Below the pieces are notes generated by a model. The model saw only the letters and a list, made by a program, of their open reading frames with translations, ran no database searches and was not told the DNA's origin. From positions 1 to 33,910 of the forward strand of contig JABWAQ010000033.1 of NCBI GenBank assembly GCA_013360945.1: a stretch of DNA of 33,910 nucleotides, written 5' to 3'. This DNA comes from Candidatus Brocadia sp. (GTDB lineage: Bacteria; Planctomycetota; Brocadiia; Brocadiales; Brocadiaceae). The position numbers were made by a program, and so were the translations under genes. The stretch's first letter is position 1, and every line of letters begins with the position of its first letter. Below are positions 1-33,910 of this stretch, piece after piece.

Positions 1-96
1 GAACGACATTGCTTGCTCTTTAGCAGAAAAACCAAGAACCCGAAATATGCAAATCTCAAAATACTTCGAGTTCACTTAAAACAAGTTAGCGCTTAT

Positions 97-152
97 GGGT
101 GAAGCCCCCTGCAAGTGGAGAATATCGTGGTTAGCCCTGAAAGGGCGAAAGG
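97..152 (-). repeat. Dispersed repeat, copy 1 (partner 5866-5925)
   Basis: Read on the minus strand, this copy starts with a small hairpin (CCTTTCGCCCTTTCAGGGCT) and ends with a CAGGGGGCTTCACCC segment. The plus-strand region 5866-5925 has the same two blocks in the same order, with 18 of 20 bases matching in the first block. The middle is diverged. Both copies flank the SBBP gene, in opposite orientation. Confidence 0.6.
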
Positions 153-290
153 AATTCGGGTGACCGGCACATTCACATTTTTAGCGATGATTTTGTGTTG
201 AGCACAAAAAAGAAAGATTTTCAGAATGACGGGAAGCGAAAAATGCTGCATGCTGATTCAACAAGTGTTTTTTGTGGGCAATTTACTGAC

Positions 291-334
291 CATTGTCATT
301 CTGTACCATTTATTATGAGCGGAGCGAAGAATCT
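291..334 (-). repeat. Dispersed repeat, copy 1 (partner 7512-7550)
   Basis: On the minus strand this begins AGATTCTTCGCTCCGCT and ends CAGAATGACAAT. The same two blocks, with one mismatch in the first, bracket 7512-7550. The inner part differs. It is an intergenic repeat here, while its partner overlaps the 3' end of a coding region. Confidence 0.6.
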
Positions 335-355
335 GGTTTATAAGGAGGATAAGAG

Positions 356-1525
356 ATGAAAAGGGCAAATAAGGTTTTGATAGTATGTGCAGTTCTTTTG
401 CTGTCAATGTCCATAGTCCCATCTCTCCTGGCCAACCATGATGGTGCAGACGAACCGACAAAGGCAGAGGTGATTCAAAAGACCAAAAAACTCCAAATAC
501 CTTTCATTGCCAATGAAGGGCAGATGGATGAACAGGTAAAGTTCTATGCCAACACCTTTGGGGGGACAGTATTTGTAACAAAGGATGGGGAGATTGTCTA
601 TTCACTGCCGGGGAGGGACAAGGTGCAAGAAACAGGGGTCGGGTGCCGGGGATCAGGGGTCGGGGAAGGGGGTTACGACCCACGAATACCTTTAGACCAT
701 TTAGAAGATCACGTAGGGTGGATAAAGGCGTTGTCGTTTGCGCCGTATCCACCAACATTATTTCCCTATCTGGTGGATTCGCTGGCGCCTAATCGTTCGA
801 CTGAGCGCTCACGACGAAGTCCGTCCTTCACGACCTCAAACGATAATGCGACACGGACAAACGGTAGGGGCGTATTGCAATACGCCCTTACTTGCTTGCG
901 GGAGAGGGATAGGATGAGGGGTATCTCTCTGAAAGAAGAGCTTGTCGGTGGGAAGATTTCCGGGATAACAGGGGAAGGGACTTCTGCAACAAAGGTGAAC
1001 TATTTTAAAGGAAATGATCCTTCCAAATGGAAAAGCAACGTTTCCACTTACGACATTATAAATCTCGGTGAGGTATATGAGGGGATAGGCTTGAGACTGA
1101 AGGCTTATGGAAACAATGTTGAAAAACTCTTTTGCGTAAAACCCGGCGCAAATCCTGATCAGATAAAGATACGATTGGATGGCATACAACCCCCTGGAAA
1201 TCCACCCCCTACCCCCGCCAGCGGGGGACAACCACCTGTCCCCCTCACTGAGGGGGATAAAGGGGGAGGGGTGTCTGCAACATCACTTTTAGAAAAGGGA
1301 ACAACACCCATATTCTTCTTAACAAAGGGAACAACCCCCGTCTTCTCCTTAGTAACTTCTATATCCAACTTACTAAAGGAAACACAACCCCCTGAATCCC
1401 CCTTTATTAAGGGGGACTTGACGAAATCCCCATTTGATAAGGGGGAAGGGGGAATATTGTGGAAATTCCCCCTTAACAAAGGATGCAACCACAAATTCCC
1501 CCTTAACAAAGGGGGCAACCACTAA
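356..1525 (+). CDS. SBBP-repeat surface protein, N-terminal part (frameshifted)
   Basis: This is the first half of a large secreted protein whose remainder is the frame at 1434-5546. The start ATG follows AAGGAGG at good spacing. Residues 1-26 form a signal peptide (basic start, leucine-rich core, A-x-A-like end). Then comes the N-terminal domain typical of SBBP proteins: FIANEGQMDEQVKFYANTF at about residues 49-67, and later VNYFKGNDPSKWKSN and VEKLFCVKPGANPDQIKIR. Between these lies about 100 residues of translated repeat DNA (nt 630-920). The C-terminal 80 residues are a 10-residue repeat (consensus S-P-L-x-K-G-x-T-T-P) encoded by the tandem array at 1281-1591. The frame stops at 1523-1525, but the family sequence (LSINEHGELVVETE) continues in the +1 frame, so this is one gene with a frameshift around 1441-1462. 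Intact length would be near 1,729 residues. Confidence 0.75.
   Translation: MKRANKVLIVCAVLLLSMSIVPSLLANHDGADEPTKAEVIQKTKKLQIPFIANEGQMDEQVKFYANTFGGTVFVTKDGEIVYSLPGRDKVQETGVGCRGSGVGEGGYDPRIPLDHLEDHVGWIKALSFAPYPPTLFPYLVDSLAPNRSTERSRRSPSFTTSNDNATRTNGRGVLQYALTCLRERDRMRGISLKEELVGGKISGITGEGTSATKVNYFKGNDPSKWKSNVSTYDIINLGEVYEGIGLRLKAYGNNVEKLFCVKPGANPDQIKIRLDGIQPPGNPPPTPASGGQPPVPLTEGDKGGGVSATSLLEKGTTPIFFLTKGTTPVFSLVTSISNLLKETQPPESPFIKGDLTKSPFDKGEGGILWKFPLNKGCNHKFPLNKGGNH
713..796 (+). repeat. Dispersed inverted repeat inside CDS (partner 5739-5825)
   Basis: The first 41 bases match 5739-5779 at 37 of 41 positions (GTAGGGTGGAT... TTTGCGCCG...ATCCACC). Both copies continue into a complementary arm starting GGTGGAT, so each can fold into a hairpin. 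At 5739 the element is intergenic; here it is translated within the SBBP N-terminal domain. Confidence 0.75.
791..821 (+). repeat. 31-bp perfect inverted repeat, left copy
   Basis: These 31 bases (starting AATCGTTCGACTGAGCGCTC) are the exact reverse complement of 1713-1743. Both copies sit inside the same gene and are translated. The centre TGAGCGCTCA is itself palindromic. Confidence 0.9.
865..890 (+). repeat. 26-bp palindrome inside CDS (partner 7425-7450)
   Basis: Identical to the perfect 26-bp palindrome at 7425-7450 except for one base (a T for C in the right arm). It consists of TAGGGGCGTATTG followed by its near-exact complement. Here it is translated as part of the SBBP N-terminal region. 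Confidence 0.8.
1208..1276 (+). repeat. C/G-run repeat inside CDS (partner about 9610-9692)
   Basis: Blocks CCCCGCCAGCGGGGGACA and TGTCCCCCTCA-TGAGGGGGATA, followed by AAAGGGGGAGG, recur in the same order in the intergenic stretch 9610-9692 with a few changes. Each block is a local inverted repeat. The copy here is in frame and encodes a Pro/Gly-rich stretch. Confidence 0.65.
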
Positions 1526-1591
1526 ATCCCCCTTAGAAAAAGAAACAACCCCTATATCCCCCTTAATAAAGGGGGCAAGGGGGTTGTCAAT
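1281..1591 (+). repeat. Degenerate 30-bp tandem repeat array within the SBBP gene
   Basis: About ten units share the core TCCCCCTTAAYAAAGGGGGC followed by AACC. The last four (from 1461, 1491, 1521 and 1551) have an exact 30-bp period, so each encodes ten residues. Taking the first T after the C-run as landmark, successive units lie about 30, 30, 21, 33, 30, 40, 30, 30 and 30 bases apart. All are multiples of three except the 40, which falls at 1433 to 1473 and coincides with the frame break. Single copies of the unit occur at 5692-5727 and 31699-31736. Confidence 0.85.
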
Positions 1592-4500
1592 AAATGAACA
1601 CGGCGAGCTTGTGGTTGAAACGGAATTTGGCCCAGTAAAATTCACGAAACCTGTGGCCTACCAGGAGATTGATGGAAAAAGGGTGGAAGTAGAATGCGGA
1701 TATGTGATTTCAGACTTCGTCGTGAGCGCTCAGTCGAACGATTGCGGAATTCAGGAGACAGGAGACGGGAGTTTGAAATCAGAAGACAGAATTCAGAATA
1801 CAGACACAGACCTCATAAATCCGAAATCTGAAATCCGAAATCCGAAATCGGAATACGGTTTCAAGGTAGCCGCCTATGATAAAACAAAGGAACTTGTTAT
1901 AGATCCCTTGCTTGCCTCCACATTTCTAGGGGGATCGTATGAGGGGTGGTATAGTGGTGATAAAGCCACTGCCCTTGTACTTGACACCGAAGGGAACGTC
2001 TATGTGGCGGGTATTACGTACTCAAGAGACTTCCCCGTCACGAACGGGGCATATGATACCTCACTTGAACCTTCTTGGGGGGATGTCTTTGTCTCAAAGC
2101 TGGACAGTGGATTGACCAGCCTGATTGCATCCACCTTTCTGGGTGGGTGGAACTATGATCTTGTCCTTGACCTTGCCCTCGACTCCGAAGGAAACGTGTA
2201 TGTGACGGGAGAAACGGATTCGTGGGACTTCCCCACCACAAGCGGGGCTTATGACACCTCATTTAATCGGTATGAGGGTTACCCGCTCTTTGCTCCTTAC
2301 GATGCCTTTGTCTCAAAGCTCAACAGTGGATTGACCAGACTTCTTGCATCCACCTTTCTGGGGGGATCGGATTCTGATTATGATAATGGCAATGCCCTTG
2401 CACTTGACACCGAAGGGAACGTGTATGTGACGGGTACTACTTACTCAAGAGACTTCCCCACCACGAGCGGTGCATATGATACCTCGCTTAATGGTGGTTC
2501 TGACGTCTTTATCTCAAAACTGAATAGTGGATTGACCAAGCTGATTGCATCCACCCTTCTGGGGGGATCAGATTATGATGTTTCGGAATACGGAGACAAA
2601 ATCCTTGCCCTCGATAAGGTAGGAAACGTGTATGTGACTGGAGATACGCGGTCATCAGACTTCCCCACCACAGTCGGGGCATATGATACCACGAATAATG
2701 GCGTTTTTTTTGCTCAAGATGCCTTTGTTTCAAAATTGGATAGTGGATTGACCAACCTGCTTGCATCCACCTTTCTGAGGGGATTGTATGATGATGAGAG
2801 CTTGGCCCTTACCCTCGACACCGAAGGCAATGTGTATGTGGCAGGATATACGTATTCATCAGACTTCCCCACCACGAGCGGTGCATATGATACATCGTTT
2901 GCTGATTCTGGATGGTATATGTACCCTGTTGATTCATTTGTCTCAAAGTTGGATAGTGGATTGGCCAACCTGATTGCCTCCACCTTTCTCGGGGGATATG
3001 ATCCTGATCTTATCAATGCCCTTGCCCTCGACTCCGAAGGAAATGTGTATGTGGCAGGAAATACGTATTCATCACTTTTCCCCATCACGAGTGATGCATA
3101 TGATACCTCGTTAAATTATGTCGATGCTTTTGTCTCAAAGCTGGATAGGGGATTGACCAACCTGCTTGCATCCACCTTTCTGGGGGGATTGTATGATGAT
3201 GAGAGCATAGCCCTTGCCCTCGACTCCGAAGGAAACGTGTATGTGACGGGAAAAACAGATTCGTGGGACTTCCCCACCACAAGCGGGGCTTATGATACTT
3301 CGTTTAATAATGACCCTAATTTCTTTAATTCTGATGCTTTTGTCTCAAAGCTGGATAGTAATCTTTCTTTTTCTGCGGAAGTGGTGTTTACCATTGAATC
3401 ATCATCCGATAACATTCGTAGTAATGAATCCGTGAATATCTCTGGAACTGTGACGTTGAAACCCAATGATGAAGCAACGCGAAAAATATTTCTCCAAAAG
3501 GAGGTAAAATTATTCCGTATTTCTCCAACCGGATACTATGAAGAGATAGTGACAACAAAACCTTTTTTCTCCGACAATGAACTAAGATATGAATTTAACG
3601 ATGTCCTATTACCTGAGATAGGCAGTTGGGAGGTGTATTGTTTTTATGACGACGGTGACGGCTTTCGGGGGACTACATCAGAAACTTTGGAAATTGATGT
3701 CGAGAGTGAACAAAAACCCGTTACTGGATATGCCATTCTTATAGAGGGCAAGGTTAAAGACGGTTCAGGCATAGATGCATACAATCTTACTTCGAATGAT
3801 ATCTACAAGAAACTTTTAAAGATGGGTTTTACAGCTAAGAATATTTATTATGCAAATTTCGATGATACCCAGAAAGGGGTGGATGCAAAACCGGATAAGG
3901 AGAAGATACTGGATGCTATAACAAAATGGGCGAAAAAGAAGATGAATAAGAAGGCCGCTCCCCTTTATATAATCTTTGTGGGACCTGGAGAAAAGGAGAC
4001 GTTGTTTATTGGTTCCGAAACGCTAACTGCGGGTGAACTATCAGAGTCATTAAATGCTCTCGAAGCAGGGTTAAATCCAGAAGCTTCAAAAAAGGATATT
4101 GTGGTTACCCTGGGCGCCAACCGCTCAGGGAGTTTTATTGACTCCCTGTCCAGGTCTGACACAAACCGTGTTATTATCACCAGCGCTGATACCGAAGAGG
4201 TTTCCTACCAAGGCCCCTTAGCGCCAGACGGGACAATTCGACAGGGAGACTATTTTGTATATGAATTCTTCAGGTATGCTACAATGGGTATGAATGTGAA
4301 GGGGTGTTATGAAAAGGCCGCTGACACCATTGCCGTATTTACCAATAATAAGAATGGGAATGGTTTAGGTGGCGCATGGGCTGGTAATGGAAGCTATTTT
4401 GATCATGCAGCACAACACCCATTAATGGATGATAATGGGGATAAAGTGGGAACCGCCAGGGTGTTTTTTTCTTACAACGGTGACGACGGCGACCGCTCTA

Positions 4501-5546
4501 GAGCACTTATAATAGGCAAGGGGAAAACTCCATCACTTGAATTTACACGGGTCACCGATGTAGTAACCCTGGAGTTAGGGGATACGACCCCTGAATTGTT
4601 TGCGGAGATAAGTGATACAGGTGAGAGCAATAAGGCATGGGTAGAGATTGAGTCACCCCAATACGGGCTGAAAAATGATAAAGAGTCCAGGGAACAGCAG
4701 GTCGTTGGCCTGCCCAGATATAGTCCCACCGGATTTGACGAAGAGAACAGGAGGTATACCTGGAACAGTTTTACCATCGCCGATTTCAAAGAGCCGGGCA
4801 AATATGGCATATTCTATTTCGCCCAAAATGTAGAAACAGGTGATATCACCCCGATTGTGACGTCAGATGTCTATAAGGAAAAGGATAATAACGGCCTGCA
4901 GGGTCAATATCTTCTCAATCTTCCCAAGGATAACGGGACGACATCTGTAGCCTTGACGTTCGATTGGACTGCTGACGGAAAGGATCCCAAAGTAACTTAT
5001 ACACTCACCATCTCGGAGAGCCCCACCTTTGATACGGTATATTATCAGCAGAAAGGGATTACAGAAGATAAGGGTTTCGTAGATTTGTCGGCCGGTCTGC
5101 TCAATGGCGCTACCTATTATTGGAGGGTACTGGCGAGTGATGACGAGGGAAGGACGGAATTTATAAAGCGATTTGAAGATAGTGGAGGTGAAGGCATTAC
5201 CCGTAAAGGGGTTTCCAGCGTTTCCAATGGAGGGAGTACAACTAATAGATTTACCCCTGAGGCAGGATCTTTTTATATTTTACCAATAATTAATGGGTAT
5301 GTGGTTGACAAGATAACAGGGGAGAAGATTGATGGAGCATTTGTTAATATTTATGATAAAAATGGGACCTGGGAGACTAAACTACGGGCAAAAAAAGATG
5401 GTTTTTATGAATCATTCCTGCCGCATAGTGGTAAATATAATATTTCTGCAAGCAGTTACGGATATGCAGATGGAGAGAAAATTATCAATGCAAATTCGGG
5501 TAAGAAAAAACTCGTGAACATGGAAATGGAGAAGGAAGCTTACTGA
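1434..5546 (+). CDS. SBBP propeller plus C13/caspase-like domain protein, C-terminal part
   Basis: This continues the 356-1525 protein in the +1 frame; the ATG at 1434 lies inside the repeat array and is probably not a true start. Residues about 1-60 are repeat-encoded, then the rest of the SBBP N-terminal domain follows. Residues about 160-642 hold seven SBBP repeats (ASTFLGG ... LALDSEGNVYVTG ... DFPTTSGAYDTS ... DAFVSKLDSGL), enough for one seven-bladed propeller. Residues about 765-960 resemble a peptidase C13/caspase-like domain: YIIFVGPG at 845-852 and VVTLGANRSGSFID from 890. The expected His and Cys are replaced by Pro851 and Asn896, so catalysis is unlikely. Residues about 1160-1245 look like a fibronectin type III domain and 1285-1365 like a carboxypeptidase-regulatory beta domain. 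Extracellular, substrate unknown. It is followed by a long repeat-bearing intergenic region. Confidence 0.85.
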   Translation: MIRGKGEYCGNSPLTKDATTNSPLTKGATTKSPLEKETTPISPLIKGARGLSINEHGELVVETEFGPVKFTKPVAYQEIDGKRVEVECGYVISDFVVSAQSNDCGIQETGDGSLKSEDRIQNTDTDLINPKSEIRNPKSEYGFKVAAYDKTKELVIDPLLASTFLGGSYEGWYSGDKATALVLDTEGNVYVAGITYSRDFPVTNGAYDTSLEPSWGDVFVSKLDSGLTSLIASTFLGGWNYDLVLDLALDSEGNVYVTGETDSWDFPTTSGAYDTSFNRYEGYPLFAPYDAFVSKLNSGLTRLLASTFLGGSDSDYDNGNALALDTEGNVYVTGTTYSRDFPTTSGAYDTSLNGGSDVFISKLNSGLTKLIASTLLGGSDYDVSEYGDKILALDKVGNVYVTGDTRSSDFPTTVGAYDTTNNGVFFAQDAFVSKLDSGLTNLLASTFLRGLYDDESLALTLDTEGNVYVAGYTYSSDFPTTSGAYDTSFADSGWYMYPVDSFVSKLDSGLANLIASTFLGGYDPDLINALALDSEGNVYVAGNTYSSLFPITSDAYDTSLNYVDAFVSKLDRGLTNLLASTFLGGLYDDESIALALDSEGNVYVTGKTDSWDFPTTSGAYDTSFNNDPNFFNSDAFVSKLDSNLSFSAEVVFTIESSSDNIRSNESVNISGTVTLKPNDEATRKIFLQKEVKLFRISPTGYYEEIVTTKPFFSDNELRYEFNDVLLPEIGSWEVYCFYDDGDGFRGTTSETLEIDVESEQKPVTGYAILIEGKVKDGSGIDAYNLTSNDIYKKLLKMGFTAKNIYYANFDDTQKGVDAKPDKEKILDAITKWAKKKMNKKAAPLYIIFVGPGEKETLFIGSETLTAGELSESLNALEAGLNPEASKKDIVVTLGANRSGSFIDSLSRSDTNRVIITSADTEEVSYQGPLAPDGTIRQGDYFVYEFFRYATMGMNVKGCYEKAADTIAVFTNNKNGNGLGGAWAGNGSYFDHAAQHPLMDDNGDKVGTARVFFSYNGDDGDRSRALIIGKGKTPSLEFTRVTDVVTLELGDTTPELFAEISDTGESNKAWVEIESPQYGLKNDKESREQQVVGLPRYSPTGFDEENRRYTWNSFTIADFKEPGKYGIFYFAQNVETGDITPIVTSDVYKEKDNNGLQGQYLLNLPKDNGTTSVALTFDWTADGKDPKVTYTLTISESPTFDTVYYQQKGITEDKGFVDLSAGLLNGATYYWRVLASDDEGRTEFIKRFEDSGGEGITRKGVSSVSNGGSTTNRFTPEAGSFYILPIINGYVVDKITGEKIDGAFVNIYDKNGTWETKLRAKKDGFYESFLPHSGKYNISASSYGYADGEKIINANSGKKKLVNMEMEKEAY
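1713..1743 (-). repeat. 31-bp perfect inverted repeat, right copy
   Basis: Exact reverse complement of 791-821. It interrupts the SBBP N-terminal domain between its ECGYVIS and KSEYGFKVAAYDKT segments and is translated in frame. Confidence 0.9.
1816..1853 (+). repeat. Short tandem repeat of GAAATCC-like units
   Basis: Four or five imperfect 7-8 base units (ATCCGAA, ATCTGAA, ATCCGAA, ATCCGAA, ATCGGAA) run in tandem and encode NPKSEIRNPKSEYGF. It adjoins the inverted repeat at 1713-1743, so this segment of the N-terminal domain is also built from low-complexity DNA. Confidence 0.6.
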
Positions 5547-5691
5547 AAAATACTCCTGGACGGAAACAGAAACAGGAAAAGAACCTGCTTTTACAACAAG
5601 GCCTTAACATGTTCCACATTTCTGTCTGGACACGAGGGTATCGCTGAATGAGAACTAAAATACGAGTATGAACATGGAACAAAAGCTTGGT

Positions 5692-5727
5692 AAATTCCCC
5701 CTTGGAAAATGGGGTAAGGGGGTTGTT
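5692..5727 (+). repeat. Solo copy of the CCCCCTT...AAGGGGG unit
   Basis: It reads TTCCCCCTTGGAAAATGGGG and then TAAGGGGGTTGTTA. This matches the last unit of the array (1555-1591) and the copy at 31699-31736, including the trailing AAGGGGGTTGT tail. Here it is intergenic. Confidence 0.7.
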
Positions 5728-5738
5728 ACACAATATGA

Positions 5739-5825
5739 GTAGGGTGGATTAAGGCGCTGTCTTTTGCGCCGAATCCACCTTCCACGTTTTTCTAAATGGT
5801 GGATGCGCTTCGCTTCATCCACCCT
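5739..5825 (+). repeat. Dispersed inverted repeat (hairpin) between genes
   Basis: The left arm starts GTAGGGTGGATTAAGGCG and the right arm ends ATCCACCCTACC, so the ends pair over about 11 bases; an inner GAATCCACC/GGTGGAT pairing also exists. It shares 37 of 41 left-arm bases with the translated copy at 713-753. Confidence 0.75.
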
Positions 5826-5865
5826 ACCCAACTAAATATTATTCATGAAAGGCTTTTTTCATAGT

Positions 5866-5925
5866 CCTTTCGCCCCTTCGGGGCTTGTTGTTTTTGTTAT
5901 TCAAGAACAGGGCTTCACCCCCTGC
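5866..5925 (+). repeat. Dispersed repeat, copy 2 (partner 97-152)
   Basis: Begins with the hairpin CCTTTCGCCCCTTCGGGGCT and ends with CAGGGCTTCACCCCCTGC. Both blocks recur in inverted orientation at 97-152. Confidence 0.6.
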
Positions 5926-6121
5926 TATATCCTAACGGTCTTTCAGACCTCAATTTCTATGTTTTTGTCTGATTTTGTTTGCTATGGGCGGTAGTGTTTG
6001 AAAATACGCTGAATAATTACAACATTTTGACATTTTTAGCAAAAGGCGCAGCGTTACGGATTCCGACTCGTTTGGGTTAGGAAAATAGAAAAAGACCGTC
6101 GTTTTCCCACAGGAGGGCACA

Positions 6122-7402
6122 GTGCTACATACAACAAAAAACCTTTTTTTTATACTCAGTGTCTCCTTTGTTATTTCAGTTACCCAAACTTCTTTTGCAG
6201 ATGAAATACCGCCACCTCCTCTTAATGCCGTTCCCCTTCCTGTAGGTTCAGGCGCAAGGGCGCTGGGGCAGGGAGGCGCCTTTATTGCGGTTGCCGATGA
6301 CGCCACCGCGGCATCGTGGAATCCTGGCGGTCTGGTACAATTAGAAAGGCCAGAACTCTCTGTGGTAGGTTCCCTTTTATCTACACAACAGGATTTTGAC
6401 TCTGGAAGCACGGGCTTCTCACTTGGTAATGAATCAGTATCCCGCGGTGACCTGAATTATGCCAGCGTTGTATATCCGCTTAAGGTCTTTGGAAAGAATC
6501 TAGTAGCTGCCTTAAATTATCAGCAGATTTATGATTTCCATATGCAGCTTGATTTCAAAACAGGGGATATGGTTGATGTAGATTTTGAATCGAAGGGTGG
6601 TGTAGGCGCATTGACACCTGCCATATCCATGCGAGTTACCCCCAAACTCTCTGTGGGTGTGGCGGTGAATGTCTTCACCGATGAATTTTTTGGAGACTAT
6701 GCATGGAAGGCAGTTGTTAAAAATACAGAAGTTGACGGCGACAATGCCTTCGGAAGATATACATACAAAAACTTTCAGGCCGTCAATGTAACAACTGGTT
6801 TACTCTGGCATGTTTGGGAAAAAGAAGAAAGACGACTTACCTTTGGCGCTGTTTATGATACACCCTATACGGCAGATGTAGACCTCGAATATAATTTTGG
6901 ATCTAATATTGGTTCCCCTTTTCATCAAAGGGGGCATTTTGAGATAGACTACCCCATGTCCTTCGGCGTTGGTCTGGCCTTCCGCTCTAGTGACGCACTA
7001 TCCTTTTCCACGGATGTGACATGGACTGATTGGACAGAGTTTGAGCAAAAAGATGAGGAAGGTAACAGGACACGCCCATTGGGTTATGTGACACCTGCCG
7101 ATAGAGACATCGATGACACATACGCAGTCAGGTGTGGTACAGAATACCTGATCTTCAAACAAAAGTTTATTATCCCCGTGCGTGGAGGACTGTTTTATGA
7201 ACCCCGCCCCTCTTTGGGTGATCCCACGGATGTGTACGGTTTCAGCGTCGGTAGTGGCATTACCTTCAAAAGGTTCAGCCTGGATGGCGCCTATCAATTC
7301 CGATGGGCTAATGATGTGGACGGTGAGGACTTTGGGCTTGATGGAACCCATTTCGATCTCACCGAGCATATGTTTTTGGCATCGGTGATTGTTTATTTTT
7401 AA
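6122..7402 (+). CDS. FadL/OmpP1-family outer membrane protein
   Basis: A 426-residue protein with an N-terminal signal peptide (hydrophobic FFILSVSFVISV, cleavage probably after the alanine of SFA near residue 27). The mature start has the family pattern: a glycine-rich GSGARALGQGGAFIAVADD followed by ATAASWNPGGLVQL. The rest alternates aromatic and polar residues, as in long beta-barrels, and ends in an aromatic residue (VIVYF), as outer-membrane proteins usually do. The length fits FadL/TodX transporters, which import long-chain fatty acids or other hydrophobic compounds; the substrate here cannot be told. The start is GTG, chosen because AGGAGG lies five bases upstream. It stands alone, converging on the gene at 7538-8752. 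Confidence 0.85.
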   Translation: MLHTTKNLFFILSVSFVISVTQTSFADEIPPPPLNAVPLPVGSGARALGQGGAFIAVADDATAASWNPGGLVQLERPELSVVGSLLSTQQDFDSGSTGFSLGNESVSRGDLNYASVVYPLKVFGKNLVAALNYQQIYDFHMQLDFKTGDMVDVDFESKGGVGALTPAISMRVTPKLSVGVAVNVFTDEFFGDYAWKAVVKNTEVDGDNAFGRYTYKNFQAVNVTTGLLWHVWEKEERRLTFGAVYDTPYTADVDLEYNFGSNIGSPFHQRGHFEIDYPMSFGVGLAFRSSDALSFSTDVTWTDWTEFEQKDEEGNRTRPLGYVTPADRDIDDTYAVRCGTEYLIFKQKFIIPVRGGLFYEPRPSLGDPTDVYGFSVGSGITFKRFSLDGAYQFRWANDVDGEDFGLDGTHFDLTEHMFLASVIVYF

Positions 7403-7424
7403 ATGCTCGTGAATTTCAACATTG

Positions 7425-7450
7425 TAGGGGCGTATTGCAATACGCCCCTA
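7425..7450. repeat. Perfect 26-bp palindrome between convergent genes
   Basis: TAGGGGCGTATTG is followed immediately by its exact reverse complement. A one-mismatch copy lies inside the SBBP gene at 865-890, and a core fragment (CGTATTGCAATGCG) at 16817-16830. It could form a hairpin in both transcripts, but there is no T-run, so calling it a terminator is not justified. Confidence 0.8.
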
Positions 7451-7511
7451 GTGTACCTCCACGCGGGTTCAGGTCGCAAATATGCAAAAGCTTACCTTGA
7501 GTGCAAAGACG

Positions 7512-7550
7512 AGATTCTTCACTCCGCTTTACTTCGTTCAGAATGACAAT
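7512..7550 (+). repeat. Dispersed repeat overlapping a gene 3' end (partner 291-334)
   Basis: Starts AGATTCTTCACTCCGCT and ends CAGAATGACAAT, as in the copy at 291-334. The last part encodes the final residues and the stop of the minus-strand pentapeptide gene (stop at 7538-7540), so the C-terminus of that protein is repeat-derived. Confidence 0.6.
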
Positions 7551-8752
7551 TCTTCGAGCGTATTAAAAAGATCCTTTTTCCTCTGTGAAGATAGTTCTGA
7601 TTCATGGTTAACATAATTTACAAACGTATCTTCAGTAATCTTGTTCAACTGCTCACCCAGTGCTTGTTTAAATCCCTCGTCAAATGCGGCTTTGTCAATA
7701 TTTTTGACTTTATAGAAGCAGATAGGCTTTAGTCCCTTTGTCCCCTTAAAATTGGCGTCGGTTACGTCTGAACCCGTAAAAAAGACGTCCTTAAACTCAG
7801 TGCCGGAGAAATCAACGCCTTTTAAAATGGTCTGATCAAACAGTGACGAGGTTACAGCACAATCAGCAAAACTGCTCTTTGTCAGGTCAGAAAAGGTAAA
7901 AACGGTGTCATGAATCTTTGACCCGTCAAATTTCGTATGAAAGATGCTGCTCTTTGAAAAGGCCGATTTTTCAATATCGGAATGAACAAGGTTTATTTCA
8001 ACAATAGCGACGTTGTTCAGGCTATTCCTGAAAAAATTTAAATTTTCTATGGGGAAAGATTTTGTTACCCGCCCTAAAAATGTCGATACTGCATCGGAGA
8101 CAAATTGTTTATGGACATCGAGTTCTTTAAATTCCTCTTCTCTTTTTTGATACGTCTTCCATTTACGGGACGATTCCTCTTTTAAAAGATCGAGTTTTGC
8201 CTTTTCTACATCTGACCTCGATTCTTCCACCTGACCTTCCATCTCTTTAAGCGCCGCTTCCGTGTTATCAAAGGCTTTTCTCGCATTTTCGAATCTCTGT
8301 TTCAGGGGATATTCCTGATTGAAGAAGCTCCTTTCTATCGCTAGTAACTTTCCCACGACCTTCCCATATTCTTCCTTTTCCACCTTTTCTAAACTTCCTA
8401 CGATGGCATTCAAAACATTGTAGTCAAGCTCTATGGGTAACCTGTTTAACAGGATATCGACCGCCTCGTCATAATATTTCCCTTTGAAAATACCCTTTTT
8501 AATAAACGTCCCCATGCTTGCCGCAGACGAAAGACGTTCTTCGTTTTTTTCTGAAGACATCTTTTCAACTACGGACCGGAAATTTTCATCCATCTTCTGT
8601 TGTGTTGATGTCCGATAATTAAGAACCAAGGTCATTAGCGGAAGAAAGACACCGATTGCGCCACCAATGGCCCCTACCACCTTTAAAACATCTAAAACAG
8701 ATGCATATTTTACATTACTTTTTGCTGTATTATTTGCATTATCGTTGGCCAT
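7538..8752 (-). CDS. Membrane-anchored pentapeptide-repeat protein
   Basis: A 404-residue protein of unknown function. Residues about 19-44 form one transmembrane segment (VVGAIGGAIGVFLPLMTLVL) after a short polar start, so most of the chain probably faces one side of the membrane. Residues about 155-215 are charged and heptad-like (a coiled coil). Residues about 255-345 are pentapeptide repeats of the A(D/N)Lxx type, seen as FDGSKIHDTVFTFSDL, FDQTILKGVDFSGTEF and GSDVTDANFKGT, which fold into a right-handed beta-helix. No enzyme motif is seen. The ATG is preceded by AGGAGG at good spacing. Some pentapeptide proteins mimic DNA or scaffold complexes; nothing here decides between such roles. 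Confidence 0.8.
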   Translation of the reverse strand: MANDNANNTAKSNVKYASVLDVLKVVGAIGGAIGVFLPLMTLVLNYRTSTQQKMDENFRSVVEKMSSEKNEERLSSAASMGTFIKKGIFKGKYYDEAVDILLNRLPIELDYNVLNAIVGSLEKVEKEEYGKVVGKLLAIERSFFNQEYPLKQRFENARKAFDNTEAALKEMEGQVEESRSDVEKAKLDLLKEESSRKWKTYQKREEEFKELDVHKQFVSDAVSTFLGRVTKSFPIENLNFFRNSLNNVAIVEINLVHSDIEKSAFSKSSIFHTKFDGSKIHDTVFTFSDLTKSSFADCAVTSSLFDQTILKGVDFSGTEFKDVFFTGSDVTDANFKGTKGLKPICFYKVKNIDKAAFDEGFKQALGEQLNKITEDTFVNYVNHESELSSQRKKDLFNTLEELSF

Positions 8753-8967
8753 TTTTTCCTCCTATTCAATTTTTTTAAAAACTCGTTCTGAATAGAATCT
8801 GCATTTCGTTCAAATTACACCAACATACAGTAGCCGTAGTGAAATTTTACCCTGATGGCAGTATCTCAGACGGTAGAATATTACCACTAAATCAATAATG
8901 ACACAACATTTAAGATTCTCAGACAATGGTTAACCCCGTAAGGGTGGCATGGAACCATTCTTTTCTC

Positions 8968-9088
8968 GTAACAGTTCACCCACCTCTTGTTCCTCACTGA
9001 ACGGGAACTGTATATCGTCTGGATAGCCCTGTCAGGGTTTTAAACCCTGACAGGGTATTGGCGTATGGGAAGGCGGGTGAACTGTTAC
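8968..9088. repeat. 14-bp inverted repeats bounding a 121-bp segment
   Basis: GTAACAGTTCACCC at 8968-8981 is the exact reverse complement of 9075-9088. Centrally between them lies the palindrome at 9027-9055. The arrangement resembles a miniature inverted-repeat element, though no target duplication was identified. Confidence 0.5.
9027..9055. repeat. Near-perfect 29-bp palindrome
   Basis: CCCTGTCAGGGTT and AACCCTGACAGGG pair over 13 bases around a three-base centre. The arm is itself an internal inverted repeat (CCCTGTCAGGG). There is no T-run after it. Confidence 0.75.
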
Positions 9089-9249
9089 AGGAAAACAAAT
9101 GTCTCGTCAAACCAGATGAGCTCGTGACCCTTATCAAGAAGCATTTCTGGGACAAAATCAAATTTGTCAGATTCAAAACTACGGATGGCTCTGAAGTTTC
9201 ACATAAAACCTATTCGTGGGGGCTTTTTACGACCATCATCCATTTTTGA
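9058..9249 (+). CDS. Doubtful 63-codon frame, unrecognised
   Basis: A TTG-initiated frame of 63 codons with no ribosome-binding site. Its product has a plausible soluble composition (KPDELVTLIKKHFWDKIKF, then VRFKTTDGSEVSHKTY) but I do not recognise a family. It starts inside the inverted-repeat segment and ends 47 bases before a hairpin terminator, which is the only contextual support. It may be the 3' remnant of a lost gene. Confidence 0.2.
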   Translation: MAYGKAGELLQENKCLVKPDELVTLIKKHFWDKIKFVRFKTTDGSEVSHKTYSWGLFTTIIHF

Positions 9250-9296
9250 GTAGTCCTGCCGATTAAAGTGAAGTTGGCGCTTTTAAAATCAAAAAG

Positions 9297-9327
9297 AAAA
9301 GCCACCCGAATTTCGAGTGGCTTTTTA
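9297..9327. terminator. Bidirectional intrinsic terminator
   Basis: AAAAGCCAC and GTGGCTTTTT pair around a partly paired CGAATTTCG centre with one C-A mismatch. A T-run follows on the plus strand (TTTTT) and on the minus strand (TTTTCTTTTT), so it could stop transcription from either side. No certain gene ends next to it. Confidence 0.65.
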
Positions 9328-9575
9328 GCGCCATGTCCGTTATGAAATGAGTATTTGCATCCCTTTTCAGGAAGCTGGATGTGGACAGTCGATCGCTGAT
9401 TGCTAAAATTTACTTATACCTTCCAACCCTTCTCCCTTTGCATCCCATCTTCCCATGGTTCGCGCGTTTGCTGCGCCATGTTAACCTTTGTCTTCTCTTG
9501 TCTCTCATGATTGTTTCCTTTTTTAAAAAACCGAAAATAAAACATGGTCAAATAATCCCTGCATAAAACGCACAA

Positions 9576-9597
9576 GGACAGGACTTGTCCGTGCCAT
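9576..9597 (+). repeat. GGACAA/TTGTCCGTGCC repeat, degenerate copy
   Basis: ACAAGGACAGGACTTGTCCGTGCC resembles the right arm and tail of the stem-loop at 11821-11873 and the hairpin at 13951-13980. The outer arms ACAAG/CTTGT still pair. Confidence 0.45.
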
Positions 9598-9609
9598 CCC
9601 CTTCATCCC

Positions 9610-9692
9610 CGCCAGCGGAGGACAGATGGTTGTCCCCCTCAGTGAGGGGATACCTCTCCCTTTATCCCCCTCAGGAGGGGGATAAAGGGGGA
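9610..9692 (+). repeat. C/G-run repeat, intergenic copy (partner 1208-1276)
   Basis: CCCCGCCAGCGGAGGACA, then TGTCCCCCTCAGTGAGGGGATA, then a second block TATCCCCCTCAGGAGGGGGATA ending in AAAGGGGGAGG. The order matches 1208-1276 inside the SBBP gene, with one block duplicated here. Confidence 0.65.
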
Positions 9693-9733
9693 GGAACTAA
9701 TTGCTTGAAATCCCTTATTATTTAATCAGTAAA

Positions 9734-9752
9734 GGGCACGGGCACCGTGCCC
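9734..9752. repeat. Short GC hairpin
   Basis: GGGCACGG and CCGTGCCC pair over eight bases with a three-base loop, followed by CCTAC. Located 34 bases past the 3' end of tatA. It lacks a T-run. Confidence 0.5.
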
Positions 9753-9785
9753 CTACAGCAAAAATACTGATAAATTTTCAATTGG

Positions 9786-10010
9786 TTACTTACTTTCCTG
9801 CTTGGTGACGTCCTTCTCTGTCTCTATCTTCTTCTGCGTAGTCTTAGTGCTTGCTTCCTCAACATCTTCTTCGACTCCCTTGACACCCTTCTTGAACTCA
9901 ACGATGCCGCGACCGAGGGACTTCATTACATCCGGGAGTCTTTTGCCAAAAATCAGAAGCGCTACAATCAGGATGATAAGCCATTCCCAACCACCTGGCA
10001 TACTAAACAT
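9786..10010 (-). CDS. tatA: Sec-independent translocase protein TatA/TatE
   Basis: A small Tat-pathway membrane component that, with TatC, moves folded proteins across the cytoplasmic membrane. It shows the family order: a short N-terminus, one transmembrane helix (WEWLIILIVALLIFG), the hinge GKRLPDVMKSLGRGI, an amphipathic helix (VEFKKGVKGVEED) and a charged tail. The start is taken at the ATG ending at 10010 (74 residues), because AAGGAGG at 10018-10024 is seven bases from it but only one base from the in-frame ATG at 10016. No tatC lies in the window. TatB is a possible alternative, but the short length and FGKRLPD hinge favour TatA/E. Confidence 0.9.
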   Translation of the reverse strand: MFSMPGGWEWLIILIVALLIFGKRLPDVMKSLGRGIVEFKKGVKGVEEDVEEASTKTTQKKIETEKDVTKQESK

Positions 10011-10137
10011 GTTCATGCCTCCTTATAGAAAATTCTTAAAACAAAAATAAATTATATCATTGGACTAATGAAAATCAATGAATTTGTTTGGAGGTCAGGG
10101 TGTAGTGGTCAGCTATCTAGGCACGAAAAGAAAACTT

Positions 10138-11142
10138 TTAATGGTTGCCGTTTCTGTATGGCCTTATTTCCCTCAGGGCTTTAACAAGCAGGGATATATC
10201 CTCGGGCATGTCCACCTGAAATTCAATCCGCCTGTTCTGGATAGGATGAAAAAACTCAATCCTATGTGCATGGAGAGCCTGCCTCTCAATGATTGGAGAT
10301 TCCCCGGACTCCCTTTCTTTCTGCAAGAGATCGGAGAGATAGCATGATTCATGGTTGCTATACATAAAGTCTGCAACGACCGGATGCCCAATCGACCGCA
10401 TATGCACACGAATTTGATGCGTCCGGCCCGTCTTTGGCATTACTTTCACAAGGGTATAGCCCCGGAAACGTTCGATCACCTCGTATACAGACACGGCCTC
10501 TTTACCGTCATCGCGTCTTACAGCCATCTTTTGCCGGTCAGTTTTATGCCTTCCAATGGGTAAATAAATCTCATCGGAATCGAACTTAACCTCACCCTCC
10601 ACCACGGCAATATATTCCTTTTTGACATATCGCTTTTCAAACTGCATGGCGATGTGCGAATGTACGGCATCGCTCTTGATTACCAGCATGACCCCGCTGG
10701 TATCTCTATCCAGCCGGTGAACAATACCCGCCTTCAATGGTCCGTTGACCTGGGAGAGATTCTGACAGTGGAAGGCTAATGCATTGACAAGTGTCCCGGA
10801 GGGATGGCCGCCCGCAGGATGGACAACCATATCGTAGGGTTTGTTAATGAGCATTAAATAATCGTCTTCATACACGATATTTAAGGGAATATCCTCAGGG
10901 ATGATCTTATTTTCTTCAAGGACAGGCACGTGGACGGAAATAAAGTCGCCCTTCTGGATATCGTAACTGCTTTTGACCGTACGGCCATTGACCAGCACGG
11001 TCCCTTCTTTTATCAACTTCTGGATAAAGGTCCTTGAATAGTCGGGGAGGCGTGCAGCAAGGTATCGGTCTATCCTTTTGTCGTCGAACACCTTCTTTAT
11101 ATCAAAAGTAACTTCTTTTACCTGTGAAACTTCCTGTTGCAT
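10138..11142 (-). CDS. rluD: RluD-family 23S rRNA pseudouridine synthase
   Basis: Converts specific uridines in 23S rRNA to pseudouridine. At 334 residues it has the usual length. An S4 RNA-binding domain covers about residues 12-75 (RIDRYLAARLPDYSRTFIQK), and the catalytic domain follows, with the signature GIVHRLDRDTSGVML around the catalytic Asp145 and the later GRTHQIRVHM motif. The start lies one base after the stop of the TPR gene at 11144-11794, so the two are co-transcribed. RluD (helix 69) is the best guess; RluA or RluC specificity cannot be excluded. An insert near residues 265-290 (SCYLSDLLQKERESGESPI) is common in bacterial RluD relatives. Confidence 0.88.
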   Translation of the reverse strand: MQQEVSQVKEVTFDIKKVFDDKRIDRYLAARLPDYSRTFIQKLIKEGTVLVNGRTVKSSYDIQKGDFISVHVPVLEENKIIPEDIPLNIVYEDDYLMLINKPYDMVVHPAGGHPSGTLVNALAFHCQNLSQVNGPLKAGIVHRLDRDTSGVMLVIKSDAVHSHIAMQFEKRYVKKEYIAVVEGEVKFDSDEIYLPIGRHKTDRQKMAVRRDDGKEAVSVYEVIERFRGYTLVKVMPKTGRTHQIRVHMRSIGHPVVADFMYSNHESCYLSDLLQKERESGESPIIERQALHAHRIEFFHPIQNRRIEFQVDMPEDISLLVKALREIRPYRNGNH

Positions 11143-11143
11143 A

Positions 11144-11794
11144 TTATCGAATCACCGATAAACGGTACTGAGCCATGGTAGCCCAGTTACTGTTTGAGGA
11201 GAGCTCTACTGCCTTGGTATATGAGCGGATTGCATCGTTTGTCTGGCCTAATTTTTCATAACAACGACCCGCATCCCAATTCCCCTGTGCCAGGAGGAAG
11301 TTGTTACCGGCAACCAGGATGCCCTCAAATTGCTTCACCGCATCCTGAAAAAGCCCTTTTTCCTCATATGCATATCCCAGAGATTGCTTCACCATGGACG
11401 TAATGGCATGGCCGCTGTGTCTGTCCAGGAAATCATGATACACGCGGATGGCCTCATCGTAGTTCTTCAGGTTATAATAAATATTTCCCATCTGAAACAA
11501 TACCCAGGGCGTGGCGCTGGAAGAGGACATAGTATCTTTCAGATATTTGTAAGCGTCGGCCGCTGTGCTTAATGCTGCCGTTCGGTCTTTTTCGCCCTTT
11601 CCCTCTTTTACCGCCATTGCAAGATCATTGTTGATTCTCCAGAGATTTTGCCACGCAACCTCTGTCTTTCTGGCCTTTTCTGTGATGAAAAAGGCAGTTC
11701 CTCCGCCTGCGGCAATTGCAATACCAACACCTATTCCAATATAGACCTTATATCTATTCAGCGTTTTTAATGCGTTTAAAGCAGCTTCTTTCAT
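11144..11794 (-). CDS. Membrane-anchored TPR protein (YfgM-like)
   Basis: A 216-residue protein with a basic N-terminus, one transmembrane helix at about residues 17-37 (VYIGIGVGIAIAAGGGTAFF) and tetratricopeptide repeats over about residues 85-215 (WVLFQMGNIYYNLKNYDEAI, then QGNWDAGRCYEKLGQTNDAI). The helix plus external TPR layout resembles YfgM/Ancillary SecYEG translocon proteins, which help exported proteins fold; this is by architecture only. It precedes the rluD-type gene by one base on the same strand. The ribosome-binding site is weak (AGAGAG). Confidence 0.7.
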   Translation of the reverse strand: MKEAALNALKTLNRYKVYIGIGVGIAIAAGGGTAFFITEKARKTEVAWQNLWRINNDLAMAVKEGKGEKDRTAALSTAADAYKYLKDTMSSSSATPWVLFQMGNIYYNLKNYDEAIRVYHDFLDRHSGHAITSMVKQSLGYAYEEKGLFQDAVKQFEGILVAGNNFLLAQGNWDAGRCYEKLGQTNDAIRSYTKAVELSSNSNWATMAQYRLSVIR

Positions 11795-11820
11795 ATTTGT
11801 TCTCTCTATGATTTAAATAC

Positions 11821-11873
11821 GGACAAACAGTCCCTGTTCAAAGCGTACAGGGACTGTTTGTCCGTGCCACCCC
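11821..11873. repeat. Perfect 17-bp stem-loop, dispersed family
   Basis: GGACAAACAGTCCCTGT at 11821-11837 is exactly complementary to 11847-11863, with a nine-base loop. The tail GTTTGTCCGTGCCACCC (11856-11872) recurs in inverted orientation at 13951-13967, and a degenerate copy lies at 9576-9597. It sits between the TPR and PHP genes; no T-run follows, so it is treated as a mobile-type repeat. Confidence 0.8.
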
Positions 11874-11915
11874 AAATAGTGCTTAAATAAAATGAAAATT
11901 CCTTGTACAACAGAA

Positions 11916-12557
11916 TTATAGCCCTACTAAAGATTCCGCCTCTTCAAAAATTTCCTGAATATCTTTTTCTTCCAGACCTGCCCCGCGGGCAATGCACTCG
12001 GCGCGGTTACGGTCTAACAAATCGTCGGGCGTATGGGAATCTGAGCCAAAGACAAGCTTTGCCCCAACCTTCTTTGCCATCTTAACAACGTGCCCATTTG
12101 CATAGGCATGCCCTTTCCTGCCTGAGACTTCCAGTCTGACACCCTTATTTTTGGCCAGTTTTGCATCCTCCTCGGTGATAAGACCCGGGTGTACCAGGAT
12201 GTCTGCGCCGGCTTCTATGGCTGCCCGGTTTGTCCCCGGAAGCACAGGCTCGGTAATCGTCTCACCATGTACCAGCACAAGAAATGCCCCCAATTCCCTG
12301 GCCCGTTTTACCATGGATTTTATATGCTCTGGACGGAGATGGGTTAATTCAACTCCTCCGTATACTCTGATTTGTGAAACAGCCGCTATTTCCTTGCAAG
12401 CTTTTAAGACGTTTGGTATTACCGTGTCAATATTCGAGTAGTCGACATGATCCGTGATTACCAGCCCGCGAAAACCTTTCGCCTCACAACGACGGATTAG
12501 TTCAGACGGCAATAGTACACCATCAGAAAATAACGTGTGGGTGTGCAAATCAATCAT
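11916..12557 (-). CDS. PHP-domain metal-dependent phosphoesterase
   Basis: A 213-residue hydrolase of the PHP superfamily (histidinol-phosphatase-like). All the metal-binding motifs are visible: DLHTHT (His5, His7), SDG (Asp12), ITDHVD (Asp36, His37), Glu70 in GGVEL, VHGE (His97), ILVHPG (His123) and GSDSHTPDD (Asp173, His175). The family hydrolyses phosphate esters with two or three metals. The true substrate is unknown; with no his genes adjacent, a histidinol-phosphatase role is not supported by context. The gene begins 34 bases after tRNA-Arg on the same strand, with no clear ribosome-binding site. Confidence 0.85.
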   Translation of the reverse strand: MIDLHTHTLFSDGVLLPSELIRRCEAKGFRGLVITDHVDYSNIDTVIPNVLKACKEIAAVSQIRVYGGVELTHLRPEHIKSMVKRARELGAFLVLVHGETITEPVLPGTNRAAIEAGADILVHPGLITEEDAKLAKNKGVRLEVSGRKGHAYANGHVVKMAKKVGAKLVFGSDSHTPDDLLDRNRAECIARGAGLEEKDIQEIFEEAESLVGL

Positions 12558-12590
12558 CGTTAAAAATACATTGCAGGTAAAGAGTTTTAA

Positions 12591-12664
<74 letters not shown>

Positions 12665-12832
12665 ATTGGATCATTGTGAGTATCCTTAATGCTACAAAAA
12701 ATCTAATTATAGCCTTAAGATAAAAAAAATCAATATCATTCCACATGCCACACGCAGAATTCAATTGAAGTATAGAAGGCTTAATATTAAAATAGAAAAT
12801 ATAAAAAACAATGGATAAAATTCATATTTCTT

Positions 12833-13534
12833 ATGTTAAACCTTAGAATCATCTCATTATTAGTGCTTCCTGGTATGTTTATCGTTGGAGGGTGTGGTGT
12901 ACATGACCCTGATAACTACAATCGCCAGGGTGTTTTTTTGGATAGTCAGGGCAGGATTGATGAGTCTATCAATGAATTTAAAGAGGCGCTAAAGATTGAA
13001 CCCTATAACAGGGAAGCGCATTACAACCTCGCCGTGGCCTACCATAAAAAGGAATTATTTAAAGAAGCCATTGAAGAATATAAAACGGTATTGGGACTCT
13101 ACCCAAACGATCCCGAAACGCTTTATAATCTTGGCGCAATATATACGAGAAACAACATGCAGGATGCGGCTATTTTTGCGTGGGAAAAGGCGGTTGAATT
13201 AAAACCCGATTTTGCGGAAGCACATTACATTTTAGGATTTACCTATGCGCAAAAAAAGCAGTTTGATAAAGCAATTAGAGAATATAACAAGGTTCTTGAA
13301 AAAAAACCGGACGATGCGCTTACCCATAATAACCTGGGGGTCGCTTATATGGAAAAAGGGTCTCTGGACGAGGCTATTGATGAACTAAAGAAATCTATTA
13401 AAATTAATCCAGCGATGGCAATGACCCACAAAAATCTTGAATTTACTTATAGAAAAAAAGGATTGGAAGATGAAGCTAATGACGAACTTAAGCTTTATGA
13501 GGAGTTGATAAAAAAGGGGAGTAAGACGAATTGA
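12833..13534 (+). CDS. TPR-repeat lipoprotein
   Basis: A 233-residue lipoprotein. The signal peptide ends in a lipobox, IVGGC, with Cys21 as the lipidated residue. The mature part is almost entirely six tetratricopeptide repeats of 34 residues, for example HYNLAVAYHKKELFKEAIEE and HNNLGVAYMEKGSLDEAIDE. TPR superhelices bind peptides or partner proteins, so this is likely a scaffold in the periplasm or at the outer membrane; the partner is unknown. The start is the ATG at 12833, without a visible ribosome-binding site. Divergent from the tRNA-Arg gene. Confidence 0.85.
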   Translation: MLNLRIISLLVLPGMFIVGGCGVHDPDNYNRQGVFLDSQGRIDESINEFKEALKIEPYNREAHYNLAVAYHKKELFKEAIEEYKTVLGLYPNDPETLYNLGAIYTRNNMQDAAIFAWEKAVELKPDFAEAHYILGFTYAQKKQFDKAIREYNKVLEKKPDDALTHNNLGVAYMEKGSLDEAIDELKKSIKINPAMAMTHKNLEFTYRKKGLEDEANDELKLYEELIKKGSKTN

Positions 13535-13585
13535 ATCAATACTCCGCTGATAATTAAGAACCGGCGAACGCAGATTATTTAGTTA

Positions 13586-13795
13586 CTATTTTACCGGATC
13601 ATACCCGGAACCGCCAAAGGGATGGCACCTCATTACACGCCATATCCCCAGACAGATACCCCGCAGGACACCCTTCTTTCCCACCGCATCGATCATGTAT
13701 TGGGAACAGGAAGGCGCATAACGGCAGGAAGGATGCAAAAGAGGCGAGATAATAAATTGGTAGCTCTGAAGTAATTTAATGATGATAAATTTCAT
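13586..13795 (-). CDS. yidD: Membrane protein insertion efficiency factor YidD
   Basis: A 69-residue protein with the complete family signature: an amphipathic start (FIIIKLLQSYQFIISPL), then PSCRYAPSCSQYMIDAV, GICLGIWRVMRCHPF and GGSGYDPV. YidD sits at the inner membrane and assists YidC-dependent insertion. It is usually found between rnpA and yidC near the origin; here it is alone, with none of those genes in the window. It converges on the TPR lipoprotein gene. Confidence 0.93.
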   Translation of the reverse strand: MKFIIIKLLQSYQFIISPLLHPSCRYAPSCSQYMIDAVGKKGVLRGICLGIWRVMRCHPFGGSGYDPVK

Positions 13796-14131
13796 GGTAT
13801 TTTTGCCTTTTTTAAACCTTTTTGCCTCTTTCGATATTTTTTGATTTTACCAGCATTCTCAAGGTATTCAAGGACATTTATTTCTTGTTTCTTTTTACCC
13901 GGAAGCAGCTTGATCGTCTAGGAATTTACATTTTATTTAAGCGTATTTTCGGGTGGCACGGACAAACTTGTTTGTCCGTGTTTATCCTGATAAACATCGG
14001 AAAGAAGTATATTAAAGAAGGCGTAATTGATAATAAAGGCTTGATAAACGAAAGAGACCCCCAGAACCTCATTCCGGTTCTTTCCCACATTTCCATTGAC
14101 ATGCAAACCATAATAGAGATAATTTCATTTT
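13796..14131. other. Intergenic region with a hairpin repeat
   Basis: No coding region is supported; a 122-codon plus-strand frame running through here has no family resemblance and contains the hairpin repeat 13951-13980. A smaller hairpin (AGAACC...GGTTCT) lies near 14065-14083. The promoter of the SprT-like gene at 14132 should be in this stretch but is not obvious. Confidence 0.5.
13951..13980 (+). repeat. CACGGACAAA hairpin, dispersed family
   Basis: CACGGACAAA (13957-13966) and TTTGTCCGTG (13971-13980) pair perfectly around a CTTG loop. With the preceding GGGTGG, 17 bases match the reverse complement of 11856-11872. Confidence 0.75.
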
Positions 14132-15226
14132 ATGCCCGGAACGGAAATAAACGACAAACTAAAAACCGCATGGATCAGGCAATTGAATGAAGACTGGAAG
14201 ACGGCAAATTTCCTCTACTTTAAAGACTCTATGCGTCCCCCCAGCTTTGAACTGTCTCATTCAGGGGTGGCATTGGGCAGATGGAAAGGCAGTTGCTACC
14301 GGCGTCTCTCTATCAGTATCATCCTGATCAATACGTATGCCTGGGAATACGTACAGGAGGTTCTTTATCATGAAATGGCGCACCAGTACGTGGAAGAAGT
14401 TTTAGGAATCCGCGAAGACCTTCCCCACGGAGAGGCATTCAGGAAGGTTTGCCAGGAAAAGGGAATTGATCCAACGGCTACGGGTGACATGCAAATCTGG
14501 ATGGAAAAACGAAAAAACAGATTCACCGTGAGTTCTGAAAACCACCAGACACTGGAGAAGGTTCATAAGCTGCTGGCATTGGCGCAAAGTCCCAACGAAC
14601 ACGAGGCACAGAATGCCATGACGAAGGCCCATGAGCTGTTATTAAGGCATAACCTGTCGCTCCTGGACACTCAGACGAAATGGAATTACATTTATAAGCA
14701 CGTCGGTGAAATAGGACGGAGAGACCCTGCAAAGGCCACTATTGGCGCTATACTTTGCAAATACTTTTTCGTAGAGGCCATCTGGACGTTCGGGTACGAT
14801 CAGCATAGAAACCGGCGCGGCAGGGTTTTAGAAATTTATGGGACACCTGAAAACGTCGATATGGCGGAGTACGTGTACCATTACCTTCAAAACGTCTCGG
14901 AGCTTCTATGGATGGAGTACAAGGAAAAAAATAAAATAACCGAAAACAGGCACCGAAGGACGTTTGTCTATGGTCTCTTGGAAGGTTTCTATCATAAACT
15001 GGAAGGCAGGGTGACTAAAGGTGAGCCAGGAAAACTTGTATGGAAAGGAGATCCCCGGCTCAAGGAGTTTTATCGTCAAAGAAATCCCAGGCGTATCAGA
15101 ACCTTTTCCCGGTATTCCAGAACCTGCCAGGATGTCTATAATTCCGGTGTATCACAAGGGAAAAAACTGATTATTCACAAGGCCGTACGGGAGGGCAGCA
15201 ACGGAGAGGCCAAGTATTTAAACTAA
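14132..15226 (+). CDS. SprT-like metalloprotease domain fused to DUF2786
   Basis: A 364-residue protein in two parts. Residues about 10-115 resemble the SprT zinc-peptidase domain: the active-site helix LYHEMAHQY gives His80, Glu81 and His84, and LPHGEAFRKV supplies a third ligand, His99. The usual C-terminal zinc ribbon of SprT is absent. Residues about 140-180 match DUF2786 (KVHKLLALAQSPNEHEAQNA, then AHELLLRHNL). The remaining 180 residues are basic and unrecognised. SprT/Spartan proteases cut proteins crosslinked to DNA; a nucleic-acid role is plausible here but not shown. It stands alone with a weak ribosome-binding site. Confidence 0.75.
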   Translation: MPGTEINDKLKTAWIRQLNEDWKTANFLYFKDSMRPPSFELSHSGVALGRWKGSCYRRLSISIILINTYAWEYVQEVLYHEMAHQYVEEVLGIREDLPHGEAFRKVCQEKGIDPTATGDMQIWMEKRKNRFTVSSENHQTLEKVHKLLALAQSPNEHEAQNAMTKAHELLLRHNLSLLDTQTKWNYIYKHVGEIGRRDPAKATIGAILCKYFFVEAIWTFGYDQHRNRRGRVLEIYGTPENVDMAEYVYHYLQNVSELLWMEYKEKNKITENRHRRTFVYGLLEGFYHKLEGRVTKGEPGKLVWKGDPRLKEFYRQRNPRRIRTFSRYSRTCQDVYNSGVSQGKKLIIHKAVREGSNGEAKYLN

Positions 15227-15373
15227 CCGTTTCAAAAGGAAATTACTTGTGGTTTTCTGAATTAATCGACCGTTTCCGTGTGATATTCAAATACGTGCAT
15301 TTGTGAAGTCAATGCCATTGATGCAACCGTTCAACAAAAGGTTTGTGTGAAAATGAAAACACAGAGAAACTCT

Positions 15374-15401
15374 TTGCAAAAAAGCGATAATGTATTATAA
15401 T
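15374..15401 (+). promoter_or_regulatory. Sigma-70 promoter of the 31-codon gene
   Basis: TTGCAA at 15374-15379 and TATAAT at 15396-15401 are 16 bases apart. The predicted start, near 15408, gives a leader of about 49 bases before the ATG at 15457. Confidence 0.65.
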
Positions 15402-15456
15402 CCTGTAGAATCGTATTGTATAACAATAACCACTTTTTGAAAGGAGGAGATATTGT

Positions 15457-15552
15457 ATGTGTACGACATGTGCGAAACATAATCCCGGCGGGAAAAAGAA
15501 GATGGAAGTGCCCGGAAAGAAAAAGGCAGGGGAAAAGGGAAAAAAGAAATAG
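15457..15552 (+). CDS. 31-residue Cys/Lys-rich small protein
   Basis: A very short gene with all the signals of a real one: promoter TTGCAA/TATAAT upstream, AAGGAGG at 15441-15447 ahead of the ATG, and a strong terminator 12 bases after the TAG. The product begins MCTTCAKHNPGG, with a CxxC pair and a histidine, then continues as a basic tail (K and G with few other residues, about 14 lysines of 31). The CxxC-H start could bind a metal and the tail nucleic acid, but no family is recognised with certainty. It is the last gene before rnpB, which is read from the other side. Confidence 0.7.
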   Translation: MCTTCAKHNPGGKKKMEVPGKKKAGEKGKKK

Positions 15553-15564
15553 AAATTTAAAAAA

Positions 15565-15603
15565 AATCCCCTCCGATAAATAGTATGATTATCGGAGGGG
15601 ATT
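15565..15603. terminator. Strong bidirectional terminator shared with rnpB
   Basis: AATCCCCTCCGATAA (15565-15579) pairs perfectly with TTATCGGAGGGGATT (15589-15603) across a nine-base loop. A-runs and T-runs flank both sides, so it can end the 31-codon gene on the plus strand and rnpB on the minus strand. Confidence 0.9.
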
Positions 15604-15611
15604 TTTTGTTT

Positions 15612-16016
15612 AAGTAGACAGTAAGCCGAGTCCTGTCGTGGGCGGTCATTTATCTAGTCTCGTTGTTGCCAGCGAGATCAAACGGCTTACCCGGAAGTAC
15701 TAACGAAGCGGACCACTTCATCCTTCCCTATTTAGCCTTTCTCCCAGTGGGGTTTGCCATGCCTCCAATGTCACCATTGGAGCGGTGGGCTCTTACATTA
15801 AGCCGATACTTGTCCCTGTATGTTTAACCAGGGAATCGACCCCGCCATTTCACCCTTATCCCGACAAAAAGGCGGGACGGTATATTTTCTGTTGCACTTT
15901 CCTTCCCGTTACCGGGACTCCGCGTTACGGAGCACTGTGTCCTGTGGAGCTCGGACTTTCCTCCCGTTCTTTCTATTTCCATGAATAGTGAGAACCGGCG
16001 ACCACCTCGTCTACTT
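15612..16016 (-). ncRNA. rnpB: RNase P RNA, class A
   Basis: The catalytic RNA that trims tRNA 5' leaders. Read on the minus strand it has the conserved 5' core GAGGAAAGTCCGAGCTCC, followed by ACAGGAC, and the 3' core with GACAGGACTCGGCTTACTGT. The ends AAGTAGAC (16016-16009) and GTCTACTT (15619-15612) pair as helix P1, giving about 405 nt, typical for ancestral type A. The 5' end overlaps the last codon and stop codon of the zinc-ribbon gene (stop at 16011-16013), so the RNA is probably processed from, or initiated within, that transcript. It ends at the terminator 15565-15603. Confidence 0.93.
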
Positions 16017-16745
16017 TACTTCTTCTTCCAGATCTTCGCTATCACTGTTCAGATATAAAATCCGACCGCAACTATGGCAAAAGGTAAGATTTTTACCTGA
16101 CATAAGCTGGTTAAGCGTTTGCGCTGTTATGGACATGAAGCAGCCTTGGCATACCTTATTTACAACATTAATTACAGCTACGGCATCCTTATGACTCACC
16201 AATCTACTATAATGTTGTAACGTATCATGATCCAGCATGGATGCATATCTATCGTGTTTTTCCTTAAGTTCATTCATCTCGGTTTCCATTACCTTCAGGT
16301 CGGCTTCTACACGTCTTTGAAGTTCTTTTAGCTGTGCCCCTTCATGTTCAATCTCTTTTTCAAACAACTTGTATCTCTGTTGCATCTCCTCGTAGTTTGC
16401 CATCATGGCCAGGATTTCATCCTCCAGAACGGACTTGTCCGCCTCCTTTCCTCCAATTTCGGTTTTTATGGCACTGTATTCTTTGTTGGTTTTGACCAGA
16501 TTCACCTGGAGTCGTAATTTATTGATCTCTGCCTCTATGCTCTTTAAGTCGAGTTCCTTAATGCCGACTTTTTTCTGAAAGGTCTTTATCTCATCACCAA
16601 GTTTTGCCAGTTCTGCCTTCTTTTGCTGGATGTGGTCCTGTTTCTTTTGAACATCGTATCCGCGGTAAAGCTTGTCGCCTTCCAGCCTTTTCAACTTTGT
16701 GTCTATTGATTGCAACCGACGTAGTACCTCTATCCTTTCATTCAT
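16011..16745 (-). CDS. Coiled-coil protein with C4 zinc ribbon (CT398-like)
   Basis: A 244-residue protein. Residues about 1-180 are one long coiled coil with heptad pattern (LQSIDTKLKRLEG, later LKELQRRVEADLKVMETEM). The C-terminal domain is a zinc ribbon with CQGC (Cys199, Cys202) and CHSC (Cys223, Cys226), the zf-RING_7 type. The family is often described as nucleic-acid binding, but its role is not settled. The gene lies 98 bases after rpoD on the same strand, and its stop codon falls inside rnpB helix P1, so it links rpoD and rnpB. Confidence 0.85.
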   Translation of the reverse strand: MNERIEVLRRLQSIDTKLKRLEGDKLYRGYDVQKKQDHIQQKKAELAKLGDEIKTFQKKVGIKELDLKSIEAEINKLRLQVNLVKTNKEYSAIKTEIGGKEADKSVLEDEILAMMANYEEMQQRYKLFEKEIEHEGAQLKELQRRVEADLKVMETEMNELKEKHDRYASMLDHDTLQHYSRLVSHKDAVAVINVVNKVCQGCFMSITAQTLNQLMSGKNLTFCHSCGRILYLNSDSEDLEEEVK

Positions 16746-16843
16746 AGACTCCTCTTGGCTAATAATTTCATCCGCATCAACCGGGACAAGCTGTGCCGGT
16801 AATCACCAAATTGAAACGTATTGCAATGCGTCCGCCCCTGCCA

Positions 16844-18496
16844 TCAATCCGTACTAATTCCATCCAGAAAACCTTCGAGTTTACGACTTCTAATCGGATG
16901 CTGCAATTTCCGCACTGCTTTTGCCTCAATCTGCCTTACCCTTTCCCTTGTTACCTTAAATATCTTGCCAACTTCTTCAAGCGTGTACGTATAGCCATCG
17001 CCGATACCGTACCGAAGTTTAATAATTTCCCTTTCGCGATAGGTTAACGTTTCCAATACGTTTTCAATCTTATCTTTCAGCATCTCCTGGGTTGCCGCCG
17101 ACACGGGAGATTCTGCCTTTTCGTCCTCGATAAAGTCGCCGAAGGAGCTATCCTCGCTTTCTCCAACAGGCCGGTCAAGCGAGATTTGATGTCTCGATAT
17201 CTTGAGTACCCTTCGTGCCTCTCCAACGGTGATCTTTACTTCTTTGGCAATCTCTTCTATTGTCGGTTCGCGACCTCTTTCCTGCAAAAGTTTCTTCGAA
17301 ACATTTCTGATCTTACTCATGGTCTCAATCATGTGTACCGGAATGCGTATTGTTCTTGCCTGATCTGCAATCGAACGGGTAATCGCCTGACGTATCCACC
17401 ATGTGGCGTACGTGCTGAATTTATATCCCCGGCGATATTCATACTTGTCCACCGCACGCATAAGGCCCGTATTGCCTTCCTGGATTAAATCCAGGAAGCT
17501 CAGCCCACGATTCCTGTATTTCTTTGCAATACTTACGACCAGCCGGAGATTTGCCCCGGAAAGTTTTCTCTTGGCAGTTTCATGCTCCCGGTAGATATTT
17601 TCAATAGATTCTACCCGGCGTTTCAGGCTCAGGGAAGATTCCAAAACCATACCTTCCAGTTTTTCATATTGAGATTCCAGTTCTTTATAATGGCCATTGG
17701 ATTTAGAGCGCGGTCTGCATTCCATGATCTGCGTCTCTAAAAATTCCATTTCAGAGATAATCTCTTGAAGTTTTTTCATCATGGGCTGTATCCGTTTTGT
17801 GCGAATATTGATTTCTTCAAGCAAGTCAATGCCTTTTCGCCTTCTGTTCCGTATTGTTCGGAGCAGTTTTATTCTTTCTTTCCCGGAAGTCTGTTTCCGT
17901 TTCACACGCAAGTAATCTTTTTTGTTTTTTTGAAGAAGTAGTTTTAGGATTTTGGCACTTCTTGGAAATTGCCCTAATATCTCGTCCTTGCAATTATCGA
18001 CCATTGCATTCACCTTCAGGGTACGATCAAACGAGAGTTCCCCGTTGTTTACATCCTCCAATATCCTTAGACAGGTAGCCAATGAGAGATCGGAATGTAA
18101 TACCTTCTTCAAAAACCTCTTTCTGGTAATTTCTATCTTTTTCGCCAGCATAATCTCTTCATCGCGTGTAAGCAAAGGAATTTCACCCATCTGGGTAAGA
18201 TACATCCGAACCGGGTCATCTATCTTTTCGGTAATTGTCGGAACTTCACCAAACTCTAAATCAACCTCTGGATACGGTTCTCCCTCTTCCGCCTCTGCGA
18301 TATCACGGCTCTCAATCTCTGTTTCATCAATCAAATCGATCCCCAACTCATCCAGCATCATTAAAATATCGTCAATCTTTTCGGGAGAAATATCCGCATC
18401 ATCGGGCAACATATCGTTCAGCTCTTCATATGTCAAATAGCCCTTCTCTTTACCTTTTTGTACAAGCTGTTTAATTTTTTGGTTTAAACTTTCCAT
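16844..18496 (-). CDS. rpoD: RNA polymerase housekeeping sigma factor
   Basis: Primary sigma-70, directing RNA polymerase to promoters. At 550 residues it has region 1.1 (about 1-80), region 1.2 ([18 protein letters not shown], 94-111), a charged non-conserved region (about 130-310), region 2 with [12 protein letters not shown] and [19 protein letters not shown] (316-353) and the -10-reading [14 protein letters not shown] (363-376), region 3 and region 4 with the helix-turn-helix [17 protein letters not shown] (515-531). Region 1.1 separates it from alternative sigmas. GAGGAGG lies at good spacing before the ATG. It follows dnaG by 117 bases, as in the classic macromolecular-synthesis operon (rpsU absent). 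Confidence 0.95.
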
Positions 18497-18613
18497 CTAA
18501 AGATAGACCTCCTCAACAATGTCATTTATGTAAATGGAGATGATCGGTTTAAGTTTTTTTGTCAAATCCCGTCTCACATCTGACAGGGTAAATAACAACT
18601 TCAGAACCAGACT

Positions 18614-20398
18614 TTATTTTAAGACATGTTTGTGTTTGTTTTTTGTATGAACTTCTTTCAACAATACAACAATATCTTCCTCATTGTTGCCCGCCTTAAT
18701 ACTCTGCAGCGTTTTCTCCTTTGTTTGGTGTCTCTCTCTCCTGCTGTTCCGTCTTTTAAAAAAATGAATATTCGCCTCTAACCTCTCGCTTTGATTTGTA
18801 ATATTTTGAAATTCCTTTGTGGTTACAAGATCCACTAATGTTTTATTGAGTCGTGCATCGTCCAGTATATGTAACAAATCTTCCTCTTTTACTCCTTGAT
18901 TTTTATGGTATAATTCAACTATTTTTTCGGCAATTTTTAAAAAATCACTATTACTAAATCCTTGCAGGCCTATTTCTTCTATGACCCTCGGTATAAGGTC
19001 ATTGCACGATAACATCAAATACAAAATTTCCCGTTCTGCCAGGGAAGAGGCATCCAATCGTTGATTAACCGGTTGTTTATTATCTGTGAAAGATGGGTAT
19101 TTATTGAATTTTTTCAAGTGGGTTCGCAAGGTCATTTCATCGATGGACATTTCTTCGGCAATCATTTTGATCAGGAGATTACGTTTAATATCGTCAGGCA
19201 TTTTCATTGCCGTTGAAAGGACATCATTGATGGCATTCGCTTTCCCATGAACGGTTGACATGTCCCATTTGGACGCGGCAATTTCAACCTTAAACCGAAA
19301 GAAATCCTTAGCATTATTGACATATGCCAAAAATTTATCGGCTCCTTCTGACACAAGAAAGTCACAGGGGTCATAACCATCAGGTAACTGGGCAATTTTC
19401 ACATCAAATTCTTCTTCAATAAAGATATCAAGGTTTCTATCAGAAGATTTCCAGCCTGCAAGATCGGCATCCAGGAGGAGTATCACCTGATTGCAGTATT
19501 GCCTTAACTGTCTCAAGTGGTGTTTTGATATGGCGGTTCCCATTACGGCGACCGACCACCCGATCCCGTGTTGATGCGCCATAATCACGTCGGTGTAGCC
19601 TTCCATGAGTATGACTTTACGGTGTTTCAGTATTGAATTTTTTGCCTGATCGATTCCGTACAGGACGTTGCTTTTGTTGAACAGAACGGTTTCTGGTGAG
19701 TTGAGATATTTGGGAAGCGAATCATCCAAAGACCGCCCCCCGAAGCCAACAACCTGTTTCCTTGCATTTACTATTGGAAACATCAACCTGTTCCGGAAAC
19801 GGTCATAATATCCATTTCCCTCCTTTTTTGGAATAATCAAACCCACTTTTTCTAATAGTTCCGTTGAGATGTTGCGTTCCTTGCATATTTTCAATAGTGC
19901 ATCCCAACTATTAGGGACATAGCCAAGACAGAAATTTTTAATTGACGGATCGCTTATCTGCCGTTTTTGCAAATAATCCCTTGCTACTTTTCCCGGTTCA
20001 CTGTCAAGTAAAATTTTATGATAAAATCTTGCGGCAAAATCGTTTATGTTTATCAAACGAGTCTTTTCTGTGATCGAAAGGGATCCCTTTTGATTATTTA
20101 AATGAGAAAGGTCAATATGTGACTTGGAAGCAACCAGTTTTACGGCTTCAATGTAACCCACCCCTTCTTGCTTCATGATAAACTGAAATACCGTCCCACC
20201 CTCACCGCATCCAAAGCACTTAAAGAGTTTCTTCTCAGGATTTATGGTAAAGGAAGGGGTTTTCTCCGAATGAAAGGGGCATAAACCAGTAAAATTTCTG
20301 CCGCTTTGTTTCAGGTGTACATACTCCGATATGATTTGAATAATATCCGAGGATTGCTGTATTTCAGATATCTTTTCTTGTGGGATAAAATTTACCAT
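18614..20398 (-). CDS. dnaG: DNA primase
   Basis: Makes RNA primers for replication. The 594 residues show the normal three-domain order: a CHC2 zinc-binding domain (Cys40-Pro-Phe-His43, then CFGC with Cys61 and Cys64), the TOPRIM catalytic core (Glu266 in MEGYTDV, Asp310 and Asp312 in LLLDADLAG) and a C-terminal helicase-binding region with low conservation. GRNFTGLCPFHSEKTPSF is a textbook motif. No Shine-Dalgarno sequence is visible before the ATG. Its promoter (20443-20470) is a perfect consensus, so dnaG probably heads the transcript that includes rpoD. Confidence 0.96.
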   Translation of the reverse strand: MVNFIPQEKISEIQQSSDIIQIISEYVHLKQSGRNFTGLCPFHSEKTPSFTINPEKKLFKCFGCGEGGTVFQFIMKQEGVGYIEAVKLVASKSHIDLSHLNNQKGSLSITEKTRLININDFAARFYHKILLDSEPGKVARDYLQKRQISDPSIKNFCLGYVPNSWDALLKICKERNISTELLEKVGLIIPKKEGNGYYDRFRNRLMFPIVNARKQVVGFGGRSLDDSLPKYLNSPETVLFNKSNVLYGIDQAKNSILKHRKVILMEGYTDVIMAHQHGIGWSVAVMGTAISKHHLRQLRQYCNQVILLLDADLAGWKSSDRNLDIFIEEEFDVKIAQLPDGYDPCDFLVSEGADKFLAYVNNAKDFFRFKVEIAASKWDMSTVHGKANAINDVLSTAMKMPDDIKRNLLIKMIAEEMSIDEMTLRTHLKKFNKYPSFTDNKQPVNQRLDASSLAEREILYLMLSCNDLIPRVIEEIGLQGFSNSDFLKIAEKIVELYHKNQGVKEEDLLHILDDARLNKTLVDLVTTKEFQNITNQSERLEANIHFFKRRNSRRERHQTKEKTLQSIKAGNNEEDIVVLLKEVHTKNKHKHVLK

Positions 20399-20442
20399 TA
20401 ATTGGAGGGGACGAGTTGTTTAAAGTAATATTAAACTTTGTA

Positions 20443-20470
20443 ATTATATCATTAAATTAAATTATGTCAA
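20443..20470 (-). promoter_or_regulatory. Consensus sigma-70 promoter of dnaG-rpoD
   Basis: On the minus strand TTGACA (20470-20465) and TATAAT (20448-20443) are 16 bases apart. The predicted start is near 20436, leaving a leader of about 38 bases before the dnaG ATG. Both hexamers match the consensus exactly. Confidence 0.8.
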
Positions 20471-20540
20471 TAAATTGAGAGACAATTACTTATTACTATC
20501 TCATGCTACAATTTAAACTTTTGTAAGAGCAAATACGTAA

Positions 20541-21317
20541 CTATTTACAAATTCTTATGTTAATGCCATTTTTTGCCAAATATTCCTTTACTTCTTGTAT
20601 GGAAATTTCTCTATAATGAAAAATAGAGGCTGCCAGGGCTGCATCCACCTTCCCCTTTGTAAAGACATCGTAAAAATGTTCCAACGCGCCCGCCCCACCA
20701 GATGCAATAATTGGAATATTCACCGCTTCAGATACAGCCCTGTTTAATTCAATGTCAAACCCATCCTTTGTGCCATCGCAGTCCATGCTGGTTAGTAATA
20801 TTTCGCCGGCGCCCTTTTCTTCAACGGTTTTTGCCCATTCAACTGCATCTATCCCGGTAGGCGTCCTGCCGCCGTTTACATAAACTTCCCATTGCGTTGA
20901 ATCCACATTGCCCTTTATCCTCTTTGCGTCAATCGCAACCACGATGCACTGGCTTCCAAATCGCCTGGATGCCCTGGTAACAAACTCAGAATCTTTAACG
21001 GCAGCGGTGTTGATGGAAACTTTATCTGCCCCTGCATTGAGCAACCGTCGGATGTCATCAATATTACGGATACCCCCGCCAACGGTTAAGGGAATAAACA
21101 CTTGTTCAGCGGTCTTTTGTACTACATCAAGGATAATATTTCTGTTTTCATAAGAGGCGGTAATGTCCAGAAACGTCAACTCATCGGCACCTTCCCTGTC
21201 ATATAAAGCCGCTATCTCTACAGGATCTCCTGCATCTTTTAAATTTACAAAATTAGTCCCCTTAACGACTCGCCCATCCTTAACATCCAGACATGGGATA
21301 ATTCTTTTGGCAAGCAT
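20541..21317 (-). CDS. hisF: Imidazole glycerol phosphate synthase, cyclase subunit
   Basis: With HisH, HisF closes the imidazole ring and releases AICAR in histidine synthesis. The 258-residue TIM barrel begins with [15 protein letters not shown] (catalytic Asp11) and has the second catalytic Asp130 in VVAIDAKR. The phosphate-binding loops VGGGIR and IASGGAG are present. It follows thiG by about 100 bases on the same strand. No hisH or other his gene is in the window. Confidence 0.95.
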
Positions 21318-21416
21318 AATAAATTTAAAATGCCCTTAGTTTAAAAATTGAAATACAAGCAAAGGAATTTTTTCCACTCGTTAAGATAAAACTTACCTGG
21401 GCAGGAAAGATGAAGT

Positions 21417-22211
21417 TTAAAAATCCTTTTCAGGGCTGCTGGCTTTTGCATAGAGCCTTTTGGGTATGCGTCCGGACAGGAATGCAAGTCGCCCCGATTC
21501 ACATGCCAGTTTCATTGCCTTTGCCATACAGACAGGGTCTTTTGCAAGGGCAATTCCCGTATTCAGCAATACGCCTTCGCAACCAAGTTCCATAGCGATA
21601 GTAACGTCAGATGCCGTACCAACACCAGCGTCAACGATAATAGGAACCCTGGCTGACTCGAGGATGATCCTTATGTTGTTTTTGTTTAAAATGCCCTGGC
21701 CAGACCCAATGGGCGCACCGGCTGGCATAACACAGGTGGCTCCTGCGTCTTCTAATTTTCTGGCAATAATAGGGTCGTCAGAGGTATAGACAAGCACCGT
21801 AAACCCCTCCTTCACCAAAACCTGTGTTGCTTTTAGAGTTTCAACCGGGTCTGGCAAGAGTGTTTTTTCATCGCCCAGCACCTCTAACTTGATCATGTCG
21901 GACATGCCCGCTTCGCGGGCAAGGTGAGCAACCCGAATGGCTTCATCGGCAGAATAACACCCTGCCGTATTTGGCAAAATCTTGTATCTCCTGGTGTCAA
22001 TATAATCCATAAGGGAAGTGGTCTCATTGATCTTTATCCTTCGGACTGCAACCGTAACGACCTCCGTACCGCTGGACTCTAAGGCATCTTCCATCACCGT
22101 CATCGAAGGATACTTGCCTGTACCAACAAAAAGTCGGGAGGTAAATTCATACCTCCCGATCTTTAGTTTTGCACCCTCTATCCTTTTTTCAACCTTATCC
22201 GCCACCAACAA
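21417..22211 (-). CDS. thiG: Thiazole synthase ThiG
   Basis: Forms the thiazole phosphate of thiamine from deoxyxylulose 5-phosphate, ThiS thiocarboxylate and dehydroglycine. The 264 residues show [12 protein letters not shown], the Schiff-base lysine in MIKLEVLGD (Lys108), [14 protein letters not shown] and [10 protein letters not shown]. The TTG at 22211 overlaps the 3' end of thiS by 17 bases; TTG at 22208 and GTG at 22205 are equally possible starts, and no Shine-Dalgarno settles it. The overlap suggests coupled translation with thiS. Confidence 0.94.
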
Positions 22212-22395
22212 AAGTTACGACCTCCAAAATGTCTGTATCCTTTAACACCTGTGCAGAAAGTTCCTTTCTGGGAACAATGTGTAAATTTAATTCTACTGCA
22301 ACACGATTTTTATCGATCTTGCATAAATCAAGCAATTTTTCAATAGTCGTTCCTTCCGGGCATTCCTTTATTTCACCATTTATGGTAACTTTCAT
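22195..22395 (-). CDS. thiS: Sulfur carrier protein ThiS
   Basis: A 66-residue ubiquitin-like carrier that holds the sulfur for thiazole synthesis as a C-terminal thiocarboxylate. It has the family layout: [19 protein letters not shown] at the start, [13 protein letters not shown] in the middle and a C-terminal VTFVGGG that ends in the needed Gly-Gly. The gene starts five bases after the stop of the Nfn fusion, with GAGG in that overlap region, and runs into thiG. No thiamine riboswitch sequence was seen upstream. Confidence 0.93.
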
Positions 22396-22400
22396 TTACC

Positions 22401-24785
22401 TCAACTCATCATTACGGCAGGTTTCTTTGATCTTACATATGCGTCAATTGCCTTCGCTGCCTTTTTCCCGGCGCCCATAGCCAGAATGACCGTTGCGGCG
22501 CCCGTTACAATATCACCACCGGCAAAGACGCCTTCTTTGCTTGTCTTACACGTCTCCAGATCGGCTACGATATTGCCCCATTTATTTATCTGTAAATCCG
22601 GTGTGGTGGATTGAATTAACGGGTTTGGACCGTTGCCGATGGACATAATCACACACTCGACATTGAGCACAAATTCCGACCCTTTCACGGGAATGGGGCG
22701 TCTTCTGCCCGATTCATCAGGTTCTCCCAGCTCCATCCTCACACACTCCAGGCCACTGACCCAGCCTTTTTCATCGCCTAAAATTTTTATAGGATTAGTC
22801 AGGAACTTAAATTGCAATCCTTCTTCTTCGCCATGGTGGATTTCATCAATCCTGGCCGGCATTTCCTCCCGGGAACGGCGGTAAACAATATACACATTCT
22901 CGGCGCCCAAGCGTAAGGCGGTTCTTGCAGCATCCATGGCCACGTTTCCTGCACCGATCACCGCCACATTCTTCCGCATGGCAATCGGCGTTGCATATTG
23001 AGTATTAAAGGCCTTCATCAAATTGACCCTGGTGAGGTATTCATTGGCTGAATATACTCCGTTCAGATTTTCTCCCTGAATTCCCATAAACATGGGCAGC
23101 CCGGCGCCCGTTCCAACAAAAACCGCATCGAAACCGTTCTCTAATAACTCATCCACCGTTTGCGCCTTTCCAATGACGGCATCGACTTCGATCTTGACTC
23201 CTAATTTTCTGAGATACTCAACCTCCGATTCCACAATGGCCTTCGGCAGCCTGAATTCCGGAATTCCATAAACTAATACACCGCCCGCCTTATGCAGTGC
23301 CTCAAATATCGTTACATCATGCCCCATCTTGATTAACTCACCCGCACAGGCAAGCCCGGCCGGACCAGCGCCCACAATTGCTACTTTATAGCCCGTCTTT
23401 TCAGGTATTGCAGGTATCTCCACTGCGCCATGGTTTCGTTCATAGTCAGCGACGAACCGTTCCAGGTTTCCGATCGCCACCGGTTTAAATTTCTTCCCAA
23501 CAATACACACTTTCTCACACTGATCTTCCTGTGGGCATACCCGTCCGCAAACGGCCGGCAAGGCGTTTGTCTCCTTAATCTTGCGCGCAGCCGCAAGGAA
23601 ATCGCCCTCTGCAATCAGTTTGATAAATCCCGGAATGTCAATGCTGACAGGACACCCCGCACAGCAGAGGGGCTTCTTGCACTGCAAACAGCGCAATGCC
23701 TCCTGGCGCGCCATCTCCGGTGTGTATCCGTACGGTACCTCGTCAAAATTCCTTATCCTGTTTTTGGGCTCTTGTTCCGGCATCTTTTGTCGCGGGATGG
23801 CGCCCATTTTCCTTGCACCTGGTTTTCCACCACCTGCCTCAATCCCCGAAAGCCCTTCGGCTAATTGCTCAACAACCGCATGACCTTCAGTGGCATGCAT
23901 GGAGACCGCGGGTTTATGCACCGTGCCTGCACGGTCTTCCGGTGGTTTCCAGCAAGAACTGTCTTTGCTTACACTTGGTATTCGCGACTCTTTGCCATTA
24001 CCGGAGTATGTTTTTAAACGCTGCACCAAATTATCGTAATCTACCAGATGCCCGTCAAACTCAGGGCCGTCCACACAAACAAACTTGGGTTTATTATCTA
24101 TCAAGACCCTGCAGCACCCGCACATACCCGTTCCATCCACCATAATTGGGTTAAGGCTTACGACCGTTTTTATATTATAAGGTTTTGTAAGTTTGCTGAC
24201 GTTAGCCATAAGCGGTACAGGTCCTACGGCGAAAACAATGTCTATCTTCTTTCCTTTGTTAATCAAATCCTGGAGCACCTGTGTGGGGAACCCTTTTGTA
24301 CCTTTGGAACCATCATCGGTGGCAATCATAAACTCGCTGCTACACGCCTGCATCTCTTTTTCACAAATCAAGAGATCTTTATTCCTTGCGCTAATAATCG
24401 ATATTACATTGTTGCCGGCGTCATGGAGTGCCTGAGCAATCGGCATCACCAGGGCAATGCCCAGACCTCCGCCAATACAAACGGCCGTCCCATAATTTTC
24501 AATATGTGTGGGATGCCCTAACGGCCCCACCACGTCTAAAAGATAATCGCCAACATTTAAGCCGGATAGCTGCCGTGTCGTATCTCCCGCAACCTGGAAA
24601 ATAATTGTAATCGTTCCGCGTACAGAATCAGAACCGGCAATCGTTAAGGGTATTCTTTCACCTTGTTCGTCTATGCGAAGCATAACGAATTGCCCGGGCT
24701 TCCTTTTGCTGGCAACCCCGGGTGCGTTGATTTTCATCAAAAAAGTAGATTCTGCGATCTTTGCCTTTTCAACAATCTTAAACAT
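22401..24785 (-). CDS. Fused NfnA-NfnB flavoprotein (ferredoxin:NADP oxidoreductase / GltD-like)
   Basis: One 794-residue chain joins two proteins that are usually separate. Residues about 1-250 are NfnA/SudB-like: an FAD/NAD reductase fold with KPGQFVMLRI and GGGLGIALVMPIA, and a [2Fe-2S] site formed by D-G-T-G-M-C-G-C-C (near 215-223) and FVCVDGPEFDG. Residues about 345-794 are NfnB/GltD-like: RCLQCKKPLCCAGCPVSI and VCGRVCPQEDQCEKVC for two [4Fe-4S] clusters, FAD loop GAGPAGLACAGEL and NADPH loop GAGNVAMDAARTALRLG. A linker of about 90 residues joins them. The start at 24785 (MFKIVEKAKIAES) is chosen because the upstream extension has no family match. Function: NADPH/NADH-ferredoxin electron transfer, possibly bifurcating; glutamate synthase small subunit is the alternative. 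Confidence 0.88.
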   Translation of the reverse strand: MFKIVEKAKIAESTFLMKINAPGVASKRKPGQFVMLRIDEQGERIPLTIAGSDSVRGTITIIFQVAGDTTRQLSGLNVGDYLLDVVGPLGHPTHIENYGTAVCIGGGLGIALVMPIAQALHDAGNNVISIISARNKDLLICEKEMQACSSEFMIATDDGSKGTKGFPTQVLQDLINKGKKIDIVFAVGPVPLMANVSKLTKPYNIKTVVSLNPIMVDGTGMCGCCRVLIDNKPKFVCVDGPEFDGHLVDYDNLVQRLKTYSGNGKESRIPSVSKDSSCWKPPEDRAGTVHKPAVSMHATEGHAVVEQLAEGLSGIEAGGGKPGARKMGAIPRQKMPEQEPKNRIRNFDEVPYGYTPEMARQEALRCLQCKKPLCCAGCPVSIDIPGFIKLIAEGDFLAAARKIKETNALPAVCGRVCPQEDQCEKVCIVGKKFKPVAIGNLERFVADYERNHGAVEIPAIPEKTGYKVAIVGAGPAGLACAGELIKMGHDVTIFEALHKAGGVLVYGIPEFRLPKAIVESEVEYLRKLGVKIEVDAVIGKAQTVDELLENGFDAVFVGTGAGLPMFMGIQGENLNGVYSANEYLTRVNLMKAFNTQYATPIAMRKNVAVIGAGNVAMDAARTALRLGAENVYIVYRRSREEMPARIDEIHHGEEEGLQFKFLTNPIKILGDEKGWVSGLECVRMELGEPDESGRRRPIPVKGSEFVLNVECVIMSIGNGPNPLIQSTTPDLQINKWGNIVADLETCKTSKEGVFAGGDIVTGAATVILAMGAGKKAAKAIDAYVRSKKPAVMMS

Positions 24786-25088
24786 ATTTTCCACCCTATT
24801 GAAATATTTGCGAGTGTTATAATTAAAATAAGAAAAAATATTAAATTTGATGTTAACGTATCTCCAAATAAAATGCAAGGGAAAAGATGGTTTGACAAAG
24901 GGCGCCGTTTTGCGTATAATTCTATCTTCTTGAGATTCTTAGAATTGAATTATGGTATGTGCCGGCCACCGCCAAGGGTCCTTTCACAACAAGCCTCAAA
25001 GAAATCACCATCCTTATTTTTGCCCAGTTAAAGTGTGGATGATAGGCGAACAAACGTTACGAAAAATACTAAATGAGGAGTGTTTTGG
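24786..25088. other. Divergent intergenic region with long nrnA leader
   Basis: Contains the consensus promoter 24892-24920 for the plus strand. Downstream, about 160 bases of leader precede nrnA. A 24-codon frame beginning MCRPPPRV lies at 24957-25031 without a ribosome-binding site; it may be a leader peptide or chance. An AT-rich stretch (24800-24850) with a TATAAC on the minus strand may serve the Nfn fusion. GAGGAG at 25075-25080 belongs to nrnA. Confidence 0.45.
24892..24920 (+). promoter_or_regulatory. Perfect sigma-70 promoter of nrnA-udg
   Basis: TTGACA at 24892-24897 and TATAAT at 24915-24920 with a 17-base spacer. This is the exact sigma-70 consensus. The predicted start, near 24927, gives an unusually long leader of about 160 bases. 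Confidence 0.85.
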
Positions 25089-26075
25089 ATGAAAGAATCC
25101 ACCGTAAAGATGCATGTAAATGATATTCATAACGTAATAAAACGGTACCGTCATTTTCTCATTACCACTCATGTTCGGGCAGATGGAGACGGTGTCGGGT
25201 CTGAATTAGCCCTCTACCATATGCTTGCGGGGATGGGAAAATCTGTCTGTATCGTTAATGACTCCCCCCTTCCTCAGATTTATAAATTCATCGTTCCGCA
25301 AACCGGGATGTATATCTATCCGGAACTTCCTCAAGATAAGGCAGAGGTTGTTTTCGCCCTTGATAGCCCCACCCTGGAACGTCTTGGTAAAATACAGGAG
25401 ATCATTCCGAAAGAAGCTGTTATCATAAACATTGACCACCATATATCCAATGAATATTTTGGCACTATCAATTGGGTGGCAGAGAATATGTGCGCCACAG
25501 GGGAAATTATCCTGACGCTTCTCAATGAGATGAATGTCGATATTACCGCAGATATTGCCACTGCCTTATACGTGGCAATCGTAACGGATACCGGGCGGTT
25601 TACCCACAGCAACACCACCCCCGAGGCGCTCAGGGCGGCCGCATTCCTCATTGAGCATGGGGCAAGGCACACAGAAATTTCCAAACACGTCTATAACACA
25701 AATCCCTTCAATTTGATCCAACTGCATGCCCAGGTGCTGAATACCGCGAAGCTCCACGTAAGAGACCGAATTGCGACAATCTGGCTGACCAAAGAAATGT
25801 TGGAAAAGGCGCATATCAACGCAATCGACACACAGGAGTTTGCTGATATTCCTATGTCAATCGATGGCGTAACCGTTGGTGTATTATTCCGCGAGATGAC
25901 AAAACCCAATTGGGTTAAGGTGAGTCTGAGGAGTCGGGACGGATTTGATGTAAATAACCTCGCTAAAAAATTTGGAGGTGGTGGTCACAAATACGCCGCC
26001 GGCTGTGAGCTACAAGGCAGCATTGCAGAAGTCCAGCAACTCGTACTGGGAGAACTAGAGAAGGCCTTATTGTAA
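25089..26075 (+). CDS. nrnA: DHH/DHHA1 phosphoesterase, NrnA-like oligoribonuclease
   Basis: Degrades very short RNA (nanoRNA) and may dephosphorylate pAp. Numbered from the ATG at 25089 (328 residues), it has the metal motifs H-V-R-A-D-G-D (His28, Asp32, Asp34), Asp92 in FALDSP, the name-giving DHH in NIDHHISNEYFG (116-118), a later TDTGRF and the DHHA1 substrate motif FGGGGHKYAAG near residues 297-307. The start at 25089 is preferred over the GTG at 25080 because GAGGAG (25075-25080) is eight bases from the former and overlaps the latter. It is followed after 22 bases by udg. Confidence 0.9.
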   Translation: MKESTVKMHVNDIHNVIKRYRHFLITTHVRADGDGVGSELALYHMLAGMGKSVCIVNDSPLPQIYKFIVPQTGMYIYPELPQDKAEVVFALDSPTLERLGKIQEIIPKEAVIINIDHHISNEYFGTINWVAENMCATGEIILTLLNEMNVDITADIATALYVAIVTDTGRFTHSNTTPEALRAAAFLIEHGARHTEISKHVYNTNPFNLIQLHAQVLNTAKLHVRDRIATIWLTKEMLEKAHINAIDTQEFADIPMSIDGVTVGVLFREMTKPNWVKVSLRSRDGFDVNNLAKKFGGGGHKYAAGCELQGSIAEVQQLVLGELEKALL

Positions 26076-26097
26076 AATTCCATGCCGAACCATTACC

Positions 26098-26955
26098 ATG
26101 TCCACAGATGAAATAAAAAAAGAGTTGGCCTCCATAATACGTGCCGTTAAAACAAAGGTTGCGATTGAAAAGGGATTTGGCATAGACACCATTTCGCTTT
26201 CCAGGTCAAACAAGGTGAGTGGTACGCATTTACCACAGCCCCTCACAGAAAAGCAGCCCGTGAAAACCCGTACCCCCGGCGGACAAATTCGCATTTCGGC
26301 GGTAGGGACGGATGGCCGTTCGCCCAACGCTACCGCAAAGTCATCCGGCGATCAATCCTCCATGAGTGAGAAAGAAAGAAGGTTTCAACTCATAGAAGAA
26401 CTCCGGCGCGAAATGTTGGATTGCCATAAATGCCCATTGGGCAAGACACGCACCAATCTTGTTTTTGGTGTCGGCAATCCCATGGCAGACCTTATGTTTG
26501 TGGGCGAGGCGCCTGGCCGAGACGAAGACCTTCAGGGTGAACCCTTCGTCGGTCGTGCAGGTCAATTGCTCACCAAGATTATTGAGGCCATTGGCATGAA
26601 GCGCAGTGATGTATACATTGCCAACGTTCTGAAATGTCGTCCCCCGGCAAACCGCAATCCCCTGCCTGAAGAAATCGTCCCCTGCATACCCTATCTCTTG
26701 AAGCAGATCGAGATCATTCAGCCAAAGGTCTTATGTGCCCTGGGCACCTTTGCCGCCCAGACCCTGCTCAATACGAAAGCTCCTGTTGGTACATTAAGAG
26801 GTAAATTCCACGATTACAAGGGTATCCCCATGATGGTCACCTTTCACCCCGCCTACCTCCTGAGAAACTCCAATGACAAGGCCAAGGTTTGGGAGGACAT
26901 GAAGAAGGTGCGGGATTTGTTGGGGGAATTATCCGGGAAGGATTCAAAGATATAA
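26098..26955 (+). CDS. Uracil-DNA glycosylase, family 4 (iron-sulfur)
   Basis: Removes uracil from DNA in base excision repair. The catalytic domain is about residues 95-280 of 285: [20 protein letters not shown] (motif 1 and the water-activating region), [10 protein letters not shown] (motif 2, His250) and four cysteines for a [4Fe-4S] cluster (Cys109, Cys112, Cys180, Cys196) spaced as in family 4. The first 90 residues are a low-complexity extension seen in several bacterial members. It lies 22 bases after nrnA, probably in one transcript, and has no evident ribosome-binding site. Family 5 is less likely given the GEAPG motif. Confidence 0.92.
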
Positions 26956-27024
26956 GTCCATTGCGTGCTAACGGATGAACTTACAATCTTTTTTTGTTGG
27001 AGAATTTAAAGGGGAGGCAAGTTC

Positions 27025-27222
27025 ATGAGAACAACAATAAACATAGATGAAGAGTTGCTTGATAAGGCAGCAAAGTTGACCGGTATTGAGGAAAAAACGT
27101 CACTGGTCAGACTAGGTCTCGAAGCGCTTATCGCGAGGGAAAGCGCCAGGAGGCTTGCTAAATTGGGGGGCACTGAAAAGAAATTAGAGATGATACCCCG
27201 CAGAAGAGCGACAGGCACATAA
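27025..27222 (+). CDS. vapB: VapB-type antitoxin
   Basis: A 65-residue antitoxin of the DUF2191/VapB kind. It opens with a ribbon-helix-helix DNA-binding motif (MRTTINIDEELLDKAAKLTG), continues with a helix (TSLVRLGLEALIARESARRL), and ends in a short basic tail that would wrap the toxin. GGGGAGG (27011-27017) lies seven bases before the ATG. The vapC start follows the stop codon after one base, the usual tight coupling. The complex probably represses its own promoter. Confidence 0.88.
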   Translation: MRTTINIDEELLDKAAKLTGIEEKTSLVRLGLEALIARESARRLAKLGGTEKKLEMIPRRRATGT

Positions 27223-27223
27223 G

Positions 27224-27580
27224 ATGGTTCTTGTTGACACTTCAGTATGGGTAATGCATTTGCGGAATGGAAATATTGGGCTCGAAACACTGCTCAGTGA
27301 GGGACATGTTGTCTGTCATCCGTACATCGTTGGCGAGCTCGCTTGCGGTAATCTCAAAAACAGGGGTGAAATACTTTCTCTTCTGCAGGCCCTCCCTGTG
27401 GCAACCCGTGTAGAACATGAAGAAGTGGTGAGATTCATAGAAGATCGTACGCTTATGGGGAAAGGGTTAGGGTACATTGACGTTCATTTGATTGCCTCGG
27501 CTATATTAGCGGAGATCCCGCTGTGGACATTCGACAAGAAACTCAATGAGATTTCTTCAGAACTGGGGGTAGGGTATTGA
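27224..27580 (+). CDS. vapC: VapC-type PIN-domain ribonuclease toxin
   Basis: A 118-residue PIN nuclease that cuts RNA when free of VapB. The four acidic active-site residues are all present: Asp5 in VLVDTSVWV, Glu38 in VGELACG, Asp86 in GYIDVHLIAS and Asp104 in WTFDKKL. The length and order fit VapC. It directly follows vapB. Its target, often initiator tRNA or rRNA in known cases, cannot be inferred from sequence. Confidence 0.92.
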   Translation: MVLVDTSVWVMHLRNGNIGLETLLSEGHVVCHPYIVGELACGNLKNRGEILSLLQALPVATRVEHEEVVRFIEDRTLMGKGLGYIDVHLIASAILAEIPLWTFDKKLNEISSELGVGY

Positions 27581-27705
27581 ATCGTGATGGTATAACAAGT
27601 CCCACGAGTAATCGGGGAGATCAATCCTTTATAATCATCACAATAAGTTTAGTTATGTAGGGTAGGCACCGTCTACCATTCATTTTTGAAAATCGAAATG
27701 GATAC

Positions 27706-27737
27706 TTGACTTACTCTTATGGATAGTTATTATCCAT
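27706..27737 (+). promoter_or_regulatory. Promoter with an overlapping palindromic operator
   Basis: TTGACT (27706-27711) and TATTAT (27728-27733) are 16 bases apart. ATGGATA (27719-27725) and TATCCAT (27731-27737) form an inverted repeat covering the spacer and -10. The predicted start coincides with the ATG at 27740, implying a leaderless or very short transcript for the winged-helix gene. Confidence 0.5.
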
Positions 27738-27739
27738 GC

Positions 27740-27976
27740 ATGAAGATTCGCAGAGTTCTTGAATCAATCTTTGGCAGCCCTGCAAGGGTGAATATCCTTA
27801 GAATCCTCTATGGGTCTCCCCAACCATTGAACGGAAGGCAGGTTGGGGAACTTGCAGGACTCACACACAGGGGCGCAATCCATGCCCTGAAATCCCTGGC
27901 TGAACTTGATGTTAATTATTTTTCAAACATAGGCGCTGACGTGGCCTGCGATGTACCACCTATGGCATACAGGTGA
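27740..27976 (+). pseudogene. Truncated winged-helix DNA-binding gene
   Basis: The first 55 or so residues (MKIRRVLESIFGSPARVNIL, then NGRQVGELAGLTHRGAIHAL) form a winged helix-turn-helix of the kind that precedes a nucleotidyltransferase domain in MNT-like regulators. After LKSLAELDV (about nt 27907) the family sequence stops abruptly, and the frame runs into DNA that encodes the end of the opposite propeller gene, where the minus-strand stop is at 27916. The wing, the rest of the HTH and any catalytic domain are missing, so this is a 5' remnant. The ATG at 27740 is preferred to the one at 27719 because the latter lies in the promoter palindrome. Confidence 0.65.
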
Positions 27977-29148
27977 TTGTCGTTTGATCCGATGTAAATG
28001 GTGCCGTCGGGTCCTATGGCCGGAGATGACTCGATGGCTCCTTTTGTCTGGAATGACCATTTCAGGGTGCCGTTTGCGTTGATGGCATACAGTTTTCCGT
28101 CACTTGAGCCAACATAGATAGTGCCTTCCGCATCGACGGCCGGAGAGGATTCCACCCAGTTGTTGGTCTTAAAACTCCATTTGAGTTTACATTCCGGAAG
28201 AACGGCGTATACAAAGCCATTATATGAGCCAAAAATAATTGTCCCGTCCTCTGCAATCGCAGGTGTACAATGGACAGCCTTCCCGGTATTAACATACCAT
28301 TTCACACTGCCATCTGGTTTAACGGCGACAATCCTGCCGCTATCCGTTCCCACATACACTGTTCCGTCTGAACCGATTGACGGAGAAGAATAGGAGTCAT
28401 ATACTCCGGTACCAACCCGTTTTACCCATTTCTCTACTCCATCAGAAGATAAGGCATGCAACGCTCCGTTTATTTCGTAGAGGTACACGGTGCCATCTTT
28501 CCATAATGCCGGTGACGCAATTATGTTGCTTTTGGCAGAAAATTTCCATTTTAATTTACCATCCAGGGTAAGGACATAAAGGGTGTTATCGTCCGATCCA
28601 AAATAGAGGGCGTCTGACGTAACAGCCGCAGAAGACAGGATAATACCGCCAACGGTAAATGTCCACTTAGGCTTTCCATCCGGTGTAATTGCATACATTT
28701 TTTTGTCCCTGGAGCCGATGTAAATTGTTCCGTCATTCCCAATGGCAGGTGAGGCGGTTATTTCATTCCCTGCTTGAAATGCCCATTTTGCAGTGCCATC
28801 CGGATTAACGGCATAAAGCCTGCCGTCAACAGAACCAAAATAGATGGTACCGTCCGGTGCAATGGCTGGTGAAGATGTAATGCGGGTGTCTATCTTGAAA
28901 GACCATTTCAAGGCATCCGTTTGTGCTCCTTTGTAAGCGCTCTGACCGGTGTGCCGGAGATCACCCCGGAACATTTGCCAGGGAATTTTGGGAGGCTCAT
29001 CTGCCTGTATGGTTTTGAGCTGAAAGAGGATTGCGAATATGAGAGAAACGAACGTAAGGCAAAGAAACAGGCGTCTTCTATGCCATTTTGTGGGATAAAA
29101 TGCCCACATACGTATGTATGCGTGACTCTTTTTTGTGATTTTTGACAT
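27916..29148 (-). CDS. PQQ-like beta-propeller repeat protein
   Basis: A 410-residue exported protein. A basic start and hydrophobic stretch at about residues 26-43 (LFLCLTFVSLIFAILF) form a signal peptide or membrane anchor. From residue 60 on come eight repeats of about 40 residues with the pattern DGTIYFGSxDGxLYAxxPDGxxKW, each with a Trp and a Gly-Ser turn. Eight such repeats make an eight-bladed propeller like PQQ dehydrogenases or BamB. No PQQ-binding or catalytic residues are evident, so a binding or scaffold role is likelier. The 3' end overlaps the truncated winged-helix gene. Its promoter is at 29194-29222. Confidence 0.85.
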   Translation of the reverse strand: MSKITKKSHAYIRMWAFYPTKWHRRRLFLCLTFVSLIFAILFQLKTIQADEPPKIPWQMFRGDLRHTGQSAYKGAQTDALKWSFKIDTRITSSPAIAPDGTIYFGSVDGRLYAVNPDGTAKWAFQAGNEITASPAIGNDGTIYIGSRDKKMYAITPDGKPKWTFTVGGIILSSAAVTSDALYFGSDDNTLYVLTLDGKLKWKFSAKSNIIASPALWKDGTVYLYEINGALHALSSDGVEKWVKRVGTGVYDSYSSPSIGSDGTVYVGTDSGRIVAVKPDGSVKWYVNTGKAVHCTPAIAEDGTIIFGSYNGFVYAVLPECKLKWSFKTNNWVESSPAVDAEGTIYVGSSDGKLYAINANGTLKWSFQTKGAIESSPAIGPDGTIYIGSNDNHLYAIGGTSQATSAPMFEK

Positions 29149-29193
29149 AATTATTGTCAGTCCTTTTAGTAAGGAAATTAATTATTATGATGT

Positions 29194-29222
29194 AAAATAA
29201 TATAAACACTTCGATATGTCAA
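29194..29222 (-). promoter_or_regulatory. Probable promoter of the propeller gene
   Basis: On the minus strand TTGACA (29222-29217) is followed by TATTTT (29199-29194) after 17 bases. It is a good -35 with a weaker -10. The predicted leader is about 40 bases. Confidence 0.55.
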
Positions 29223-29345
29223 TAGAAAGAATATTCAACGAGAGGAAGTTTTTCGGTGCGGTGGATATAAAATATACTTTATTTAGGACTAAAGACGAAA
29301 TATAATTTTTAAACAACTGTTTGATATATTTTGGAATTATATTTG

Positions 29346-31664
29346 ATGATTAAAAATACCCGCGGAACAAAAGGGCTCGTTAGCTTTTTTCAGAGTATCA
29401 AGGTTAAGCTTATATGCTATTTCATACTCATGACAACATTTCCTATCCTGATTGTAAGTAGCACGGCTTACAAGAGTGGGAAAAAAGCGTTAAACGAGAG
29501 GGTAGTTGAAAAATTAACATCTATTGCAGACCTTAAAAAGGCACAACTCAGCAACTGGATACAGGAGAGGATTGTTGACATTGGCGTCCTTGCAACGAAC
29601 AAATCTTTGGAAGTGTCCTTTTCCAATCTGCTTTACCTGAGACAGGCATTTCGTACCATTGATAGGATGAAAGAGTCGGAAATCGGTGTTGTTAATTACA
29701 AAAGACTTTCGGAATATTTAAATAAACTCAAAGAAAAATTCTTCTATTGTGATGAAATATCTATTCTGGATGTAGAAAATGGCGAAATTGTAATATCTAC
29801 AGAAGCCTCAAACATCGGGGAAGTGGATGGAAATTACCGGTATTACCTCAACGTGCTGGGAAACAATGGAATGCCTTTCAAAGATATCTCCTACTCAAAA
29901 AATACAAAGCAAGCGGAGATGACTCTCTTTGGAGTTACGAAAAGAACCGATCCGATTACTATGGAGGAGACAGATATTGTCAATGGCATTGTACTTATCC
30001 GGATGAATACTAATGACTCTATAGGTTCCCTCCTCCAGGATTGGCCGGGCAGTGGAGAAACGGGCGAGACCTTACTGGTGCGCCGTGATGGAGACCGGTT
30101 AACATTCCTCAATAATACCCGGCATCTTACGGATACCGCTTTAAAAATGAATATTCCGGTGGAGCCGATTGTCCCCCTGTCTTTTATGTTAGACAATCGG
30201 GAAGAAGGAATTACAGAGACAGTTGATCATAGGGGAGTTAAGGTCCTCCTGGCTTATCGGTACCTACCCCATTTGAAATGGGGATTGATGGTAAAACAGG
30301 ATACATCTGAGGCATTTAAGCCTATCACGGAATTAAAGGAACAGGTAATTACCCTGGCGACCGTAAGTGTAGTGATTATTGTAATTATCATTTTTGTTCT
30401 GGCACATGGTATTACACAACCAATCCTTCAGTTAGTCAAAGGAGCGAATGCGATTGGAAAGGGAGACCTCGGACACCGTATTTCAATCAACTCACAGGAC
30501 GAGGTAGGTATTCTTGCATCGGAGTTTAACAAAATGGCTGAAAAGGTGGAAGAGTCTTATGCAGGGCTGGAACAAAAGATCCGCGAAAGAACCGCGCAGC
30601 TTATTGAATCCGAAGAAAAATACCGTGAATCCATCAATCTGGCTAACGACGCCATTTTTACCCTCGATACCGATTCGGCGCTGATCATTGATTCAAATAA
30701 AAAAGCTATGGAACTATCAGGATATCTAAAACATGAATTGAATACAAAGAAGATATGGGAAATTGTCCCCGAGTATGATCGGGAAAAGACAAAACAGTTG
30801 TGGACAACAATAAATGATACAGGTTCCGGCATGCTCGACAACATTGATTGTCAGCACATTGATGGAAGACTCACCCCTACGAGCATCAGCGCCAGTGTCA
30901 TTACCCATGGCAAAAAGAAGACGATTCAATGGATTTGCAGAGATATTACCGAGAGGAAAAGAATGGAGTTACAATTGATCCAGGCCGAACGATTGGCCGC
31001 TGTGGGAGAACTGGCAGCGGGTGTAGCCCATGAAGTGAACAATCCGTTAGGAGGATTGCAGAATTTCGTGAAGATGATGAAGAAAGAACCGGGGAACATA
31101 TTGCAAAATCTCGAATTTCTTGATTTAATGTTTGAAGGACTAAAACGGATTGAGGTTATTGTAAAACAGTTGATGGCATTTTCCAGGCCATATTCCTTAC
31201 ATATATCCAATCACAGTTTAAATGAGATTGTAGAAAATTCTTTACGGTTTGTGGATCACAGAATAAAAGAGCAGGGTGTACAGTTGGAAAAAGTTTTATA
31301 TCCGGAATTGCCTGAAATCCTGGGAGACGCAGACCATATCTCACAAGTTATTATTAATGTTATCGTAAATGCCCTGGATAGTATGCCGTACGGTGGCAAA
31401 CTGATAATTAAAACCGGTTACTGTGATTCTCAACCATCGCGTATACAGGTTGCGATTACCGATACCGGAAAAGGGATTCCGGAAGAAATTCTTAATAAAA
31501 TATTTAACCCGTTTTTTACTACCAAGGAAATGGGAAGCGGTTTGGGACTTGCAATTAGTAAGAGAATCGTAGATGATCATAATGGAAACATACTCTTGAA
31601 GAGCACGCCTGGTGAAGGGACGACATTTTCTGTTTGTTTGCCGGTGAGAAAAGTAATTTTGTGA
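29346..31664 (+). CDS. Membrane sensor histidine kinase with PAS domain
   Basis: A 772-residue two-component sensor. Order: transmembrane helix 1 (about 21-40), a periplasmic Cache-like sensor of about 300 residues, helix 2 (about 338-358, VSVVIIVIIIFVL), HAMP (ITQPILQLVKGANAIGKGDL), a coiled linker, a PAS domain (YRESINLANDAIFTLDTDSA), HisKA with the phosphorylated His562 in GVAHEVNNPLGG, and HATPase with N-box-like INVIVNALDSM, G1 ITDTGKGIPEEI and GSGLGLAISK. No receiver domain or partner regulator is adjacent. The ATG at 29346 is preferred over the TTG at 29331. Its stop overlaps the next gene by one base. Confidence 0.9.
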   Translation: MIKNTRGTKGLVSFFQSIKVKLICYFILMTTFPILIVSSTAYKSGKKALNERVVEKLTSIADLKKAQLSNWIQERIVDIGVLATNKSLEVSFSNLLYLRQAFRTIDRMKESEIGVVNYKRLSEYLNKLKEKFFYCDEISILDVENGEIVISTEASNIGEVDGNYRYYLNVLGNNGMPFKDISYSKNTKQAEMTLFGVTKRTDPITMEETDIVNGIVLIRMNTNDSIGSLLQDWPGSGETGETLLVRRDGDRLTFLNNTRHLTDTALKMNIPVEPIVPLSFMLDNREEGITETVDHRGVKVLLAYRYLPHLKWGLMVKQDTSEAFKPITELKEQVITLATVSVVIIVIIIFVLAHGITQPILQLVKGANAIGKGDLGHRISINSQDEVGILASEFNKMAEKVEESYAGLEQKIRERTAQLIESEEKYRESINLANDAIFTLDTDSALIIDSNKKAMELSGYLKHELNTKKIWEIVPEYDREKTKQLWTTINDTGSGMLDNIDCQHIDGRLTPTSISASVITHGKKKTIQWICRDITERKRMELQLIQAERLAAVGELAAGVAHEVNNPLGGLQNFVKMMKKEPGNILQNLEFLDLMFEGLKRIEVIVKQLMAFSRPYSLHISNHSLNEIVENSLRFVDHRIKEQGVQLEKVLYPELPEILGDADHISQVIINVIVNALDSMPYGGKLIIKTGYCDSQPSRIQVAITDTGKGIPEEILNKIFNPFFTTKEMGSGLGLAISKRIVDDHNGNILLKSTPGEGTTFSVCLPVRKVIL

Positions 31665-32605
31665 TGAAGTCATACATAACGCAGCACAGCCTCAACCAAG
31701 CCCCCATTAGTAAAGGGGACGAAGGGGGTTGTCAAAAAACTTGCAAAAAAAGAAAGAATTTATACGGCAATACTATAATTTGCGGGTTCTTTTTATATGT
31801 TGTTCTGATATCCGGTTGTGCAACCCATAAGACACCATCTTTGCAAAAACCGGTTTGGGAGGATACCTCGGCTATCCTGGGGAACATCCAGGGGAAGCCC
31901 CGGAATCTCTCATTACAACAAATACGGGATACTTTGGTTTCCAACAATTCAAAGCTTACCACTTTTCGCGCAAACGCAGACTTAACCCTTACCATGCCAG
32001 ACTCCAAAGGACCCATCCGGTGTACCGGATTGATAGTATATCAGAGTCCCAGGAGTTTCCGGACAATAGGCTCTAAGTTTGCTACAACGTTGTTTGATAT
32101 GTCCTCCGACGGCAATAAGTTCTGGTTGCATATTCCTCCGGAAAACATGGTGTATACCGGCGCATCCAATACCTTTCACCGGATTGAGGCGCTTGGCATC
32201 AACATCTTCCCCGGTGATATGGCGGGACTGTTCAATTACCGGGAAATTTTGGAAGGAAAGAAATCTACGATGGAAATCTGGCCGGCCTATTGGCTTATGC
32301 ATATGCTCGAAGCGGATAAGGAGGATGTGAACCTCACAGGAAACCTTTTGGTTGACCGTATCAATGCGGAGGTTTTCCGATGTGAATTGTTTAATTCAGA
32401 CGGCTCTGTACGTCTGCAAGCGGTATTCACCAATTATACAACTCAGAATGAGTGCAGGATACCTCAAAGGATTGATGTTCGATGGCCGTCCTACAAAACA
32501 ACCCTGAGCATAACGTTTTCTCATATTGTCGTAAACGGAGCGCTCGACCCAGAACTATTTACTCTTTCAATACCGAAGGACGCACAGGTAATTACCCTGA
32601 ACTAA
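31664..32605 (+). CDS. Outer-membrane-type lipoprotein (LolB/DUF4292-like)
   Basis: A 313-residue lipoprotein beginning at the ATG that shares its A with the kinase stop codon (TGATG), so translation is probably coupled. The signal peptide is unusually long: hydrophobic IICGFFLYVVLISGC is reached only at residues 38-52, with Cys52 as lipobox cysteine. Residues about 12-24 (QAPISKGDEGGCQ) are encoded by a copy of the dispersed CCCCC/GGGGG repeat. The mature part has LTTFRANADLTLTMPDSKG and a lipid-binding-like beta sheet resembling LolB or DUF4292, with no enzyme motif. It may work with the kinase, or just share its transcript. Confidence 0.75.
   Translation: MKSYITQHSLNQAPISKGDEGGCQKTCKKRKNLYGNTIICGFFLYVVLISGCATHKTPSLQKPVWEDTSAILGNIQGKPRNLSLQQIRDTLVSNNSKLTTFRANADLTLTMPDSKGPIRCTGLIVYQSPRSFRTIGSKFATTLFDMSSDGNKFWLHIPPENMVYTGASNTFHRIEALGINIFPGDMAGLFNYREILEGKKSTMEIWPAYWLMHMLEADKEDVNLTGNLLVDRINAEVFRCELFNSDGSVRLQAVFTNYTTQNECRIPQRIDVRWPSYKTTLSITFSHIVVNGALDPELFTLSIPKDAQVITLN
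31699..31736 (+). repeat. Solo copy of the array unit inside a lipoprotein signal peptide
   Basis: CCCCCATTAGTAAAGGGGAC then GAAGGGGGTTGTCAA matches the unit ending the array at 1555-1591 and the intergenic copy at 5692-5727, including the AAGGGGGTTGT tail. It is in frame within the n-region of the 31664-32605 protein. Confidence 0.75.
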
Positions 32606-33054
32606 ATCCCGCCCCCATTTTCCACTTCCATAATCTTTTCCACGCGGCGGGCGTGTCTTCCACCATCAAAAGGGGTTTCCAGCCACAGCTTGACCTTTTG
32701 CTCCAGGAGTTCTTCGTCGATAATATCGGCGCCAATGCACAACACGGTAGAATCATTATGCCTTCGGCTCATCTCTACGGTATAAAGATTATGGCAACAT
32801 GCAGCCCGCACACCCCTTACTTTATTTGCAACCAGAGACATACCGATGCCGGTACCGCAGATCAGAATCCCCCGTTCACATTCCCCGGATCCCACAGCAC
32901 GCGCCGCTTGCAACCCGTAGTCAGGATAGTCTACCGATTCGTTATTTTTATCTGTGCCAAAATCCTTTACCGTGTAACCCATTTGTGTAAGCATAGTTGA
33001 TACACGTTTCTTAAAGTCAAAACCTCTGTGATCAGACGCTAATGCAATCTTCAT
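32602..33054 (-). CDS. rpiB: Ribose-5-phosphate isomerase B
   Basis: Interconverts ribose 5-phosphate and ribulose 5-phosphate in the pentose phosphate pathway. Counted from the ATG at 33054 the product is 150 residues, the normal family length; an upstream in-frame extension has no family resemblance. Key residues are visible: SDHRGFD (Asp8, His9), YPDYG, catalytic Cys66 in ILICGTGIGMS and His99 in SRRHND. The stop overlaps the end of the convergent lipoprotein gene by three bases. The tsaC-type gene lies just upstream on the same strand. Confidence 0.94.
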   Translation of the reverse strand: MKIALASDHRGFDFKKRVSTMLTQMGYTVKDFGTDKNNESVDYPDYGLQAARAVGSGECERGILICGTGIGMSLVANKVRGVRAACCHNLYTVEMSRRHNDSTVLCIGADIIDEELLEQKVKLWLETPFDGGRHARRVEKIMEVENGGGI

Positions 33055-33132
33055 TGTTTTCTTATAACTTCTTAAAAATTCCTTTGGAAAAACAAGAACA
33101 ATACAATTAACAACCAATGATAACAGTTAATT

Positions 33133-33759
33133 TTACACTTTTACCAACGTATTTTCAAGACAACATCGTATCATCGTCTCTGAAATAATACCGTGGCGAA
33201 TGATTTCAAAAGTCTCATCCAGCAGCCTGAGTACCGTGGAAGGAGAACGAAACCGGGTCGAACCGCCGTCAAGTATTATGGGGATCTTCCCTTTAAAGTC
33301 CATGAGCACCTGTTGCGCATCTGTGGAGGGAGGGTATCCGGAAATATTTGCACTCGTAGTAACGATAGGAACTTCTGCGGCACGAATCAAGTCCCTCGCC
33401 ACCGGATTATCAGGAAGCCGTATGCCAATGTCTGACCCGTCCTTCAAAGGGAAAATAATGGATAGTGCCCCTGGCCAGAAAAATTCCATCAACCTCTTTG
33501 CAGTATGAGAAAAGTGGTCGACATACTTTATCACATCACCCGGATCTGCAATCATCAAGGTCAGCCTCTTTTCTTCGACCCTTTTTTTCACCTTATAGAT
33601 ACGTTCGACGGCTTTCTCATTATCTCTATGCGCCCCCAGACCGTATACCGTTTCTGTAGGAAAGGCAACCAGTTCACCCGCCCTTAATGCCTGGGCTGCC
33701 GATTTCAGGTATTTCCCGCAAAGACTTTGATCTCTTAGATTCAGTACTAACGTCTTCAT
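33133..33759 (-). CDS. L-threonylcarbamoyladenylate synthase (Sua5/YrdC/YwlC)
   Basis: Makes threonylcarbamoyl-AMP for the t6A modification of ANN-reading tRNAs. It shows the family motifs AFPTETVYGLG near residues 33-43, the KKRVEEKRLTLMI lysine-arginine segment, WPGALSIIF and TTSANISGYPP. The length of about 208 residues suggests the short TsaC/YwlC-N form without the Sua5 C-terminal domain. The ATG at 33759 is used; a GTG directly before it is also possible. It precedes rpiB on the same strand with 78 bases between. Confidence 0.9.
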   Translation of the reverse strand: MKTLVLNLRDQSLCGKYLKSAAQALRAGELVAFPTETVYGLGAHRDNEKAVERIYKVKKRVEEKRLTLMIADPGDVIKYVDHFSHTAKRLMEFFWPGALSIIFPLKDGSDIGIRLPDNPVARDLIRAAEVPIVTTSANISGYPPSTDAQQVLMDFKGKIPIILDGGSTRFRSPSTVLRLLDETFEIIRHGIISETMIRCCLENTLVKV

Positions 33760-33880
33760 CACCAGGGTTTTAGAAGTAATCTGTCACGGCAAGCGCATTA
33801 ACTACGCCTGTCACTTCAAAAGCGCAAATCTAAATTTATGTATAGAAATTTCAAACACCCCCCTGTTTCATCCCGTTTAC

Positions 33881-33908
33881 GGGGGGGGGGGGGGGGGGGG
33901 GGGGGGGG
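33881..33908. repeat. 28-base G homopolymer at the window end
   Basis: Twenty-eight Gs in a row follow ...CCCGTTTAC and end with AA at the window edge. Such runs are rare in real bacterial DNA but common at contig ends through sequencing or assembly artefacts. The preceding region from 33763 holds no gene. Confidence 0.6.
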
Positions 33909-33910
33909 AA

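Follow-up and report, generated by a model that had tools for sequence, protein, structure and literature searches.

Intergenic-type palindromic repeats inserted in three loops of a secreted-protein family in an anammox bacterium are mostly read as protein

Palindromic repeats that lie in frame within genes have precedents in several systems. The Rickettsia palindromic elements (RPEs; Ogata et al. 2000) are described as lying in frame within protein genes, typically in non-structured segments. The GTAG/CGTC REPs are short palindromes, mostly intergenic but with some copies in genes, and the cited account includes Planctomycetes (Di Nocera 2013, PMC3733652). In-frame fusions of MITEs are reported (PMC10969869; Delihas 2007, PMC2759123), and PARCELs are presented as palindromic DNA encoding variable protein parts, in tandem 25-residue repeats of the DUF285/TIGR02167 type (PMC2996958). 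Here we describe an unusual and dense case, an anammox bacterium in which intergenic-type palindromic repeats are inserted in three loops of a secreted-protein family and are mostly read as protein. The window, the whole stretch of DNA analysed, comprises 33,910 nucleotides of a Candidatus Brocadia-type anammox genome (G000). The domain carrying the repeats is Pfam DUF7948, which is N-terminal to SBBP repeats; by eye, the N-terminus of the protein resembles a signal peptide. The features of the locus are as follows.

356-5546, forward strand: gene for the DUF7948 and SBBP protein, split between two ORFs that differ in frame, 356-1525 and 1434-5546
503-628, forward: DUF7948 core, profile positions 1-41
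629-880, forward: loop A insert, in frame
713-796, forward: E1 palindromic repeat, 9 places in the genome
791-821, forward: E2 repeat, read NRSTERSRRS, 16 places in the genome
864-890, forward: E3 palindrome, read RGVLQYAL, 12 places in the genome
881-1189, forward: DUF7948 core, profile positions 55-148
1186-1587, forward: loop B insert, bounded by the E5 terminal inverted repeats ACAACCCCCT and AGGGGGTTGT
1213-1269, forward: E4, two joined palindromes within the loop B insert, in the orientation opposite to the copies in genomes G008 and G010
1281-1587, forward: E5 array of CCCCCTTANNAAAGGGGG-type units
1523-1525, forward: TAA stop of the first ORF, inside the E5 array, the frame break of the window copy
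1563-1724, forward: DUF7948 core, profile positions 143-196, in the frame of the second ORF
1713-1853, forward: loop C insert, in frame, an inverted E2 copy followed by AATCCGAAATC-type repeats
1713-1743, reverse: the inverted E2 copy of loop C, read DFVVSAQSND
1954-3327, forward: SBBP beta-propeller repeats
5696-5726, forward: intergenic E5 copy
5739-5809, forward: intergenic E1 copy
7424-7450, no strand assigned: intergenic E3 copy
9607-9694, forward: intergenic E4-related hairpins

The repeats were confirmed at the positions given in the original prediction, which was made from the letters of the window. Segment 713-783 matches 5739-5809 (E1, 79%), 864-890 matches 7424-7450 (E3, 96%), 1213-1255 matches 9607-9649 (E4, 81%) and the E5 array unit 1557-1587 matches 5696-5726 (84%). 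E2 at 791-821 is an inverted copy of 1713-1743 at all 31 of 31 positions. The elements had also been taken to be translated throughout. This holds for loops A and C, which are in frame, but not for loop B, whose insert in the window copy has a length of 3n+1; the first ORF stops within the array, and what follows of the domain is encoded in the other frame. This frame break is possibly an assembly fault.

Copies were counted in the whole genome of the window, with the same pattern written backwards as control. E2 occurs at 16 places (control 0) and E3 at 12 (23 matches at up to 3 mismatches, control 0); the 9 E1 places are BLAST matches, counted without the backwards control. The E5 core gave 36+41 matches (control 0) and its terminus ACAACCCCCT 58+64 (control 2+4). 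High copy number was not found for the joined E4 core, which at up to 3 mismatches occurs at five places in 31 genomes, four of them in DUF7948 genes; one E4 half alone (TCCCCCTCAGTGAGGGGGACA, up to 4 mismatches) gave 4 scores in a 263 kb sample of G000. The confinement of the joined core to four such genes and one other place would fit a flow in the reverse direction, in which the repeats originated as DUF7948 coding sequence and were copied out to intergenic DNA. We consider this very improbable. Most of the E1-E3 copies examined in G000 are outside called ORFs, and E3 is commoner in order-level genomes of another family (38+36 matches in G037).

The repeats are concentrated in the loops. 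In 98 DUF7948 domains, 146 of 152 long gaps fall in loop A, B or C; of the six elsewhere, those in L101, L091 and L175 look real, that in L202 lies just before loop B, and those in L113 and L119 resemble chaining artefacts. Intergenic repeats were matched by 21 of 73 loops; among core pieces the figure was 2 of 183, and among random coding pieces 1 of 400. Counted in nucleotides, the matches cover 2392 of 11547 in loops, 188 of 24155 in cores and 102 of 62244 in random coding DNA. For the other 52 loops, the 1.25 Mb sample of intergenic DNA yielded no significant match. Outside DUF7948, 740 coding sequences gave 9 small clusters. Loops A and C also take E6, E7 and E8. In place of the single active repeat family of the original prediction, many families converge on three loops of one protein family. 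In an AlphaFold2 model of an unbroken copy, 10-residue confidence means are 79-98 in the core and 33-59 over most of the three loops, where the low values may partly stem from few aligned sequences. The model had no match to a solved structure at E <= 0.001.

The reading frame is largely kept. The length is a multiple of three in 71 of the 73 loops, 70 of which are open, a count biased upward by frame breaks that can be missed, above all in loop C, because the last domain piece is short. Eighteen of the 21 repeat-bearing loops are both open and 3n long; among 4200 random intergenic windows with the same lengths, only 271 are free of stops. Frame-neutral survival, as originally suggested, is thus supported as a filter. 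Eight of the 98 domains are spread over two ORFs, although in L119 the split probably arose as an artefact of chaining; tolerance is incomplete or assemblies err. These split domains, the window copy and L087 of the single-contig genome G002 among them, could be taken to mean that the loci are pseudogenes or assembly artefacts, dead genes collecting repeats like other non-coding DNA, and the G000 copies on contigs C46, C32 and C186 do run off their contigs within or next to loop B. Such an origin is nevertheless improbable given the open, in-frame loops, cores almost without repeat matches and, in G002, five of the six fetched domains in one ORF.

Empty and filled sites were found in the ortholog comparison that had been proposed for this locus. 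Loop B measures exactly 24 nt, without insert, in all 22 relatives from other phyla, which contradicts the case of distant relatives with the same segments at the same positions and speaks against reverse flow. The insert is also absent from 71 of 92 scored anammox domains. Within one clade loop B is empty in L033 and two L120 copies and filled in L201 and L202. Over the 92 scored domains the anammox paralogs require at least 11 gain/loss changes; a model with a single old gain requires at least 14 losses, and such a gain followed by many losses is possible. E3 also lies in frame in a radical SAM gene, where 2 of the 14 orthologs are filled and the other 12 empty. The radical SAM case documents only that insertion took place during the history of the genus. 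E3 was also seen in a V-ATPase AC39 gene, an older case and not a clean insertion. A search for orthologs by the C-terminal part of the window protein gave 15 stretches that fitted a pattern, none of which was confirmed. The insertions predicted for this domain are supported by the empty and filled sites. That the segments are instead an old fixed part of DUF7948 could be argued from the loop B insert edges, which are common to several anammox genera, and from loops A and C, which vary in length everywhere. The empty loop B sites, both in other phyla and among anammox paralogs, make this extremely improbable. Since the edges are common to several genera, one founding loop B insertion is probably old.

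Copies of E5 outside DUF7948 measure 74, 74, 74, 104, 105 and 162 bp, and among the places listed paired termini are spaced 35-36, 63-67 or 89-96. By eye, no clear target-site duplication was seen in 15 rows, nor a parent transposon with the same ends among the listed part of the 122 termini. A 1.9 kb E5 arrangement on contig C33 was considered as parent and set aside, no transposase being recognised by eye among its ORFs. A unit spacing of 30 nt in coding copies against 31 nt elsewhere was rejected, as the distributions overlap. None of the 16 Y1_Tnp loci in G000 had E1-E4 in the flanks fetched and one had E5-like matches, so that a RAYT as mobiliser is unsupported; the scan is weak for E1, having found none in the 263 kb sample. 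No mobiliser was thus found in the Y1_Tnp flanks, at the E5 termini or in the C33 arrangement.

Permissive loops together with selection against frame loss very probably account for the in-loop repeats. The dispersed families, the loop enrichment, the empty and filled sites and the excess of open frames are the observed part of this reading. The three loops of the DUF7948 beta-domain would be permissive insertion sites for short palindromic elements dispersed between anammox genes. An E5 element with terminal inverted repeats would have seeded loop B; E4 and other families would later have nested there, with E4 inverted in some lineages and the insert lost or replaced in others. Loops A and C would have received E1, E2, E3, E6, E7, E8 and the AATCCGAAATC-type repeats. 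Movement would have been by transposition or recombination. Selection would purge most frame-shifting or stop-bearing insertions, and survivors would be read as flexible loop peptide with little constraint on its sequence. E3 is read RGVLQYAL in the window and VGAYCNTPL-like in two other genes, so that no one peptide is conserved. The proteins are presumably made, with loops that are likely exposed and neutral to function.

Repeat capture might also be favoured, altering an exposed surface protein (phage contact, adhesion), with swapped or inverted repeats giving variants. This could operate jointly with permissive loops. Loops differ strongly between close orthologs (at loop B, 87 vs 495 nt in L087 and L098), the direction of E4 differs between species, and there are several DUF7948 matches per genome. 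The automatic test of E4 direction flagged the window only; the other directions come from the strands at four loci and from inspection by eye. Sequence shifts suggesting hybrid S-layer genes are reported in Kuenenia (PMC7709395). E2, E3 and E4 are open on both strands (4 of 6 frames), and since inversion in place cannot alter the length, such repeats would be a built-in and largely frame-safe source of loop variation. Neutral tolerance, however, accounts for the same pattern, and intergenic DNA is comparably rich in repeats (79186 of 235758 nt matching elsewhere in the sample). We regard adaptive diversification as unlikely, and doubt equally that the three loops are evolved landing sites by which anammox surface proteins diversify through capturing, nesting and inverting dispersed palindromic repeats.

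In this free-living lineage, which matters for the nitrogen cycle, cases of non-coding palindromic repeats captured in frame are countable, with the same loops, many families, many paralogs and both empty and filled sites at hand. How mobile non-coding repeats turn into protein becomes testable, as does the question of whether surface loops absorb repeats neutrally or are selected as sources of variation. Loop repeats may also account for DUF7948 genes that end at contig breaks in the assembly.

Each of the known systems shares part of this pattern. E1 starts with GTAG ahead of a GGTGGAT/ATCCACC stem, as in the GTAG REPs, whereas the GTAG of E3 lies within the palindrome and is not an unpaired tag (both by eye). 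E5 has the terminal inverted repeats and short recurring, discrete sizes of a MITE; neither a clear target-site duplication nor a parent transposon was seen among the rows and termini inspected by eye. As in PARCELs, palindromic DNA codes for variable protein parts; DUF285 of the PARCEL type is absent from the Pfam hits in the two window ORFs. The RPEs, named by the original prediction as closest precedent, remain a precedent for in-frame insertion, but as far as the cited accounts go in-gene palindromic repeats (REPs, MITEs, PARCELs) are known beyond Rickettsia. Compared by description rather than by RPE sequences, the anammox repeats are likewise palindromic, occur both between genes and in frame inside them, and have orthologs without the insert. 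RPEs are described from many unrelated genes, whereas in the anammox bacterium many unrelated families stack and turn over in the same three loops of one paralog family, and this is what is new here.

The gene at 356-5546 gave Pfam hits to DUF7948 and to SBBP repeats, and a signal peptide is apparent by eye in its product. Its genome (G000; 3.85 Mb, 196 contigs) was assigned to the same genus as genome G002; we infer that the source organism is a Ca. Brocadia-type anammox bacterium. The five groups of repeats first noted within the DUF7948 domain (families E1 to E5) are all present at the positions proposed. For four of them the window also contains related intergenic copies. The original claim that all are translated was not borne out for this copy: the first ORF ends at 1525, within the E5 array (1281-1587), and the remainder of the domain is in a different frame. 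An assembly fault in this array is possible, since other G000 copies of DUF7948 stop at contig ends in or beside the same loop, termed B (contigs C46, C32 at both ends, and C186). For the copy on C65 the contig stops slightly before loop B.

A profile was built from 16 DUF7948 domains, and 98 domains of 28 genomes were chained ignoring frame. Gaps of at least 45 nt beyond the profile (n = 152) fall in loop A (65; profile position about 40-50), loop B (17; about 144) and loop C (64; about 187-191), with six elsewhere. The 98 domains are a non-random part of the DUF7948 matches found, and filled loops are over-represented because several loci were chosen for a visibly split domain. We note long gaps outside the three main loops at profile positions 158 (locus L101), 162 (L091) and 173 (L175). 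Eight of the 98 domains span two ORFs; one call, L119, looks like an artefact, and the others break as follows.

Break sites of domains spanning two ORFs
L087 and L185: loop A (at 629-880 in the window copy)
Window copy: loop B (1186-1587)
L098 and L122: loop C (at 1713-1853 in the window copy)
L189: loops B and C
L202: directly before loop B

That the repeats were inserted into these loops is well supported. Orthologs lacking the inserts had been proposed as confirmation, and all 22 loci whose titles name other phyla (L227-L229, L231-L249) have a loop B of 24 nt, with loop C at 33-48 nt and loop A at 0-159 nt. Loop B is likewise 24 nt in L220 (titled Nitrospira). From genus-level genomes we took 73 loops that reach 60 nt or more and compared them with a 1.25 Mb genus sample, using its DNA beyond the called ORFs and masking DUF7948 domains; loop A of L087, whose two pieces overlap in profile coordinates, is missing from this list. 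Matches were found for 21 of the 73 loops (A 6/31, B 5/6, C 10/36), for 2/183 core pieces and for 1/400 random coding pieces. Counting any match, coding included, the figures are 21/73, 3/183 and 76/400. By length, intergenic matches cover 513/5436 nt of loop A, 1040/1483 of B and 839/4628 of C, and 188/24155 nt of cores and 102/62244 of random coding pieces. For intergenic DNA itself, 79186/235758 nt match another part of the sample, counted as any match and so not identical to the loop measure. Among 740 other CDS, 47 have some match and nine a short cluster matching at least two intergenic segments, several of these clusters being sited at gene starts.

We scanned 149 loops no shorter than 60 nt (62 A, 17 B, 70 C) with family consensus sequences. 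This placed E5 in 10 B and three A loops and E4 in five B loops. Repeats of the AATCCGAAATC type were found in 34 C, 11 A and two B loops, E6 in seven C and three A, E2 in four C and two A (the related E2b in three C), and E8/E8b in two C and one B. E1, E3 and E7 each occur in two A loops, and E9 and E10 each in one B loop. One shuffle per loop gave no family match. The E6-E10 strings were derived from loops already seen, so for these families the scan reports spread across loops and not independent discovery. In the window, an E6-type repeat (GTTTGTCCGTGCCACCC) forms an inverted pair, 88% alike, at 11856-11903 and 13920-13967; its family recurs in other DUF7948 genes, within loops A and C. 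By eye, GAGCGGAGCGAAGAATCT (317-334) lies directly upstream of the DUF7948 gene; its family, E7, also occurs in L099 and L102, within loop A. A palindrome, CCCTGTCAGGG..CCCTGACAGGG (9027-9055, by eye), lies outside the called long ORFs, and in L098 the related E9 is found nested within loop B.

On a core tree of 94 domains, with low support at many nodes, the B insert (present in 21, absent from 71, unknown in 2) requires at least 11 gain or loss changes, and 11 remain after collapsing nodes below 0.7 or 0.9 support; shuffled labels gave a mean of 19.2 and a lowest value of 13. Within one clade (support 0.954) the B site is empty in L033 and in two copies of L120 and filled in L201 and L202, as expected for an insertion. 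Filled B loops across several genera start with ATACAAYC and end in a GGGTTGT-like motif, the E5 termini, which suggests from sequence one old founding insertion followed by nesting and loss. A single gain would require at least 14 losses, and flanks differ in the B loops of genome G022 (L116-L118 and L198). The E4 core has the orientation of the gene in genomes G010 and G008 but the opposite one in both G000 copies, which points to E4 having been turned in place or replaced. Loop B of L190 (genome G012) seems by eye to contain a partial duplication of adjoining core coding sequence.

Across G000, E3 occupies 12 places, E2 16 and E1 nine; E5 core matches number 36+41, and matches to its termini 58+64 versus 2+4 with a backwards-pattern control. 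By a simple ORF call, the E3 places comprise two DUF7948 genes, two other Pfam-family genes, a 149-aa ORF without a Pfam family and seven sites outside ORFs. For E2, the 10 places covered are three DUF7948 genes and seven sites outside ORFs; for E1 they are two DUF7948 genes, a doubtful 88-aa ORF and six outside. In the window, an E5-like copy (31634-31732) overlaps the start of an ORF called at 31634-32605, whose true start may be further downstream.

What stands of the predicted mobility is that it took place in the past, within the genus. E3 is in frame in a radical SAM gene of G000 and G001, adding eight codons relative to most, and it is absent from 12 of 14 aligned orthologous loci (L268-L281, G000 copy included; the G003 locus, L282, lies outside this set). 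The gene for the V-ATPase AC39 subunit also contains E3. This occurrence is older and does not represent a clean insertion, because E3-like segments occur in G005, G009 and G011 and diverged ones in G014, G016 and G017. In an order-level relative, G037, E3 forms the end of two contigs, within or next to an AC39 gene (L315 1045-1081, L316 1-40), at a position different from that in G000; at this point its congener G040 carries a similar length of unrelated sequence. E3 reads as a VGAYCNTPL-like peptide in the radical SAM and AC39 genes and as RGVLQYAL in the window, thus no E3 peptide is conserved.

The proposed frame-neutral survival is well supported as a filter on frame. Loop length is divisible by three in 71/73 and the loop free of stops in 70/73, a count tilted toward open loops, since a domain end can go unseen when it is short and lies in another frame. 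Among the 21 repeat-bearing loops, 19 are divisible by three and 18 open, versus 271/4200 stop-free draws of random intergenic windows of the same lengths. The AlphaFold2 model of the single-ORF L207 domain (Brocadia sp. WS118) has a confident all-beta core (170/372 residues with pLDDT at least 90, mean 72.0, pTM 0.65); no solved fold matched it at E <= 0.001. Its low-confidence segments (41-130, 231-270, 321-350) are loops A, B and C, which fits flexible loops, few aligned sequences lying behind the prediction there. Neutral tolerance of repeats in the loops is the simplest reading. The most interesting one, adaptive capture of repeats by the loops, we regard as an unlikely candidate. Of the 16 Y1_Tnp matches in G000, none carries E1-E4 within the flanks covered and one has E5-like matches; the scan shows no association and falls short of exclusion, because few chance flank matches are expected at the densities of a 263 kb sample.

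Among top-ranked hits in open-licence literature, no paper reported such inserts for anammox bacteria or for DUF7948/SBBP proteins. Nor did we find, in open-licence literature, an account of many families piling up in the same loops of a single paralog family. Palindromic repeats within genes are already known as RPEs, intragenic REPs, in-frame MITEs and PARCELs, as described in PMC3733652, PMC10969869, PMC2759123 and PMC2996958.
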